This document shows positions 1 through 64,000 of a stretch of 64,000 nucleotides of DNA, in pieces (position 1 is the stretch's first letter; each line of letters opens with the position of its first letter). Below the pieces are notes generated by a model, which had not been told where the DNA came from, searched no databases, and was given only the letters and a program-made list of their open reading frames with translations. Both the position numbers and the translations under genes were made by a program. The stretch comes from Spirochaetia bacterium (GTDB taxonomy: Bacteria; Spirochaetota; Spirochaetia; Sphaerochaetales; Sphaerochaetaceae), in NCBI GenBank assembly GCA_022482625.1, contig JAKVOU010000001.1, forward strand, positions 1,784,784 through 1,848,783, in the 5' to 3' direction.

Positions 1-1
1 G

Positions 2-586
2 ATTTACTTTAATAAAAAATTCGGAAAATATTATGTACTTTCTGTTTTCTACGGAGCACGAAAACAAGTTTTCCTGACTTTTGCACCTTATGTCCTCGTA
101 CTTCAATATGGTGCAAGCGCTTCCGTTATGTCCATGCTTTTTGCCATCACTGCCGGCATGTCCATCATATTCAGCCCTATCATTGGACGAATCATCGATC
201 GAATCGGATATAGGACAGTCATGATTGCCGATACCCTCATTCTTATCATCGTATGCTTCTTTTACGGCTTTGCACATCGGCTATTCCCTGAACACATAGC
301 TTTTTATGTTGTCTGTAGCAACTACGTATTCGATTCCATTCTTTCACTGTGCAGCATGGCAAGCTTGGTCTATATCAAAGACCTTGCAGACAACCAAAAG
401 GAAGTCAGCCAGACCATTTCCTCAGGAATTTCCGTCAATCATCTCATCAGTATCATCATTGCCCTATGCGGTGGCCTGATCTGGGAAAAAGCCGGTATAG
501 AGCTGTTGTTCTCACTTTCTGCTCTTCTTGGTTTGATAAACAGTATTGTTGCTGCTACCATACCCAAGACTAGGAAAGGCCTTTAA
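2..586 (+). CDS. MFS transporter, C-terminal part (gene starts before the window)
   Basis: The reading frame is open from base 2, so the start lies upstream of the window and only the last 194 residues are present. They hold about five hydrophobic segments. The loop GRIIDRIGYRT, with its glycines and basic/acidic pair, resembles the conserved loop between helices in major facilitator proteins. It is therefore an inner-membrane secondary transporter; the substrate cannot be read from this part. The protein ends in a short basic tail (PKTRKGL). An FGGY sugar kinase follows on the same strand after 139 bases, so a sugar or polyol substrate is possible but is inference only. Confidence 0.75.
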   Translation: MYFNKKFGKYYVLSVFYGARKQVFLTFAPYVLVLQYGASASVMSMLFAITAGMSIIFSPIIGRIIDRIGYRTVMIADTLILIIVCFFYGFAHRLFPEHIAFYVVCSNYVFDSILSLCSMASLVYIKDLADNQKEVSQTISSGISVNHLISIIIALCGGLIWEKAGIELLFSLSALLGLINSIVAATIPKTRKGL

Positions 587-725
587 CTGTCAACAAAGCG
601 GCAAATAGGAAAATTCTCCAAATTGAACGGAAAATAATACCATTCATTCTGCTTGTTGTAAGCTTTTTTTCGGCTTATACTTATTGTAACTCGATAATGA
701 AGGAGGAAGGGCAACGCCATCACAG

Positions 726-2342
726 ATGCTTCGTTGTCTATCACTAATGGATCGTATACAGAAAGAACTCACGGAAGGCAAGACGGTACTTGGCATTGAA
801 TTTGGTTCTACGCGAATCAAAGCCATTCTCATAGATACAAAAAACGAACCGATTGCCCAAGGAAGCTTTGATTGGGAAAACTCCCTTATCGATGGAGTAT
901 GGACATACTCCTTGGAAGAAATAAGGCAGGGCCTTCAGACTTGCTATGGTAACCTGAAACAGGACGTCATGGACAAATATGAAGTAAAACTGACAAAGTT
1001 AAAGGCAATGGGTATCAGCGCCATGATGCATGGATACCTTGCTTTTGACAAAAATGGCAAGTTGCTCACTCCTTTCAGGACATGGAGAAATACATTCACC
1101 CATGAAGCTTCAAATGTCCTAGCTCAGTTGTTTGATTATCCTGTTCCCGAGCGATGGAGTATCTCCCATCTCTATTATTCAGTCATGAAGGACCAGCCTC
1201 ATCTCAAATCCCTTGACTATATCTGTACCCTTGCAGGGTATGTGCACTGGCTGCTTACAGGTAAGAAAGTACTTGGAATCGGTGATGCATCCGGCATGTT
1301 TCCTATCAATGACAAGACAAGGGATTACGATCAGCAATTCATCGATAAATTCGAAGCACTCATCAAAGATAAGCAGTATGGTTGGAATCTGAGAAGTATT
1401 CTTCCCAAGGTATTGCTTGCAGGTGAAGATGCCGGAACCTTAAGTAAGGAAGGAGCAAAACTGCTCGATCCTTCCATGGAACTAGCAACCGGCATCCCGT
1501 TCTGCCCTCCTGAAGGCGATGCGGGGACAGGTATGGTGGCAACCAACAGCGTGGCACCGAAAACAGGCAATGTTTCCGCAGGTACTTCAGTATTTGCTAT
1601 GGTAGTCTTGGAAAGACCACTTTCAAAGAGCTATCATAACCTGATCGACCTTGTAACGACTCCTGACGGTTCCCCTGTTGCCATGGCACATGCAAACAAC
1701 TGCACAGGCGAATATGACAAATGGATAGGGCTTTTCAACGAAGTGCTTGAAGCCACTGGCAGACCGATCAAGAAAGGAGAGCTCTATGATATCCTCCTAG
1801 GCAAGGCATTGGAAGGTGACAATGACTGCGGAGGCCTGATACCCTTCAATTATCTTTCGGGAGAAACCATGGTAGGAGTAAAAAGCGGAAGACCGTTGTT
1901 TGTCCGCACCTCTTCATGCCATTTCAGTCTTCCGAATTTCATGAGAGCACAGTTGTTTACTTCTCTTGCCGCATTGCGAACTGGTATGGATATCCTATTT
2001 GAAAATGAACAGGTACAGGTCGATGCCATCAATGGGCATGGAGGATTCTTCAAGACAAAGGAAGTCGGTCAGAAAATAATGGCAGCAGCTCTGCATACCC
2101 CGATTTCCATTCTGGAAACAGCTGGGGAAGGCGGTGCCTGGGGTATTGCCCTTCTTGCATCCTATCTTGTAAACGGAAGCAATCAGAAACTGGAAGACTT
2201 CTTGAACAAACAGGTATTCCAGGACAGCAAGGCTTCAACACTTGAACCAGACAAAAAGGACATCGAAGGATTCAATGCTTTCATGACCAATTTCAGGAAA
2301 GCCTTGCCTATCGAAAGAATGGCCGGAGAACACATAGTCTAG
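726..2342 (+). CDS. FGGY-family carbohydrate kinase
   Basis: This 538-residue protein of the FGGY family phosphorylates a sugar or ketose with ATP in the cytoplasm. The N-terminal phosphate-binding segment LGIEFGSTRIKAIL is close to residue 20. The glycine-rich EGDAGTGM segment and the TGNVSAGTSVFAM stretch belong to the second actin-like domain, and NGHGGFFKT lies near the C-terminal ATP site. The length is usual for the xylulokinase/ribulokinase branch. I cannot tell the substrate; xylulose or ribulose would suit the xylose-class ABC importer elsewhere in the window. The ATG at 726 was chosen although AGGAGG (701-706) is rather far away; a second ATG at 747 (MDRIQKE) is a plausible alternative start. 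A bidirectional terminator follows. Confidence 0.85.
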   Translation: MLRCLSLMDRIQKELTEGKTVLGIEFGSTRIKAILIDTKNEPIAQGSFDWENSLIDGVWTYSLEEIRQGLQTCYGNLKQDVMDKYEVKLTKLKAMGISAMMHGYLAFDKNGKLLTPFRTWRNTFTHEASNVLAQLFDYPVPERWSISHLYYSVMKDQPHLKSLDYICTLAGYVHWLLTGKKVLGIGDASGMFPINDKTRDYDQQFIDKFEALIKDKQYGWNLRSILPKVLLAGEDAGTLSKEGAKLLDPSMELATGIPFCPPEGDAGTGMVATNSVAPKTGNVSAGTSVFAMVVLERPLSKSYHNLIDLVTTPDGSPVAMAHANNCTGEYDKWIGLFNEVLEATGRPIKKGELYDILLGKALEGDNDCGGLIPFNYLSGETMVGVKSGRPLFVRTSSCHFSLPNFMRAQLFTSLAALRTGMDILFENEQVQVDAINGHGGFFKTKEVGQKIMAAALHTPISILETAGEGGAWGIALLASYLVNGSNQKLEDFLNKQVFQDSKASTLEPDKKDIEGFNAFMTNFRKALPIERMAGEHIV

Positions 2343-2366
2343 TAAAATCGATTGGTTCTCTATTGC

Positions 2367-2410
2367 AAAAAGGCTGCAAAACCATGATGAGTGGTAACTG
2401 CAGCCTTTTC
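2367..2410. terminator. Bidirectional intrinsic terminator
   Basis: AGGCTGCA (2371-2378) pairs with TGCAGCCT (2399-2406). An A-run precedes and a T-run follows, so the hairpin can end transcription both from the FGGY kinase and from the convergent histidinol-phosphatase gene. Confidence 0.75.
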
Positions 2411-2428
2411 TTTCCTGCAAACATATCT

Positions 2429-3244
2429 TCAGAATTGAATCTGGACAAATCCTGAATCAGTAAGTTCGGTCAAAGTCGTAAAACCTATGCTCCTAAGAAG
2501 CATTTCCGCTTTTTCAAATCCAAAGACAAGGTCTTCCTTACGGTGAGCATCAGAAGAAAGGCAAATGGGAAAACCAAGTTCCTTGATACGCCGAAGCAAA
2601 AAGGCATCTGGATATGGCTGCGTCCTATAACCTCTGGAGATAGCCCCTGTATTCACTTCAAAGATCTTCCCGCAATCTCCGATTGCTTCCATTGCAGCAA
2701 GAGCTATGTCCTGATATTTCCTATCCTCATGGTCGAAGAGAGGTATTCCCTGTTCATCAAACTTTGTAATCAGATCGAAATGACCGACTATGTCAAAATC
2801 TGTTCGCTTGGCAAAATCCACAAATGTATCATAGTAAGCCCGGGCAAGCTGAAGCGGTCCCCCGAGCATGTCTATGCCTTCTTTCAGCAGTTTAGGGGTA
2901 TCATCGATAGTAACCATGCCTGATATCGTCGGTAAGAAATGGATAGAACCGATGTGATAGTCTGCCTGGGGATAGAGGACCGGGTATACTGCATCGATTT
3001 CAAGTCCGGAAAAAACAGAAATTCTATCTTTGTATTTTTCCTTCAATGTCGAAAGTTCTGAAAAATATTGCTTCGTGGCTCCAAGTGACATACCACACGT
3101 ATCATTCTTGAGCCCTGTATAGGCGTGTCCTGAGAATCCTATGGAACGGAATGAAAGTGACAAGGCTTGTCCAATCATTTCCTCAAGGCTATTCTTGCCA
3201 TCACAGTATAGACTATGTGTATGCAGGTTGCTCCGGCTGATCAT
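2429..3244 (-). CDS. hisK: Histidinol-phosphatase, PHP family
   Basis: This 271-residue protein of the PHP superfamily probably dephosphorylates L-histidinol phosphate to histidinol, the penultimate step of histidine synthesis. The metal-binding motif NLHTHSLYCDG starts at residue 7, GLEID near residue 100 supplies a ligand glutamate, HIGSIHFL is the mid-protein histidine pair, and SSDAHRKEDL near the C-terminus is the closing Asp-His motif. Length and motif order match the HisJ/HisK (Bacillus-type) group. The ATG is preceded by GGAGG at good spacing. No other histidine gene is nearby, so it may also act on other phosphate esters. Confidence 0.85.
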   Translation of the reverse strand: MISRSNLHTHSLYCDGKNSLEEMIGQALSLSFRSIGFSGHAYTGLKNDTCGMSLGATKQYFSELSTLKEKYKDRISVFSGLEIDAVYPVLYPQADYHIGSIHFLPTISGMVTIDDTPKLLKEGIDMLGGPLQLARAYYDTFVDFAKRTDFDIVGHFDLITKFDEQGIPLFDHEDRKYQDIALAAMEAIGDCGKIFEVNTGAISRGYRTQPYPDAFLLRRIKELGFPICLSSDAHRKEDLVFGFEKAEMLLRSIGFTTLTELTDSGFVQIQF

Positions 3245-3395
3245 CTGAAGGTCCTCCTCATTCTGGTTCAGTGTACAGGACTACTATACAGAGAACTGCA
3301 CAAGAGGACCATATCCTCCGAAAATTCCCTCATGACAGTCCTTGCTTATCTTTGGAATCAAAGCAGACTTTTCTTTGTCAGAGCAATAAGAAGCC

Positions 3396-3431
3396 ATAAA
3401 AAAAATCAGGAGAGCTACGAGGAGCTCTCCC
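3396..3431 (-). terminator. Intrinsic terminator after the Abi-like gene
   Basis: GGAGAGCT (3409-3416) pairs with AGCTCTCC (3423-3430). On the minus strand the stem is followed by a run of T (A-run at 3396-3405 on the plus strand). It ends the transcript of the gene at 3507-4493. Confidence 0.7.
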
Positions 3432-3506
3432 TAAAAGAATAACGCTAGCTATTCTTTGATCATCAATCTAATAATATTGTCACAAGCTTTAGTTGTCAAT
3501 AGAAAT

Positions 3507-4493
3507 TTAAAAAATAGAAATAGATGCTTTCTCATAATAAAAAGCTAGTATTTTTTTAAACAATTGGTATGCCTTACAGATATTCTCTTGTTTTGTAAAT
3601 AGTTCCTTATGTTTTATACACCGATTATCCAAGAAAAACATCAAATAATAAAACTCATGATTCTTTACTTTCTTGCTCATAATAACAGAATCCATTCCTA
3701 AGATAATCATTGCCAAATCACGAAGTAAAAGGGATCTATTAAGTAAATTTTTTTCACCATCAGTCAAATACAAATTACTTAATTTTGAAAAAAGCTGTTT
3801 ATTTTGATTTTTATCCCCGTTCTCAACATTTCTATTTGGTTCTTTAAACAAAGAAGGAAGAAGACAATTATTATGCGCACAAGCATTACGAATAATACGC
3901 ACTGACCAAAAACAATTTTGTGTCCAAATAACATTAGCATTTTTTCGATGATGTTGTCGCTCATAGAATGAAAGGAAGTTTACATACTCACCAAACGTAA
4001 GCAATTCCATAAGTACCCAAACAGGCATATCTTCACTATATTTAAGTTTTAGGTCACAGCAATAATCTCGACGTTCACTTGCGTTTTTTTTATTTTTTTC
4101 TTTAATTTTAGGATTTGCTTCTAAAAAATCAGCAACAATCTGATAACCATCATCTTTGGAGTCTTCCGTACATTGATTCAAGAGATTTATTTTAGAAAAA
4201 TGTTCTATTGAAATGGTAATGTTCAAAAGTAAGCGCCGAAGGTACCAATCAATTTTTGACAACTCAACCAATTGATCTATACAAAGATTTCTATATTTAC
4301 CAATATCCTTTCCTGTAAGATTTTTTTCAAATAGTTTGGCATATGATTTAAGGTTAAAGAAATTAACTGACTTTGTTAAGTAGTTTTTAACATCTTCTTC
4401 ACTATGAGGTGAAATATCAATGCCTTCGTTTTCCTCCATATAGTTCACTTGCTGTGAAAATGTCAGTTTAGTTTTTCGTCGTGATCCTGACAC
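3507..4493 (-). CDS. Abi-like (AbiD/F-type, HEPN) abortive-infection protein
   Basis: This 328-residue protein resembles the Abi_2 family (AbiD/AbiF type) of phage-defence proteins. The N-terminus reads KTKLTFSQQVNYMEENEGI, the usual beginning of the family ('fseQv..L...Gi'), followed by an NFFNLKSYAKLF segment and a helical core. The later RNACAHNN segment is the R-x4-H motif of HEPN ribonuclease-fold proteins. By analogy it would cut RNA and halt growth on phage infection; this is inferred. The gene starts with GTG after AGGAGG. It is strikingly AT-rich and lysine/asparagine-rich beside its neighbours, which points to horizontal acquisition. It stands alone, with its own terminator and no partner antitoxin gene. 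Confidence 0.75.
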   Translation of the reverse strand: MSGSRRKTKLTFSQQVNYMEENEGIDISPHSEEDVKNYLTKSVNFFNLKSYAKLFEKNLTGKDIGKYRNLCIDQLVELSKIDWYLRRLLLNITISIEHFSKINLLNQCTEDSKDDGYQIVADFLEANPKIKEKNKKNASERRDYCCDLKLKYSEDMPVWVLMELLTFGEYVNFLSFYERQHHRKNANVIWTQNCFWSVRIIRNACAHNNCLLPSLFKEPNRNVENGDKNQNKQLFSKLSNLYLTDGEKNLLNRSLLLRDLAMIILGMDSVIMSKKVKNHEFYYLMFFLDNRCIKHKELFTKQENICKAYQLFKKILAFYYEKASISIF

Positions 4494-4629
4494 GTAGTTT
4501 TTTCCTCCTCAGACATCCAAATCTATAGTTAGAATACAAAACCAAAACTTAAAAAATGTATATATCTCAATAAATAACATTAAGTAATATCTTCTGTTTT
4601 GGGAATACATAAAAAATAAAAAGTCATGA

Positions 4630-5688
4630 TTATTCAGCAAACCTGCAGCAGGCCTTGCCGGCAGCCTTGGCTTCATAAAGCGCAGCATCAGCCTGTCGGG
4701 TCAAATCTTCCTGAGTCATCCCAGGTTTCAGAAAACTGACACCGAAACTCGCACTGACAGACAACCCTCTGTATATCTCCTTGAACCGTTTCTGAATACT
4801 ATCAATAAGAGCCTTCACCTGCAGTTTTCCTTCTGGCCGGCAAAGCAGAATGACAAATTCTTCCCCACCCCATCGAGCAAGATACCCGTCTGCAGGAACC
4901 AGTTCACTGAGAATCTGTGCATGGTGCACCAAGAGGGCATCACCATCAATGTGACCATGGGAATCATTGACAGACTTGAAATCATCCAAATCCATGATAA
5001 CAAAGGCAATAGAGAAATCTATCGCATCAGCTGCAAACAATTCATTGAGTTTTGCCTGCAATCCCATGCGGTTATGTAGCCCTGTCAATTCATCGGTGCG
5101 GCTTAGGTGTGCATACATGGTCCGGCTGGTAACCAATGCTTCATTTGTCTTTGCTCGGACTGTTTCAATCAGCAGTCCTACAAAATAAGTACATGCATAC
5201 GTCAGAGGAAAACGATGGAGAAAAGCATCGGTATATTCACATTTCAACAGGGATCTGCCAAATGACGTACAAAACAGGAAAAGCAATGTGATGAATTCTA
5301 TTCCACAGAGAATCGTTCCATTCTTTGTACCAAGTGCATATAAACCACAGCAAGGAAGCAAGATAATCCAGACTGGAGAATATCCTTCTACTCCTCCTGT
5401 AATGATAAAGCTAGTCAAAAGCAAATATACGGCAATTGCAAACAGGAACTCATGCAATGCACGATGAGAAGGAAACTTGGCAGCAAAAAAAGCAATAGAC
5501 AAACAGCAGATACCAAAGAAAAAAGTTTCTCTCATCAAAGCATACTGATGGACATACACATTGAAGAAACTCATGAACAGTGATATCAATCCAAACAGAA
5601 GAGGAAACAGGACAATCTGCATTTCCCTCCTGTATGTATCGTCCATCAGCTTCTCATTCAATCTGCCCAGGAATCTTTTCCCTACCAT
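4630..5688 (-). CDS. Membrane diguanylate cyclase (GGEEF)
   Basis: A 352-residue protein with about six hydrophobic segments (residues ~25-180) followed by a GGDEF domain. The signature is RWGGEEF, and the substrate-binding DLDDFKSVNDSHGH motif is intact, so it should make cyclic di-GMP from two GTP. The inhibitory RxxD site upstream of the signature reads VPAD, so the arginine is missing. The membrane part has no recognised sensor domain. It is a single gene, unlinked to the GGDEF cluster at 34.9-41.9 kb and different from those proteins in its N-terminal part. Confidence 0.9.
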   Translation of the reverse strand: MVGKRFLGRLNEKLMDDTYRREMQIVLFPLLFGLISLFMSFFNVYVHQYALMRETFFFGICCLSIAFFAAKFPSHRALHEFLFAIAVYLLLTSFIITGGVEGYSPVWIILLPCCGLYALGTKNGTILCGIEFITLLFLFCTSFGRSLLKCEYTDAFLHRFPLTYACTYFVGLLIETVRAKTNEALVTSRTMYAHLSRTDELTGLHNRMGLQAKLNELFAADAIDFSIAFVIMDLDDFKSVNDSHGHIDGDALLVHHAQILSELVPADGYLARWGGEEFVILLCRPEGKLQVKALIDSIQKRFKEIYRGLSVSASFGVSFLKPGMTQEDLTRQADAALYEAKAAGKACCRFAE

Positions 5689-5790
5689 TTCTCATACTTC
5701 CTTGCCTACCATATCACATAATCAGCAGCTATACCAGAAAATCATATAGCAAGCAAATGGATTTTATGAAAACAGTCAAAAATACTCAGC

Positions 5791-5814
5791 CTTACAGGAT
5801 ATCAATCCTGTAAG
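5791..5814 (-). terminator. Perfect hairpin beyond the permease gene
   Basis: CTTACAGGAT (5791-5800) and ATCCTGTAAG (5805-5814) form a perfect 10-bp stem with a 4-base loop, 34 bases after the permease stop codon. The T-run on the minus strand begins about 8 bases later, so it may be a terminator or an mRNA-protecting hairpin. Confidence 0.5.
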
Positions 5815-5847
5815 ACAGGCATATGGTTACCTTTAAACCATAACATT

Positions 5848-6819
5848 TCACCCAAGAAGCCACGGAGCAACTGCATTGAAGACATACCCGACAATGATGA
5901 TACCTATGGTTGTAATGACTAGGAAAGCTCCGATAAGCCGGACTTTGATGACTTTCCGAAGTATGATCATCTCAGGCAGGGACAGAGCTGTCGTCGCCAT
6001 CATGAATGCAAGGGCCGTACCTATGCCTACGCCTTTTGAAATCAAAGCCTCTGCAATCGGAATCGTTCCCAAGGCATTGGAATACAACGGTACTCCGCAG
6101 ACGACAGCAACAAGCACAGCAAAAGGATTACCCGGTCCCGCATAATGAGAAAGCAATGAAGCCGGAGCCCAACCATGAATCAAAGCTCCCAAACCTATGC
6201 CGATAAGCAGGAAAAGCCAGACACGCCCTACGATATCCTTGAGGTTTGTCCAAGCAAAACCCAGCCTTTCCTTTTGGCTCCGTTCCGGAATCTGAGTTTT
6301 TCCGGCTTGGATTTCATAGACATAGGATTCCACTTCTTTTTCCATATGCAGCGCACCTATGAGCAAGCCACCGCAAATACCGACAATAACTCCTGTAACG
6401 ACATATACGGTAGCAATCCGCCAACCAAAGGATGCAAGTAGGATTGCAAAAGCTGCTTCGTTGACAATCGGGGAAGTAATCAGGAATGAGAACGTTACCC
6501 CTAAAGGTATGCCTGCTTCAACAAATCCTATGAAAATAGGAACAGAAGAACAGGAACAGAAAGGTGTCACGATACCAAGCAATGAAGCTACGACATTGCC
6601 TCCTATGCCTCCGAAACGTTCCAATATCTTCTTGGTACGTTCCGGAGGAAAGTAACTTCTCAGATATGAAATCAGAAATACCATCAGAGACAAAAGGATT
6701 ATTATCTTGATTGAATCATAAAAAAAGAAATGTATGCTGCTGCCAAGCCGGGTTGTCATGGAAATGCCGAAGACATTTTCAACCAGCAACCTGACAAGAC
6801 TGTCAAGCCAAGTGAACAT
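5848..6819 (-). CDS. Permease of the ArsP/YraQ (DUF318) family
   Basis: A 323-residue inner-membrane protein with about eight hydrophobic segments. The family signature TPFCSCSSVPIFIGF near residue 85, with its CSC cysteines, is clear, as is ITSPIVNEAAFAIL. Related proteins export organic arsenicals (ArsP) or act as efflux permeases with a small thioredoxin-like partner. Here it is the third gene after an ArsR-type regulator and such a partner, so arsenic or a similar toxic element is the likely substrate; this is inference from context. The ATG follows AGGAG. A long inverted repeat separates it from the thioredoxin-like gene. Confidence 0.85.
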   Translation of the reverse strand: MFTWLDSLVRLLVENVFGISMTTRLGSSIHFFFYDSIKIIILLSLMVFLISYLRSYFPPERTKKILERFGGIGGNVVASLLGIVTPFCSCSSVPIFIGFVEAGIPLGVTFSFLITSPIVNEAAFAILLASFGWRIATVYVVTGVIVGICGGLLIGALHMEKEVESYVYEIQAGKTQIPERSQKERLGFAWTNLKDIVGRVWLFLLIGIGLGALIHGWAPASLLSHYAGPGNPFAVLVAVVCGVPLYSNALGTIPIAEALISKGVGIGTALAFMMATTALSLPEMIILRKVIKVRLIGAFLVITTIGIIIVGYVFNAVAPWLLG

Positions 6820-6957
6820 ATAAGCTCCTACTTAGTATTGATCCAAGACAAAGGATCAGATTTGATACTGATTGATTCCAACGGAAACCACCCTCACCGC
6901 AAAACAGCAGTTTCCATAATATTTATCAATCATATAAAAATTTAAACAAAGTTCGAT

Positions 6958-7009
6958 GGGTATCAAGCTACACTGGAGGGGGAAACATCCAGTCAATAGC
7001 CCGATACCC
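6958..7009. repeat. Long imperfect inverted repeat between thioredoxin-like and permease genes
   Basis: GGGTATC (6958-6964) pairs with GATACCC (7003-7009), with an inner GCTACACTGG / CCAGTCAATAGC near-match (6967-6976 and 6989-7000). On the minus strand it sits 8 bases past the thioredoxin-like stop codon and is followed by a T-rich stretch. It could reduce read-through into the permease gene. Confidence 0.5.
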
Positions 7010-7016
7010 GATAAAA

Positions 7017-7292
7017 CTACTTCTGTAATACCAACTTTTTGATTTCTGCAGGGGAAAGGACTTTCCCTGATGACACGACTTTTCCATCTATTGCAAGGGC
7101 AGGTGTACTCATCACTCCCATCTGCATGATCTTTCCGATATCGGTCAGATGACCTACTTCATAACCAGTACCTTCCAAGGCTACCTTGGCATTGCTTTCC
7201 ATCTTCTGGCATTTGGGGCAGCCAGATCCCAGAACTTGGACAAGCCCCTTTTTTTCTCCGTTTTCAGTGGCCTTTTCTTCAGAAATATTCAT
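7017..7292 (-). CDS. Small thioredoxin-family redox protein (CPKC)
   Basis: This 91-residue protein belongs to the thioredoxin_3 ('redox-active disulfide protein 2') family. The active-site motif is GSGCPKCQKM near residue 25, and STPALAIDGK supplies the conserved cis-proline after the central helix. The family commonly sits next to DUF318/ArsP permeases and ArsR regulators, as here. It probably passes electrons or the metalloid to or from the permease. The first ~13 residues (NISEEKATENGEK) are an acidic extension without a signal sequence, so it is cytoplasmic. Confidence 0.85.
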   Translation of the reverse strand: MNISEEKATENGEKKGLVQVLGSGCPKCQKMESNAKVALEGTGYEVGHLTDIGKIMQMGVMSTPALAIDGKVVSSGKVLSPAEIKKLVLQK

Positions 7293-7304
7293 GTTACACT
7301 CCTC

Positions 7305-7324
7305 ATATCAAAAATTTTTGATAT
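7305..7324. promoter_or_regulatory. ArsR-type operator, perfect 20-bp palindrome
   Basis: ATATCAAAAA and its exact complement TTTTTGATAT abut to form a perfect palindrome directly upstream of the thioredoxin-like gene. The ATATCAA...TTGATAT pattern is of the kind bound by ArsR/SmtB dimers, and a related copy lies before arsR. Confidence 0.65.
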
Positions 7325-7345
7325 ATAAAAATAAAAAATTTTCCT

Positions 7346-7648
7346 TCAGCACTTCTGCACTGACTGATCTTCCTTCGTCACCAGCAATTGCATCAGCATA
7401 TCGACAGCACAATCCCTTCCTTTTTCAGACAAACTGTAATGACTCCATTTGCCATCCTGCCGGCAACAGACCAGACCGGCATCACTCAGGACCTTCAGAT
7501 GATAGGACAAGCCTGATTGTCCAAGATCACAATACTGCTGCAACCGGCAGACACAGGTTTCTCCCTTCTGCAAGAGCTTAAGTATATGAATCCTTCTCTT
7601 ATCAGACAAAGCCTTGAATACTGCAGCAATTTCCTCATCCGAATACAC
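7346..7648 (-). CDS. arsR: ArsR-family transcriptional repressor
   Basis: This 100-residue winged-helix protein starts with GTG (AGG-rich ribosome site 5 bases before). The core FKALSDKRRIHILKLLQKGETCVCRLQQYCDLGQSGLSYHLKVLSDAGLV is the classical ArsR fold. The metal site is visible as ETCVCRL (ELCVCEL in ArsR), with two cysteines in the alpha-3 helix; another Cys pair follows in GLVCCRQDG. It should repress its own operon and release DNA when As(III) or a similar ion binds. The C-terminus ends in KC, a possible further ligand. It is the first gene of the arsR-thioredoxin-permease operon. Confidence 0.9.
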   Translation of the reverse strand: MYSDEEIAAVFKALSDKRRIHILKLLQKGETCVCRLQQYCDLGQSGLSYHLKVLSDAGLVCCRQDGKWSHYSLSEKGRDCAVDMLMQLLVTKEDQSVQKC

Positions 7649-7659
7649 GCTGACACCTC

Positions 7660-7679
7660 ATATCAATATATTTTGATTT
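7660..7679. promoter_or_regulatory. ArsR-type operator before arsR
   Basis: ATATCAATATATTTTGATTT is an imperfect palindrome sharing the half-sites ATATCAA and TTGAT with the perfect copy at 7305-7324. It lies 12 bases before the arsR start codon, where binding would give autorepression. Confidence 0.6.
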
Positions 7680-7909
7680 GACATATTCATCCTAGTAATA
7701 TTGCCAAACTTCGTCAATAGATTCAGAAAATAAAACTCATTGGATTTTATTATTTTTTCTGTCAAGAAATCAAAAAATATTGTTCAAGCAAAGAAATAAG
7801 GAAAGATTTTTAAAGAAACTAGGATGATTATTCAATATCAGGCAGCTAAGAAGCCTTCTAGAATAAAGACGTATTGATGATAATCAATACAAGACAAAAG
7901 GAGCACAAC

Positions 7910-9217
7910 ATGAAAAAACAGTTGGTTATGGGTATTGCAGTATTGGCAATTGCAACAGGCGTTACTTTTGCAAATGGCCAAGGAGAAACCACTGCTGCAA
8001 GTACAAAGACAAAGCAGGAAATCACCTTCTGGAACATAGCAACGGAGAATCCAGACAAGATGATCATGGACTACACTGTTGACAAGTACAACAAAAGGAC
8101 AGATACAGACTATACCGTCAAGGAAGTACCTACCCAAAATGATTCTTATAAAGAGAAAATCATCATTGCCATGAGCTCCGGCCAATGTCCTGACATGTAT
8201 ACCTCATGGTCTGGTGGACCAATGAACGAATACATTGAATCCGGCTTTGCACAGCCTCTTGATGATTTGGTCAAAAACAGCGACCTCCCTGACAAGTTGA
8301 TGCCGGCAGCTTTGGCACAAGCATCCTATAATGGACATATCTATGCCATTCCAGTACTCAACGTAGCTCTTTCCGGTATTTTCTATAACAAGGAAATCTT
8401 TGCAAAATATAATCTCCAGGTACCAAAAACCATCGGTGAATTGGAAAAGGACTGTGATGTGCTGGTTGCACATGGCATCATTCCATTCGCATTGGCAAAC
8501 AAGACAAAATGGACAGGTTCCATGTATTTCATGAACCTTGCTGCACGAAAAGGCGGACTTGAGCCCTTCCGTAAGGCAGTAGCAGGAACAGGCACCTTTG
8601 AAGATGAATGTTTTATCTATGCAGGACAGAAAATCCAGGAATGGGTCAAGAAAGGCTATTTCCCTGAAGGCGTCAACTCCCTTAATGAAGATGACGGACA
8701 AGCAAGACAGCTGATGTATCAGAACAAAGCAGCCATGACCTGCAATGGTTCATGGTACACAGGAAACTTCCAGACCGACAGCAAGGAATTCTATAAGAAA
8801 ATAGGTTGGTTTGCCTTCCCTGCCCTCGAAGGTTCTTCTGCCGATGCTTCAATCCAGATCGGTACTATCGGCGACCAGTTCATTTCCTTCAACTGCACAG
8901 GCGACAAGCTGAAGGCAGCATTCGACTGCATTTCTCATTATGCAGATGAAGATTCCATCAAGCTGATGGTAGAAAACGGAAAGATTCCACCGGTAAAGGA
9001 TGTTTCACAGTACCTGACCGATCCTGTCACGAAGAGTATTCTTGCTGCTGCAAGCAAAGCATCTTCCGTACAGCTCTGGTATGACCAATATCTGCCTCCT
9101 GCAGTTGCCCAGACACATCTCAACACCTGTCAGGAACTCTTTGGCCTGACGATGACACCACAGGAAGCTGCAGCCAAGTTTGAAGCTTCGATGAAGGAAT
9201 ATCTAGCTTCAAAATGA
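7910..9217 (+). CDS. Sugar ABC transporter substrate-binding protein (CUT1 type)
   Basis: This 435-residue periplasmic protein belongs to the family 1 extracellular solute-binding proteins. The start is the ATG at 7910 (MKKQLVM), with AAAGGAG just before it; an in-frame ATG further upstream has no ribosome site. A signal peptide is visible (basic MKK, hydrophobic core, cut near TFA/NGQ) without a lipobox cysteine. The segments EITFWNIATENPDK, MSSGQCPDMYTSWSGGPMNEYI and AAMTCNGSWYTGNF are typical of CUT1 binding proteins. It is the first gene of an operon with two permeases, a two-component system and two GH3 glycosidases, so it probably captures an oligosaccharide or beta-glucoside. Confidence 0.9.
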   Translation: MKKQLVMGIAVLAIATGVTFANGQGETTAASTKTKQEITFWNIATENPDKMIMDYTVDKYNKRTDTDYTVKEVPTQNDSYKEKIIIAMSSGQCPDMYTSWSGGPMNEYIESGFAQPLDDLVKNSDLPDKLMPAALAQASYNGHIYAIPVLNVALSGIFYNKEIFAKYNLQVPKTIGELEKDCDVLVAHGIIPFALANKTKWTGSMYFMNLAARKGGLEPFRKAVAGTGTFEDECFIYAGQKIQEWVKKGYFPEGVNSLNEDDGQARQLMYQNKAAMTCNGSWYTGNFQTDSKEFYKKIGWFAFPALEGSSADASIQIGTIGDQFISFNCTGDKLKAAFDCISHYADEDSIKLMVENGKIPPVKDVSQYLTDPVTKSILAAASKASSVQLWYDQYLPPAVAQTHLNTCQELFGLTMTPQEAAAKFEASMKEYLASK

Positions 9218-9234
9218 TATGAACTGAAGCATAC

Positions 9235-9271
9235 AACAGCTGCTGTCCCATCAAACGGCAGCTGTTTTTTT
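9235..9271 (+). terminator. Hairpin with T-run between binding-protein and permease genes
   Basis: AACAGCTGC (9235-9243) pairs with GCAGCTGTT (9258-9266) and a run of T follows. It is a complete intrinsic terminator inside the operon. Partial read-through would give more binding protein than permease, as known for maltose-type operons. Confidence 0.75.
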
Positions 9272-9286
9272 CAAAAGGAGAAAGCC

Positions 9287-10192
9287 ATGAAACATCACGC
9301 AGAATCATTGCGCCGATGGCAAGACAAGTCAGCAAACCAAGCAGCTTTCGTTTTCCTTCTCCCTGTCATGCTGGTCCTGATTATCTTTATCTTCTACCCG
9401 ATAATCGACACATTCAAGATCAGCGGATACAAATGGAACGGTATATCTGCTTCAAAACAGTCAATTGGTTTTGCAAACTGGATAGAACTGCTGACAGACA
9501 ATCATTTCTGGGTTGCCTTCCTCAACAACATCAAGATCATGATCCTTTCCATACTCATACAAATCCCGTTGGGCACCGCCCTTGCTACATTCGTTGAGTT
9601 CGGAGGGAAAAAAACGACTTTGTTCAAGGTAGTCTGGTTTATCCCGATGCTGATGTCCTCTGTGGCCATCGGGTTCCTGTTTACCTATGTACTGGCTACC
9701 AACGGAGGATTGATCAGCAGCATATCGAATCTGCTGGGAGGTCCGAACATCGATCTGCTAGGCAATCCAAAGACTGTACTCTATACAGTCATTGCAATCA
9801 TTTGCTGGCAGTTTACTCCGTTTTATATGGTCTACATCATGGCCGCTTTCACCAATATTCCTGTAGAAATATTCGAAGCCTCATTGATAGATGGTGCCAC
9901 CAGAGGTCAGTATTTCTGGAGAATTGCCTTGCCATTGCTCAAACCAGCCCTGTCTACAGGAGCAATCATGTCCATAGTAGGTTCACTCAAGTACTTCGAC
10001 CTCGTGTATGTCATGACAGGCGGAGGTCCAGGAACTGCTTCCGAACTGATGGCAACCTATATGTATAAACTGACTTTCAAGACCTTTGAGATGGGCTATG
10101 GTTCGACCGTAGCAGGCGGCATGTTCATCTTAATCTCCGTACTTGCAGTACTTACATTCAAAATCCTACGACACTACCAGGAGGATGTATAA
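9287..10192 (+). CDS. Sugar ABC transporter permease (UgpA/MalF type)
   Basis: A 301-residue inner-membrane protein with six hydrophobic segments. The ATPase-contact loop is seen as EASLIDGATRGQYFWRIALPLLKP near residue 200, matching the EAA motif of CUT1 permeases. It forms the channel with the next gene, which begins directly after its stop codon. A good AAAGGAG ribosome site precedes the ATG. No ATPase gene lies in the operon, so the complex must share one encoded elsewhere (MsmK/UgpC type); that is inference. Confidence 0.9.
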   Translation: MKHHAESLRRWQDKSANQAAFVFLLPVMLVLIIFIFYPIIDTFKISGYKWNGISASKQSIGFANWIELLTDNHFWVAFLNNIKIMILSILIQIPLGTALATFVEFGGKKTTLFKVVWFIPMLMSSVAIGFLFTYVLATNGGLISSISNLLGGPNIDLLGNPKTVLYTVIAIICWQFTPFYMVYIMAAFTNIPVEIFEASLIDGATRGQYFWRIALPLLKPALSTGAIMSIVGSLKYFDLVYVMTGGGPGTASELMATYMYKLTFKTFEMGYGSTVAGGMFILISVLAVLTFKILRHYQEDV

Positions 10193-11032
10193 ATGACAAC
10201 ATCAAGCAAAAAAAGCCATTTATATTGGGCCATTGCAATAATTCTGGCCATTTTCTATTTCATTCTGTCCCTTATGCCTTTCATCTATATGGTACTCAAT
10301 TCTTTCAAAGGCAAATTCGAGATGCTTGTAAACGGTGTCTTTTCCATGCCGGAAAGTCTGGATTTTTCAAATTATGTCACTGTATTGTCCGGAGGTTTCT
10401 TCAGATATTTCTTCAACAGCGTCATCGTCCTTGCATTGACCTTGGTCATCCTGCTTTTCATCACAGCCTGCGCTTCCTATCCTCTTTCACGATTCAAATT
10501 CAAGTTGTCAGGTCAGATTTATGCGTTGATCATAGCCTGCATGTCCATACCGATCCATATTACCCTGATTCCAATCTTCAAGATGGCCAATGCAACAGGT
10601 ATATATGACACCATCTGGTCATTGATCGGCCCTTATGTAGCTTTCGGCGTTCCTATCTCCGTATTCATACTGACCAGCTTCATGTGCTGCATACCGAAGG
10701 AAATCGAAGAATCTGCAGAAATAGACGGCTGCAGCAAATACGGGATTTTCTTCCGGATAATCCTACCTCTTTCGACCCCAGGGCTCTCCACACTGGCAAT
10801 CTACAATGGTGTCAATGTGTGGAACGAATTCGCTTTTGCCTATACGCTGACCCAGTCAAAGGAAAACAGGACGCTGCCTTTGGCAGTATGGGAGTTCCAA
10901 GGACAGTATTCCATGGATATTCCCATGATCATGACAGTCCTTACGCTGACTATACTGCCGATGATCATTCTCTTCATTTTTTTCCAAGATAAGTTGGTCA
11001 AGGGAATTACAGCAGGAGCAATAAAGGGATGA
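10193..11032 (+). CDS. Sugar ABC transporter permease (UgpE/MalG type)
   Basis: A 279-residue inner-membrane protein with six hydrophobic segments, the usual length for MalG-like permeases. The EAA loop reads EIEESAEIDGCSKYGIFFRI, followed by LPLSTPG. The ATG abuts the stop codon of the upstream permease, so the two are translationally coupled. The C-terminal VKGITAGAIKG is the common end of this group. A 116-base gap follows before the histidine kinase. Confidence 0.9.
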   Translation: MTTSSKKSHLYWAIAIILAIFYFILSLMPFIYMVLNSFKGKFEMLVNGVFSMPESLDFSNYVTVLSGGFFRYFFNSVIVLALTLVILLFITACASYPLSRFKFKLSGQIYALIIACMSIPIHITLIPIFKMANATGIYDTIWSLIGPYVAFGVPISVFILTSFMCCIPKEIEESAEIDGCSKYGIFFRIILPLSTPGLSTLAIYNGVNVWNEFAFAYTLTQSKENRTLPLAVWEFQGQYSMDIPMIMTVLTLTILPMIILFIFFQDKLVKGITAGAIKG

Positions 11033-11148
11033 TGCATGTTTGACAAAAGTTTTCCCTGTCCTACATACAGAATCGGAACTTTCTTCATTGGCATCTTCTG
11101 ACATAGAAACCTGTGGTAAAATGAAAAGGACAAAGGATAAAGACAGGT

Positions 11149-12900
11149 ATGCATGCAATAGGAAAAAACAAAAGGCTCAAGTTCAATCAACGGATATATC
11201 TTTTCACGACTTTTACCATCCTTATCTTTTCTGCACTCCTGCTTGCTTCTGCCATTGCAATGCTCCAGGTTCTGGCAAACAGGGCATCAATACATACGGA
11301 GCAAAGCAGGATTGACCAGGATGCTGACGGACTTTCCAAAAATTTTGAAGTATACAAAAACCTGGCCTATGCCATCTCCATTTCTGCAGCCACCCAGGAT
11401 TTCCTCTACTCAACGAAAGGAACGGACCAAGGATACTATGAAAAGCTGGAAGCTGCAAAAGATAACATAAAGAACATATGCATTGCAAACAGCAATATCA
11501 ATTTCATCACTATCATACCGAAACAAGGAGATGGATATATATTCACAAGTACCCAGTACAGTCTCAAGACCATTGACCCATTGGAGATATACACAAAGGA
11601 TATAAAGAACAGTCATCCATTCTGCCAAGGAAATTTCAGGATATCCTTTTCCAATGCATATTTTCCCCAGTATGGACCTTACCTGAATGTTTATTTCCCA
11701 CTCTACTCAACAAAGACAATCAACCAAGTCCTGGGCTATCTGTGTTTTTCGATAAACGACAAGACGCTGACCAACATCAGCAAAGCAGGTTCAGATTCCT
11801 TGCTGTTATCACAGCAAGGAGAAACGATCACTTCAGACCCATCGGTATACTATCCTCAGATGAACCAGTTCACCAACCGAAGCGGTTACGTCACTTCAAA
11901 CGGAAGGTTCTACTTCTACACACAGGTCCCGGACTCGACTCTGATCCTGGTCCATTCGATACCGACAGGTTCGATTACCCGTAAATTGCCACAGATAGCC
12001 ATGCCGTTGACATTGCTCATCCTCATACTGCTTGCAATCTGCCTGGCATTGCTCAAGCCGGTAATCAAACATGCGTATGCCCCGATGTCAGCACTGCTGA
12101 AGGCAATGCAGGAAGTAACCACAAACAGAAACATCTCCCATAGAATTGACTGTGACACCTTCGGTGCCGATTTCTCAAAGATTGCCCAAGGCTTCAATGC
12201 TATGATGGAAGAAATCAACTCCTTGATCCTCCAGGTCCAGGAAGAACAGAAGACAAAGGAAAAACTACGCTACTATATGCTACAATCCCAGATAAAACCC
12301 CATTTTCTCTACAACACCCTTGAGTGTATCCATTGGCAGGCTCTTGCAGACGGAAACAAGAAGATATCAAAGCTTGTACTTGCATTGGGCTCCTATTATA
12401 AAATCAGCTTAAGCAAAGGAGCTGAGATCATAAGTCTCAGAGAGGAACTTGAACTGGTCAGGAATTATCTTGTCATTCAAAACATGCGTTATGGAAACAT
12501 CATTGAAAATAAAATTGAAATAGATGAAGAATATCTTGCCTTACCTATTCCCAAGATTACCTTGCAGCCTTTGGTAGAAAATGCCATTTATCATGGCATC
12601 AGAGCAAAGAGTGGCAACAAAGGATCTGTTGCAATTACAATCTGCAGGCAAGCCCCGTTTTATTGCCTCTATATTACAGACTCTGGTTCAGGAGAAGCAA
12701 ACAAACCGGCAAAACAGCTCAATGAACTTCTTACAAAAGAAAATCCAAATGCAGGCTATGGCATCTACAACGTCAACAAACGTCTGCAACTTTACTATGG
12801 CAAGACCTGCGGATTGCATTTTATCGACAATTCCATGGGTGGCCTGACGGTTGAAATCAAGTTGACATGGCTGAAAACCAAGGGAGAACCGTATGTATAA
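11149..12900 (+). CDS. Membrane sensor histidine kinase, YesM type
   Basis: This 583-residue protein belongs to the LytS/YesM kinases. A first membrane helix (~residues 15-40) and a second (~285-305) enclose a large extracytoplasmic sensor region. A HAMP-like linker follows, then the His_kinase motif QIKPHFLYNTLECIHW, with H385 as the phosphorylated histidine. The ATP-binding part shows LQPLVENAIYHGI (N box) and ITDSGSGE. By analogy it senses a sugar or the loaded binding protein and phosphorylates the following response regulator. An extended -10-like TGGTAAAAT lies ~50 bases upstream, so the pair may also have its own promoter. Confidence 0.9.
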   Translation: MHAIGKNKRLKFNQRIYLFTTFTILIFSALLLASAIAMLQVLANRASIHTEQSRIDQDADGLSKNFEVYKNLAYAISISAATQDFLYSTKGTDQGYYEKLEAAKDNIKNICIANSNINFITIIPKQGDGYIFTSTQYSLKTIDPLEIYTKDIKNSHPFCQGNFRISFSNAYFPQYGPYLNVYFPLYSTKTINQVLGYLCFSINDKTLTNISKAGSDSLLLSQQGETITSDPSVYYPQMNQFTNRSGYVTSNGRFYFYTQVPDSTLILVHSIPTGSITRKLPQIAMPLTLLILILLAICLALLKPVIKHAYAPMSALLKAMQEVTTNRNISHRIDCDTFGADFSKIAQGFNAMMEEINSLILQVQEEQKTKEKLRYYMLQSQIKPHFLYNTLECIHWQALADGNKKISKLVLALGSYYKISLSKGAEIISLREELELVRNYLVIQNMRYGNIIENKIEIDEEYLALPIPKITLQPLVENAIYHGIRAKSGNKGSVAITICRQAPFYCLYITDSGSGEANKPAKQLNELLTKENPNAGYGIYNVNKRLQLYYGKTCGLHFIDNSMGGLTVEIKLTWLKTKGEPYV

Positions 12901-14464
12901 CCTGCTCGTAGTAGATGATGAGATGATGATCAGGGAAGGAATCAAGAAGGCAATCGATTGGGAAAAAATAGGCATCAAGATCATATTGACAGCAGCAAGT
13001 GGCCAAGAAGCCCTGCATCTGCTGCAGCAAAATGAAATCAACATCATGATTACCGACATCAACATGAGCGAAATGTCAGGACTTCAGCTCATCGCACAGT
13101 GCCGAAGCCAATGGCCTGACCTGCGGATCATCGTCCTGTCAGGGTATGATGATTTTGAATATGCAAGGGAAAGCCTGAGACTGAAAGTACTCGATTTTCT
13201 ATTGAAACCCATAGATGAGACAACCCTCCAGGAAACAGTAAAAAAACAAGTTGCTTATCTCGATGAACTCAAAGACAAGACAAAGAAGGAAATATATCTG
13301 CACAGGACACTTGGAACTGCGGCACAGCTCAACCTTGAACAGATACTGATCAAGCTTCTCCATGGAAATACCATTACTTCCGAAGAACAACAGATGCTCA
13401 CGGCACATTACTATTTCAACTTCAAGGAATCCCTTCAAGTCGTAGTATTGCTTTCTCCTGCAATAGACAGAAATATCAGCCAGGAGTATCTGCAGGGAAA
13501 CAAAGTACTGAATATCTGCATAGAACAAGTCGATGTAAAGGAACTTGGACTAGCCCTGATGGAAACCGACCGGAAAATCATTTTGATCTTACAGATTGAA
13601 CGCCTGGAAAAGCCGATTGAGGCACTGATTGAAAAAATCAAATCAATGCTCAAGCAACAGGCTATTCCTATCCCTCAAGTCTGCATAGGAAGCAAGTCAG
13701 AAGGACTGGCAGATCTTCATATATCCTATAATGATGCACTTCTGCCTTTGGATTCAAAAAAGGAAGAGTTAAGAAAAGCTCTGCAAATGAAACGTTCCGC
13801 TTTCAGCCAGGGACAGTATGCTGATATTTTCATCAACATAAAACAGATGCTCATTGATGCTACACCCAACGGGGATAAAGTCATGCATGTCTTTGAACTA
13901 TTTGCACAGTCTCTGTCTCTGTTCAATATCAGTGAAAACAATACGAAACGTTATTGTTTCGAATTGATCAGTGACGCTTTTTTTTCCTATTTCAATAGTA
14001 CCTCCTGTGCACTACCGAAAGGAAAGCTATCAAAGCTCATGGAGTTGCTCCGTACTACAGGCAAAAATGATACCATTGCTATTTCAAAAGGATATCTGAC
14101 TTGCCTTTATGCGAAAGAAGAACAGCTTTCGGCACAGTGGGATGAAGCCATAAGGAAAGCAATTGACTATATCCAAATCAATCTGAACAAAGATCTCAGT
14201 GTCTCACAGCTTGCAGAAATGCAACATTATACTCCGAATTATTTCTCCAGGCTTTTTAAAAAGGAAACAGGGCAAGGTTGCAACGAATACATCGTCAGCA
14301 AAAGAATTGAAAAAGCCAAGGAGTTGCTTCTGAATACCAATTTCCCGACTGGAAAGATAGCAGAATTGGTCGGGTATAGGGATATCAATTATTTCTCGAT
14401 TGCCTTCAAGAAATACTGTGGTGCTGCTCCTACCAGCTACAGGAAAAGAGCAAGGAAGGGATAA
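12893..14464 (+). CDS. AraC-type response regulator, YesN type
   Basis: This 523-residue protein overlaps the kinase gene by 8 bases. The N-terminal receiver domain has the acidic pair VVDDE, the phosphoacceptor D55 in MITDINMSEMSG and the lysine in LLKPIDE. A long middle region is followed by a C-terminal AraC domain with two helix-turn-helix units (LSVSQLAEMQHYTPNYFSRL and the segment ending GYRDINYFSIAFKKYCG). It should activate the neighbouring transport and glycosidase genes when phosphorylated by the kinase. The kinase/regulator pairing next to a CUT1 transporter is typical for carbohydrate-use loci. Confidence 0.9.
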   Translation: MYNLLVVDDEMMIREGIKKAIDWEKIGIKIILTAASGQEALHLLQQNEINIMITDINMSEMSGLQLIAQCRSQWPDLRIIVLSGYDDFEYARESLRLKVLDFLLKPIDETTLQETVKKQVAYLDELKDKTKKEIYLHRTLGTAAQLNLEQILIKLLHGNTITSEEQQMLTAHYYFNFKESLQVVVLLSPAIDRNISQEYLQGNKVLNICIEQVDVKELGLALMETDRKIILILQIERLEKPIEALIEKIKSMLKQQAIPIPQVCIGSKSEGLADLHISYNDALLPLDSKKEELRKALQMKRSAFSQGQYADIFINIKQMLIDATPNGDKVMHVFELFAQSLSLFNISENNTKRYCFELISDAFFSYFNSTSCALPKGKLSKLMELLRTTGKNDTIAISKGYLTCLYAKEEQLSAQWDEAIRKAIDYIQINLNKDLSVSQLAEMQHYTPNYFSRLFKKETGQGCNEYIVSKRIEKAKELLLNTNFPTGKIAELVGYRDINYFSIAFKKYCGAAPTSYRKRARKG

Positions 14465-14571
14465 GAGTCCCAAAACAGTTTTTTCAATAAAAAAGATGAA
14501 AAAATCAATATCGACCCTCTTCCTTGGGTGCTAGAGTTAGCATTGGACAATCAGGAGAAAAGGAAAATATC

Positions 14572-16762
14572 ATGAGTGAATACATCAAGTTTGACCATAC
14601 GGACCAATTGACATCAATGCCTTCTGCAAGATTGGCAGAAGTAAGGAAAGCAGTACTCAGGGACCTGCATGAACATCCCGTAAGACACATAGGGACAGAA
14701 TGGGGTGTCCTTGCAGATATACCACAGGAAAAAACGGAAGCGGCAATCACGGATATCATCGGGAAGATGAGCTTGGAAGACAAAGTAAACCAAATGTCGG
14801 CTGATTACGATCCGGCTACGGCGACTTTCATCTATGACCGTTATAACTTCGGACCTTACTATGCAGGAGAAGACCTCAAGAATGATATTCCAGCCATAAA
14901 GTTCACTGATGGACCGACGGGAGTCGTAATGGGATATCACGCAACCGCCTTTCCAGTTTCAATTGCAAGGGCAGCTACATTTGACCCGGAGTTGGAAACA
15001 AAAGTCGGCAATATCATCGGAATCGAGGCAAAAGCAGGAGGAGCAAATCTGTTTGCAGGTGTCTGTATCAATCTGTTACGTCATCCAGGTTGGGGCCGAG
15101 CCCAGGAAAGCTATGGGGAAGATCCTTTCCTGCAAGGTACGATGGGAGCAGCTTTGGTAGATGGGGTCCAGCGCCATGTCATGGCCTGTATAAAGCATTT
15201 TGCAGCAAACAGCATCGAGAATTCCCGTTTCAGGGTCAGTGTCGAAATGAGTGAAAGGGTTCTCAGGGAAATGTATCTCCCGCATTTCAGGAAATGTATC
15301 GAAGCCGGTGCTGCAAGTGTCATGAGCGCATACAACAAGGTACGGGGACAATGGTGCGGCCACAACCGTTACCTGCTCAGACAGATTCTGAAAACAGAAT
15401 GGGGTTTCAAGGGATTCGTAATGTCAGATTTCGTCTACGGCATCAGAGGGACAGTAGAACCGGCCAAAGCAGGTCTCGATATCGAAATGAACACCACTCA
15501 ATTCTATGGCAAGCGGCTTGTCGATGCAGTAAGGGATGGACTAGTAGAAGAAGATAAAATTGATGAAGCAGTACGAAGGATACTCAGAGAGAAAATTCGG
15601 TTCGCCGATGTAGAAAAAGGGAAAAACCTATGACAAGGCCCTTATCGGAAGCAAGGAACATGCAAAGTTGGCTCTTGAAGTAGCAAGGAAATCGACAGTT
15701 CTTCTCAAGAATGAAGACATCCTTCCGCTTGACCGTTCCAAGACCAAGAAAATCCTGGTTGCTGGTGATCAGGCCCTGTTAGGTTGCGTGGGAGACAGCA
15801 AAGGCAGTTCAGCAGTATTCCCCAGCTATGTCGTCACTGCCCTGGATGGTATAAGAAAAGCAGCAGGATCTGATATCACTGTGGAATTTGCCAGAGGGAT
15901 CGTTGCAGATGAAGTAAGGCAAAAAGGTAAGGACTGCGATGCAGTCGTCGTATTCGTCGGGTTGACCTATCTGGACGAAGGAGAATATTTTTCGCCTTCC
16001 TCGGATGCTCCCGTCGGAGGGGATCGGCTTGACCTGTCTCTGCATCCTTCTGATATTGCCTTGATCGAAGCTGCAGCAGAAGGCAATGCACATACCGTCG
16101 TCGTACTCCAGGGAGGCAGCGCCATCCAAGTAGAACCTTGGTGCCATGAAGTCAAGGCAATCCTGATGCAATGGTATGCAGGCATGGAAGGAGGAACAGC
16201 ATTGGGAGAAATTCTCTTCGGAGATGTCAACCCAAGCGGCAAGCTGCCAGTCACCATCCCCGCCTCTTCCCAGCAACTTCCTTATTTTGGCCTCCACCTG
16301 GATTCCATTGTATACGGTTACTACCACGGTTACTTTGCCGCTGACCGCTATAGGCAGCAGGTTTCGTATCCTTTCGGTTTCGGACTCAGCTATACGACTT
16401 TTGCTTATGCAGGTCTTGAAGTCTCACAGCAGACAGACGGGATACTTAAGCTCAGCGTAGATGTAACCAACACAGGAAAGAAAAAAGGCACTGAAGTCGT
16501 CCAGGCCTACATCGGCTACATACACCCGGCTGTTGAACGGCACGTAAAGGACCTGAGAGGTTTTTCTCGAATTACCCTTGAACCTGGTACGACAAGACAC
16601 GTAGTCATACCTATCAAGACATCCGAACTGGCTTACTATGATGATAAGGAAAGAAAATGGAAGCTCGATCCTATTACTTACATTGCCTATGTAGGAGGAT
16701 CATCAGATACGAAATCTCTGATAAGCAAGATATTTACCTTACACGAAAGGAGAAACTCATGA
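14572..16762 (+). pseudogene. GH3 beta-glucosidase-like gene, broken by a +1 frameshift
   Basis: Two adjacent reading frames together make one glycoside hydrolase family 3 protein. The first (14572-15633) holds the catalytic barrel: KFTDGPTGV, GRAQESYGEDPF, KHFAANS and the nucleophile D286 in FVMSDF. The second, open from about 15626 to 16762, gives KTYDKALIGSKEHAKLALEV and then the C-terminal sandwich and fibronectin-like domains. The join is at the A/G run 15613-15626, where removing one base restores a single protein of about 730 residues. The flanking protein shows no other decay, so the break is recent, or a sequencing error. The start at 14572 (MSEYIKF) has AGGAGAAAAGG before it. The product would cut beta-linked oligosaccharides. 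Confidence 0.85.
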
Positions 16763-18867
16763 GAAACAGACAATGGGCAGAAACCAAAGCCAAAGCTTTG
16801 GTAGCAAAGATGACAATAGAGGAAAAAGCTTCGCAACTACGCTATGATGCCCCGCAGATCGAAAGGCTAGGTATCCCTGCATACAACTGGTGGAACGAAG
16901 GTCTGCACGGTGTCGCCCGGGCAGGCGTAGCGACAGTGTTCCCACAGGCCATCGCTTTGGCTGCCATGTTTGATGATGCCATGATGGAAAAGATCGGAGA
17001 CGTCATCGCAACGGAAGCCAGGGCAAAATACAATCAGGCTATTGCGCAAAATGACAGGGATATCTACAAAGGACTGACTTTCTGGTCTCCGAACATCAAC
17101 ATATTCAGGGATCCCCGTTGGGGAAGAGGACATGAAACCTACGGTGAAGATCCATACTTGGCTTCCCGGCTCGGCTGTGCCTTTGTAAATGGACTCCAAG
17201 GTAGCGGAAAATATCTGAAAGTTGCAGCCTGTGCCAAGCATTTCGCAGTGCACAGCGGCCCTGAACATCTGCGCCATCAGTTCAATGCAATTGCATCAAA
17301 AAAAGATCTGGCAGAAACTTATCTCCCAGCTTTTGAAGCTTTAGTCAAGGATGCTGAAGTAGAAGCAGTAATGGGCGCCTATAACAGAACAAATGGAGAA
17401 CCCTGCTGTGCAAACGGTCCCCTGATGAAAACACTTCGCAAGGAATGGGGATTCAAAGGCCATTTTGTCTCAGACTGCTGGGCAATCAGGGACTTTCATG
17501 AACACCACAAGGTCACTTCCACACCAGAGGAATCCGTTGCCTTGGCTTTAAAAAGCGGATGTGATGTCAATTGTGGCTGTACCTACCAATATGTACTGTC
17601 TGCTTTGCAAAAGGGTTTGATTACTGAAGCTGATATTGATAGGGCTGCTACCCGTCTATTTACTACCCGCTATCTGCTTGGTATGTTTGAAAAAAACGAA
17701 TTTGATGATATAAGCTCTGATGTAATAGAAAGCAAGCCTCATATTGACCTTGCCTTGGATGCTGCCAGGAAAAGCTGCGTACTGCTGAAAAACGATGGTA
17801 CACTTCCATTGGAAAAAGACAAACTGCATACCATCGGTGTCATCGGTCCGAATGCAAATAACAGAGTGGCTTTGATCGGCAACTATCATGGGACTTCCAG
17901 CCGTTACATTACCCCGTTGGAAGGCATACAGGATGAAGTGGACGATAGCATCAGGGTCCTGTACAGCCTCGGTTGTCCGCTCTTCAAGAAAAAGGATGAA
18001 GGTTTGGCAAAAGACGGAGACAGGATGAGTGAAGCGATCAGCGTAGCCATGCGAAGCGATGTGGTCATCCTCTGTCTCGGCCTTGACGAAACATTGGAAG
18101 GCGAAGAATTTGATGCAAGCAACGAAGTCGGTTCAGGAGACAAGCAGGACCTGAAATTGCCTGGACTTCAGGAAGAACTGATGAAACGTATTATCGAGAC
18201 AGGCAAACCGGTCGTCGTACTTCTACAAGCAGGAAGTTCACTTGACCTGTCTTATGCAAAAGCACACGCCGCGGCAATCCTACTGGCATGGTACCCAGGT
18301 GCACGGGGAGGAAAAGCAATTGCAGAAATCCTGTTCGGCAAGGTTTCTCCCAGTGGAAAGTTACCCATAACTTTCTATAAGGACAGTGCAAAGCTCAGAG
18401 CTTTTACGGATTATGCAATGGAAGACAGGACCTATCGGTATGTCAATGCGGACAATGTACTCTATCCTTTCGGCTATGGACTGACCTATGGCAGGGCAGA
18501 AGTCATACAGGCTCATCTCCTAGCTGAACCTACACAAAACAGCGATATTGAGATGGAAGTAATGATACGGAATGCCTCAGCCATAGCTACAGAAGAAGTA
18601 CTTGAAGCCTATATACAGGCCATAGATTCACCTTATGCCGTAGCAAATCAAAGTCTTTGCCAATTCAAAAGAATTTCATTGGAAGGAAAAGAAAACAGAA
18701 ATATACGATTTTCAATTCCAAACAAAGCAATGCAGACAGTTGATGAAAATGGGAAAGCCTTGGTCCGAGGGCATAGGTTTATTCTGACCGTTGGATTCAG
18801 TCAGAATGACAAAGTAAGCCGAACATTGATGAAATATCCACCGAAATCAATCAATTTTACAATCTGA
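16759..18867 (+). CDS. GH3 glycosidase, beta-xylosidase/beta-glucosidase type
   Basis: This 702-residue cytoplasmic enzyme belongs to glycoside hydrolase family 3. Its ATG overlaps the TGA of the preceding GH3 gene (ATGA), so translation is coupled. YNWWNEGLHGVARAGVATVFPQ near residue 40 is the signature of the beta-xylosidase-like branch. FRDPRWGRGHETYGEDPY and KHFAVHSGPEHLRH line the active site, and D239 in HFVSDCWAIRDF is the predicted nucleophile. The C-terminal sandwich domain contains SCVLLKNDGTLPL and LAWYPGARGG, followed by a fibronectin-III-like end. There is no signal peptide, so imported oligosaccharides are cut inside the cell. Confidence 0.9.
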   Translation: MRNRQWAETKAKALVAKMTIEEKASQLRYDAPQIERLGIPAYNWWNEGLHGVARAGVATVFPQAIALAAMFDDAMMEKIGDVIATEARAKYNQAIAQNDRDIYKGLTFWSPNINIFRDPRWGRGHETYGEDPYLASRLGCAFVNGLQGSGKYLKVAACAKHFAVHSGPEHLRHQFNAIASKKDLAETYLPAFEALVKDAEVEAVMGAYNRTNGEPCCANGPLMKTLRKEWGFKGHFVSDCWAIRDFHEHHKVTSTPEESVALALKSGCDVNCGCTYQYVLSALQKGLITEADIDRAATRLFTTRYLLGMFEKNEFDDISSDVIESKPHIDLALDAARKSCVLLKNDGTLPLEKDKLHTIGVIGPNANNRVALIGNYHGTSSRYITPLEGIQDEVDDSIRVLYSLGCPLFKKKDEGLAKDGDRMSEAISVAMRSDVVILCLGLDETLEGEEFDASNEVGSGDKQDLKLPGLQEELMKRIIETGKPVVVLLQAGSSLDLSYAKAHAAAILLAWYPGARGGKAIAEILFGKVSPSGKLPITFYKDSAKLRAFTDYAMEDRTYRYVNADNVLYPFGYGLTYGRAEVIQAHLLAEPTQNSDIEMEVMIRNASAIATEEVLEAYIQAIDSPYAVANQSLCQFKRISLEGKENRNIRFSIPNKAMQTVDENGKALVRGHRFILTVGFSQNDKVSRTLMKYPPKSINFTI

Positions 18868-18924
18868 ACTTCTGCTTTACGAAAGATATTTCTTATTCAT
18901 CAAACTAATTCCTTAATTTACCTT

Positions 18925-18990
18925 CTCTTTGTGGAACTGAAACAGATTTTATTGAACTCAAATCATAAATCCCTGGAATTCCACAAAGAG
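18925..18990. repeat. 12-bp inverted repeat
   Basis: CTCTTTGTGGAA (18925-18936) and TTCCACAAAGAG (18979-18990) are perfect complements 42 bases apart, between the convergent GH3 and ferritin-like genes. There is no T-run directly after either arm. The role is unknown; it may be a weak terminator for both transcripts. Confidence 0.5.
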
Positions 18991-19020
18991 AGAGTATTGT
19001 GCTCCATTTAGAAGTTTGAT

Positions 19021-19311
19021 TTACTTCCCTTCCATTTCAATTTTCAGCAAGGAACCTTCCGTGAACAAATATTCATGCAGTTCCTTGTCAAAGGCAGGAA
19101 GTTTCCTTCGAAGCCATTCGATGAGCATGGCAGCATGTTCAAGTTCCTCATCACGGTTATGGGCAACCAGTGCCTTCAGCTCGTTGTCCTCTGTCGTCGC
19201 AACTCTCTGATGGTAGTAGTCTACGGCCTCAATCTCCTCGATCAAGCTTTTCAGCCCTCGGATAATATCCCTATCTTTCTGTGATAGTTCCGTTGCTGGT
19301 TCAAGATACAT
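19021..19311 (-). CDS. Encapsulated-ferritin-like (EncFtn family) protein without a targeting tail
   Basis: This 96-residue two-helix protein matches the EncFtn family. The segments IEEIEAVDYYHQRV (residues 24-37) and AHNRDEELEHAAMLIEWLRR (50-69) and the ending YLFTEG are nearly those of Rhodospirillum EncFtn. The expected metal residues are present: E25, E26, E28, Y33, E56 and H59. EncFtn subunits pair to form a ferroxidase centre that oxidises Fe(II) and normally feed iron into an encapsulin shell. Here the protein ends at EGSLLKIEMEGK, without an encapsulin-targeting extension, and no encapsulin gene is near. It starts 31 bases after a D-2-hydroxyacid dehydrogenase gene, behind AAGGAGG, so the two form an operon. 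Confidence 0.85.
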   Translation of the reverse strand: MYLEPATELSQKDRDIIRGLKSLIEEIEAVDYYHQRVATTEDNELKALVAHNRDEELEHAAMLIEWLRRKLPAFDKELHEYLFTEGSLLKIEMEGK

Positions 19312-19342
19312 ATATTTCCTCCTTTTGATTTACTATATAAGT

Positions 19343-20380
19343 TCAGAAACATCGCCCGTTTTTCTGATGATTACATACACCACCTTTCTGCTTGCACTGG
19401 TAACAGATTTCATTGGCAAGCGGTTTGCCTGCAAAGAAATCATCAATATTCTGCAAGGTCGTCTGGGCAATATTGGAAAGAGCCTCTTTCGTCAGGAATG
19501 CCTGGTGCGAGGTAAGCAATACGTTGTTGAAGGAAAGCAATCTGGCAAGGATATCATCCGTAATGACATCATTTGAGAAATCCTCAAAGAAGTAATTTGC
19601 TTCTTCTTCATACACGTCCAGACCTGCCATACCTATCTTCCGGGTTTTCAAAGCATCAATCAAAGCCTTGGTATCAATCAGCCCACCTCGGGAAGTATTG
19701 ATCAGGGCAACTCCATCTTTCATCTTCGCAATAGCCTGTGCATCAATGAGATGATGGGTTTCGGAAGTAAGCGGACAGTGCAAGGAAATGACATCTGACT
19801 TGGAAAGCAATTCATCAAGTCCGACATAGGTAATGTAGTCGATATCCTTCGGATAGTTATCATAGGCCAGTATATCCATGCCGAATCCATGGGCTATTTC
19901 AGCCAATATACAGCCAATTTTTCCAGTTCCTATGATACCGATGGTCTTGCCATGGAGATCAAAACCTGTAAGTCCCGCAAGATTGAAATTATTTTCTCTC
20001 GTGCGGTTGTAAGCCTTGTGAGTCTTTCTGTTCAAGGTCAAAAGCAATGCAAAAGCATGCTCGGCAACAGCATATGGAGAGTAAGCCGGTACCCTTACCA
20101 CATGTATCTTTCCATAGGCAGCCTTGAAATCAATATTATTGAATCCTGCACACCTCATGGCAACAAGGCCAACCTGCTCATCTGCCAATGTATCGACTAC
20201 GGCCTTGCTGAGCGTATCATTGACAAAAGCACAGACAACATCATATCCCTTTGCCATACTTGCCGTATCAGCATCGAGCTTGTACGGGAAGTATTTGATA
20301 TGCATCTTTTTTGAATCCAACAAGGTATCAAAAGAATCCCGGTCATAGGGTTTTGTATCAAAAAAAGCAATCTTGATCAT
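19343..20380 (-). CDS. D-2-hydroxyacid dehydrogenase (D-lactate type) with a cysteine-rich tail
   Basis: A 345-residue NAD-dependent enzyme of the D-isomer 2-hydroxyacid dehydrogenase family, closest to D-lactate dehydrogenases. The dinucleotide motif is GKTIGIIGTGKIG near residue 145, the substrate arginine is in NTSRGGLID and the catalytic histidine in LTSHQAFLT. It would reduce pyruvate to D-lactate and reoxidise NADH. Unusually, the last 20 residues (CYQCKQKGGVCNHQKNGRCF) contain four cysteines spaced C-x2-C-x6-C-x7-C, like a small metal or Fe-S site, beyond the normal end of the enzyme. It is cotranscribed with the ferritin-like gene that follows. Confidence 0.88.
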   Translation of the reverse strand: MIKIAFFDTKPYDRDSFDTLLDSKKMHIKYFPYKLDADTASMAKGYDVVCAFVNDTLSKAVVDTLADEQVGLVAMRCAGFNNIDFKAAYGKIHVVRVPAYSPYAVAEHAFALLLTLNRKTHKAYNRTRENNFNLAGLTGFDLHGKTIGIIGTGKIGCILAEIAHGFGMDILAYDNYPKDIDYITYVGLDELLSKSDVISLHCPLTSETHHLIDAQAIAKMKDGVALINTSRGGLIDTKALIDALKTRKIGMAGLDVYEEEANYFFEDFSNDVITDDILARLLSFNNVLLTSHQAFLTKEALSNIAQTTLQNIDDFFAGKPLANEICYQCKQKGGVCNHQKNGRCF

Positions 20381-20609
20381 GGGCTATCTCCTTATTCCCT
20401 GTCATTATCAATGATACACAAGTTCTGACTTGACGTATACATACTAACCGATATTTCTGCCTATTTACAGCACAAATCATAACCACAAAAAAAGTATCAC
20501 AAAATATCCTCATATAACATATGAAATAAATACAAAACTTCGTTTTTTTTCGAGTGCAGAAAAAACAAAAATACATTTTTTCTACAGAATCTATCCCTGA
20601 AAACCTGAA

Positions 20610-21062
20610 TCAGAACTTAGCTAAGGCAAGTGTACTGTCATTCCTGTACAGTTCGAGAAAAGAAAGTATCTTTTTCTTGATTTCATCTCTCACAACAACC
20701 GTTGCCGACAGAATTTCATCAGTACTGCCAGTCAACCCTGCAGGATCAGGGAAAGGCCAATGAAAAACCTTTTCCTGGCAAGGAAATACCGGACACTGTA
20801 CTGCGGCATCTTTGCTACATACGGCAATAACATAAGTAAAAGAATGACCTCGCTCCCAAAGTGACTGTACGCTCTTAGGCTGGGCTTTGCTGATATCTAT
20901 GCCATCCAGTGCCATGGCCTTCACTGCATATGGATTCAGTATACCGGGTTTTAATCCCGCGCTCTCTACCTCATCAAATACATCTGAACCATATTTTCTG
21001 AAATACGCCGCAGCCATCTGGCTTCTGGCTGTATTACCGACACAAATAACGAGTAGATTCAT
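20610..21062 (-). CDS. arsC: Arsenate reductase, LMW phosphatase type
   Basis: This 150-residue protein has the phosphatase-fold signature CVGNTARS at the N-terminus (catalytic C7, C-x5-R). A second redox region, AVCSKDAAVQCPVFPCQ, carries the cysteines that form the relay disulfide in thioredoxin-coupled ArsC, and HWPFPDPAG holds the catalytic aspartate. It should reduce arsenate to arsenite in the cytoplasm. The gene stands apart from the arsR operon at 5.8-7.7 kb. An extra cysteine (PCQ) near the relay pair is unusual. The start ATG follows AAGGAG. Confidence 0.88.
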   Translation of the reverse strand: MNLLVICVGNTARSQMAAAYFRKYGSDVFDEVESAGLKPGILNPYAVKAMALDGIDISKAQPKSVQSLWERGHSFTYVIAVCSKDAAVQCPVFPCQEKVFHWPFPDPAGLTGSTDEILSATVVVRDEIKKKILSFLELYRNDSTLALAKF

Positions 21063-21107
21063 CGTCTTGCTCCTTGATATTATTCCAAATCATCATATAA
21101 GGAAGTG

Positions 21108-21500
21108 TTATCCAACATTGAAAGATCCTATCTCAATGAGATTTCCTTCCGGATCAGCAATATAACAGGTATGTTGTCCCCAAGGTTCAGTTGTCGGTTT
21201 CAGTATAGGTTCGGCACCTTTCTTGACAACCGTCTCATATATCCGATCTACATCTGAATATGTTTCAGCAGCCAATGCAATCTCAAAATGACCATTGATA
21301 CCTTCAGCATAGCCATATGTACGTGATGTCATCTGCTCAAAATTTTTCCGTCCATAAAACATCAACAGCACGCCATCTTTTCTGACTCCGGCATCAGGCT
21401 GTAGGCCATCCCACTCCACGTCAAATCCAAGTACATCACGATAAAAACAGACCATGGCCTTCATATCTTTCACAAAAAGCCCCAATCCCTCAAATTTCAT
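21108..21500 (-). CDS. VOC (glyoxalase-like) family protein
   Basis: This 130-residue protein is built of two beta-alpha-beta-beta-beta units as in vicinal-oxygen-chelate proteins. FVKDMKAMVCFYRDVLGFDVEW begins the first half, and CYIADPEGNLIEIGSFN is the usual ending with the metal-ligand glutamate. The family includes glyoxalases, dioxygenases and resistance proteins; the substrate cannot be told. The gene lies 45 bases before arsC on the same strand, so an operon is likely. The ATG is preceded by GGAGG. Confidence 0.85.
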   Translation of the reverse strand: MKFEGLGLFVKDMKAMVCFYRDVLGFDVEWDGLQPDAGVRKDGVLLMFYGRKNFEQMTSRTYGYAEGINGHFEIALAAETYSDVDRIYETVVKKGAEPILKPTTEPWGQHTCYIADPEGNLIEIGSFNVG

Positions 21501-21652
21501 GGCATACCTCCGTCAGTAATAGCATAAATCCTTACACTAAAGCAACTATAAGGTAACATCCAAATGGAAAATGGTTGAATAGATCAGGCAACACTTTCCC
21601 AACTTGGAGCTTTTCTTTTATTATGCTACACTTTCCTTGAGGAAGACAAGCC

Positions 21653-22600
21653 ATGAAAATTTCAGTACTTGAACCACTAGGTATACCAGAAAAGATGCTG
21701 GTTAAGAAAATTCGGCAAGCGACAGGGAGTACCCCACAGCTAGTCTGTTATGATGACCGCAAAGAAGATGAAGCTTCCTTGATCGCCCGAAGCAAAGATG
21801 CAGATATCGTCGTACTCTCAAACATCAGATACAGCGAATCAGTTTTGGAGCACTGCCCTTATCTTAAACTGATATGTGTAGCTTTTACCGGTGTCGACCA
21901 TATCGACCTTGATTATTGCAAGGCAAGAGGTATAACAGTATGTAATTGTGCCGGTTACTCCACCGTAGCTGTTGCAGATCTTGTATTTGCCCTTGTCCTT
22001 GACCTTGCAAGGAATATCCTTGACTGCGACAAAGCCTGCAGAACAAGCGGAACAAAAAATGGTCTTGTAGGATTTGAACTCGAAGGCAAAAAATTCGGCA
22101 TCATAGGATTGGGAGCAATCGGAACAAGAGTTGCTGAAATTGCCAATGCATTCGGATGTGAGGTCTATACATATACAAGGACCAAAAAGGAAGTGGCAAA
22201 TGTCACTTTCTGCAATCTGGATACCCTGCTCAACACGTGTGACATCATTTCAATCCATGTACCACAGAATTCTGATACCATCGGAATGATTGGAAAAAGG
22301 GAACTTTCCCTAATGAAGAGTTCAGCCTTGCTTATCAATACAGCACGAGGTCCTATCGTAGATATGGAAGCTCTCTCTGAAGCATTGACCGATGGTACCA
22401 TTGCAGGAGCCGGCATAGACGTCTTTGCTATGGAACCACCCATACCAGAAGATTATCCGCTGCTGCATGCACCTCATGCAATCGTCACTCCGCATATTGC
22501 CTTTGCAACCACGCAAGCTTTTGAAAAACGTGCCGATATCATTGCTGAAAATCTAAGGCAATGGTTGCATGGTACACCAGTCAATGTCATTGTCCGGTGA
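21653..22600 (+). CDS. D-isomer 2-hydroxyacid dehydrogenase (phosphoglycerate-dehydrogenase-like)
   Basis: A 315-residue NAD(P)-dependent enzyme. GKKFGIIGLGAIGTRVAEI is the dinucleotide-binding motif near residue 145, NTARGPIVD contains the substrate arginine and TPHIAFAT the catalytic histidine, with DVFAMEPP between them. The length fits SerA-like or glyoxylate/hydroxypyruvate reductases without an ACT domain. The substrate is uncertain. It differs clearly from the D-lactate-type enzyme at 19.3 kb and has no cysteine tail. AGGAAGACAAG precedes the ATG. Confidence 0.87.
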   Translation: MKISVLEPLGIPEKMLVKKIRQATGSTPQLVCYDDRKEDEASLIARSKDADIVVLSNIRYSESVLEHCPYLKLICVAFTGVDHIDLDYCKARGITVCNCAGYSTVAVADLVFALVLDLARNILDCDKACRTSGTKNGLVGFELEGKKFGIIGLGAIGTRVAEIANAFGCEVYTYTRTKKEVANVTFCNLDTLLNTCDIISIHVPQNSDTIGMIGKRELSLMKSSALLINTARGPIVDMEALSEALTDGTIAGAGIDVFAMEPPIPEDYPLLHAPHAIVTPHIAFATTQAFEKRADIIAENLRQWLHGTPVNVIVR

Positions 22601-22609
22601 CTAGCAAAA

Positions 22610-22637
22610 GGCAACAACCCATCTAGGGGTTGCTGCC
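22610..22637. terminator. Hairpin between convergent genes
   Basis: GGCAACAACCC (22610-22620) pairs with GGGTTGCTGCC (22627-22637) with one wobble. The flanking T-run is weak. It lies between the dehydrogenase and the convergent ABC permease gene. Confidence 0.55.
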
Positions 22638-22695
22638 TAAGACTTCCCATGCAATTACCTGCAAGAGAATATACCTGTTACTGACAGCCAATCAC

Positions 22696-23877
22696 TTACT
22701 TGCTTGCACGTTTTTTTGAAAGTACATCAAAAACGACAGCAAGCAGGAGTACCAGTCCTTTTACTGCTTTCTGCCAGTTGGCATCGACTCCCATGATTGA
22801 CATACCATTGTTCAGAATACCTATGAACAAAGCTCCGATTACTGTACCAAGTACAGTTCCACTGCCACCGAACACACCGGCACCACCGACGAAACAAGCA
22901 GCAATGGCATCCATTTCATAACCGGTACCTGCCGAAGGAGATGCACTGTTGAAACGTGCACAGCAGATCAAAGCAGCGATAGCAGAAAGAAAACCCATAT
23001 TTACATAGGCAAAGAAAAGGATCTTGTTAGTATCGATACCAGAGAGTTCCGTTGCCTTTGCATTTCCTCCCATAGCGTAGAAATGACGTCCAGGGACTGT
23101 CTTTGCAGTAAAGTAGCTGTAAATCGAAATGATCACAAGCAACCAGATAAGTATGACAGGAAGGCCCTTATAACGTCCAAGCAAAGAAGCAAACCAAAGA
23201 ATCAGAGCACAGACCACGATAAGCCGAATCAATTGTGGAAGGCCTGCCTCATATTCATATCCTTTTCGCTTCTTGTTGTTCGTAGAATGAATCTTACTGA
23301 AAACATAGACCGCACATGCTATGATGCCAAGCAACATTGAAAACAGGAATACGCTGTCCGCACTTGTTCCCTGAGGGAAATAACTGGCAAAGACATTCAT
23401 GTAATTGTCAGGGAACGGGCTGATGGTCAAGCCGTTGAGAATAATATTGGCAATACCTCGGAACAGGAGCATGCCAGAAAGTGTAACAATAAAAGATGAT
23501 ATACGTATATAGGCAATCCAGAATGCTTGCCAAGCACCTAAGGCTATACCAAACAACAGACAGAGTATGATTGCAGCTCCCGTATTCATATGAGCATCAA
23601 CGATAAGCTTACCTGCTATGGCGCCGATCAGGCAAACCAAGGAACCTACAGACAGGTCAATGTTGCCTCCGCTTATGATACAGAGCAACATACCGGTAGC
23701 CAAGACAAGTACATATGCATTCTGGCTTATGATATTGGTCACATTTGCAGGTTTCAGCAATGAACCTCGCCCTGATGTGACTATGAGAATTTGGAAAAAT
23801 ATGATGACTGCGACCAAAGCAAGCAACATTGTGTTATCCTTCAGCCGGTCCTTGATGTTTATTTTTCTTTCTGCCAT
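22696..23877 (-). CDS. Sugar ABC transporter permease, XylH/RbsC class
   Basis: A 393-residue inner-membrane protein with about ten hydrophobic segments, of the CUT2 (BPD_transp_2) family. The signatures GGNIDLSVGSLVCLIGAIAG and YAMGGNAKATELSGID are those of xylose/ribose/galactose permeases, and FVGGAGVFGGSGTVLGTVIGAL lies near the C-terminus. The start is the ATG at 23877 (MAERKIN), one base after the ATPase stop codon, with AAAGGAG before it; an upstream in-frame ATG would overlap the ATPase gene. It is the last gene of the binding protein-ATPase-permease operon. The length of about 390 residues favours the xylose (XylH) group. Confidence 0.9.
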   Translation of the reverse strand: MAERKINIKDRLKDNTMLLALVAVIIFFQILIVTSGRGSLLKPANVTNIISQNAYVLVLATGMLLCIISGGNIDLSVGSLVCLIGAIAGKLIVDAHMNTGAAIILCLLFGIALGAWQAFWIAYIRISSFIVTLSGMLLFRGIANIILNGLTISPFPDNYMNVFASYFPQGTSADSVFLFSMLLGIIACAVYVFSKIHSTNNKKRKGYEYEAGLPQLIRLIVVCALILWFASLLGRYKGLPVILIWLLVIISIYSYFTAKTVPGRHFYAMGGNAKATELSGIDTNKILFFAYVNMGFLSAIAALICCARFNSASPSAGTGYEMDAIAACFVGGAGVFGGSGTVLGTVIGALFIGILNNGMSIMGVDANWQKAVKGLVLLLAVVFDVLSKKRASK

Positions 23878-23878
23878 T

Positions 23879-25420
23879 TTATTTCGACTCCTTTTTTTCA
23901 CTCTGCAGAATCATAGCCATTATCTTTTCCTGAGAGGCTTCTTCATGGGACAGCTCCCCTACGATACGGCCTTCATTCATTACATAGATCCTATCTGCCA
24001 TACCTAACAGTTCAGGCATTTCAGAAGAAATCATGATTACAGCCTTACCCTCAGCAACCATCCGGTTCATCAGACAATAGATTTCATACTTGGCACCGAC
24101 ATCAATACCTCTGGTCGGTTCATCCAGGAACAGAATGTTCGGTTCTGCAAAAAGCCATTTCCCGACAAGGACCTTCTGCTGGTTTCCACCGGAAAGATTG
24201 CCTACCAGCTGCTCCTCGCTGGCACATCTGGTACCCATTTCCTGAATCATATCCTTGGCAGCCTGGTCTTCCAGGTCAACATCAATAGTCACGTTTCCAC
24301 TGCACACTTTTTTTAACCGAGAAAGTGTTGTATTCTTCTTTATCGACATTGAAAGAATCAGTCCGTTCTGCTTACGATCCTCGGTAACATAGGCCAACTG
24401 GTGGTCAATGGCTTCCTTCGGCGTATGCAAAAGGACCTTCTTTCCATCAATGAAAAGTTCTCCAGAAATGTTTCTGCCGTAGCTTCTGCCAAAAATACTC
24501 ATGGCAAGTTCCGTACGGCCAGCTCCCATCAGTCCGCTGATTCCGACAATTTCTCCTGCATTGACACGAAAAGAAATATCATTGCAGACTTTTTTCCCCT
24601 CGTATTCAGGGTGGTAAACGGTCCAATCCTTGACCTCAAGACGGGTCTTTCCAATTACAGGTACGCGTTTGGGAAAACGGTTGGTAAGTTCTCGTCCGAC
24701 CATCGCTTTGATAATCTGTCCCTCATCAAAGCCCTCTTCCTTGGTCAATGTCGTAATTACAGCGCCATCCCTAAGGATGGTAACTTCATCCGCACAATAG
24801 GCAATTTCATTGATTTTGTGAGAAATAAGAATCGATGTCATGCCCTTCTGCTTGAAAGAAACCAACAAGTCAAGCAAATGATTGGAATCCTCTTCATTCA
24901 AAGAAGATGTAGGTTCATCCAGGATCAGGACCTTGACATTCTTTGCCAACGCCTTGGCAATCTCAACCATCTGTTGCTTACCGACGCTGATATCCTTTAC
25001 AAGCGTGTGAGAAGATTCATGAAGACCGACCAAACGCAGGTACTCATCCGCCTTTCCATAGGTTTCGTCCCAGTCAATATTTCCCTTTGATCCCCTTTCA
25101 TTCCCAAGGAACATATTTTCCCCGATACTGAGGAGAGGAACCATAGCTAATTCCTGATGTATGATGACAATGCCTTTTGCTTCGCTTTCCTTTATGGTAT
25201 GGAACCTGCATTCCTTACTGTCAAAAAAAATCTGCCCTTTGAAAGTTCCCACCGGATATAATCCGCTGAGCACATTCATCAAGGTAGATTTCCCTGCCCC
25301 ATTCTCTCCGCAAATGGCATGTATCTCGCCCTCCGTTACCTGCAGGTTTACATCATCAAGTGCTATGACACCAGGAAATTCTTTAGTAATATGCCTCATT
25401 TCCAGCAATATTTTTCCCAT
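23879..25420 (-). CDS. Sugar ABC transporter ATP-binding protein, XylG/MglA class
   Basis: A 513-residue protein with two tandem ABC domains. The first has Walker [10 protein letters not shown] near residue 40 and Walker [10 protein letters not shown]; its signature region reads [13 protein letters not shown]. The second has GLMGAGRTE in place of a canonical Walker A, signature LSGGNQQKV and Walker [11 protein letters not shown]. This asymmetry is normal for the CUT2 ATPases. It drives uptake through the permease encoded next. An almost identical family layout is known for xylose, ribose and galactose importers. Confidence 0.92.
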
Positions 25421-25436
25421 ACACTACCCCTATAAT

Positions 25437-25464
25437 GTTCAGGCAGGTATATACCTGCCTGAAC
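25437..25464 (-). repeat. Perfect 28-bp palindrome between binding-protein and ATPase genes
   Basis: The arm GTTCAGGCAGGTAT (25437-25450) is exactly complementary to 25451-25464. As RNA it gives a 14-bp stem (the few central bases becoming the loop), 25 bases after the binding-protein stop codon. It has no T-run, so it probably protects the upstream mRNA or slows read-through. Confidence 0.75.
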
Positions 25465-25489
25465 AGTCTTTCCGCATTACCTGCAAGTT

Positions 25490-26581
25490 TTACAGACCAA
25501 GTTGCTCCTTGGTATAATAACCGGAGTCAACAAGCAATTGCTGATAATTGTCTATGGATGCATAAACAGGAGTGCACAGATATGTCGGAATGATACCAGA
25601 ACCGTTATCATAGCTCTTGGTATCATTGATTTCAGGCTGTCCGCCCTTCATGAGGGCATCGACCATTGTCACGACCTTGCTGGCAAGTGTCCTTGTATCC
25701 TTGAACACACTCATGGACTGTTCGCCCTTGATCATGTTCTTGACAGAAGTCACATCGCAGTCCTGACCGGTAAGGAACGGGAAGTTATCCTTTGTATATC
25801 CGGCATCGACCAAAGCATTGGATATACCCTGGGCAACACTGTCATTTGAAGAAAGGACAGCATCAAGCTTCTGGGCATTCGGACCATACCCACAGCTGGT
25901 AATCAGATTTTCCATTCTCTGCTGTGCTGATTCAGTGCTCCAGTTCGGAGTTGAACATTGTTCTTTACCTGTCTGTCCGGACAAGCAGACAATCTTTCCA
26001 CTGTCAAGATATGGCTTCAGGATAGACATAGCACCGCCCCAGAAGTAGACACAGTTGTTGTCATCAGGAGCACCGGTGAAGAATTCCATATAGGCAGGAG
26101 TCGTACGGTTGTCAAGGTCAAGCTTGTCTTTCAGGAACTGTCCCTGGATGACTCCGACACCGTAATTATCGAACGTTGCATAATATGAAACAGCATCACT
26201 GTTCATGATCAGCCTATCATAGGCAATGACAGGAATATTCTTTTCCTTGGCGCCCTTGAGTACTTCTGTCAAGGCAGATCCATCAATTGATGCAATGACA
26301 AGAGCAGCATCATTGTTCATGATCATATTCTCAACCTGATTGACCTGTGTCGGAATATCATTGTCACCAGCATACTGAAGGTCAACTGCATAGCCAGCCG
26401 CTTCAAGTTCTTTCTTCATGTTGGCTCCATCCTGATTCCACCTTTGCAAGCTTTTGGTCGGCATAGAAACACCGATACGCTTCTTTGCAGCACCGGAAGC
26501 AGCCTGTTCAGTTCCCCCCTGGGCAAACAGAAGAGTCCCTGCAGCAATGCCAAACAAAGCAACCATTAGGATTTTTTTCAT
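25490..26581 (-). CDS. Sugar ABC transporter substrate-binding protein, XylF class
   Basis: A 363-residue periplasmic binding protein of the CUT2 type. The signal peptide (KKILMVALFGIAAGTLLFAQG) would be cut after LFA. The mature part begins KKRIGVSMPTKSLQRWNQDG, the characteristic start of xylose-binding proteins. IASIDGSALTEVLKGAKEKNIPVIAYDRLI and AVLSSNDSVAQGISNAL line the sugar cleft. Two adjacent ATGs exist; the second (26581) has the better distance to GGAGG. Xylose is the likely ligand by sequence type, not proven. Confidence 0.9.
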   Translation of the reverse strand: MKKILMVALFGIAAGTLLFAQGGTEQAASGAAKKRIGVSMPTKSLQRWNQDGANMKKELEAAGYAVDLQYAGDNDIPTQVNQVENMIMNNDAALVIASIDGSALTEVLKGAKEKNIPVIAYDRLIMNSDAVSYYATFDNYGVGVIQGQFLKDKLDLDNRTTPAYMEFFTGAPDDNNCVYFWGGAMSILKPYLDSGKIVCLSGQTGKEQCSTPNWSTESAQQRMENLITSCGYGPNAQKLDAVLSSNDSVAQGISNALVDAGYTKDNFPFLTGQDCDVTSVKNMIKGEQSMSVFKDTRTLASKVVTMVDALMKGGQPEINDTKSYDNGSGIIPTYLCTPVYASIDNYQQLLVDSGYYTKEQLGL

Positions 26582-26584
26582 CAT

Positions 26585-27218
26585 TATCCTCCTTTTGGAT
26601 ATATAGGTATCTACTGCACCACAGCTCCTAACATGCCATGATGCGTATACGCAAAAAATATATGTGTCCGAGCACGAAAATTATCATAAACATCAGCTTC
26701 AATCGGTCTCCCCCCAAAACCAATCCTTTTTAGGACATCAGTTCCTAAACATAAAATTCAAGGGAAAATTAAACTTGCCGACCCTATGAAACATTATATA
26801 CTACAGACAGATTCCGAACATCGGAAGGGCACCCCGCCTCCCGATATGCTTTTCCAACTCACCGATGCAATAGAAGCCATTTCTTTGCAACTGCATCGGA
26901 AAACTGCCCTCCCTTCGCCCCGAAATCACATGAACCGAATATGGATACATTCCATATAATGTAAGTTTCTCTCAGAATTTTGTTCCCGTACATTCAAAAT
27001 TTTATGATATTTCTTAATATTTTTTCGATTTTGCCTTTCTGCACTCCTCTAGACTATGGATAGATGTAAAAAACATCACGGAAAATTATTCTTTACCAAA
27101 CACAGGAACAGCAAGCAACATTCCCTGATACCATGCTATCGAAAAACCCACATAGATCTGCAAGCAATAAGATTTTCCTTTATATAAAGGGAAAAATGAC
27201 TTATACTTTTCACATCAT
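26585..27218. other. Long non-coding region with three hairpins
   Basis: There is no gene in 630 bases between the divergent sugar-binding-protein and symporter genes. Three inverted repeats stand out: TTTAGGA/TCCTAAA near 26729-26747, ATCGG/CCGAT around 26820-26845 and CCGATGCA/TGCATCGG at 26862-26869 and 26892-26899. The rest is AT-rich promoter-like sequence. It may hold the long 5' leader of the binding-protein gene or a small RNA. Confidence 0.5.
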
Positions 27219-27230
27219 AAGGAGGTCATT

Positions 27231-28520
27231 TTGCACATAAAAAACAAAGTGTTAAAATGGTATTTTACTACTAACTTATTGTATCGGATTCTTGCCGGAA
27301 TGATTATAGGTGCCATATTGGGACTTATCTTCGGACAGCACATTCTTTGGATAGCTCCCTTTGGTTCCCTATTTGTCAGACTGCTGAAGATGATCGTCAT
27401 GCCGATCATCATCTCAACTCTGATTTGTGGTGCAGCATCAATCAGCCCAGCTACCTTAGGCAAAGTCGGTATCCGCATTGTTCTGATTTATCTGCTTACT
27501 TCCGCTTTTGCAGTATTCATCGGCCTTCTCTCCGGTGTCATATTCCATCCCAGCGCAGACTTGAATGGTTTTGCATTGGCTTCCGTAGCAGGCAAGCAGG
27601 CAGCTTCTGTTTCTCTTTCCGATACTTTGCTTGGCATCGTCCCGACGAATGTCTTCTCATCCATCGTACAGTCTCAGGTATTGCCTGTCATATTCTTTTC
27701 AATTCTCTTCGGGCTAGGGATTTCCTATCTCACTACAAGCAAAGATGAAAAGATCAAGAAATCCGGTGATACAATGCTCAGTTTCTTCAACGGAGTTTCT
27801 CAAGTCATGACAAACATGGTAGGAGGCATCATGCAATACGCTCCTATAGGTGTGCTTGCCCTGATTGCCGAAGTATTCGCAAAACAAGGTGCAAAGATCG
27901 TCGGTTCCCTTGGTATGGTCACCGTTGCATGCTTCAGCGGCTATCTGCTTCAGATCCTGTTGGTCTATGTAGGAATGATCACGCTCTTTGGTCTCAATCC
28001 ACGCAAATTCTGGCATGAAGCAAAGAACCCGTTTGTAACAGGATTAGGTACCCGTTCTTCCTATGGCACACTTCCCGTAACCATGCAAGCAGCAGAAAAC
28101 TTAGGCGTTTCAAAAGATATCTATAGTTTTTCTCTTCCTCTTGGAGCTACGATCAACATGGATGGTACTGCAATCTATCAAGGAGTCTGTGCCACTTTCA
28201 TTTGTCTGACGGCAACAGGAGCTCCTCTTACACCAACCCAGATGGGTATCGTCATCCTGACAGCTACCCTCATGTCCATCGGGACAGCAGGAGTTCCCGG
28301 TGCAGGAGCACTGATGCTTCTGATGGTTCTTGATTCAATCGGATTGAAAGTTGAAGCAGGTACGGCAGTTGCCGCTGCTTATGCAATGATTCTCGGGATT
28401 GATGCCATATTGGATATGGGACGTACAGCATTGAATGTCACAGGAGATCTGGCTTCCACTTCATGCGTAGCAAAATCTCTGGGACAAATTGACGAAAAGA
28501 AATTCAATAAAATCAAATAA
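27231..28520 (+). CDS. Dicarboxylate/amino-acid:cation symporter (SDF family)
   Basis: A 429-residue inner-membrane protein of the DAACS family (GltP/DctA type). It starts with TTG, supported by AAGGAGG five bases before. The conserved TRSSYGTLPVTMQAAENLGV loop is the family's serine-rich re-entrant loop, and ATINMDGTAIYQGVCATF carries the NMDGT motif for cation and substrate binding. It imports glutamate, aspartate or C4-dicarboxylates with Na+ or H+. A strong terminator follows, so it forms a one-gene transcript. Confidence 0.92.
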   Translation: MHIKNKVLKWYFTTNLLYRILAGMIIGAILGLIFGQHILWIAPFGSLFVRLLKMIVMPIIISTLICGAASISPATLGKVGIRIVLIYLLTSAFAVFIGLLSGVIFHPSADLNGFALASVAGKQAASVSLSDTLLGIVPTNVFSSIVQSQVLPVIFFSILFGLGISYLTTSKDEKIKKSGDTMLSFFNGVSQVMTNMVGGIMQYAPIGVLALIAEVFAKQGAKIVGSLGMVTVACFSGYLLQILLVYVGMITLFGLNPRKFWHEAKNPFVTGLGTRSSYGTLPVTMQAAENLGVSKDIYSFSLPLGATINMDGTAIYQGVCATFICLTATGAPLTPTQMGIVILTATLMSIGTAGVPGAGALMLLMVLDSIGLKVEAGTAVAAAYAMILGIDAILDMGRTALNVTGDLASTSCVAKSLGQIDEKKFNKIK

Positions 28521-28537
28521 TTTGTCAACCTAAAGGC

Positions 28538-28578
28538 AACAGGTTCTTTTTCATCTTGGAAAGGAGCCTGTTTTTTTT
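28538..28578 (+). terminator. Intrinsic terminator after the symporter
   Basis: AACAGG and the bases after it (28538-28550) pair with GGAGCCTGTT (28563-28572), followed by eight T. Confidence 0.8.
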
Positions 28579-28730
28579 CCCTTCAAGCCGTTTCGCTACG
28601 TTTTCTCCAGGCTTATGTTTTCGATTTATTTGCTGTCACCGACATTGGGTCTACATTTGAAACAAATTGAACTTGCCTAAGGAAGAGGAATTGCACGATA
28701 TTTTTCGAAAACAAAAAGTTTCTGCAAATA

Positions 28731-28966
28731 TTGCAACTTCAATGCAACTTTATATAAAAATTATCAACATTGTATAAAGTTTAGCAAAATATCGTCTTAT
28801 ACGTTGCAAAATCTAAAAATTGAAATAATTATCGCAATAATACAAATTAATATATACTTTTTTCATACTTTCTTCACATTTATCTGATTTTTCATTGGTA
28901 ATATTTGCAAAAATAAAAAATTATTTTGCAATATAATGAAATATGAGTTAAAATATTGCAAAACAC
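28731..28966 (+). promoter_or_regulatory. TTGCAA-rich operator/promoter region of the second CUT1 operon
   Basis: The 6-mer TTGCAA occurs at 28731, 28804, 28905, 28926 and 28956. The last two lie in an 11-bp inverted repeat, TTTTGCAATAT (28924-28934) and ATATTGCAAAA (28953-28963). Between them a promoter fits: TTGCAA as -35 (28926-28931), 17 bases, TAAAAT as -10 (28949-28954). The repeat therefore straddles the core promoter, as expected for a repressor of the LacI kind or similar. Confidence 0.65.
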
Positions 28967-28979
28967 AAGGAGGACCAAA

Positions 28980-30257
28980 ATGAAAAAGGTATTCAGTTTG
29001 GTTATGATCGGAATTCTTGCTGCTTCTGCCGTGTTTGCCCAAGGTAGCGGTGAAGGGCAGTCAGGAGCAAAAAAAGTAAAATTGACTATTGCGGGAAGGG
29101 ACGGTGCCTATGGAGATGCCATGCAGATTGCAGTCAATGACTATATGGCACAACATCCGAATGTTGATATCGAACTGTTGAAACTTTCAGGCAGCAGCCT
29201 CTTCGAGAAGACAGTCATTGATATCAAGACCCAGACAGGAACATACGACATCATATTGATTGATGATACCAACGTCACACAATTCCAGAAATCAGGCTGG
29301 TTGGTCGATTTGGACAACTTGTATAAAGAAGAAGGAAAGACTGTGGATTCTGACCTGATTCCATCCACAGTAAAACTGGGACGTTATCCATATGCGGACA
29401 ATGGTACACTCTTTGCCATGCCGATCGTAGGAAATGTTGAACTGTTCGCCTACAGAAAGGACCTGATGGCAAAATATGGTTATGAGAACCCAACGACCTA
29501 TTCACAGATTCTGGAAGCCGTGAAAAAAATTGATGCAGGAGAAAAGGGTGTGGACGGAGTTGTCTTCAGAGGAGTCAAAGGCAATCCGATCGTAACAGGT
29601 TTCCTCCCAATATTCTGGGCTTTCGGCGGGCATGTACTTGATGCAGATGGAAACGTCACATTTGACTCACCGCAAGCACGTGCAGCAATGAACTATTTCC
29701 TTGAATTGGCAAAATATGCACCGGAAGGTGTATCCATGTACCAGTCTACACAAGTCAAGGATGCTATCTATGCCGGCACAGCTGCAGTAGCTACTGAAGT
29801 ATGGCCCGGTTGGATCGGAGAACTTGAGAATCCTGAAAAGTCCAAGGTTGTCGGAAAGGTAGCAGTCGTAAAAAGCCCAGGAGAAAAAGTCAATGCATCA
29901 TCCATGCTTGGCGTTTGGCTTGCCGCAATCCCTACGACTTCCCAACATCAGAAAGCAGCTTTCGATTTCCTGCAGTTCCTGACAAGCAAGGACATGCAGT
30001 CAAAGATGTCTCTTGAAACAGGTGTACCGCCTACAAGGGTTTCTGTATTCAAGGAAGAAGCACAACAGGCCAAGTATCCTTGGTACACTGCTCAGTTGGA
30101 TGCACTTGAAAATGGTGTTGCAAGACCAAGATCGGTAAAATGGAAGGAAATTGAAGACCAATTGGGTACAGTCCTTCAGGAAGCAATCCTCGGCAACTAT
30201 GATGCGAAGCAAGCTGTTGCTGAAGCCACAAAGGACATAAAGTCAGTATTGGAATAG
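28980..30257 (+). CDS. Sugar ABC transporter substrate-binding protein (CUT1 type)
   Basis: A 425-residue periplasmic protein starting at ATG 28980 (MKKVFSL), behind AAGGAGG. The signal peptide ends near VFA/QGSGEG. The mature protein starts KKVKLTIAGRDGAYGDAMQIAV, then IDIKTQTGTYDIILIDDTNVTQF and AAVATEVWPGWIGELENPEKS, as in family 1 solute-binding proteins. It differs strongly from the binding protein at 7.9 kb, so it likely takes another sugar. Two permease genes follow. Expression should be controlled by the TTGCAA repeats upstream. Confidence 0.9.
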   Translation: MKKVFSLVMIGILAASAVFAQGSGEGQSGAKKVKLTIAGRDGAYGDAMQIAVNDYMAQHPNVDIELLKLSGSSLFEKTVIDIKTQTGTYDIILIDDTNVTQFQKSGWLVDLDNLYKEEGKTVDSDLIPSTVKLGRYPYADNGTLFAMPIVGNVELFAYRKDLMAKYGYENPTTYSQILEAVKKIDAGEKGVDGVVFRGVKGNPIVTGFLPIFWAFGGHVLDADGNVTFDSPQARAAMNYFLELAKYAPEGVSMYQSTQVKDAIYAGTAAVATEVWPGWIGELENPEKSKVVGKVAVVKSPGEKVNASSMLGVWLAAIPTTSQHQKAAFDFLQFLTSKDMQSKMSLETGVPPTRVSVFKEEAQQAKYPWYTAQLDALENGVARPRSVKWKEIEDQLGTVLQEAILGNYDAKQAVAEATKDIKSVLE

Positions 30258-30277
30258 ACTGAAAATTTACTTTTCAG

Positions 30278-30304
30278 GACAGGATACATATAGGTATCCT
30301 GTCC
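30278..30304 (+). repeat. Perfect hairpin between binding-protein and permease genes
   Basis: GGACAGGATAC (30278-30288) and GTATCCTGTCC (30294-30304) form an 11-bp stem 21 bases after the binding-protein stop. There is no T-run, so an mRNA-stabilising or pausing hairpin is more likely than a full terminator. Confidence 0.7.
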
Positions 30305-30344
30305 TATATTGTCAATATTGACGTAACAAAAGGACCATATACCG

Positions 30345-31223
30345 ATGAAACAACTCAATTCACGAAGGGACAGTTCTGCATTTTTCTATTGGCTCATGCT
30401 CCCTACCGTACTCGTCATTGCGATACTTACCATCTATCCATTGATCAGAGTATTTACTTTGTCTTTCTACAAATATAACTTCATAAGTGATACACCGACT
30501 TACATCGGTACAAAGAACTATGCAACCATTACCCATGACGCACTTTTCTGGCAATCATTGAAAAACACACTTGTATTTTCCATGCTTGCAACATTTTTTG
30601 AAGTATTTTTCGGAACCGTACTGGCAATTGTCTTCCAGCGGAAATTCAAACATAAGCAATTGTTCATGACATTGATCATATTTCCCATGATGCTTTCTAC
30701 AATGGTCATCTGTGCCATCTGGCGCGTCATGTACCACTACGATATCGGTCTTTTCAACTATCTGCTTACCGCTCTTAGCATGCAAAAAGTCGGCTGGCTG
30801 ATTTCTCCTGACCAAGCACTTTACTCAATTGTCTATGTAGATATCTGGCAATGGACACCTTTCTGTTTTTTATTGGCGCAGGCAGCCATGTCTTCGATTG
30901 ACGAATATCTCTATGAAGCAGCTGCAATAGATGGGGCAACCTTTTCCCAAAGTTTAAGGAAAATAACCCTTCCGCTCATAAGGCCACAGATATATCTGCT
31001 GATTACATTGAGAATCATCGATACATTCAAGCTCTACGGCAAGGTGTATGCATTGACTATGGGAGGCCCAGGCAATGCAACTGAGACACTGTCTTTCTAC
31101 ATTTATAGGGAAGGTTTTTCCTATTTCAACCTTGGACGCTCTTCCACTGCGTCTATACTGACGCTCGTCATCGTCAGCCTTATCGCAAGCCTGTCAGTCA
31201 GACAGTCATTGAAGGACATCTAA
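30345..31223 (+). CDS. Sugar ABC transporter permease (UgpA/MalF type)
   Basis: A 292-residue inner-membrane protein with six hydrophobic segments. The EAA loop reads YEAAAIDGATFSQSLRKITLPLIRP. Together with the next gene, which begins one base after its stop codon, it forms the transmembrane channel for the binding protein at 29.0 kb. The operon has no ATPase gene. Confidence 0.9.
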   Translation: MKQLNSRRDSSAFFYWLMLPTVLVIAILTIYPLIRVFTLSFYKYNFISDTPTYIGTKNYATITHDALFWQSLKNTLVFSMLATFFEVFFGTVLAIVFQRKFKHKQLFMTLIIFPMMLSTMVICAIWRVMYHYDIGLFNYLLTALSMQKVGWLISPDQALYSIVYVDIWQWTPFCFLLAQAAMSSIDEYLYEAAAIDGATFSQSLRKITLPLIRPQIYLLITLRIIDTFKLYGKVYALTMGGPGNATETLSFYIYREGFSYFNLGRSSTASILTLVIVSLIASLSVRQSLKDI

Positions 31224-31224
31224 G

Positions 31225-32058
31225 ATGCAGAACCATTATTCCAAGACATCAACAATCCTATTCAGGGTACTTGTATGCATATTGCTTGTCATAACGCTGT
31301 TCCCGATCTATTGGATCATCAACACCTCGTTCAAGGGATCTTTGGAAGTGGTATCACCTATACCGACATTTTTCCCTCATAAACCGACATTGGAAAATTT
31401 TACAAATGTGCTTACTTCGGGATTCTGGGGAAATCTGCTCAATTCACTGATCGTTACCGTCTGTGCAACGCTGCTTTCACTTGTCCTTGCCTACTGCAGT
31501 TCCTATGCACTGGTCAGGCATAATTTTCCCCTGAAATTCAATCTTGTATTCCTCATCTGGATACTCATCGTCAAGGTACTCCCACCTGTCGTACTTGCGA
31601 TACCGCTCTATATGATGCTCAACTTCTTCAAGCTGATCAATCATCTCAGCGCATTGATCATAGTATACCAAGTCTACACCTTGCCATACTGCATCTGGAT
31701 GATCTTTGGATTCCTCAAGGCAGTACCCAAGGAATATGAGGAAGCTGCCCTGATCGACGGAGCAAGCAGAAGCTACATACTCTTCAGGATCGTCATGCCT
31801 TTGGTCCGGGCCGGCTTGATCGCAACTTCCATATTTGCCGCAATCACAGCCTGGGATGAATTCCTGTTTGCCTTGCTGTTCATCAGGACACCGGCAAAGC
31901 TGACACTGCCATTGGTCATAGTCAACTATATCGGAGAGTATGAAACACTCTGGGGCGAACTCATGGCGATCGGCTTGTTCACGGCAATTCCTATGCTTCT
32001 GTTTACGAACTTCGTGTATAAATACTACACCCAGGGATTTTCGATGAACCTGAAGTAA
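31225..32058 (+). CDS. Sugar ABC transporter permease (UgpE/MalG type)
   Basis: A 277-residue inner-membrane protein with six hydrophobic segments and the EAA loop EYEEAALIDGASRSYILFRI, followed by VMPLVRAG. It is the last gene of the operon and ends in the typical YYTQGFSMNLK. A terminator hairpin follows closely. Confidence 0.9.
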   Translation: MQNHYSKTSTILFRVLVCILLVITLFPIYWIINTSFKGSLEVVSPIPTFFPHKPTLENFTNVLTSGFWGNLLNSLIVTVCATLLSLVLAYCSSYALVRHNFPLKFNLVFLIWILIVKVLPPVVLAIPLYMMLNFFKLINHLSALIIVYQVYTLPYCIWMIFGFLKAVPKEYEEAALIDGASRSYILFRIVMPLVRAGLIATSIFAAITAWDEFLFALLFIRTPAKLTLPLVIVNYIGEYETLWGELMAIGLFTAIPMLLFTNFVYKYYTQGFSMNLK

Positions 32059-32065
32059 AGATTTC

Positions 32066-32093
32066 CGGCAGGTTGCCTTGCCTCAACCTGCCG
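32066..32093. terminator. Hairpin between the CUT1 operon and the ABC exporter
   Basis: CGGCAGGTTG (32066-32075) pairs perfectly with CAACCTGCCG (32084-32093). It lies between convergent genes and is followed by a moderately T-rich stretch. Confidence 0.7.
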
Positions 32094-32101
32094 ATGATTT
32101 C

Positions 32102-33814
32102 TTACAACTTCTGAGCCCTGTACAACCGTGCATAGACACCGTCTTGCGCAAGAAGCTGCTCATGATTACCACTTTCTACGATCTGTCCGTTTTCCAAGGC
32201 AAGTATCCTGTCAGCATCCCTGACCGTAGAAAGCCTATGCGCAATGACAAGGGAAGTCCTGCCTTTTGAAAGCTTCTTGAAGGCATCGGTGATCAATTGC
32301 TCGCTCTGAGAATCAAGGGAACTGGTTGCCTCATCAAATACCAGAATCGGAGGATTCTTGAGAAAGACCCTGGCTATGGATAATCTCTGCTTCTGCCCAC
32401 CTGAAAGACGCGTACCCTTTTCACCTACCTGAGTATCGAGACCGGCAGGAAGCGAATGTACGAACTCATCAAGGTTGGCAGCTTTCAAAGCTTCCCAGAG
32501 TTCTTCTTCAGAGGCATCCAGCCTTCCATACAACAGGTTCTCCCTTATTGAGGCATCAAAAAGAAAAATGTCCTGGCGTACAAAGCCAATGGAATTTCTC
32601 AGAGTTACCTGTGTTACATCGGCAATATTCTGTCCATCAATGCTGATGGAACCTTCCTGAGGTTCGTAAAAACGTGGCAACAGTGAAGCAAGAGTCGTCT
32701 TACCTGCACCAGATTCACCCACCAAGGCAATGCTTTCACCTCCCTTGATGGAAAAGGTAAGATCCTTTAATACGACTTCACCATCTTCATAGGAAAAGGA
32801 TACATGATCATAACAGATATTACCTTGTGTAACGACCAGGGGTCTTGCCTCTGGGCTGTCGCTGATCGTAGGCTTGACATCCATGACTTCCTCAAACCTT
32901 TCAAAAGCAACAATGCCTTGCTGCAGTTGCTCTGTAAAGTTGATAAGCCGGTCAATCGGTGGCAGAATGACCGCAATATACAGGATGAAGGTCAACAAAT
33001 CGTAGGACTCCAGCAATCCCTTATACATAAGGATAGCACCACCGGCAATAGGGAAAAGATAGCAGAGATTACGAAGCAAGCCCATTACTGCATGATAACT
33101 GGCCATTGCACAATACTGCTGGCTCTTGCTTTTCTTAAGCGTACCATTGACTGTATCAAACTGTCCCTGCTGAAACTGTTCCCGGGAAAAGGATTTTACT
33201 TCACGGATACCTTGGATTCCGTTCTCAACGGCACTGTTTACTTCTGCAACAGTCCTGCGGACTTCCATGAAACGACCTTTCAAGCGCAATCCCCATCGGA
33301 CTCCATAAATTACCAGGAAGGGAAAAGGGATCATGGTAACCAATGTCAGCCGCCAATTGTAGGAAAACATTACGGCAAAAGCCCCGATAAGAGTTACTGC
33401 ACTCATGATCAGATCCTCAGGACAATGATGAGCAGTTTCCGTTATGTCAAAAAGGTCGTTGGTCATCCTACTCATCAAGTGCCCGGTCTTTGACTTATCA
33501 AAAAACTCAAAGGGCAACTGCTGGAGATGGGCAAACAGATCATGTCGCATATCAGTTTCCATGCCTACACCAAGGATATGCCCCCATCTGACACGGATAT
33601 ACTCACTGACATATTGCACCAGATAGACTGCAAGCAAAGCAAGCAATGTCCAGACCAACGGCATCCAAAGTTTCTGAGGGATATAGACCTTCAGGAGCGT
33701 CCTCGTCAATACGGGGAAAAGAACAGATAATCCGGCATAGATGAGGGCTGCTACCGTATCAAGTATGAACAAACCCTTATAGGGTTTGTAATATGATAGA
33801 AATCTTTTCAACAT
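32102..33814 (-). CDS. ABC exporter, fused membrane and ATPase domains
   Basis: A 570-residue half-transporter of the MsbA/LmrA type that works as a homodimer. Six membrane helices occupy residues ~15-300. The ATPase domain has Walker A GESGAGKTTL near residue 365, Q-loop GFVRQDIFLFDASIRENL, signature LSGGQKQRLSIARVFL and Walker B ILVFDEATSSLD, followed by the H-loop IAHRLSTVRDAD. It exports lipid, drug or peptide; the substrate cannot be told from sequence. It appears as a single gene with no partner half-transporter. Confidence 0.92.
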   Translation of the reverse strand: MLKRFLSYYKPYKGLFILDTVAALIYAGLSVLFPVLTRTLLKVYIPQKLWMPLVWTLLALLAVYLVQYVSEYIRVRWGHILGVGMETDMRHDLFAHLQQLPFEFFDKSKTGHLMSRMTNDLFDITETAHHCPEDLIMSAVTLIGAFAVMFSYNWRLTLVTMIPFPFLVIYGVRWGLRLKGRFMEVRRTVAEVNSAVENGIQGIREVKSFSREQFQQGQFDTVNGTLKKSKSQQYCAMASYHAVMGLLRNLCYLFPIAGGAILMYKGLLESYDLLTFILYIAVILPPIDRLINFTEQLQQGIVAFERFEEVMDVKPTISDSPEARPLVVTQGNICYDHVSFSYEDGEVVLKDLTFSIKGGESIALVGESGAGKTTLASLLPRFYEPQEGSISIDGQNIADVTQVTLRNSIGFVRQDIFLFDASIRENLLYGRLDASEEELWEALKAANLDEFVHSLPAGLDTQVGEKGTRLSGGQKQRLSIARVFLKNPPILVFDEATSSLDSQSEQLITDAFKKLSKGRTSLVIAHRLSTVRDADRILALENGQIVESGNHEQLLAQDGVYARLYRAQKL

Positions 33815-33972
33815 AATCTGAAACTAGCGTTTTTCCAAGGAGTTTTCAAGAAAGGAAACTATAAAAAAACAAGTTGTACAAATAAAATAAACAAATCGTA
33901 TACAATTAGCATCGATTGCATTTATAGTCGATATGGTCTATTATCCTTCCAAAAAGAAAAGAGCAATAGACA

Positions 33973-34824
33973 ATGAAAAGAATAGTTACCATACAGGATA
34001 TTTCAGGAATAGGCAAGTGTTCCCTTACTGTGGCACTCCCGATTATTTCAGCAATGGGCATCGAAACTTCAGTGTTACCGACAGCGGTACTTTCTACACA
34101 TACGGCCTTTGAAGGTTTTACCTTCAGAGACCTGACGGAGGACATAGAACCGATACTTTCCCATTGGAAAAAGTTAGATCTTCATTTTGATGCCATCTAT
34201 ACAGGCTATCTCGGTTCTCAGAAACAAATCGAACTCATGTCAACTATGTTTGATGCCTACAGGCAAAGTGGTTCACTCATATTTGTCGACCCCTGCATGG
34301 CAGACAACGGCAAGCTCTATCCCGGCTTTACAAAGGAGTTTACCATTGAAATGGCTAAGCTTTGCGGCAAAGCCGATATCATCGTTCCCAATATGACCGA
34401 AGCCTGTTATTTGCTGGATATTCCTTATCAAGAAAATGAATATGATGAAGCCTATGTAAAGAAACTGCTAAAGGGACTGGCAGCAAAAGGCACAAGAAAA
34501 GTTGCAATCAAGGGAATCACCTGCAAAGAAAACAAAATCGGCATCATGGCATATGATGCCCAGACAGACAGCTTTTCCAGTTATTACCATCAGAGACTTC
34601 CGCAGAATTTCCACGGGACAGGAGACATCTTTGCCAGCGTCTGTGTCGGTGCCATGATGAAAGGTATGGTATTCTCCCAAGCTCTGCAATTGGCCGCAGA
34701 TTTTGTCGTAGAATCCATCAAGAAAACTCTTGCAGACAAAGAAGCAAATTGGTATGGCGTAAATTTCGAAGAAGCTTTCCCTTATCTGCTGAAAAGACTT
34801 GAGGAAGACAACATAATTCCCTAA
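33973..34824 (+). CDS. pdxY: Pyridoxamine/pyridoxal kinase
   Basis: A 283-residue protein of the ribokinase-like superfamily. It begins RIVTIQDISGIGKCSLTVALPI, the characteristic start of PdxK/PdxY kinases, with VDPCMADNGKLY and the anion-hole/catalytic motif FHGTGDIFASV near residue 215. It phosphorylates vitamin B6 forms in the salvage of pyridoxal phosphate. It is transcribed alone from a very AT-rich upstream region. The gene symbol is by family similarity; PdxK is an equal alternative. Confidence 0.85.
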   Translation: MKRIVTIQDISGIGKCSLTVALPIISAMGIETSVLPTAVLSTHTAFEGFTFRDLTEDIEPILSHWKKLDLHFDAIYTGYLGSQKQIELMSTMFDAYRQSGSLIFVDPCMADNGKLYPGFTKEFTIEMAKLCGKADIIVPNMTEACYLLDIPYQENEYDEAYVKKLLKGLAAKGTRKVAIKGITCKENKIGIMAYDAQTDSFSSYYHQRLPQNFHGTGDIFASVCVGAMMKGMVFSQALQLAADFVVESIKKTLADKEANWYGVNFEEAFPYLLKRLEEDNIIP

Positions 34825-34856
34825 AAAACAAGACACCAAAAACTTTTCATACAGCA

Positions 34857-36017
34857 TCAAACGGAAATGTTCTTAGACTTTCTCTCCTGTTTGTTCATAT
34901 ACATGGCGCTATCAGCCGTTGCCCTGAAAGCATCGATGCTTTCTCCCTTGCTATAAACTGCACATCCCATGCTTGGCAAGAGACAGTACCGTGCATGGGC
35001 ACTCTGGTTGTAAGCCGAGGAAAATGACCTGATCCTTGCCATCAGTTGCTCAATTTCCTTATATTCCGTCCGTTCGCCCAAGACAACGAATTCATCTCCA
35101 CCTATCCGAGCAATGAAATCATCATTGCCGGAACAGGCTTGTCGAAGCAATCTTGCCATATGCATCAAAGCTTCATCCCCTACTATGTGGCCTTGGATAT
35201 CATTGATGCTCTTGAAGCCATCAAGATCCAGCATGATCTGGAACAGGAGGTGCTTGCCATTATACTCACGGATCCTCCGTTGCAGATGTTGGTCAAATCT
35301 CCGGCGGTTATAGAGACCTGTCAGATGGTCTGTTGAGATTTCACCATTCTGTATATTGATGTAGACACTTGTACATGCCAGCATCGTACAGACCCAGATA
35401 AGTGAAAAACCAAAGAAAAGGCTCTGTATGAATGCTGCTGCTATAACCAGAAGAGAAAACAAAGCCAGATGCAAATCAACATCCTTTGTCTCTTTCCTTG
35501 AAGCCCTGAAATAATCCCTGAAAGCCAATGTACAGGATAGGACAAGGTAAAAGAAAGCTATCAAGGTCATGATGAAAAACAGTGGCCCACGCTTATAATG
35601 GTTTGTAGCGTCAATTACAAAGAACCATTTGGTAACAGGGGAAATAAGACTTATTACAGTAGAGATTTCCATAGGTATGGCGTAGAATTTGGCACGCTTC
35701 TTCAAATCCGCTTTATTTTCATAAATCTTGAAATCAGTATACACAAGCAACAGAAAGCATATGAAAGGATTACTGATGTAATAGAGAGTAGTCACAATAT
35801 AATTGGTGACCAGCAACCAGGTCCCTGACTTTCCATCAACTACCCACATAATTGTATCCAATATAAAAATCAACAAAGTCAGAATCAATATCCTACTGAA
35901 CATCCAAAGGTCAAAAGGAACATCTTTTCTTTTATTCAATTTGATATTGTTCAATAGGAACAGCAGAATTATGGATCCAACCATATTGATTTCTACGTAT
36001 AAATAAGTCACTGACAT
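34857..36017 (-). CDS. Membrane diguanylate cyclase (subfamily A)
   Basis: A 386-residue protein starting at ATG 36017 (MSVTYLY) behind GGAGGA; a longer TTG start is less likely. Seven or so hydrophobic segments cover residues 1-215, then a GGDEF domain: STDHLTGLYNRR, DLDGFKSINDIQGHIVGDE and ARIGGDEF. It should make cyclic di-GMP. The inhibitory RxxD site is GNDD, lacking arginine. The first residues LYVEINMVGSIILLFLLNNI closely match the protein at 38.0-39.2 kb, so these two are paralogues across the whole length. Confidence 0.9.
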   Translation of the reverse strand: MSVTYLYVEINMVGSIILLFLLNNIKLNKRKDVPFDLWMFSRILILTLLIFILDTIMWVVDGKSGTWLLVTNYIVTTLYYISNPFICFLLLVYTDFKIYENKADLKKRAKFYAIPMEISTVISLISPVTKWFFVIDATNHYKRGPLFFIMTLIAFFYLVLSCTLAFRDYFRASRKETKDVDLHLALFSLLVIAAAFIQSLFFGFSLIWVCTMLACTSVYINIQNGEISTDHLTGLYNRRRFDQHLQRRIREYNGKHLLFQIMLDLDGFKSINDIQGHIVGDEALMHMARLLRQACSGNDDFIARIGGDEFVVLGERTEYKEIEQLMARIRSFSSAYNQSAHARYCLLPSMGCAVYSKGESIDAFRATADSAMYMNKQERKSKNISV

Positions 36018-36127
36018 AGGAACTTTCCTCCCCAAACGATTATGACATCAAGCTCTTCATATATTGCTTCTTGCCCATCTGACCTACTTTTCCCATAGCA
36101 ACCATACACAGCCACAAAAGCAATACT

Positions 36128-37759
36128 TCAACCATCCAAACCTACCAAAGGTTCCTCTTCCATCTGTACGGCTGCGGGAACAGCATTGAGACCTGGCATG
36201 GTCAATACTTTTCCTGTCATCGGAATAAGGAAACCAGCTCCTGCTGAAAGCAATACTTCACGTACCGTAATGGCAAAGCCTTTCGGAGCTCCCAATATCT
36301 TGGGATTATCAGTCAATGAACTGGGTGTCTTGGCCATACAGATATATAGATCATCCAGCCCCATTTCGTGATACTTTGCCAGCTGTCTTTCTGCCTGCTC
36401 AGTATAAATGACTTTTCCTGCTCCATAAATTTCCTTGGCTATTGTCTCAATTTTCTTCTTGACCGGCCAATCCAACTCATAAAGAGGCCTATACTGACTG
36501 TCATTTCCTGCAAGCATCGAGACTACCTTCTTTGCCAGATCGATCGCGCCAGCCCCTCCTTTTGCAAAACCATCAAGGAAAGCAACTTCATAGCCCTGCG
36601 CAGTACACCAGCCAGAAAGCGCATCGACTTCTGCCTGGGTATCAAATTCAAAATGATTGATTGCTATGACAACGGGCACACCAAACTTACGGACAGCCTC
36701 GACATGCGCCTTCAGATTACAGGTTCCCTCAAGCAAAGCTGCAACATTTTCTTTGTCAAGTTCCTCGTAAGGCACACCTCCATGCATCTTCAAAGCCTTT
36801 ACAGTTGCAACGACCACAGCACCGACAGGCTGGGTCCCTGCAACACGGCAACAGATATCCATGAATTTCTCAGCCCCCAAGTCGGCACCGAATCCAGCTT
36901 CTGTTATGGTAATCGGTGCAAGTTGCATTGCAAGGTGAAGTGCACTGATCGAACTACACCCATGTGCAATATTTGCAAAAGGGCCTCCGTGGACAAAGAC
37001 AGGATTATGCTCAAGCGTTTGCACAAGATTCGGCAGCAATGCATCTTTCATCAGTTTCATCACAGCATGGGAAACCCTGAGGTCTGCAAGGGTCACAGGT
37101 TGCCCATCATAGGTATAGGCAACGATGATCTTTCTAATCCGTCTGTAAAAGTCTTGGGCGTCCAAGGACAGGCAAAGGATTGCCATCAACTCAGAAGCAA
37201 CGGTGATGACGAAATGGCCCTTATGTTCTATACCGTTTCCTTTGCCTTGCCCTACAGTAATGTTTCTCAATTCCCTGTCATTCATATCCATTGCCCGTGA
37301 CCATACGATATGATCAGGATCAATGTGCAAGGGGTTGCCCTGATAGATTGAATTGTCCAATACTGCAGCAATAAGATTGATCGAGGATGTAAGCGCATGC
37401 ATGTCACCGGTAAAATGAAGATTGATATCTTCTTCTGGTCCGATTGAGGCTTTGCCTCCTCCTGTTGCCCCACCTTTCAGGCCGAAAACAGGCCCCATCG
37501 AAGGTTCCCGAAGACAAAGCATAGCCTTTTCCCCTATCATGGAAAGACCATCGGCAAGAGCAATTGAAGCAGTCGTCTTGCCTTCTCCTGCCTTGGTTGG
37601 CGTAATGGAAGTCACCAACACAAGCTTGCCTGGTTGCTTCTTTCCTATAGCGGAGTAAATCTTATTGTCAACCTTTGCTTTATAATTGCCGTAATGAATC
37701 AAATATGATTGGTCAATTCCAACCGAACGAGCAACTTCCTCAATCCCAACAAGTCCCAT
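36128..37759 (-). CDS. fhs: Formate--tetrahydrofolate ligase
   Basis: A 543-residue enzyme that joins formate and tetrahydrofolate using ATP to give 10-formyl-THF, feeding purine synthesis and one-carbon exchange. The P-loop TPTKAGEGKTTASIALADGL and the signature VFGLKGGATGGGKA are unmistakable, as is VFVHGGPFANIAHGCSS. The length is that of the complete family. The start at 37759 (MGLVGIEE) is preceded by AAGGAG; an upstream in-frame ATG lacks such a site. It lies between diguanylate cyclase genes without obvious functional link. Confidence 0.93.
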   Translation of the reverse strand: MGLVGIEEVARSVGIDQSYLIHYGNYKAKVDNKIYSAIGKKQPGKLVLVTSITPTKAGEGKTTASIALADGLSMIGEKAMLCLREPSMGPVFGLKGGATGGGKASIGPEEDINLHFTGDMHALTSSINLIAAVLDNSIYQGNPLHIDPDHIVWSRAMDMNDRELRNITVGQGKGNGIEHKGHFVITVASELMAILCLSLDAQDFYRRIRKIIVAYTYDGQPVTLADLRVSHAVMKLMKDALLPNLVQTLEHNPVFVHGGPFANIAHGCSSISALHLAMQLAPITITEAGFGADLGAEKFMDICCRVAGTQPVGAVVVATVKALKMHGGVPYEELDKENVAALLEGTCNLKAHVEAVRKFGVPVVIAINHFEFDTQAEVDALSGWCTAQGYEVAFLDGFAKGGAGAIDLAKKVVSMLAGNDSQYRPLYELDWPVKKKIETIAKEIYGAGKVIYTEQAERQLAKYHEMGLDDLYICMAKTPSSLTDNPKILGAPKGFAITVREVLLSAGAGFLIPMTGKVLTMPGLNAVPAAVQMEEEPLVGLDG

Positions 37760-37997
37760 GCAGTTTCTCCTTCCTTGTGCCCCTGGCATACTACACCGGA
37801 AAGATAAGCAAGCAACTCATGGCGTATGTATTCCGATGTGCTGAAACCTGAGCAGCAGCACCTTCTTTATAGCATGGTTCCTAAGAAATGCAACAGTCAA
37901 TCAAGATATATTTATTGCCAATAATGATAAAAAACAGAAAAAAATAGAATAATAGCTAACTTATAAATAATGACAAGCAATCATTTTTCCAGTCAGT

Positions 37998-39161
37998 TTA
38001 ATAATTTCGTATCGTATTTTTTTCGAGTTTCTTTCTTTGTTTTTCATAGTACATACTTTCGTCTGCTGCCATATAAAATGAGTCCAAGGTGTCACGCTCT
38101 TCAAGAACTGCATAACCCATGCTCGCTTCCAAGGTATAAGGGGTCAATCTCTGGGCATTGAATGTTTCCATCAGAGTATGGATTTTTTTCATCAGTTGCT
38201 CAATTTCTTTTTTTTCTGACCGTTCCCCTACTATAATGAATTCGTCACCACCCATTCTAGCCAAGAAATCCTCTGACTTTCCACAGGCTTGCTGCAACAA
38301 CCTCGCAACCCGTACAAGGGCCTCATCGCCCGCAGTATGACCGAATTTGTCATTGATGATCTTGAACCCGTCAAGGTCAAACATCAATAGAAACAGAAGG
38401 GACTTACGCTTGCCCTTGGTCCGACGTTGCAGATGCTGTTCAAGCCTACGCCGATTATACAGACCGGTCAGATGGTCCGTTGAAAGTTCATCATTCTGGA
38501 TATTGATATAGAGACCGGTGCAGGCAAGCATGGAACAGACCCAAATGATAGAAATTCCAAAGAACAGGCTCTGTATCCCGGCTGCTATTATGATTACCAA
38601 AGAAAAGAATGCAAGATGCAAGTCAATCCTTTTGTTTTCACTTCTTCTGTTCCGTTGATAATCCCTAAAAGCCATGATACAGCAGGTAGAAAGATAAAAG
38701 AAAGAAGATAGGACCATGACAATGAAAAAATTTCCATGGGAATATCGGTTCCTTGCATCTATGGAAAAGAACCAACCTGTAAAGGGACTGGCCAAGGTCA
38801 TGACAGAACATACACAGACAGGAATGATGTAGAAGCGGCATCGCCTGAGCAAATCCGTCCGGCTTTCATGAATCTTGAAATCTGCATAGAGAAGCAAGAA
38901 GAATGAAATCAAAGGGTTATATAGATAATATACAGTAGTTACAATATAGTTGATGCTTTTCCACAGTTGCCCAGGCCGGCCGTCAGCAACCCACATACCG
39001 CTGTCAAACAGGAAAATCAACAGGTTCATGATCAGAATGGACCTAAACAGCTTCTGATCCATTGACATGACCCTTCCCAGAGTTCCTTTATCAATGTTAT
39101 GCAGGAGAAGTAACAGCACCGATGCCCCGACAGCGTTGATTTCCACATATAAGAATGACAT
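37998..39161 (-). CDS. Membrane diguanylate cyclase (subfamily A paralogue)
   Basis: A 387-residue protein, start placed at ATG 39161 (MSFLYVEINAVG) by alignment with the paralogue at 34.9 kb; GGAGG lies 12 bases before. About seven hydrophobic segments are followed by a GGDEF domain with STDHLTGLYNRR, DLDGFKIINDKFGHTAGDEAL and RMGGDEF. The inhibitory site reads KSED, so the RxxD arginine is replaced by lysine. The extracytoplasmic loop TGWFFSIDARNRYSHGNFF is shared in pattern with all four cyclases of the cluster. Confidence 0.9.
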   Translation of the reverse strand: MSFLYVEINAVGASVLLLLLHNIDKGTLGRVMSMDQKLFRSILIMNLLIFLFDSGMWVADGRPGQLWKSINYIVTTVYYLYNPLISFFLLLYADFKIHESRTDLLRRCRFYIIPVCVCSVMTLASPFTGWFFSIDARNRYSHGNFFIVMVLSSFFYLSTCCIMAFRDYQRNRRSENKRIDLHLAFFSLVIIIAAGIQSLFFGISIIWVCSMLACTGLYINIQNDELSTDHLTGLYNRRRLEQHLQRRTKGKRKSLLFLLMFDLDGFKIINDKFGHTAGDEALVRVARLLQQACGKSEDFLARMGGDEFIIVGERSEKKEIEQLMKKIHTLMETFNAQRLTPYTLEASMGYAVLEERDTLDSFYMAADESMYYEKQRKKLEKNTIRNY

Positions 39162-39575
39162 CAAAACAAAAGACCTCCAATAAACAGTGCAAAGACTCCG
39201 ACATATAAGATCAGCACCAACCATTGCATCGGACAAACCGAAGAATTCATTTCACTCTTATCACATCAGGTGAAAAACAATCCATTTTCTTCTCCAAAAC
39301 AAAGAGAAAATACCATACAGAAGGGAAAAACCTTATAACCGGCATTGAACATATTCGGAACTACCGTCCTAAGGTACTTGATGCAGACTCGGGTAAAAAC
39401 AAGATATCAGAAGTATTACTGCACATACTGCTTTCACCGCAACTTGAGTAATTTTTCCTCTTAAAATACTTTATGTCAAGTATTTATTTCCATTTGCAAC
39501 AAACTGGTTCATTCTGCTACAAAAACAACATCCATCCCTTGAGAATACAACAAAATCACGACAAACAAAAAAACT
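39162..39575. other. Gap between diguanylate cyclase genes
   Basis: 414 bases without a supportable gene; AT-rich, probably carrying the promoter of the 38.0-39.2 kb cyclase. No repeat or hairpin of note was seen. Confidence 0.4.
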
Positions 39576-40688
39576 TTATTCTTGCATGAGCACTTTCTTC
39601 TGTTTTGCCTTATGGCAATACATATGGTCATCAGCTTCACTGAATACCATATAAGGGCTTTTTTCTTCTTGTTCAGAAGGTAGAAAAGATGAAAAACCAT
39701 GTGCAATGCTTATGGGTACCTTGCGATTCCTGCTACAAATTTCTATTTTTGAGTCCAGGTCCACCAACAGATTTTTAGCATCCATATCCGACAAATATCG
39801 GCTGATGACACAGAACTCATCTCCACCGATACGATATGCATCACCATATTCCCTGAAGCATAGATTGATGGATGCAGCTGCAACGGCAATCATTTCATCG
39901 CCGGCCTTATGTCCAAAAGTATCATTGGTCAATTTCAAATTATTGAGATCAAAGACAAACAAAGTTGCACTTTTGTTTTCCCTTGGAATACGAAGCATTC
40001 TCTTTTCGAAAGCTTCACGGTTCTTGATGCCTGTCTGCATGTCGTAGTCAAACTGCAGATCAAGGAAAAACATATAGTAAAGCAATAAAGCAATGGACAA
40101 CCCACCGTTGAGGGTAAGTATTTCAGGATTCAAGATTTGCAAGAAACTTGTAATCAAGGTAAAGCAAATAATCAGGAAAAGGAATACCTTCGTATGTCTT
40201 TCATAGGTATTGAGCCTTTTTCCTTCTATAGTCACGACCCAAAGGAAATAATATAGGCAAATTGCCGTTGTCACAAAGAAAAGCGGTCCACGGGAATATG
40301 CATTCATTGCATCGACACTGAATAACAGGCCAGTCCAGAAACTGGCAATACTCAGAATAGTGTTCACAACCAGAGGAAGGATAAAACCAGCAGATTTCCA
40401 TTTTACGGTACATTGGTTTCCTGCAAACGGTATGAGAAAATATGGCACAATAGGATTAAGCCCAAAACCGATGACATTCAGCAGCTTGTGAGGAAATATA
40501 TACGTTGCCTGGCTGTATTGCGCAAGAGTCTGGCAAATGATTTCTGTCAGCAATATACCGATCATGGCAATGACAGAAAACATAAAATACCTGTTCCTAT
40601 AGTTTTCCCGGACATGACGATCAGAAAGACTAATGGCAAACAATAAAGGTACAATGGAAAAAATATCCAGAATAATCTTTGAAACCAT
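39576..40688 (-). CDS. Membrane diguanylate cyclase (subfamily B)
   Basis: A 370-residue protein with seven hydrophobic segments (residues ~8-215) and a GGDEF domain. The catalytic region reads IKNREAFEKRM, FDLNNLKLTNDTFGHKAGDE and YRIGGDEFCVIS, so it is probably active. No RxxD inhibitory motif is in place. The N-terminus (ILDIFSIVPLLFAISLSDRH) is shared with the next gene upstream, which defines a second paralogous pair distinct from subfamily A. Confidence 0.9.
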   Translation of the reverse strand: MVSKIILDIFSIVPLLFAISLSDRHVRENYRNRYFMFSVIAMIGILLTEIICQTLAQYSQATYIFPHKLLNVIGFGLNPIVPYFLIPFAGNQCTVKWKSAGFILPLVVNTILSIASFWTGLLFSVDAMNAYSRGPLFFVTTAICLYYFLWVVTIEGKRLNTYERHTKVFLFLIICFTLITSFLQILNPEILTLNGGLSIALLLYYMFFLDLQFDYDMQTGIKNREAFEKRMLRIPRENKSATLFVFDLNNLKLTNDTFGHKAGDEMIAVAAASINLCFREYGDAYRIGGDEFCVISRYLSDMDAKNLLVDLDSKIEICSRNRKVPISIAHGFSSFLPSEQEEKSPYMVFSEADDHMYCHKAKQKKVLMQE

Positions 40689-40742
40689 ATCTATTCGCTC
40701 AAAACTCCCTCAAAATATTCATAGACAATAGGCAAGCCTGAC

Positions 40743-41852
40743 TTAGTACTTTGCTTTATCCTGATTGTTTTTCCTCTGTACTTTATCATAATACATTGCA
40801 TTATCCGCAAGGGTAAAGGCTTTGTAAGGTGTAATATCAGCTACGCGTACGGCAAAACCATGTGCGATGCTTATTTTCTCATCCGAACAGCCTTCGTTGA
40901 TCTTATCTATGCAGGCATCAAAGTCCCTGAGAATTTTCCAGGCTTTCACGGTATCAAAGGAATTGCATATTGCACAAAATTCGTCTCCGCCAATCCTATA
41001 TGACTGTCCGATGGAAGAAAATATCTTTTTCATGCAGTCGGCTGCTATCCGAATCTTTTCATCGCCCGTAACATGTCCACAACTGTCATTGATCATTTTC
41101 AGGTTATTCAAATCAAAGACAAATATTGTTACAGGTTTATTTGTCTGTGACAATTCCTGCATATATGCTTCAAATGCCTTGCGATTCCCCAATCCGGTTT
41201 GAATATCATAACTGAACTGCCGTTCCAAAAGAAATATATAGAAAAGAAGCAAAGCCAAGGCACTGCTTCCCCAAATGACCAAGATACGGGGAAAACCCAT
41301 CTGAATGGCTATAGCAAGCAATGGCAACAGATAAATAGCACTCAATAACCTGTTGTCCTTCTGAACTCTTTCTTCACGATGTCGCAAGAAGACAATACCG
41401 ATAAGAAAGTAATAATATAGGCAGAGACAGATCGGTATCCACTGATATGGCCCTCTGGAATAGAAGCCTTCATTCGTAACATGAAAAATCCAGCCTGTTT
41501 TTATACTGATAAAACTGAGTACAATATTTGCTTCAAAAAGCAATGTAAGCAACCGAACTGCACGTTTTCTGAATAGTCCATCATTTATAAACAGCAGGAT
41601 AGCGTATAGTATGATAGGAGCAATCGAAAACCCTAAGGCATTTATAACCGTAATAGCAACAGCATGCCTCGGAAGCGAAGCAGTTCCCAAGATATGTACG
41701 GTGATTTCCATTACCAGCTGGACACAAGTAAGCGCAGATGCAACAAGATAGTGAAATGTCTGCATTTCATAGATTGACCTATAGCGGACAAGGCTGATAG
41801 TAAAAAGCAAAGGTATAATTGAAAAGATATCAACGAAAAGAAAAGAATTCAT
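40743..41852 (-). CDS. Membrane diguanylate cyclase (subfamily B paralogue)
   Basis: A 369-residue protein (ATG 41852, MNSFLFVDIFSI; an upstream GTG at 41870 is possible). Seven hydrophobic segments precede a GGDEF domain with LGNRKAFEAYM, FDLNNLKMINDSCGHVTGDE and YRIGGDEFCAIC. Like its neighbour it lacks the RxxD inhibitory site. It is followed after 54 bases by the paralogue at 39.6-40.7 kb on the same strand, so the two may be cotranscribed. Confidence 0.88.
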   Translation of the reverse strand: MNSFLFVDIFSIIPLLFTISLVRYRSIYEMQTFHYLVASALTCVQLVMEITVHILGTASLPRHAVAITVINALGFSIAPIILYAILLFINDGLFRKRAVRLLTLLFEANIVLSFISIKTGWIFHVTNEGFYSRGPYQWIPICLCLYYYFLIGIVFLRHREERVQKDNRLLSAIYLLPLLAIAIQMGFPRILVIWGSSALALLLFYIFLLERQFSYDIQTGLGNRKAFEAYMQELSQTNKPVTIFVFDLNNLKMINDSCGHVTGDEKIRIAADCMKKIFSSIGQSYRIGGDEFCAICNSFDTVKAWKILRDFDACIDKINEGCSDEKISIAHGFAVRVADITPYKAFTLADNAMYYDKVQRKNNQDKAKY

Positions 41853-41870
41853 ACATGTTTTCCCTATCAC

Positions 41871-42261
41871 TGCTGTCTTCCCCTACAGCAGATAATGCCC
41901 CGTCTGTCGGATGTGAATGTCATGGATTTTGATCCTATCATCCATAAATAAACCATGGCAATTATCCAACAGTCATAAAGAGTTTTCAAGGGAACGTTTT
42001 ATCAAGAAGGAAAAATATCTGAAGAAAATCCCATCAAATTGGCCTATTGCCACATATTTTATTGTTCTTTCCAATAAGATTGCCTTCCAGTTTCCACAAT
42101 CCTCCATATTTACCACCAGAACTTCCGGCATATCCACTTTAGTTCAATGTTTTATCACTTCAATTCTACGAAACATTGCCAATTTATTTTGTTTTCAATT
42201 TGATGCCATAAAGGGGCTGTCCCTACCTATAACAAGCAAGAACATCAGAATTCTTCTTGTT
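41871..42261. other. Gene-free stretch
   Basis: 390 bases with only a low-complexity open frame on the plus strand (41917-42276), which lacks a ribosome site and any family resemblance. Nothing else is seen. Confidence 0.4.
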
Positions 42262-42771
42262 TCAAACCCTTCTTAAGCCTTTCAGCCTTTGCCTGAGATA
42301 TAAAATCTTTTCTTTGTCCCTATTCACTTTGTCAGCACTTCTGTAACTATCATGTGCCGAAGCACTATAGATAGACAAATACTGTTCTAGTGTCGGGAGA
42401 TAAAAAGAGGCTCCTTTTGTTTTCATAAATGGAATATCGCTGGAAGAAATTCCCGCAAAATCGAGCAAGGAGTTGCTTACCCCGAACTCTATAGTATATG
42501 AACCATTCGTAATTTCATGTTCGTGTACATCAACTACATGATATCCTGCAATTGTTACCATATTAAGGATATCATTCCACCGATTAATCCGAATATCGTC
42601 CGGTGCATCCCATCCTCTCGGGTCTCCCGGTACATGTATGTCGATATCTTTTGCATGCCAATCCAAACCTGAAATATATTCAAGGCCCAAAGACCCCATA
42701 AGTACAGGACAGATTCCAATCATGTTCAATAACTGTGCAATTCTTAAAAATTCATCAAACATACCCGCCAT
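42262..42771 (-). CDS. Putative nucleotidyltransferase-fold protein
   Basis: A 169-residue protein. VLMGSLGLEYISGLDWHAKDIDIHV near residue 22 has the G-S...D-x-D arrangement of nucleotidyltransferase-fold proteins, but the spacing is wider than in catalytic MNT/AbiEii enzymes. The C-terminal half (LPTLEQYLSIYSASAHDSYRSADKVNRDKEKI) resembles the region that follows the fold in uncharacterised relatives. The function is not known. It stands alone in a gene-poor region beside decayed sequence, with AAGGA close before the ATG. Confidence 0.55.
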   Translation of the reverse strand: MAGMFDEFLRIAQLLNMIGICPVLMGSLGLEYISGLDWHAKDIDIHVPGDPRGWDAPDDIRINRWNDILNMVTIAGYHVVDVHEHEITNGSYTIEFGVSNSLLDFAGISSSDIPFMKTKGASFYLPTLEQYLSIYSASAHDSYRSADKVNRDKEKILYLRQRLKGLRRV

Positions 42772-43086
42772 ATCATATCCTTATATACTTGAATACGGAC
42801 CGTAAAGATCAGACAGAATCCTGTAGAGAATATTGTTCCTTGTACAATCCCGTCGGATACGACCACAGTAAAAAGACTGTTCAAGTATCTCTTTCCAAAG
42901 ACAAACAAGTCTAGCTTAGCGGAGCATAGTTCTGATCAATTTTGTGATTACTTCATCTTTACCGCCAGATAAATCGAATTTGAATAAACAAAAAAACATA
43001 TCTGACCCATGACAAGAAAGCACGAGCACTCTTATACCTTCTGTGCAAAACAATAAGATAACCACAAGCATAAACTTATTTTAGCA
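42772..43086. other. Gene-free stretch
   Basis: 315 bases in which I see no gene, repeat or hairpin. It separates the nucleotidyltransferase-like gene from a small gene on the same strand. Confidence 0.4.
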
Positions 43087-43254
43087 TTACGTTGCCACAA
43101 ACTCCATAGGCGGTCTTGCCTCTATCGGTATTTTGTAAATCATTGTCCTCAGATAAGACTCACGCAAGAAAATGAATCCCTTTACATCTTTGCTTAGTAT
43201 TATGAAATCGTTCTCTGATAAGCGTATGTTAATTTCATTTGGCTTTTGTTCCAT
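43087..43254 (-). CDS. Small basic protein, ribbon-helix-helix-like
   Basis: A 55-residue frame beginning ATG at 43254 with AAAGGAG just upstream on the minus strand. The protein starts MEQKPNEINIRLSENDFIIL and ends in RPPMEFVAT. The INIRLSENDF strand followed by two predicted helices resembles the ribbon-helix-helix fold of mobilisation (MobC-like) and antitoxin proteins. The function is inferred only weakly. It lies next to an ATPase pseudogene, in what looks like a remnant of acquired DNA. Confidence 0.5.
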   Translation of the reverse strand: MEQKPNEINIRLSENDFIILSKDVKGFIFLRESYLRTMIYKIPIEARPPMEFVAT

Positions 43255-43553
43255 TTGGACTCCTTTGTGTTTATCAGGAATTTGGTCAACCTCAACAAGT
43301 TGATTTTTGTTCTCAAAAGGTAATACTTGCTAAATTAATGCTATGCATTATTTCAATACCCTTGCTTTTGTCAGGAATATATTTCCTTTGCTATTACAGG
43401 TGTAGGTAAGCAAATCTCGGAGAAAATTTCTCTTCGCTATGCATTTATAAAAAACCCTGCAAGAAATCGGCTCATGCTGAAAATTTCGTATGCTAAAGAA
43501 AATATTCACTGTAATAACTGTAATATTAGTACGTTTTTACATCGTATTTTTTT
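43255..43553. other. Gene-free stretch
   Basis: About 300 AT-rich bases with no supportable gene between the small protein and the ATPase pseudogene. The N-terminal, Walker-bearing half of that ATPase is not found here. Confidence 0.4.
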
Positions 43554-44260
43554 GATATCTGGTGCCATAAGGATTTCAACGAAGTACGTGAGATCCAGAA
43601 ACGTATTTTGGCAGCATATGAACAGGACTTTTCCAAGCACGCACCCTATGAAACCGTACCAAAGATCCGCATGATCTGGAACAGCATTCCATCACAGCTT
43701 GCCAAGGGGAAAAAAAATTCATCTACGGGCTTGTCCGCGAGGGCAGTCGGGCAAAGGAATATGAAACGGCAATCATGTGGCTTACCGACTGCGGGCTTGT
43801 CCATAAGGTCAGCCGTGTCAACGCCGGCGGAATCCCGCTGAAAGCCTATGAGGACGTTCGGGCATTCAAGCTGTTCATCGTGGACGTGGGACTGCTGGGT
43901 TGCATGGTAAGCTTACGCCAACGTACACTGCTTGACGGCAATGATCTGTTTGCAAAGTTCAAAGGCGCACTGACTGAGCAGTATGTCTGCCAACAACTTA
44001 AAACGATTGAGTACTTGAGCGTCTATTATTTTACCAACGACCGGGGCTCCTGCGAGGTAGATTTCGTCATCGACACCGGAGAGAAAATCATCCCTGTAGA
44101 GGTTAAGGCAGAGGTCAATCTCAGAGCGAAGAGCTTGAAAACCTACCGTGAAAAATACAACCCGAAAATCTCCGTCCGCACTTCTATGACAGATTATAAA
44201 AAGGAAGACTGGCTTGTGAATCTGCCGCTGTATGCAGTTGAAGAGATTGGAAAAGTATGA
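43554..44260 (+). pseudogene. AAA ATPase with DUF4143 domain, truncated and frameshifted
   Basis: Homology begins abruptly with CHKDFNEVREIQKRILAAYEQD (from about 43563) and continues to PYETVPKIRMIWNSIPSQLAKG. It breaks at a run of eight A (43710-43717); adding one A restores FIYGLVREGSRAKEYETAIM and joins the second frame (LTDCGLVHKVSRVN... to 44260). The later part has the family's nuclease-like EVDFVIDTGEKIIPVEVKAE segment. Intact members are about 400 residues with a Walker-type ATPase half; that half is missing. The sequence is visibly richer in G and C than the surrounding gap. Confidence 0.85.
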
Positions 44261-44568
44261 AGTAAGCAATCATGATAAAAGCATCTGAAAACGGTAGTAT
44301 CACATAGACTTATCTCAATGTAACTGAAGTTTCGCAGTTAGCGAAATAGTCTTTTTCAAGCTCTCTTCGGGAATATCAAAAGGTTTTTAAAAAAGTTAAC
44401 TATCAGTATGGTTCTATGGATTCCGACAAGATAAAGGATTCGGCAATATCATCGAAGACACCCCTGACAATGAGAATAAGAAAAATGTAGCTATACGATA
44501 CCGCCATAGTAGCAGCACTGGCAGCCTTGATAATGTCAGTGCCTTATTCTGTAAACGGAATACCTAAT
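44261..44568. other. Gene-free stretch with a small hairpin
   Basis: 308 bases without a gene. TTTCGC (44330-44335) and GCGAAA (44341-44346) form a short hairpin followed by CTTTTT, a possible terminator for the pseudogene. The remainder looks like decayed sequence. Confidence 0.4.
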
Positions 44569-45729
44569 CTATGCATCAGCCCGCTGTAGCAACACTATAG
44601 TCTCCACGTGAGTCGTATAAGGGAACATATCTATCGGTTGGATTCCTACTACCCTGTAGTCACTGAAACGATCCAGATACCGAAGGTCACGGTCAAGAGT
44701 CTCAGCATTGCAGGAAATATAGATTATCTTCCGAGGTCCCAGTTTGATGGCAGCTGCAAGGAAACGTTCGTCACTGCCGGGCCTCGGAGGATCAAGGAAA
44801 AGCACATCCACCTTGACATGCTCCTTCGCCATCTGCTTGCAATACTCACTTGCATCGCCCTCAATGAAACTGGCGTTTTCAATGTGGTTCAACCGGGCAT
44901 TTTCAATGGCATCAGAAACTGCACTGTGGTTGATCTCTATACCGATCAACTGTGAGATGCCCCTGCTAGCAGCAACCAGACCGATGGTACCAGTCCCACA
45001 GTAAGCATCAAGGACAACATCGGTTTCTTTCAGTTGGGCCATTTTCATGGCAATTTCATATAGCTGTTCTGCCTGAAACGTATTGACTTGGTAGAATGAT
45101 TTTGCAGATAACCTGAATTTCAAGCCACAAAGCTCGTCTTCAATGTATCCCTTTCCATACAGGATTTCATCCTTTCCTTCGCCCAGCACCATGGAAGTCT
45201 TTTCTCCATTCAAATCCAAAAGAATCGTCTCCACCTGGGGATTGTACTGCCTCAGCAAGGCTGCAAATTGCTTTTTCTGGGCAAAAATCGGATTACCGAT
45301 GACAATCACGACCAGCAACTGTCCTGTCGCAAAAGCCTTCCTGACCAAGACATGCCTGATCAGACCGGTACCTAAGTCTTCATCATAAGGAAGGATACCG
45401 AACTTCTTCATCAGCTTACGCACCGAATGGAAAATCTCATCAGCCTCTTCAGCCTCAAGCATACAGGAACGGACAGGTACTACCCAGTGAGTGCCCCGTC
45501 GGTAGATACCGCTGACAATCTTTCCATTCTGCAAGGCAAATACAGCCTGAGCTTTATTACGATAATGTACAGGTTTTTCCATAGCAAGGATAGGAGCGAC
45601 AGGCCCCCAGTATCCCAAGACATCCTCGCAATAGTCCATCTTATCATCCAATTGTTCCTGATAACTCAGATCCTGCAACTGACAGCCGCCGCAGCGGTCT
45701 GCAAGCGGACAAGGCATATACTTACTCAT
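44569..45729 (-). CDS. 23S rRNA (uracil-C5)-methyltransferase, RlmD/TrmA family
   Basis: A 386-residue SAM-dependent RNA methyltransferase. The Fe-S cluster cysteines are at the N-terminus (CPLADRCGGCQLQDLSYQEQL), without the usual TRAM domain before them. SAM binding is at VVLDAYCGTGTIGLVAAS; the catalytic region is FLDPPRPGSDERF with the nucleophile cysteine in YISCNAETLDRDL. The protein ends after HVETIVLL, the conserved family end. It probably makes 5-methyluridine in 23S rRNA (position 1939 or 747 type). Confidence 0.9.
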   Translation of the reverse strand: MSKYMPCPLADRCGGCQLQDLSYQEQLDDKMDYCEDVLGYWGPVAPILAMEKPVHYRNKAQAVFALQNGKIVSGIYRRGTHWVVPVRSCMLEAEEADEIFHSVRKLMKKFGILPYDEDLGTGLIRHVLVRKAFATGQLLVVIVIGNPIFAQKKQFAALLRQYNPQVETILLDLNGEKTSMVLGEGKDEILYGKGYIEDELCGLKFRLSAKSFYQVNTFQAEQLYEIAMKMAQLKETDVVLDAYCGTGTIGLVAASRGISQLIGIEINHSAVSDAIENARLNHIENASFIEGDASEYCKQMAKEHVKVDVLFLDPPRPGSDERFLAAAIKLGPRKIIYISCNAETLDRDLRYLDRFSDYRVVGIQPIDMFPYTTHVETIVLLQRADA

Positions 45730-45802
45730 ATCCCACAGACTATCCCCAAACTGAAGCGTTGGTCAATTGAATTCAACATCATACGATGATAGACTCTATA
45801 GT

Positions 45803-46558
45803 ATGAAATATGTACGATATGGAAAAAACAACACGATAAGCTACGGTTTGCTTGAGCAAAATGGCAAAATCAGGAAGATAGATGGCAATCCGTTCGACAG
45901 TTACACCGAAACAGCTACTGTCTATGACATAAATGAAATCAACTTGCTTACACCATGTATCTTTTCAAAGGCATTGTGCATAGGGTTGAACTACAGGGAC
46001 CATGCGGTTGAATTCGGACTACCGATCCCGACAAGTCCTGTTGTATTCATGAAACCATCTACATCCATGTTGCCATACGGCGGCACTGTAGTGAAACCGG
46101 AAATCTGCCAAAGACTTGACTATGAAGCCGAACTTGCCATAGTCATCGGCAAGAAAGCCCATAATGTTTCGGAAGACGCAGCAAAACAATATATCCTCGG
46201 GTATACCTGTGCAAACGACATAACTGCCAGGGATCTCCAGCCGAAACAAGGACAATGGACCATTGCAAAAGGTTTTGATACCTTCTGTCCTTTCGGTCCG
46301 TTCATCAGTGATGAAGTTGACCCTGCACACTTGGATATTTCAAGTACCTTGGATGGCAAAGTAATGCAAAGCAGCAACACTTCAAACCTTATTTTTCCAG
46401 TACCCTTCCTTGTCAGCTACCTCAGCAGCATCATGACCTTGCTCCCAGGCGACATCATACTCACGGGAACACCCGGAGGTATCAGCGGCATGCAGAAAGG
46501 AGCAAGGATAGAAATCAAAATTGAAGGTTTGGGAACCTTAGTCAATACCATAGGTTAG
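45803..46558 (+). CDS. Fumarylacetoacetate hydrolase-family protein
   Basis: A 251-residue protein of the FAH superfamily. The core LCIGLNYRDHAVEFGLPIPTSPVVFMKPSTS and the metal ligands in DYEAELAIVIGKKA, together with GYTCANDITARDLQ and GDIILTGTPGGISG, are clear. Relatives cleave or isomerise acylpyruvates and 2-oxo-hydroxy acids (for example acylpyruvase or oxaloacetate decarboxylase); the substrate is unknown. The start ATG at 45803 has no ribosome site. TTGAAT, 17 bases and TAGACT end only 7 bases before it, so the mRNA may be leaderless. Confidence 0.85.
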   Translation: MKYVRYGKNNTISYGLLEQNGKIRKIDGNPFDSYTETATVYDINEINLLTPCIFSKALCIGLNYRDHAVEFGLPIPTSPVVFMKPSTSMLPYGGTVVKPEICQRLDYEAELAIVIGKKAHNVSEDAAKQYILGYTCANDITARDLQPKQGQWTIAKGFDTFCPFGPFISDEVDPAHLDISSTLDGKVMQSSNTSNLIFPVPFLVSYLSSIMTLLPGDIILTGTPGGISGMQKGARIEIKIEGLGTLVNTIG

Positions 46559-46574
46559 AAACAAGACAAAAACT

Positions 46575-46609
46575 TTGTCTTTCCCTATCACTACACAGGG
46601 GAAAGACAA
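46575..46609. terminator. Bidirectional terminator
   Basis: TTGTCTTTCCC (46575-46585) pairs with GGGAAAGACAA (46599-46609); T-rich and A-rich flanks lie on both sides. It serves the FAH-type gene and the convergent small gene at 46660-46869. Confidence 0.7.
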
Positions 46610-46659
46610 CCAGTTTTTCCAAAGCCTCTCCTGTGCTTCCTAAGAACTTCAAATCGAAG

Positions 46660-46869
46660 CTATTCCTTGCATTTTGAAAATGTTACCCATTTTTCTTTCA
46701 GGGAAATTTTTCCGACTTGGTACCCATAGTCCAACAATTCCTTCTTGAAGTTCAAGAAAGAATGGTCAATAGGAAATCCCAAGATTTGTTCTATTTCTCC
46801 AAAGGATAACCTGAACGTACCTTCATCCCTTGCCTGTATGCTTTTCCACAGAGGATCATATTTGCTCAT
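46660..46869 (-). CDS. Small conserved hypothetical protein
   Basis: A 69-residue protein whose start overlaps the end of the DJ-1/PfpI gene by 14 bases. YDPLWKSIQARDEGTFRLSFGEIEQILGFPIDHSFLNFKKEL followed by a short strand pair is the pattern of a small domain found alone or fused in many bacteria (DUF7662-like). No function is known. The overlap implies cotranslation with the DJ-1/PfpI protein. Confidence 0.65.
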   Translation of the reverse strand: MSKYDPLWKSIQARDEGTFRLSFGEIEQILGFPIDHSFLNFKKELLDYGYQVGKISLKEKWVTFSKCKE

Positions 46870-47524
46870 CGTTTTTCTCCATCGATTCCTGATGATAGGA
46901 GCTATCCTTGAAGCTTTCCATCAGGATTCCAAAACATTTGGCATCTCCGGTTGCAAAATAGCTATACCAGGCTTCAATTGTTACCTTTGTATACATATCC
47001 AGGCTTTCAAGGATGTAACGGGCCCAAAGCAATCCTCCTGCAGATGAAGCCGTAATCAGATTTCCATCCCTTACGGCAGACACATCCTTGTAGAAAGCCT
47101 GCCCTGTATAATTCGTTGACAGCTGTGACAGGAAACAAACTGCATTGCTTGTGTGCTGACGGGAATTCAATATACCCATATTTGCCAGTCCCAATGTTGC
47201 ACCACAGATTGCCGCAACCACAGTACCGTTTGAAAGCAAATCCGACACCAATGACAGGATCTTTTGCTGTGCAGCTTCCATCCAGACATCTGCACCCGGC
47301 AGCAACAATGCCGCCACTTCGTCCTTTTTGATTTCATCAATGGTACAATCAGGAATAATTGTTACGCCACCGGCTGTGACAATGGCATTCTTAGATAATC
47401 CGACAGTACAGAATCGGTATACAGGTTTGACCAACATCTTCTGAAGCGTAAAACCTTGGAGAAAATACCCCGTTTCCCAATCTGCCATCGTATCCACTAC
47501 ATACATATAGACGGTTTTCTTCAT
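46856..47524 (-). CDS. DJ-1/PfpI family protein
   Basis: A 222-residue protein with the class I glutamine-amidotransferase-like fold. The elbow with the reactive cysteine is VVAAICGATLGLANMGIL near residue 105, and DEVAALLLPGADVWM precedes it. Family members act as deglycases, chaperones or peptidases; the role here is unknown. There is no signal peptide. The IS element has inserted about 55 bases upstream of the start, so the original promoter may have been displaced. Confidence 0.85.
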   Translation of the reverse strand: MKKTVYMYVVDTMADWETGYFLQGFTLQKMLVKPVYRFCTVGLSKNAIVTAGGVTIIPDCTIDEIKKDEVAALLLPGADVWMEAAQQKILSLVSDLLSNGTVVAAICGATLGLANMGILNSRQHTSNAVCFLSQLSTNYTGQAFYKDVSAVRDGNLITASSAGGLLWARYILESLDMYTKVTIEAWYSYFATGDAKCFGILMESFKDSSYHQESMEKNDEQI

Positions 47525-47602
47525 TACAGTATGGCTTCCTTTCTTTCTTCATGGGCAAGTATTTTATGAAACTATATAGTACAACTTTCCCAATGAGTGA
47601 GA

Positions 47603-49099
47603 CTATACGGGCTTCACTTTAGGAGGACGACCGCGTTTCTTCTTCGGTTGAAGCTTCTCTGTGGGATGAATGTCGAGTCTCTTCAGGACTTCCTCCTGTG
47701 ACGGATTGATCTTGATCAGACGCCACCCGATACCAGGATCATTGAACATCTTCGCCCTTGCCAGGATCCTCATGATCTTCTTATACGGCAAATCTTCGAG
47801 TAACTTGGCCTCGTCAAAGGCAGCTATCATCCTGAAGGTGAGCACGGAAGCGAGGAAGTCGCAGAACTCGCTTCCTATCACGCTGTAGTCGTCATGCACA
47901 CGGGTCTCATCGAATTCGAGTGCTGACTTGTAGAATCTCATGACAATCTCGATCTCCCATCTCTTGGAATAGGCTTTGTAGATCGTCTGGGGATCTGTGT
48001 CCAGATCGCACTCAAGGACCACCGTCCCGAATGTCGCTCTTGCCTTCTCAAGATCAGTGAGGCGGTAATTCTTCTTTTTCCGGCTTCGGCTCAGCCAGTC
48101 ACGTTCTTCCTTTGAAGCCCTGTAGGCATCCCGGAAGGAATAGAGCCATCGGTCCCCACCTTTCTCCTTCCTGCAGGTTATGCCTTCATACCCTTGAAGA
48201 AGCTCTGTAAACTCAAGCATATGGAGTTGCGATGCAATCTTCGCATTCCTCTTCAGAGGATTCAGGTAATGGAGGTCGGGATGCTGCTTGAAATGCTGCC
48301 TTGCTACGGACTGGGGGAATCCTTTGTCTGCAACTACGATTCCCTTTGTCAGTTGGTGCTCGGAGATGAATTCATCGTAGGCGGTGACATCAAGCATGTT
48401 GCCCGGAAAACACTTGGAGCATACCGGTTCCATCGCTTCAAGATCGAAAGCGAACAGGACAGAGATGTCCCTGGTTCCTTTCGTCCTGGCTTTCCTGGAA
48501 AAATCCGAGAGAGAATTTACCTTCGATTCATCCGATTTCAATGTCCCGTCAATCAGTACATGGTGATCCATCTCGACTTTCGAAGCCCTGGCCCTCATGA
48601 ACAGGGTGATCTTTGAACAGGTACGTCCAAGATTGTTCAGGAAGGTGGAGACCGTGTTCTTCGAGAGGGCTACATCAGGATACAGCTCGGACAGGAAACT
48701 CTCCTCATACGCATCTTTCAGCTCATAATCCTTTATACCGCTGAAGCAGACCCTGAGCACAGCGATGGACCAGATCCTGAGCGCATCCTCCCTGCCATAG
48801 GATTCTCCTAGCTCAATGAGCATGTCAGCAAAGAGTTTCTGCGCAAGGATGATGTTTGCCCAGTCCTTGAGGTCCACGGCCGCCCCAGACACGGGCGGCG
48901 GGGCATCTTCCCCGAGGGGTATGTACTTGCCGTCCACTATATGGCCGATGGTCGGACCGTTGACCGGAAGTCTTCGGCTTCCGACACTTCTGCATCCGAC
49001 CCTGGCCCTTACCGCGTAACGGTCGCGGTCCTTGCCGTACACGATGACGATTGAATTCTTGGGTCGCTCGACCGCTAGTACTTCCTTTGGGATCGGCAT
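47603..49099 (-). CDS. IS1634-family transposase
   Basis: A 498-residue DDE transposase of the IS4-related IS1634 group. The catalytic acids appear in LIDGTLKSD, GIVVADKGFPQS and the Y-(2)-R-(3)-E signature YSKRWEIEIVMRFYKSALEFDETRVHDD near residue 395. The C-terminus is basic (KPKKKRGRPPKVKPV), an AT-hook-like DNA-binding tail. The gene has a higher G+C content than its neighbours, which fits acquisition from another genome. It is full length with no visible break. Confidence 0.92.
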   Translation of the reverse strand: MPIPKEVLAVERPKNSIVIVYGKDRDRYAVRARVGCRSVGSRRLPVNGPTIGHIVDGKYIPLGEDAPPPVSGAAVDLKDWANIILAQKLFADMLIELGESYGREDALRIWSIAVLRVCFSGIKDYELKDAYEESFLSELYPDVALSKNTVSTFLNNLGRTCSKITLFMRARASKVEMDHHVLIDGTLKSDESKVNSLSDFSRKARTKGTRDISVLFAFDLEAMEPVCSKCFPGNMLDVTAYDEFISEHQLTKGIVVADKGFPQSVARQHFKQHPDLHYLNPLKRNAKIASQLHMLEFTELLQGYEGITCRKEKGGDRWLYSFRDAYRASKEERDWLSRSRKKKNYRLTDLEKARATFGTVVLECDLDTDPQTIYKAYSKRWEIEIVMRFYKSALEFDETRVHDDYSVIGSEFCDFLASVLTFRMIAAFDEAKLLEDLPYKKIMRILARAKMFNDPGIGWRLIKINPSQEEVLKRLDIHPTEKLQPKKKRGRPPKVKPV

Positions 49100-49116
49100 G
49101 GCAGTCCCTCCTTGTG

Positions 49117-49148
49117 TATAGTCTTAATTATACAATAATTAGACTATA
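49117..49148. promoter_or_regulatory. Inverted repeat at the transposase promoter
   Basis: TATAGTCTTAATTAT and ATAATTAGACTATA form an almost perfect inverted repeat 18 bases before the transposase start. Its TATAGTC core also appears inside both IS ends, so the transposase may bind here and regulate itself. Confidence 0.45.
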
Positions 49149-49401
49149 TATGCAAGAAGAAACCGTATGCTGACATGAGAAATTTCCAACATTCCGCAAG
49201 CAAAGCCGCGAGAGAAACGACAAATCGACTGTAACCCTCTCCATAAATTACAGGAAAGAGGGGTTCTGTATGAGAAATGGATGATTTCAAGTGTTATTGT
49301 ATAGTCCTATTGATTGGGAAAGTTGTAATATAGCAAAGCAATTTTTCTGTATATCTTCATTCCGAAGCCATACCCTGATCTATGGCAAAACCATAACGAA
49401 A

Positions 49402-49427
49402 TGGCCCTCCTTTAAAAAAGAAGGGCC
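49402..49427 (-). terminator. Hairpin after the lipoprotein gene
   Basis: GGCCCTCCTT and AAGAAGGGCC pair with one wobble around an A-run (49403-49426). It lies 22 bases after the stop codon of the lipoprotein gene on the minus strand. Confidence 0.65.
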
Positions 49428-49448
49428 AGAAGAAGAAAGTACTGTAAT

Positions 49449-50807
49449 CTATTTTAAAACGGCTATGCCGTTGATATACAACATATATCCATTCAGATCA
49501 ATCTGTGAAACATTTCCATCATAGGTTGTTATGTAGCTGTCACCTGTCAGCTTCCATGTACTCGTGTCATCAAGCTTGACAATGACGCTACCTTTCCCTT
49601 TTGCTACAGTTTCGTTTATGGAACCGCTGAAGGTACTGTCCTTGGACAATTCCATCTGGAGGAAAGATCCACCGTTGACGGCAACCTTTCCTGACAAAGT
49701 CTCACTCTTGGCTACGAACACAAGATGTCCATCACTTGTCTCGTTTGCGTCTTGTTTCTGGAGATTGTCATTGCCAGTTACGGTCAGCAACATCCCGCCG
49801 ACTGAGGTAAGACCGACATGGTCAAGCATGATGGTCGCATCACTACCGGATACATAGAAGAGATCTCCCGTTCCTGTGGCTATAGAACCACCGGTTACGG
49901 ATAAAGATGCTTCACCTGTATTCGTCATATCCAGCGAACCTCGGCAAATCCTGACACCATGGGCATTGTTCCCATCCGCATCTTTCATTACCCCGGAAAG
50001 TGTACAATCGTCAAGGATGACATTGTTACAACCCTCTATGACTGCACCTTCGCAACTATTTGCTACGAAAATTGTATCAGATGCAGAAATATCACCGGCA
50101 GCATAGATGGCAGGACTTGCTTTGCCGGAAGTGACAAAGTTACCACCCTCGACTACGATCTTTCCACCAGCCCTGCCGGTCATGACGGCAGGTGAACGGT
50201 TTCCCGATGTCGTGACATCAAGATCAGTAGCATGTATCGTACCACCATCGATGGTTTTGATGCCACTTGAATTGTTTCCGGCAGTTGTAACCATGGAATC
50301 ATTGATTGTAATATCGGTACCCATGCCGGAAGAAACGATTGCATCTCCTTGTTCTGCATTTGAGACAACGGCTGCATCACTGATACTTGTCTGAGCTCCA
50401 CCGATAGCCAGCAAGGCTGCATCCTGTCCAGATGAATTATTTTCTTTCTCAGTATCAGTGGAGCTATTTGCAGCAGTTTTTTTAACTGTGATATCAGAAA
50501 GGTGTACGGTAGCGCCATCAATTCTCAAGGCATTTCCGTTCCCATTCATCGATACATAGGTAGTTCCATCTATGGCGGTGTCTTTTTTTATCGTCGTAGC
50601 AGCTACCCCGACTGTAATGTCTGGACTACCAGACAACATATCAGGAGATGGCATATGGTTACCACCGGGATCATCTCCCGGCTTATGCTGCCCATTTACG
50701 GCACCAGGCCTGGTCAGATTTTTCTCCTCCCAGCTTCTATTGGTTGCACAACCAACAAAAGCCAGGCTAGACATAAACAAAACCAAAATCATATATCTCT
50801 TATTCAT
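49449..50807 (-). CDS. Repetitive beta-helix-like surface lipoprotein
   Basis: A 452-residue protein starting at ATG 50807 (MNKRYMIL). A lipoprotein signal peptide ends at LAFVGC, so the mature protein begins with a lipidated cysteine at about residue 20. The rest consists of short repeated strands rich in Gly, Asp, Thr and Ser (for example IDGATVHLSDITV, INDSMVTTAGNNSSGI, VEGGNFVTSGKASPAI), as in right-handed beta-helix or polymorphic adhesin-like proteins. It contains no known catalytic motif. A surface or periplasmic structural or binding role is inferred. It is a single gene with its own terminator. Confidence 0.75.
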   Translation of the reverse strand: MNKRYMILVLFMSSLAFVGCATNRSWEEKNLTRPGAVNGQHKPGDDPGGNHMPSPDMLSGSPDITVGVAATTIKKDTAIDGTTYVSMNGNGNALRIDGATVHLSDITVKKTAANSSTDTEKENNSSGQDAALLAIGGAQTSISDAAVVSNAEQGDAIVSSGMGTDITINDSMVTTAGNNSSGIKTIDGGTIHATDLDVTTSGNRSPAVMTGRAGGKIVVEGGNFVTSGKASPAIYAAGDISASDTIFVANSCEGAVIEGCNNVILDDCTLSGVMKDADGNNAHGVRICRGSLDMTNTGEASLSVTGGSIATGTGDLFYVSGSDATIMLDHVGLTSVGGMLLTVTGNDNLQKQDANETSDGHLVFVAKSETLSGKVAVNGGSFLQMELSKDSTFSGSINETVAKGKGSVIVKLDDTSTWKLTGDSYITTYDGNVSQIDLNGYMLYINGIAVLK

Positions 50808-51010
50808 CTTCAACTCTTGGACCCCGATATCCTATCTCAGTCATAAGGAAAGTATACAGAAGAATTATGTACAAATCGTAGACGTCATTTGTGAATCATA
50901 TGAAGAATGTAAAACTGTAGATAAGTGTACCTGCATTACAAAGTAATCCCAGCAGGTACTTTTCGGGCCGTTGCCGATATTCAGACTGTTGTCCTGAAGT
51001 TCTTCTTATA

Positions 51011-51044
51011 TAAAAACAGAGATACCATCTTTCGGTACCTCTGT
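51011..51044 (-). terminator. Intrinsic terminator after asnB
   Basis: ACAGAGATACC (51016-51026) pairs with GGTACCTCTGT (51034-51044) with one mismatch, followed on the minus strand by TTTTT. Confidence 0.75.
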
Positions 51045-51075
51045 CTTCATGCTACAAATCATCAATAGCCGGCAG

Positions 51076-52740
51076 TTATTCCTGGTCCTCATGGACACCG
51101 GCAACTGCACGTCCGCTCGGTTCGTTCATGCTCTTGAATGCAGCATCCCATTCCAAGGCCACTGCAGTGGAACAAGCAACAGAAGCTTCATGCGGTACAC
51201 AGCTGGCAGCACCCTCACTCTTGAAATGCTTGGTAAACAGAATACGATAATACGCTTCTTCCTTGGTTGATGGCGTATTGATCGGGAATCTGTTTGCTAT
51301 GGTTTCGAACTGTCTGTCAGTAATCATCTCATCAGTCATAGCCTTGAGTGTATCAATCCATGAATAACCTACGCCATCAGAGAACTGCTCTTTCTGTCTC
51401 CATACGATTTCCTTGGGAAGCATATCCTCGAAAGCTTTTCGCAGGATCCACTTTTCCATATGGCCATCCCTGCACATCTTGAGCTCGGGATTGAGCCGCA
51501 TGGCTACGTCTATGAACTCCTTGTCAAGGAAAGGAACCCTCCCCTCGACACCCCAAGCCGCAAGCGCCTTGTTTGCTCTCAGGCAATCATAGAGATGCAG
51601 TTTACTGAGCTTTCTCACTGTCTCTTCGTGGAAATCCTTGGCACTGGGAGCCTTATGGAAGTACAGATAGCCCCCGAAAAGCTCATCACTGCCCTCACCT
51701 GAAAGGACCATCTTGATCCCCATGCTCTTGATCACACGGGCAAGCAGATACATCGGGGTCGCTGCCCTGATTGTCGTAATATCATAGGTCTCCAAGTGAT
51801 AGACGACATCCTCAACAGCATCAAGTGCTTCCTGGATCGTAAAATGTACTTCATGGTGAACAGTCCCAAGATAGTCAGCGACAACTTTGGCTGCCTTGAG
51901 ATCCGGAGATCCTTCCAACCCGATTGCAAAACTATGGAGCCTAGGCCACCAGGCTACCTCAGTATTGCCTGATTCAACCCTGGAAGAAGCATATTTTGCT
52001 ACAATTGCCGAAATGATGGAACTGTCAAGTCCTCCTGAAAGCAACACGCCATAAGGTACATCGCTCATCAGCTGACGTTCGACAGCAGATTCAAGAGCAA
52101 CACGGACATCCTTAGCGGTCCCGCCGTTGTCCTTGACAGCGTCATAGCTCATCCAATCCCTGTGATACCACGTAGTCGTTTTCTTGTCCGGGCTATAGAA
52201 ATATTGTCCAGGCTGGAATTCACACAGTGAAGGACAGATGCCTTCCAATGCCTTCAATTCACTTGCGACATAGTAATGTCCGTCGACATCCCATCCCTGA
52301 TACAGCGGAATGATACCGATGTGGTCACGGGCAATGAGATAGCAGTCCTTTTCCATATCATAGAGTGCAAAGGCAAATATACCATTCAAATCTTCAAGGA
52401 AATCCGGTCCCTTGTCCCTATAAAGAGCAAGGATAACCTCACAGTCACTATGAGTCAGGAATTCATAACGACCTTCGTACCTTTTCCTGATCTCCATATG
52501 GTTATAGATTTCTCCATTGGCGGCAAGGACAAGCTTGCCATCCTTGCTGTATAGTGGCTGCTTGCCCGAAAGCGGATCGACGATACTCAACCTTTCATGT
52601 GAGAGGATGGCATCCTTACCCTGATACACACCAGACCAATCAGGTCCCCGGTGCCTCAGTTTCTTGGACATTTCGAGAACTTGGGTGCGATATTGATCGC
52701 TGTCCTCAGTAATGTCAAACATTCCTACGAATCCACACAT
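51076..52740 (-). CDS. asnB: Asparagine synthase (glutamine-hydrolysing)
   Basis: A 554-residue enzyme making asparagine from aspartate, glutamine and ATP. It begins MCGFVGMFD, so Cys2 becomes the N-terminal nucleophile of the class II amidotransferase domain; RHRGPDWSG, ANGEIYNH and HSDCEVIL complete that domain. The synthetase domain has the PPi loop VLLSGGLDSSII near residue 235 and VLSGEGSDELFGGYLY near 345. The length is that of E. coli AsnB. A terminator-like hairpin lies between its apparent promoter and the start codon. Confidence 0.93.
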   Translation of the reverse strand: MCGFVGMFDITEDSDQYRTQVLEMSKKLRHRGPDWSGVYQGKDAILSHERLSIVDPLSGKQPLYSKDGKLVLAANGEIYNHMEIRKRYEGRYEFLTHSDCEVILALYRDKGPDFLEDLNGIFAFALYDMEKDCYLIARDHIGIIPLYQGWDVDGHYYVASELKALEGICPSLCEFQPGQYFYSPDKKTTTWYHRDWMSYDAVKDNGGTAKDVRVALESAVERQLMSDVPYGVLLSGGLDSSIISAIVAKYASSRVESGNTEVAWWPRLHSFAIGLEGSPDLKAAKVVADYLGTVHHEVHFTIQEALDAVEDVVYHLETYDITTIRAATPMYLLARVIKSMGIKMVLSGEGSDELFGGYLYFHKAPSAKDFHEETVRKLSKLHLYDCLRANKALAAWGVEGRVPFLDKEFIDVAMRLNPELKMCRDGHMEKWILRKAFEDMLPKEIVWRQKEQFSDGVGYSWIDTLKAMTDEMITDRQFETIANRFPINTPSTKEEAYYRILFTKHFKSEGAASCVPHEASVACSTAVALEWDAAFKSMNEPSGRAVAGVHEDQE

Positions 52741-52760
52741 ATCGGTCTCCCTAAAAGTTT

Positions 52761-52805
52761 AAAAAAAAGGCGCACTCCAGCTCCATGCGGGTGAAGAACG
52801 CCTTT
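52761..52805 (-). terminator. Hairpin with T-run in the asnB leader / after copA
   Basis: GGCG and CGCC arms, extended by AAA/TTT (52766-52772 and 52799-52805), enclose a 26-base partly self-paired loop. On the minus strand eight T follow the stem directly. It can end the copper operon and also lies downstream of the likely asnB promoter, acting as a leader attenuator. Confidence 0.7.
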
Positions 52806-52817
52806 GTTCTTTGCGTT

Positions 52818-52847
52818 ACGCTAGCGCATATGTCTACCATCTGTCAA
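52818..52847 (-). promoter_or_regulatory. Possible asnB promoter
   Basis: On the minus strand TTGACA (52842-52847), an 18-base spacer and TAGCGT (52818-52823). The -35 is perfect, the -10 weak. Transcription would begin just before the leader hairpin. Confidence 0.45.
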
Positions 52848-52854
52848 GACATAA

Positions 52855-55008
52855 TCAGGAAAACCGATTGAGTCTCAGGGCATTGGTCACTACGAAGAAA
52901 CTTGACAGGCTCATGCAGAAAGCTGCCAAAGCCGGCGTAAGGGCAATACCTCCGAAAGGAACCAGCAGTCCTGCCGCAATCGGAATACCTATCGTATTGT
53001 AACAGAACGCCCAGAAGAGATTCTGCTTGACATTACGCATGGTAGCATGGGAAAGGCTCTTTGCCTTGGCAACTTCTTCCAATTTTCCGCCCACAAGCAC
53101 GACCTGTGCACTTTCCTTTGCAACATCACTTGCCGCAGCAACGGCTATGCCGACATCAGCAGCAGCCAAGGCCGGAGCGTCATTGATACCATCTCCCACC
53201 ATTGCCACAGGTCCTCCGCCGACTTCTTCCTTGATCTTCTTCAATGCCGCTTCCTTGTCACCAGGCAGCAATCCTGCATAATAACCATCCAAGGACATCT
53301 TCGAGGCAATTGCCTTTGCCGTACCCTCGCTATCACCGGTAAGCATGTAGCACTTGGCGCCACCTGCCTGCAGTTCTTCAATTACCTTTGCAGATTCAGG
53401 ACGCAATGTATCCGCTACCCCGATCGTGGCAAGTATCCGACCTTCAGACTGCACAAGCAGGATGGTCCGACCTTGGCTACGAAGGTCTTCCAATGCCGCC
53501 AGTATATCAGGTTCCGTCACCGGAACAAGTTTTTCATTTCCGACCAAGACATTCTTGCCATCGACCATTCCCCTTATGCCGCTTCCGACTTCAGCCTTGA
53601 AATCATCGACAAAAGCAAGAGAAAGCCCCTTTTCCTTTGCCTTTTTTACGATAGCCTTTGCTATAGGGTGCTCACTTTGGGCTTCCAAGCTTGCAGCAAG
53701 CCGAAGTCCCTCATCAGGACTACTCCCGATGATATCGGTCACCTCAAGCTTGCCTTCAGTCAAAGTCCCTGTCTTGTCAAAGGCAAAAGCCTTTACATGA
53801 TCCATTTGTTCAATTGCAGCAGCTTCCCTGAACAGGATGCCGAGCTTCGCTCCACGCCCGCTGGCCACCATGATGGCAATGGGAGTAGCAAGTCCCAATG
53901 CACAGGGACATGCTATGACCAATACGCTGACCGCACGTTCAAGTGAAAGTGCAAAGTTACCGGTAGGAATATACCAGATGAAGAACACGGCAAGTGCAAT
54001 CAGCATCACGATCGGTACGAATACCCCGGCAACTTTGTCAGCTACCCTGGCAATAGGAGCCTTTGAACCCTGTGCTTTCTTTACCAGTTCGATGATGCCA
54101 GAAAGAGCGGTATCAGCTCCGACTTCCGTAGCTGTATAGCTGATGGCTCCGGTTGTGTTGATCGTAGCCGCATAGACTTTATCACCCTTGTTTTTGGAAA
54201 CCGGCAAGCTTTCTCCTGTCAGCATCGACTCATCGACGGAAGTACTGCCTTCATCAATCACACCATCTACAGGAATCCGTTCTCCAGGTTTGACAAGGAC
54301 CTTGTCCCCTACCACGACACGTTTGCAGGCAATGACAGATTCATATCCGTTACGCATGACCGTTGCAGTTTCTGGTGCAAGCTGCATCAATGTCTCGATT
54401 GCCTCGCTGGTCTTTCCTTTTGAACGAGCCTCGAAATATTTGCCAAGCATCACCAAAGCTATGATCATGCTGACACCATCAAAATAAAGCGGACCGCCGC
54501 GGAATACATTCCACGTGCTGAACAGGAAACTTGCAGTAGTCGCAACAGCCACGAGGCTGTCCATATTCGGATTACGCTTGAACAGCAGCTTGAAACCTGT
54601 CGTAAAGAAGTAGTAACCATCAATCATAGTCGCCAGTGCCAGAGCAAGCTGCAAGTAGGGAAGCCGCGGTATTGCCGCCGTCGCCATCGATCCCATGGAA
54701 AAGACCATAAGGAGCACTGCAAAAAGAATTGCAACGATCAGGCGGTTCCGGCGATCCTTCAGCTTGTCACTTTTTTTCTGCAGATGCTCAGTCAAGTCTT
54801 CTTCTACAACCGAGAAGCCTGCCCTTTCGATAGCCTGCTTGAGTTTTTCTGAATCAACCTTATGCTCATCGTAGACGACTTCAGCCTTTTCCGTCGCAAG
54901 ATTGACAGAAGCAGTCTGCACGCCATCAACCCGTTTGAGCGTACGTTCTACAGCAGCACTGCAGGCGGCACATTCCATTCCGCCTACACAGATTTCCTTT
55001 TCAGCCAT
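52855..55008 (-). CDS. copA: Copper-translocating P-type ATPase
   Basis: A 717-residue P1B-type pump exporting Cu(I). The N-terminal metal-binding domain has GMECAAC (C13, C16). The membrane CPC motif is [13 protein letters not shown], the phosphorylated aspartate is in [11 protein letters not shown], the histidine-proline pair is in [12 protein letters not shown], and [20 protein letters not shown] is the hinge. Eight membrane helices are expected. The gene overlaps the chaperone gene by one base (TGATG), so they are cotranslated. Regulation is unknown; repeated AGTAT elements lie upstream of the pair. Confidence 0.93.
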
Positions 55009-55211
55009 CAGACAACCTCATAGCCTATATCATAGATAAGCTTTTTTGCATCTTCTACAGTCTGCGGATCTTTCGCTTCAACTACAACATTCCCTGTCTT
55101 TGCATCAGCTTTACAAGATGTGATACCATTCATCCCCAGCAAAGCCTTGGTAACCCTGGCTTCACATTTAGAACACATCATTCCTGTCGTCTTTATTGTC
55201 GTCGTCATCAT
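55008..55211 (-). CDS. copZ: Copper chaperone (heavy-metal-associated domain)
   Basis: A 67-residue single HMA domain with the metal site [12 protein letters not shown] (CxxC) near residue 10 and the usual ending YDIGYEVV. It carries Cu(I) in the cytoplasm to the ATPase encoded directly after it. Two adjacent ATGs follow AAGGAG; the second is equally possible. Confidence 0.9.
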
Positions 55212-55386
55212 ATTTCTCCTTACTGCCGGTGTTCGGTATGGTACATCGGCAACACAATATAGTATACTTTTTTACTAGGAATACTCTTTTCTTAGAAAAT
55301 ACTACTAATGCAACTAAAAGACAAGGCCAAATTATATTAGTTAGAGAAATTTAATTTATATTTGGGACAAAATAATTTTACAAAGC

Positions 55387-55986
55387 TCAATCAATCAGCA
55401 ATCCCATGACGATACCATCAATGAATTGTCCGTCAACATAGAATAATCTTGACACATGACCTTCCTCAGCAAAACCAAAATGCCGATACAGTGAAATTGC
55501 CCGCTTATTGTCTGCCCGAACCGTCAGGTCAAGTTTCCGTAAGCCTGCAGCAGGTGTCCTCGCCCACACCAACATCGTTCCAAGCAAGCTCGTACCGATT
55601 CCTCTGCCCCAATAGTCCTTTATGACAGAAAGACCGACTTCTCCCCTATGTCGGATCTTTTTTCGGGATGAGGTATCGACACTAAGGCAGCCAACGATAC
55701 GTTCTCCATCGATGGCAAGCAACTGTATGGAATTCATAGTCTCATGCTTTGCCTCAAGAAAAGTCTGCTCCGCTTCTACGTCATCGCCTATTCCCCGGCC
55801 ATCCATTGCCAGATTTTCAGTTTCACCGCCAACAATTTTCAGATAATCCAGCAAGGCCCGGGCATCCTCTTTCACAGCCCGGCGAATGATTATGTCTCCC
55901 TGTTTACCCAAAGGATATTCCTCCTTGCACATGACCGGAACATGTTTTGATACCCCTGCATCGTTTCCTGGATTTGTATCTACCAT
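55387..55986 (-). CDS. GNAT-family N-acetyltransferase
   Basis: A 199-residue protein. The acetyl-CoA-binding motif is GLSVIKDYWGRGIGTSLLGTML near residue 135, followed by LDLTVRADNKRAISLYRHFGFAEEGHVSRLF, the usual motif B. Residues 1-30 are an unusual extension before the fold begins at DIIIRRAVKEDARAL, so a later start (for example Met19) is possible. The substrate is unknown. No neighbour points to a pathway. Confidence 0.8.
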   Translation of the reverse strand: MVDTNPGNDAGVSKHVPVMCKEEYPLGKQGDIIIRRAVKEDARALLDYLKIVGGETENLAMDGRGIGDDVEAEQTFLEAKHETMNSIQLLAIDGERIVGCLSVDTSSRKKIRHRGEVGLSVIKDYWGRGIGTSLLGTMLVWARTPAAGLRKLDLTVRADNKRAISLYRHFGFAEEGHVSRLFYVDGQFIDGIVMGLLID

Positions 55987-56141
55987 TTTACATCTTCATG
56001 CACATGTGGTCCATCTATGGAAACCTGAAGGCAACCATCAGCATCTCAGGTGTACTTTCTCAATGTTGTGACGGACCTATGGTAGAAAATACAATATGAT
56101 TCTCTTTACCAAAGAAGCAAACAAAAACAATTGGCAAGAAG

Positions 56142-56173
56142 AAATGGCTCCCAAGTATACCTGGGAGCCATTT
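56142..56173 (-). terminator. Intrinsic terminator after glnN
   Basis: AAATGGCTCCCA (56142-56153) is exactly complementary to TGGGAGCCATTT (56162-56173), with an 8-base loop. A T-rich stretch follows on the minus strand. Confidence 0.8.
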
Positions 56174-56229
56174 GGAACTGAATAAATATTTTGAGAGAAT
56201 CGAATCAGCGCTCGATCAAACGCCCATTG

Positions 56230-58320
56230 TTATACAGAATACAGCATTTCACCATACACCGGGAACGGCCAGAACTTACTGTCAACCATCAGCTCAAGTT
56301 CATCGGCACTGACCCGCACCTCACTCATCAGAGGAAGTACTGTATCGTGGAAATACACTGCGCATTCCTTTGAACCTTCAAAATCATGGGATGCAAGCAC
56401 AGCTGCGTCAAGTTCTTCAAGTCTGAGAGACATGCTGTCAATCAGAGAAGAAAGCTTGGTAACCAGTTCAGTCTGGGACTTCATCGTCAAGCTGGGAACT
56501 GCTGTCTTTGCTGCACTGATTTCAGAAGATACAGCAGAAAGATATCCGTTACAGGCCGGTATGACCTGTTTGCTTACCATATCAATCAAGGTCAAAGCCT
56601 CAATGTTGATTGTCTTTGCATACTGGTCAAAGAGAATCTCTACCCTGCTGGCAAGCTCACATCTGCTCAGCACCTTTTCCTGCTCAAACAACTTGACGTT
56701 CTTGTCAGAAAGATACACAGGGTAAGCATCAACGGCAGAAGTAAGATTCAGCAAACCACGTTTCTTTGCCTCGCCAATCCATTCAGGACTGTAGTTATTG
56801 CCATTGAAAACAATATGCTTGTGTGCATTATATGTATCCTTTACCAACTTCCGCAATGTCTGCGTAAAGTCATCGGCATCTTCAAGCACATCGGCAAACT
56901 CACCCAAGATCTGAGCAACCGCAGTATTGAGAATGGTATTCGGACCGGAAATTGAAGCAGCACTACCAAGCATCCTGAACTCAAACTTGTTGCCAGTAAA
57001 GGCAAACGGAGAAGTTCTGTTCCTGTCCGTCGTATCCTTCGGGAAATCAGGAAGTACATGGACGCCAAGGATCATATTCTGCTTTTCGACTCCATCAGCT
57101 ACACGGCCATTGCCGATAGCCTCAAGGATGTCAGTCAACTCGTCTCCAAGGAACATTGAAACGATGGCAGGAGGTGCCTCGTTTGCTCCCAGACGGTGAT
57201 CGTTGCCAGGTGAAGCAACGCTTGCTCTCAGCAAATCCTGATATTCATCTACAGCCTTGATCACAGCAACAAGGAAAAGCAGGAACTGTGCATTGTCTTT
57301 CGGTGATGCACCAGGCTCCAGCAGATTTATGCCGGTATCAGTCGAAATGGACCAGTTGTTATGCTTGCCGGAACCATTGACACCGGCGAAGGGCTTTTCT
57401 TGCAACAGGCAGGCCAAACCATGTTTTTCAGCAATCTTCTTCATCATTTCCATGGTCAGCTGGTTATGGTCACAGGCAACATTGGTCGTCGTAAAGACCG
57501 GAGCCAACTCATGCTGGGCAGGAGATACTTCATTGTGCTTGGTCTTTGCAAAGATACCAAGTTTCCAAAGTTCCTTGTCCAGATCCTGCATAAAAGCACT
57601 GACCCTCGGGCGAAGACTTCCGAAATAGTGATCAGCAAGTTCCTGGCCTTTTGGAGGACGGGCACCGAGCAGGGTCCTACCGGTATACTTGAGATCCTTA
57701 CGAAGTTCAAACAATTTCTGATCAATAAGGAAATATTCCTGTTCAGGACCGACGGTGGTAAATACCTGCTTCACATCATCATGACCAAACAGCTTGAGAA
57801 TCCTTTTCGCCTGATCACTGATAGCTTCCATGGAACGAAGCAACGGAGTCTTCTTGTCAAGCACCTCGCCGCTGTAAGAACAGAAAGCAGTCGGAATATA
57901 AAGTGTCTTTTCCTTGACGAACGCATAGCTGGTCGGGTCCCATGCGGTATAGCCACGGGCTTCAAACGTAGCCCTCAGACCACCGGAAGGGAAAGAGGAT
58001 GCATCCGGTTCACCTTTGATCAGCTCCTTGCCCGAAAAACTCAGCGTGATATTGCCGTTTTCCGTCGGATTGATAAATGAATCATGTTTCTCTGCGGTAA
58101 TACCGGTCATCGGCTGGAACCAATGTGTGAAATGAGTAGCCCCTTTTTCCAAGGCCCATTCCTTCATCGCATGTGCTACGACATTGGCAATATCAAGGTC
58201 AAGGTCCTTTCCGTCCCTTATGGTTTCCTTTAATTTCTTATAGACATCCTTCGGCAGACGTTCACGCATCACATCATCGCCAAAAACCATGGAACCAAAA
58301 AAATCTGTAATCTTTTCCAT
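56230..58320 (-). CDS. glnN: Glutamine synthetase type III
   Basis: A 696-residue GlnN-type enzyme, far larger than GlnA, that joins ammonia to glutamate with ATP. THFTHWFQPMTGITAEKHDSF and FPSGGLRATFEARGYTAWDPTS are signatures of type III, with GPEQEYFLID as a metal-site motif and HNEVSPAQHELAPVFTTTNVACDHNQL in the active site. The start is placed at ATG 58320 (MEKITDFF), behind AAGGAG, not at an earlier in-frame ATG. The gene is divergent from the glutamate synthase operon, forming a GS-GOGAT pair. Its leader contains a terminator hairpin. Confidence 0.93.
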   Translation of the reverse strand: MEKITDFFGSMVFGDDVMRERLPKDVYKKLKETIRDGKDLDLDIANVVAHAMKEWALEKGATHFTHWFQPMTGITAEKHDSFINPTENGNITLSFSGKELIKGEPDASSFPSGGLRATFEARGYTAWDPTSYAFVKEKTLYIPTAFCSYSGEVLDKKTPLLRSMEAISDQAKRILKLFGHDDVKQVFTTVGPEQEYFLIDQKLFELRKDLKYTGRTLLGARPPKGQELADHYFGSLRPRVSAFMQDLDKELWKLGIFAKTKHNEVSPAQHELAPVFTTTNVACDHNQLTMEMMKKIAEKHGLACLLQEKPFAGVNGSGKHNNWSISTDTGINLLEPGASPKDNAQFLLFLVAVIKAVDEYQDLLRASVASPGNDHRLGANEAPPAIVSMFLGDELTDILEAIGNGRVADGVEKQNMILGVHVLPDFPKDTTDRNRTSPFAFTGNKFEFRMLGSAASISGPNTILNTAVAQILGEFADVLEDADDFTQTLRKLVKDTYNAHKHIVFNGNNYSPEWIGEAKKRGLLNLTSAVDAYPVYLSDKNVKLFEQEKVLSRCELASRVEILFDQYAKTINIEALTLIDMVSKQVIPACNGYLSAVSSEISAAKTAVPSLTMKSQTELVTKLSSLIDSMSLRLEELDAAVLASHDFEGSKECAVYFHDTVLPLMSEVRVSADELELMVDSKFWPFPVYGEMLYSV

Positions 58321-58389
58321 CACATTTGTCTCCTTGCTGGAAGTCGCTGCCAATCAGTCGTCCTGACCGTTGCAGAAATGTATCCAGTT

Positions 58390-58425
58390 AAAAAAAGCGC
58401 CGTAGTCCTGCCGAACTACAGCGCC
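58390..58425 (-). terminator. Leader terminator (attenuator) of glnN
   Basis: On the minus strand a hairpin with GCGC/GCGC and GTAGT/ACTAC stems is followed at once by seven T (58390-58396 on the plus strand). It lies about 15 bases after the -10 box and 70 bases before the glnN start, so it can stop transcription before the gene. Confidence 0.75.
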
Positions 58426-58440
58426 ATTGCTGATGGAATC

Positions 58441-58470
58441 TTCATACAACAAAATACAAATGCTTGTCAA
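58441..58470 (-). promoter_or_regulatory. glnN promoter, sigma70-like
   Basis: On the minus strand TTGACA (58465-58470), 18-base spacer, TATGAA (58441-58446). Confidence 0.6.
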
Positions 58471-58788
58471 CACATACTGCCTGAAATTTTCCAACAAATC
58501 AAAATATCTACCTTTCAGCCTCTGGGAAAATAGCAATCAAAGCCATTTTTACTAAAAACATCCCATTCACGCTTACTGCAAAGTCCTTGATTATGTATTT
58601 TTTTGCAATAGTTTGAGCAAAAAAGCTTATTTTTATACACTTTTTTGCATAGGAAATAAAACAATACATCAATTCACATAACCAATTTTGCCTTTTGCAT
58701 CAAATAATTTGATAAAAACGTGTCTAATAAGGCAAATAATCAAATATGTTCTATTCTCCTCAAAAAAATCTACTATATAGATAAGTTA

Positions 58789-58817
58789 TAGACAAGAAGT
58801 TACAATTTCTGTATTAT
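58789..58817 (+). promoter_or_regulatory. Glutamate synthase operon promoter, sigma70-like
   Basis: TAGACA (58789-58794), 17-base spacer, TATTAT (58812-58817). Transcription would start near 58824, about 150 bases before the first gene. Confidence 0.6.
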
Positions 58818-58840
58818 CCTCAACAAAAAGACAATGGTGT

Positions 58841-58892
58841 CTTGTCCGGGGAAGGAATCTCTCCTCAGCTTACGATTTCATGAGTAGACAAG
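58841..58892 (+). ncRNA. Candidate structured leader RNA (three-way junction)
   Basis: CTTGTC (58841-58846) pairs with GACAAG (58887-58892). Inside, GGGGA can pair with TCTCC and CTCA with TGAG, giving a three-stem junction directly before the leader terminator. No match to a known riboswitch consensus was recognised. Confidence 0.35.
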
Positions 58893-58894
58893 GA

Positions 58895-58937
58895 CGTCTG
58901 CAGCATGGAGAACTTTCCGTCTGCAGACGCTTTTTTT
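58895..58937 (+). terminator. Leader terminator (attenuator) of the glutamate synthase operon
   Basis: CGTCTGCAG (58895-58903) pairs with CTGCAGACG (58921-58929). An inner stem ATGGA/TCCGT encloses a 6-base loop, and seven T follow the stem (58931-58937). It lies 36 bases before the first start codon. Confidence 0.8.
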
Positions 58938-58973
58938 CTCTTTGGACACTGCACAAAAATAGGAGACTGACTT

Positions 58974-60086
58974 ATGTTCAATGCACCGAAAGAAGGGGAC
59001 GTCAGAATACCCTCAGGCTGCGCTATCAGCGGTATCTTCTCCAAGAAAGGCAAACGCTTTTCCGGAGAACAAGCCATAAAGTCGATCACCTTGATGCACG
59101 ACCGTTCCAACGGTCTCGGCGGAGGTTTCGCAGGTTATGGCATCTACCCTGAATATAAGGATTACTATGCCTTCCATCTTTTCTATGATGACACCATAGC
59201 AAAGAAAGAATGCGAGGAGTTCCTGGAAGATCATTTTGATATGATCAACCTTTCAAAGATACCTACCCGTAAGATTCCGCAGATTACAAACGAGCCGATG
59301 ATCTGGAGATATTTTCTTTCTCCGCTTCCTACAAAACTTGCCGAGAGCCAACTGCCTGAAAGCGAGTATGTTGCTCAATGTGTCATCAAGGTAAACACTA
59401 CGATCAAGGGAGCGTGCATCTTCTCCTCCGGGAAAAACATGGGCGTATTCAAAGCCCAGGGATTCCCTGAAGATGTTGGACGATTCTACCGCCTGGAAGA
59501 GTATGCAGGCTATAGCTGGACCGTACACGGACGCTATCCGACCAATACTCCTGGCTGGTGGGGCGGAGCTCATCCTTTTTCCCTGCTTGACTGCAGTGTC
59601 GTCCATAACGGAGAGATTTCCAGCTATGACGCAAACCGTCGTTTCATAGAAATGTTCGGTTATCGGTGCACATTGCTCACAGACACCGAAGTCATTACGT
59701 ATATGATCGATTACCTGCATCGGAAACAGGGACTCGGCTATGAGAAAGTAGCCCATATCCTTGCAGCTCCTTTCTGGAGCACCATTGACCGAATGAATGA
59801 GAAGGACAAAGCTGAATATACCTATCTTCGAGACAACTTCGCCAGCATGCTCATTACAGGACCATTCTCTATCATCGTTGGTTTTACTGGAGGACTCATG
59901 GCTCTGAATGACCGTCTGAAGCTAAGATCTCTGGTCGTCGGAACAAAAGACGACATGGTCTACATGGCTAGCGAAGAAGCCGCCATACGCGTGCTTTCTC
60001 CACAGCTCGATTCCATTACCTACCCAAAAGGGGGTGAACCCTTTATCGTCACCTTGGACAAGGAGGCATACCAGCAATGTCAATAA
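58974..60086 (+). CDS. Split glutamate synthase, glutamine amidotransferase subunit
   Basis: A 370-residue class II amidotransferase, the N-terminal domain of glutamate synthase as a separate protein (archaeal type). It releases ammonia from glutamine. The predicted nucleophile is C16 in IPSGCAISGIF. It must become N-terminal, so a 15-residue propeptide would have to be removed. GRYPTNTPGWWGGAHPFSLLDCSVVHNGEISSY is the glutamine pocket. AGGAG precedes the ATG. The gene overlaps the next by 10 bases. Confidence 0.88.
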   Translation: MFNAPKEGDVRIPSGCAISGIFSKKGKRFSGEQAIKSITLMHDRSNGLGGGFAGYGIYPEYKDYYAFHLFYDDTIAKKECEEFLEDHFDMINLSKIPTRKIPQITNEPMIWRYFLSPLPTKLAESQLPESEYVAQCVIKVNTTIKGACIFSSGKNMGVFKAQGFPEDVGRFYRLEEYAGYSWTVHGRYPTNTPGWWGGAHPFSLLDCSVVHNGEISSYDANRRFIEMFGYRCTLLTDTEVITYMIDYLHRKQGLGYEKVAHILAAPFWSTIDRMNEKDKAEYTYLRDNFASMLITGPFSIIVGFTGGLMALNDRLKLRSLVVGTKDDMVYMASEEAAIRVLSPQLDSITYPKGGEPFIVTLDKEAYQQCQ

Positions 60087-61582
60087 ACTTTCTCCAGCCG
60101 GAATATGAAGTAGTAAGGAACATGGACAGGTGCATTACCTGCCGTGTCTGTGAAAGACAATGTGCCAATGAAGTGCACCATTACAATGCTGACCTTGACC
60201 GGATGGTCAGCGATGACTCAAAATGCGTTGACTGTCAGCGATGTGTTACCCTTTGCCCCACAAACGCATTGAAAATTGTCAAGACAAACAATTGTTTCAA
60301 GGAAAATGCAAACTGGCATACAAGTGACATTACGGATATCTACCGCCAGGCAACCACCGGCGGCGTCCTGTTGGGGTCAATGGGAACTCCGAAGGAATAT
60401 CCTGTGTATTGGGACAAGCTCCTCATCAACGCCTCCCAAGTCACGAACCCTTCCATCGACCCCTTGAGGGAACCGATGGAAACAAGGACTTTCCTTGGGA
60501 AAAAAGATGCTACCATCCACTATGACAAAGACGGCAACATCATTACCAAGACAACCCCGCAGCTTGAACTGTCAACTCCTATCATGTTCAGCGCAATGAG
60601 CTATGGGTCCATCAGCTACAATGCTCACAAAAGCCTTGCCATGGCAGCTACCAAACTGGGCATCTACTACAACACAGGCGAAGGTGGCCTCCATGAAGAT
60701 TTCTACGTATATGGACCAAACACCATCGTACAGGTAGCCTCCGGTAGATTCGGCGTACATTCCGACTATCTGGAAGCAGGTGCTGCCATCGAAATCAAGA
60801 TGGGCCAGGGTGCAAAACCCGGCATAGGAGGACACCTTCCTGGAGCCAAGATTACCGAAGCAGTTTCAAAGACCCGTATGATTCCTCAGGGAACCGATGC
60901 AATAAGTCCGGCACCACATCATGATATCTATTCGATTGAAGATCTCAGGCAGCTGGTCTACATGCTGAAGGAAAGTACGAACTACAAGAAACCCGTCATC
61001 GTCAAGATTGCTGCCGTACATAACGTCGGAGCTATTGCAAGTGGTATTGCACGTTGCGGAGCCGATATCATTGCCATCGACGGATTCAGAGGCGGCACAG
61101 GAGCTGCTCCGGCAAGAATCAGGGACAATGTCGGTATCCCAATCGAACTGGCATTGGCTTCAGTCGACAGAAGGCTGAGGGAAGAAGGTATCAGGAATCA
61201 GGTAAGTTTGGTCGTAGGAGGATCGATACGTTCCTCTGCCGATGTCATAAAGGCTATCGCTTTGGGAGCCGATGCCTGCTATATCGCAACCAGTGCACTC
61301 ATTGCCCTCGGGTGTCATCTGTGCAGGACCTGCCATCTGGGAAAATGTAACTGGGGCATAGCTACCCAGGTACCGGAACTGGTAAAAAGACTCAATCCGG
61401 CAATAGGCAGTGAGCATCTGGTCAACCTTGTTACCGCATGGACACATGAGATCAAGGAAATGATGGGAGGCATGGGTATCAACTCCATAGAAGCCCTGAG
61501 AGGAAACCGCCTCATGCTCAGAGGTGTGGGACTCACAGAAAAAGAGCTTGAGATCCTTGGGGTCAAGCACGCAGGAGAGTAG
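60077..61582 (+). CDS. Split glutamate synthase, FMN-binding central subunit with ferredoxin domain
   Basis: A 501-residue protein. Residues 1-75 carry two four-cysteine clusters (CITCRVCERQC and CVDCQRCVTLC). The rest is the FMN barrel of glutamate synthase: SAMSYGSISYNAHKSLAMAA, NTGEGGLHED, SPAPHHDIYSIEDL, IDGFRGGTGAAP and the Fe-S cysteines of ALGCHLCRTCHLGKCNWGIATQ. It converts 2-oxoglutarate and ammonia to glutamate. The N-terminal ferredoxin fusion is usual for the archaeal-type enzyme. Confidence 0.92.
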   Translation: MSINFLQPEYEVVRNMDRCITCRVCERQCANEVHHYNADLDRMVSDDSKCVDCQRCVTLCPTNALKIVKTNNCFKENANWHTSDITDIYRQATTGGVLLGSMGTPKEYPVYWDKLLINASQVTNPSIDPLREPMETRTFLGKKDATIHYDKDGNIITKTTPQLELSTPIMFSAMSYGSISYNAHKSLAMAATKLGIYYNTGEGGLHEDFYVYGPNTIVQVASGRFGVHSDYLEAGAAIEIKMGQGAKPGIGGHLPGAKITEAVSKTRMIPQGTDAISPAPHHDIYSIEDLRQLVYMLKESTNYKKPVIVKIAAVHNVGAIASGIARCGADIIAIDGFRGGTGAAPARIRDNVGIPIELALASVDRRLREEGIRNQVSLVVGGSIRSSADVIKAIALGADACYIATSALIALGCHLCRTCHLGKCNWGIATQVPELVKRLNPAIGSEHLVNLVTAWTHEIKEMMGGMGINSIEALRGNRLMLRGVGLTEKELEILGVKHAGE

Positions 61583-61586
61583 AACT

Positions 61587-62015
61587 ATGAAAAGAGTATA
61601 TGTTGAAGAAGACTGGTGCCTTGCTTGTCATCTATGTGAGTATTGGTGTGCGTTCAGCAACAGCGGCAAAGACAACATGGTTGCAGCCTTGAAGAACAAG
61701 ACCATCAAACCGATGATCCAAGTTGAAGAAGGTGACAAGATCAATTTTGCAGTCAGCTGCAGGCACTGTGAAGATCCCATCTGCGTCAAATCCTGTATTT
61801 CCGGTGCACTGAGCATCGAAGACGGGGTCATCAAGATAGACAAGAGCAAATGCGTTGACTGCTATACCTGTATCATGGCCTGCCCTTATGGCGTGCTGAT
61901 GCCGAATGAAGACGAAGGCATCATGCAGAAATGCGAACTGTGTACACCACGGGGTACGGCACCTTACTGTGCCGCCCACTGCCCGAACCAGGCAATTATC
62001 TATGAGGAGCGATAA
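61587..62015 (+). CDS. 4Fe-4S ferredoxin-type electron-transfer subunit
   Basis: A 142-residue protein starting at ATG 61587 (MKRVYVEEDW) behind AGGAG. It holds many cysteines in ferredoxin patterns: CLACHLCEYWC, CRHCEDPICVKSC, CVDCYTCIMACPYG and CELC...CAAHC, as in HycB/NarH-like four-cluster subunits. It likely passes electrons from the next gene's NAD(P)H oxidoreductase to the FMN subunit. It starts five bases after the FMN-subunit gene. Confidence 0.88.
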   Translation: MKRVYVEEDWCLACHLCEYWCAFSNSGKDNMVAALKNKTIKPMIQVEEGDKINFAVSCRHCEDPICVKSCISGALSIEDGVIKIDKSKCVDCYTCIMACPYGVLMPNEDEGIMQKCELCTPRGTAPYCAAHCPNQAIIYEER

Positions 62016-62016
62016 C

Positions 62017-63252
62017 ATGAACAAGTATCTGATCATAGGAGCTTCGATTGCAGCCGCTTCGGCAATCGAAGCAATACGGAAAAATGACAAGGAAGGCAGC
62101 ATTACCGTCATAGGAAAAGAGCCCTATGCACCTTACTGCCGCCCGCTCATTTCCTATGCACTGCTGGGTAAGACGACCTTTGAAAAAATGCCCTACAGGG
62201 ATGCATCCTTTTATAAAAAAATGAAGGCAAAGCTCATACTCGGCAAGGAAGCTACCAGCATTGACAAAGCAAAGAAACAGGTAATCCTTGATGACGGTAC
62301 GAGACTTCCCTATGACAAGCTGTTGGTTTCCACAGGCTCCCGTCCGTTCGTACCTCCGATGGAAGGCTTGGACAAAGTTGAGAAAAAATTCAGTTTCATG
62401 ACAATTGACGATGCAAAGTCATTGGAAAAGGAACTTGATCCAGAAGCAAAGGTATTGGTTGTCGGAGCTGGATTGATCGGCCTGAAATGTTGCGAAGGCA
62501 TCCTTGCCAAGGTAAAGAGCATCGATGTCGTCGACCTTGCCCCGCGGATACTTCCTTCTATCCTCGATGACAAGGCAGCTGCACGTGTACAGGATTATCT
62601 GGAAGGGAAAGGCATCAGGTTCTTCCTGAAAGATTCGGTCGCTTCCTTCACAAAGAAAACAGCTACGCTGAAAAGCGGGACAAAGCTTACTTTCGACCTG
62701 CTCGTACTTGCCGTCGGGGTCAGGCCCAACACAGCTCTGGTGGCAGACATAGGCGGTACCGTGAACAGAGGTATCGTTACCGACGACTGCTGCAAGACCA
62801 GCATCGAAGATATCTATGCAGCAGGAGACTGCACTACTTCCCATGACATCACCAGTGACAGTGACAAGATACTTGCGCTCTTCCCAAATGCAAACATGCA
62901 GGGTGAGGTTGCAGGGAACCAGATGAGCGGCGGTACGCTACGCTATGACCATGCCATTGCTGCCAATGCCATCGGTTTCTTCGGTCTACATATCATTACA
63001 GCAGGAAGTTACATAGGTGACCAGCTCGACCTTTCTACGAAAGACGGGTACAAGGTGCTCTTTACCAAGGATGACCACCTTGTCGGCATGATACTCATCG
63101 GAGATACCGTACTTCGTGCAGGTATCTATACAAACCTCATCAGGAAACAGATTCCTCTCTCTTCCCTTGACTTCGAACAGATTGCCCAGCAGCCAAGGCT
63201 CATGGCTTTTGCAAAGAAAGACAGGGTGAGCATGCTAGGAGAAAAAAGATGA
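62017..63252 (+). CDS. FAD-dependent NAD(P)H oxidoreductase
   Basis: A 411-residue pyridine nucleotide-disulfide oxidoreductase-like flavoprotein. KYLIIGASIAAASAIEAIRKND binds FAD at the N-terminus, VLVVGAGLIGLKCCEGI is the NAD(P) motif near residue 150, and IEDIYAAGDCTT the second FAD motif. The start at 62017 lies one base after the ferredoxin stop codon, behind GAGGAG. It should supply electrons to the split glutamate synthase; no GltD-type small subunit is present. Confidence 0.88.
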   Translation: MNKYLIIGASIAAASAIEAIRKNDKEGSITVIGKEPYAPYCRPLISYALLGKTTFEKMPYRDASFYKKMKAKLILGKEATSIDKAKKQVILDDGTRLPYDKLLVSTGSRPFVPPMEGLDKVEKKFSFMTIDDAKSLEKELDPEAKVLVVGAGLIGLKCCEGILAKVKSIDVVDLAPRILPSILDDKAAARVQDYLEGKGIRFFLKDSVASFTKKTATLKSGTKLTFDLLVLAVGVRPNTALVADIGGTVNRGIVTDDCCKTSIEDIYAAGDCTTSHDITSDSDKILALFPNANMQGEVAGNQMSGGTLRYDHAIAANAIGFFGLHIITAGSYIGDQLDLSTKDGYKVLFTKDDHLVGMILIGDTVLRAGIYTNLIRKQIPLSSLDFEQIAQQPRLMAFAKKDRVSMLGEKR

Positions 63253-63983
63253 AAAAGCAAAACATCACCGTAGGGCATATGAACTTCAAGGAGCTCAATG
63301 ACCTTGTACGGGAAAGTACGAATTCCTCCATTGAGCTCAATGATGTACAAGGCCAGCGTTTTATCGGAGCTGGCATGAAAGACAAGACACTTTCCATCTA
63401 TGGAGTACCGGGCAATGCTTTGGGTGCCTGCATGAACAGCGGTAGCCAGATCATCGTCAACAATGATTGCCAGGATGCCATCGGTGACACGATGAATGAC
63501 GGCATGATCACCGTGTGCGGCAACTGCGGAGATACTGCAGGCTATGCCATGAGAGGAGGTGCCATCCTTATCAAGGAAAGCGCTGGTTACCGTATCGGCA
63601 TCCACATGAAAGCTTACAAGGAAAAGCAGCCTGTGATCATCATCGGTGACAAAGCCGGTTCTTTCCTTGGAGAATATCTTGCCGGCGGAACCATCATCGT
63701 TCTGGGAATGAGACAACACGGGAAATGTCCGGTAGGGAACTTCTGCGGAACTGGTATGCATGGAGGACAAATCTTCCTCCGTACCGATGAATTACCCAAG
63801 GATCTTCCCCCACAGATCAAGGCAGAAATAGCCACGAAAGAAGACTTGGAATCCATCGATGCTTACCTTGAATTGTTCTGTACGACCTTCTCATTTGACA
63901 AACAGCAACTGTTGGATGCAAAATACTATAAGCTTACACCGAATTCTACTTCACCGTACAAGCAGTTGTATACCGCAATCTGA
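63249..63983 (+). CDS. Split glutamate synthase, GXGXG-domain subunit
   Basis: A 244-residue protein overlapping the oxidoreductase gene by 4 bases (ATGA). It consists mainly of the right-handed beta-helix GXGXG domain that closes the glutamate synthase alpha chain, with repeats such as SQIIVNNDCQDAIGDTMNDG, ITVCGNCGDTAGYAMRGGAI and GMRQHGKCPVGNFCGTGMHGGQIFL. It completes the five-gene set: amidotransferase, FMN barrel, ferredoxin, NAD(P)H oxidoreductase, GXGXG. AAAGGGGAG at 63985-63995 suggests that one more gene begins just beyond the window. Confidence 0.9.
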   Translation: MKKQNITVGHMNFKELNDLVRESTNSSIELNDVQGQRFIGAGMKDKTLSIYGVPGNALGACMNSGSQIIVNNDCQDAIGDTMNDGMITVCGNCGDTAGYAMRGGAILIKESAGYRIGIHMKAYKEKQPVIIIGDKAGSFLGEYLAGGTIIVLGMRQHGKCPVGNFCGTGMHGGQIFLRTDELPKDLPPQIKAEIATKEDLESIDAYLELFCTTFSFDKQQLLDAKYYKLTPNSTSPYKQLYTAI

Positions 63984-64000
63984 CCAAAGGGGAGCAGCAA

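Follow-up and report, generated by a model that had tools for sequence, protein, structure and literature searches.

A predicted single-hexaloop variant of ANTAR antitermination in leaders of nitrogen-assimilation genes of spirochaetes and Clostridia

Introduction

Antitermination of nitrogen genes by ANTAR proteins is known from NasR/nasF of Klebsiella, NasT/NasS and AmiR/AmiC, and a comparable system is predicted for the spirochaete locus described here. ANTAR proteins recognise a six-base loop with A at position 1 and G at position 4 (PMC3369931, PMC8934654, PMC7496416), and the ANTAR-target RNAs of Firmicutes, Proteobacteria and Actinobacteria share this loop rule, as well as a nitrogen theme, with the present leaders (PMC3369931, PMC8164766). 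The described targets are dual stem-loops (PMC3369931, PMC8164766). Both stem-loops are required in Enterococcus faecalis, where linkers of 3 or 14 nt abolish function (PMC3369931), and NasR binds a single hairpin more weakly (12 uM vs 1 uM; PMC7496416). According to Walshe et al., the minimal binding unit is one hexaloop while antitermination requires two in succession; the structure of EutV with RNA likewise suggests one hexaloop as the minimal unit, and its authors raise the role of single hexaloops (PMC8934654). Covariance searches for these RNAs used a dual stem-loop model (PMC3369931, PMC8164766), so that single-hexaloop sites would tend to escape them.

NitR of Clostridium acetobutylicum and Clo1313_2030 of C. 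thermocellum are ANTAR-type proteins encoded beside glutamine synthetase or GOGAT genes and proposed to be antiterminators (PMC4676874, citing Fierro-Monti 1992), and the ANTAR-type regulator here has the same kind of neighbours. We found no published RNA target for NitR or Clo1313_2030 in the literature compared; some firmicute members of the set described below may stand in Tables S1 and S2 of Ramesh 2012.

The glnN leader

The window, i.e. the whole stretch of DNA that was analysed (64,000 nucleotides), carries glnN on the minus strand behind a short leader. Here and below, all promoter positions are consensus matches and transcription starts are predicted.

56230..58320 (-), glnN, a large glutamine synthetase (GSIII type, 696 aa; matches to the catalytic domain fall short of curated cut-offs; same-length relatives with up to 73% identity)
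58441..58470 (-), glnN promoter, sigma70-type TTGACA-N18-TATGAA (consensus match; relatives compared)
58419..58432 (-), ANTAR-type hexaloop hairpin P2, CAGC-AAUGGC-GCUG (A1, G4 and closing C-G; 10/10 relatives)
58390..58425 (-), intrinsic terminator of the glnN leader (RNA folding; E 1.4e-6 in the window with R1, a covariance model of hexaloop plus terminator)

The promoter boxes (TTGACA at 58470-58465, TATGAA at 58446-58441, minus strand) predict, by consensus position, a transcription start near 58434-58433. The terminator stem occupies 58425-58396, with 13 pairs, seven of them G-C, around a loop of four, and is followed by a T run to 58390; the glnN ATG lies at 58320, 70 nt beyond the terminator. 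An earlier note on this DNA, made from the sequence alone, had reported this promoter, a strong GC stem with a T run and a start codon 70 nt further on, all of which are present, and its placing of the stem about 15 nt past the -10 box is confirmed. The terminator is the strongest terminator-like site within the 16 kb scanned.

Directly after the -10 box the glnN RNA reads CAUCAGCAAUGGCGCUGUAG, in which CAGC and GCUG pair round the six-base loop AAUGGC. The closing C-G, A1 and G4 of this hairpin are those of the NasR SELEX consensus (PMC7496416). As in the eut leaders controlled by EutV in E. faecalis, the A1/G4 hexaloop overlaps the 5' arm of a terminator: this arm includes the final loop bases and the 3' arm of P2, and the two folds are therefore mutually exclusive. 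The leader thus has a defining feature of ANTAR-target RNAs, namely a hexaloop hairpin that overlaps and excludes an intrinsic terminator. Folding energies are -3.8 kcal/mol for P2 alone and -22.1 kcal/mol for the terminator (shuffles -10.2 +/- 2.2; z -5.3), and the weakness of the hexaloop hairpin on its own suggests that termination is the default.

The earlier note saw no A1/G4 hexaloop and discounted ANTAR control. On this point it was wrong, as hairpins at 58432-58419, 58828-58843 (+), 58884-58901 (+) and 52811-52794 (-) all fit, and lie in the leaders of glnN, the glutamate synthase operon (glt) and asnB; because they overlap the terminator 5' arm, they vanish when the terminator fold alone is drawn. 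We posit that an ANTAR RNA-binding protein very probably operates the glnN leader as an antitermination switch, and that the leader shares this protein with the glt-glnA-ANTAR-pyrG operon, asnB and nitrogen transporters.

Leaders of the glutamate synthase operon and asnB

The layout that the earlier note had also placed at the glutamate synthase operon (58883-58939 +) and at asnB (52812-52761 -) is real, with the following components.

58789..58817 (+), promoter of the glutamate synthase operon, TAGACA-N17-TATTAT (consensus match; similarly placed TAGACA in G001-G003)
58828..58843 (+), upstream hexaloop P1 of the glt leader, AAGAC-AAUGGU-GUCUU (counterparts in the genus mates G001, G002 and G003)
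58884..58901 (+), hexaloop P2 of the glt leader, GUAGAC-AAGGAC-GUCUGC (40 nt downstream of P1)
58890..58937 (+), intrinsic terminator of the glt leader, overlapping P2 (R1 E 0.001)
58974..64000 (+), glutamate synthase operon, running past the window end (GltB glutaminase domain, ferredoxin-type GOGAT, Fe-S, NAD(P)H oxidoreductase, GltB C domain)
52818..52847 (-), asnB promoter, TTGACA-N18-TAGCGT (consensus match)
52794..52811 (-), hexaloop P2 of asnB, AAGAAC-AAAGGC-GUUCUU (also upstream of asnB in G005, G022 and G025)
52761..52805 (-), intrinsic terminator of the asnB leader, overlapping P2 (R1 E 6.8e-8)
51076..52740 (-), asnB, asparagine synthase B (NF006949 above cut-off)

The glutamate synthase operon is divergent from glnN and continues beyond the window with glnA, an ANTAR regulator and pyrG. 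R1 finds exactly three leaders in the window, those of asnB, glnN and glt, the next match being at 0.39.

Three smaller observations concern this stretch. Between the divergent promoters lie about 300 bp of AT-rich DNA (58480-58780) with no recognised feature, more than one would expect between two simple divergent promoters. Both the glt (58903-58910 +) and the asnB (52788-52781 -) terminator loop contain GCATGGAG, which may be chance, and an IS1634-type transposase gene is located near asnB (47603-49099).

The ANTAR regulator and its clostridial relatives

The genome encodes one ANTAR gene, directly after glnA and before pyrG.

~65303-65884 in window coordinates, just beyond the window end, ANTAR regulator gene in the same operon as glt-glnA

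Its ANTAR domain scores above the cut-off for PF03861 and its receiver below the Pfam cut-off, and the protein is alignable end to end with EutV, Rv1626 and AmiR. It has the receiver, coiled coil and ANTAR build of EutV, and the closest structure to its AlphaFold model (pLDDT 93.6) is EutV bound to RNA (6ww6, TM 0.77). The equivalent of EutV Met172, which plugs the loop, is Met in all 74 family members; the position of Tyr164, which stacks on G4 in EutV, is by contrast His in 74/74. A second difference lies in the receiver, where the phospho-Asp position (Asp54) is Asn in 65/74 members and the acidic pocket is gone. Judged by these residues the regulator is a pseudo-receiver protein. AmiR also has a pseudo-receiver. 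In the absence of a phosphorylation site, ordinary phosphorylation is unlikely as the input signal, and, unlike the case of EutV, no histidine kinase is found among the neighbouring ORFs of the operon. NasR, NasT and AmiR receive their signal from a nitrate-binding domain or from partner proteins (NasS, AmiC). Here the constant neighbour is glnA, with the ANTAR gene directly 3' of it in 71/77 loci of Clostridia and Spirochaetota.

Using the regulator as query recovered 80 loci, mostly of Clostridia (Sedimentibacter, Niameybacter, Papillibacter, Clostridium, Ruminococcus and others). These contain 53 strict sites, defined as C-AANGRY-G plus a terminator, as against none in two sets of dinucleotide-shuffled sequence from these loci; the gene that follows is glnN, glt, glnA or amt at 48 of the 53. 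Divergent leaders of glnN and glt recur as a pair, e.g. in a Ruminococcaceae genome (L138) and in L151. The single hexaloop at the 5' end is a candidate RNA target of NitR-type, glnA-linked ANTAR proteins, judging from these sites. In a tree built by a quick method most spirochaete regulators are separate from clostridial ones and two spirochaete rows fall within Clostridia, a topology that leaves the direction of any transfer unsettled.

A divergent ANTAR subgroup on a long branch (G014, G019, G031; genera g12 and g17) has the operon glnA-ANTAR-glnN and a receiver motif that is eroded further.

One hexaloop or two

By the strict published dual-hexaloop definition most of the leaders lack one defining feature, the second hexaloop, and they differ in this from the leaders of NasR/nasF, NasT/NasS and AmiR/AmiC, which carry two hairpins, and from those of EutV/eut, as a single hexaloop is the rule here. 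The strongest competitor of the single-hexaloop reading is accordingly an ordinary dual ANTAR target, in which a longer transcript from a promoter further upstream would carry a P1 that was missed or is off-consensus. It draws on the dual nature of the described targets and on the glt leaders of the source genus, where P1 lies about 25-40 nt upstream of P2; described linkers measure 5-12 nt (E. faecalis eut) and 2-25 nt (Actinobacteria). These glt leaders, from the four genomes of the genus, are the only ones in which P1 is clearly present and also the only positive controls for its detection, as no eut-type leader that might serve as a dual control was found at eutP loci of the clostridial genomes tried.

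The position of the promoter weighs against a second hexaloop. All ten glnN leaders of ANTAR-positive relatives have TTGACA at the same distance, with a -10-like hexamer 17-18 nt on, and the end of the -10 box is 7-10 nt from P2 in every glnN leader of the family. Across Clostridia and spirochaetes the median distance is 11 nt, and 33 of the 43 sites with a good promoter fall within 6-13 nt. If transcription starts about 7 nt after the -10 box, as we assume, the first base of P2 falls at about +2 to +7 of the predicted RNA, and most leaders have no room for P1. None of the ten glnN leaders has a second A1/G4 hairpin of usable strength near P2, the nearest candidate (G024) being a weak hairpin upstream of the promoter; none of four asnB leaders has a second hexaloop, and any second hexaloop within 25 nt occurs at just 4 of the 53 strict sites in Clostridia and spirochaetes. 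We consider the dual arrangement unlikely.

A single-hexaloop variant of an ANTAR antitermination regulon for nitrogen assimilation is thus the best reading of these sequences. Where P1 is present, A1, A2 and G4 of its loop are kept but position 6 varies. This suggests a role in the terminator for the conserved C6 of P2, and in recognition by the protein for A1, A2 and G4. The U tract follows 19-42 nt beyond P2 in the spirochaete leaders, so that polymerase covers only a short distance during which the protein can bind. One weak hairpin could possibly suffice through a higher affinity conferred by the His substitution, polymerase pausing or a high protein level; that a single hexaloop would be sufficient for antitermination is a prediction from the leaders. 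Dozens of natural, conserved single-hexaloop leaders, some beside dual leaders in the same cell, make the need for two hexaloops directly testable.

Conservation, covariation and co-occurrence

The earlier note had made its proposal depend on conservation of the hairpin in relatives, and the hairpin is conserved. The order TTGACA promoter, 7-10 nt, CAGC-AA[AU]G[GA]C-GCUG and overlapping terminator is found at glnN in 10/10 ANTAR-positive relatives, and is absent from every ANTAR-negative glnN locus that was read. ANTAR-positive G014 and G031 have further glnN copies without the element (L010 and L005, those read), and their second glnN sits in the operon glnA-ANTAR-glnN, whose leader carries it. 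The glt leader element occurs in 11 of the 12 ANTAR-positive genomes that have glt. Four genomes have a copy of the element at asnB itself, and in G001, G002, G003, G007 and G026 asnB lies close behind glnN (contig coordinates) and would share its leader. A1 and G4 are present in 25/25 spirochaete leaders and 46/46 clostridial sites, partly owing to the search rule, and the real tests of the loop are the shuffle control and covariation.

All P2 stem positions pair in the 22 leaders that could be aligned (100%, vs 25-48% in slid controls). The entry rule of the alignment, a stem of >=3 pairs around a loop resembling AANGRY, builds in part of this percentage but neither the fourth pair nor the kinds of change. 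Changes on both sides, i.e. compensatory ones, affect 3/4 P2 pairs, and the terminator stem is 97.7% paired. These data bear on the possibility of a plain constitutive, unregulated terminator of a short leader or small RNA, with the hexaloop as a by-product of A/T-flanked terminators (AAAGGC...GCCUUU). The loop bases do lie partly within the terminator 5' arm, which explains some of their conservation. The P2 5' arm (CAGC, GGAC, GAAC, AAAC), however, is outside the terminator and always complements the 3' arm, so its covariation is not explicable by the terminator, and shuffles yield no strict sites as against the 53 found. Look-alike terminators of ANTAR-negative genomes also lack a comparable hexaloop hairpin; those of G017 and G043 have a bare three-pair stem and most others not even that. 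A plain terminator is therefore very improbable. The R1 matches in ANTAR-negative G017, G021, G056, G012, G058, G043 and G041 were rejected as plain terminators.

The leader element co-occurs with the ANTAR gene. Among 61 relatives, R1 at E <= 0.0052 matches 13 of 14 ANTAR-positive and none of 47 ANTAR-negative genomes. In the family, matches at E <= 0.02 are found in 70/87 ANTAR-positive vs 4/52 ANTAR-negative genomes (Fisher 5e-18); 17 of the 87 ANTAR-positive genomes have no match at this threshold, and three of the four ANTAR-negative exceptions are incomplete or fragmented assemblies. Neither set of counts is corrected for phylogeny, and some of these genomes supplied the R1 training leaders. 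As the earlier note remarked, no known glutamine riboswitch is evident. No Rfam covariance model matched the 64-kb window at gathering score, and at loose thresholds the leader region gave just sub-threshold matches attributable to chance. A metabolite riboswitch or other ligand-sensing leader unrelated to ANTAR (e.g. a glutamine riboswitch) would be consistent with mutually exclusive structures ahead of glutamine genes, but is likewise very improbable given the missing Rfam match, the <20 nt of RNA ahead of the terminator, which are too short for an aptamer, and an element whose presence tracks the ANTAR gene.

What the earlier note had suggested for glnN, glt and asnB, namely regulated read-through and a nitrogen attenuation system common to all three, is strongly supported at the level of comparative genomics: the leaders are conserved, the two hairpins of each exclude one another and show compensatory changes, and the regulon goes with the presence of an ANTAR gene.

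Proposed mechanism

The observations behind the proposed ANTAR switch are the exclusive folds, their conservation and covariation, the co-occurrence with the ANTAR gene and the conserved distance from promoter to hairpin; protein binding, the direction of the response and the input signal are predictions from them. Transcription would begin just ahead of the small A1/G4 hexaloop hairpin. Left alone, the nascent RNA would refold into the far more stable terminator and stop after about 45 nt. An ANTAR protein in its binding state would hold the hexaloop, making the terminator 5' arm unavailable and allowing read-through into glnN. The same protein would act at the divergent glt-glnA-ANTAR-pyrG operon, and so control its own gene, and likewise at asnB and the transporters for ammonium and other nitrogen compounds.

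Judging from the genes controlled, read-through would occur in nitrogen limitation. In nitrogen-poor cells a free ANTAR dimer would hold the hexaloop on its exit from polymerase, and glnN, glt-glnA-ANTAR-pyrG, asnB and the transporters would be read. In nitrogen-rich cells the protein would be kept inactive, presumably by a partner rather than a kinase as its receiver is probably not phosphorylatable in the usual way. Glutamine synthetase is the first candidate for this partner because glnA is the constant neighbour, by analogy with AmiC-AmiR and NasS-NasT.

More tentatively, and with appreciable doubt, we hypothesise a distinct single-hexaloop class at the first transcript nucleotides in Clostridia and Spirochaetota, read by a glnA-linked pseudo-receiver ANTAR protein that would sense nitrogen via glutamine synthetase itself, or via a glutamine- or 2-oxoglutarate-dependent partner, and not via a kinase. 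What results is a predicted regulon of nitrogen assimilation in spirochaetes. The analysis also supplies a candidate RNA target for clostridial ANTAR proteins linked to glnA, and draws attention to glutamine synthetase as a possible partner in signalling.

Further predicted members of the regulon

The regulon of the source genome was defined by covariance search. Overall, R1 matches lie upstream of glnN, glt, glnA, asnB, amtB-PII, pyrG and ABC transporters for nitrogen compounds. Those outside the training set stand before glnA (G014, G019, G031), before pyrG (G031, and G046 of another family of the class) and upstream of a family-3 solute-binding ABC transporter, as well as, in the source genome, before amtB-PII and a Bmp-type ABC transporter. 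Taken singly, some of these matches score weakly (E 0.04-0.1 per genome); the downstream gene and a closed hexaloop add to their credibility.

In the source genome, TACATC-AAAGGC-GATGTG is located under a terminator before a gene for a 562-aa ammonium transporter-PII fusion, amtB-PII (G000:C1:1154473-1154521, L118). A leader of the same type precedes a Bmp/PnrA-like ABC transporter operon in two genera (G000:C1:2447785-2447829, L116, in the source genome; G005:C1:84904-84952, L115), which suggests uptake of nucleosides or purines as a nitrogen source.
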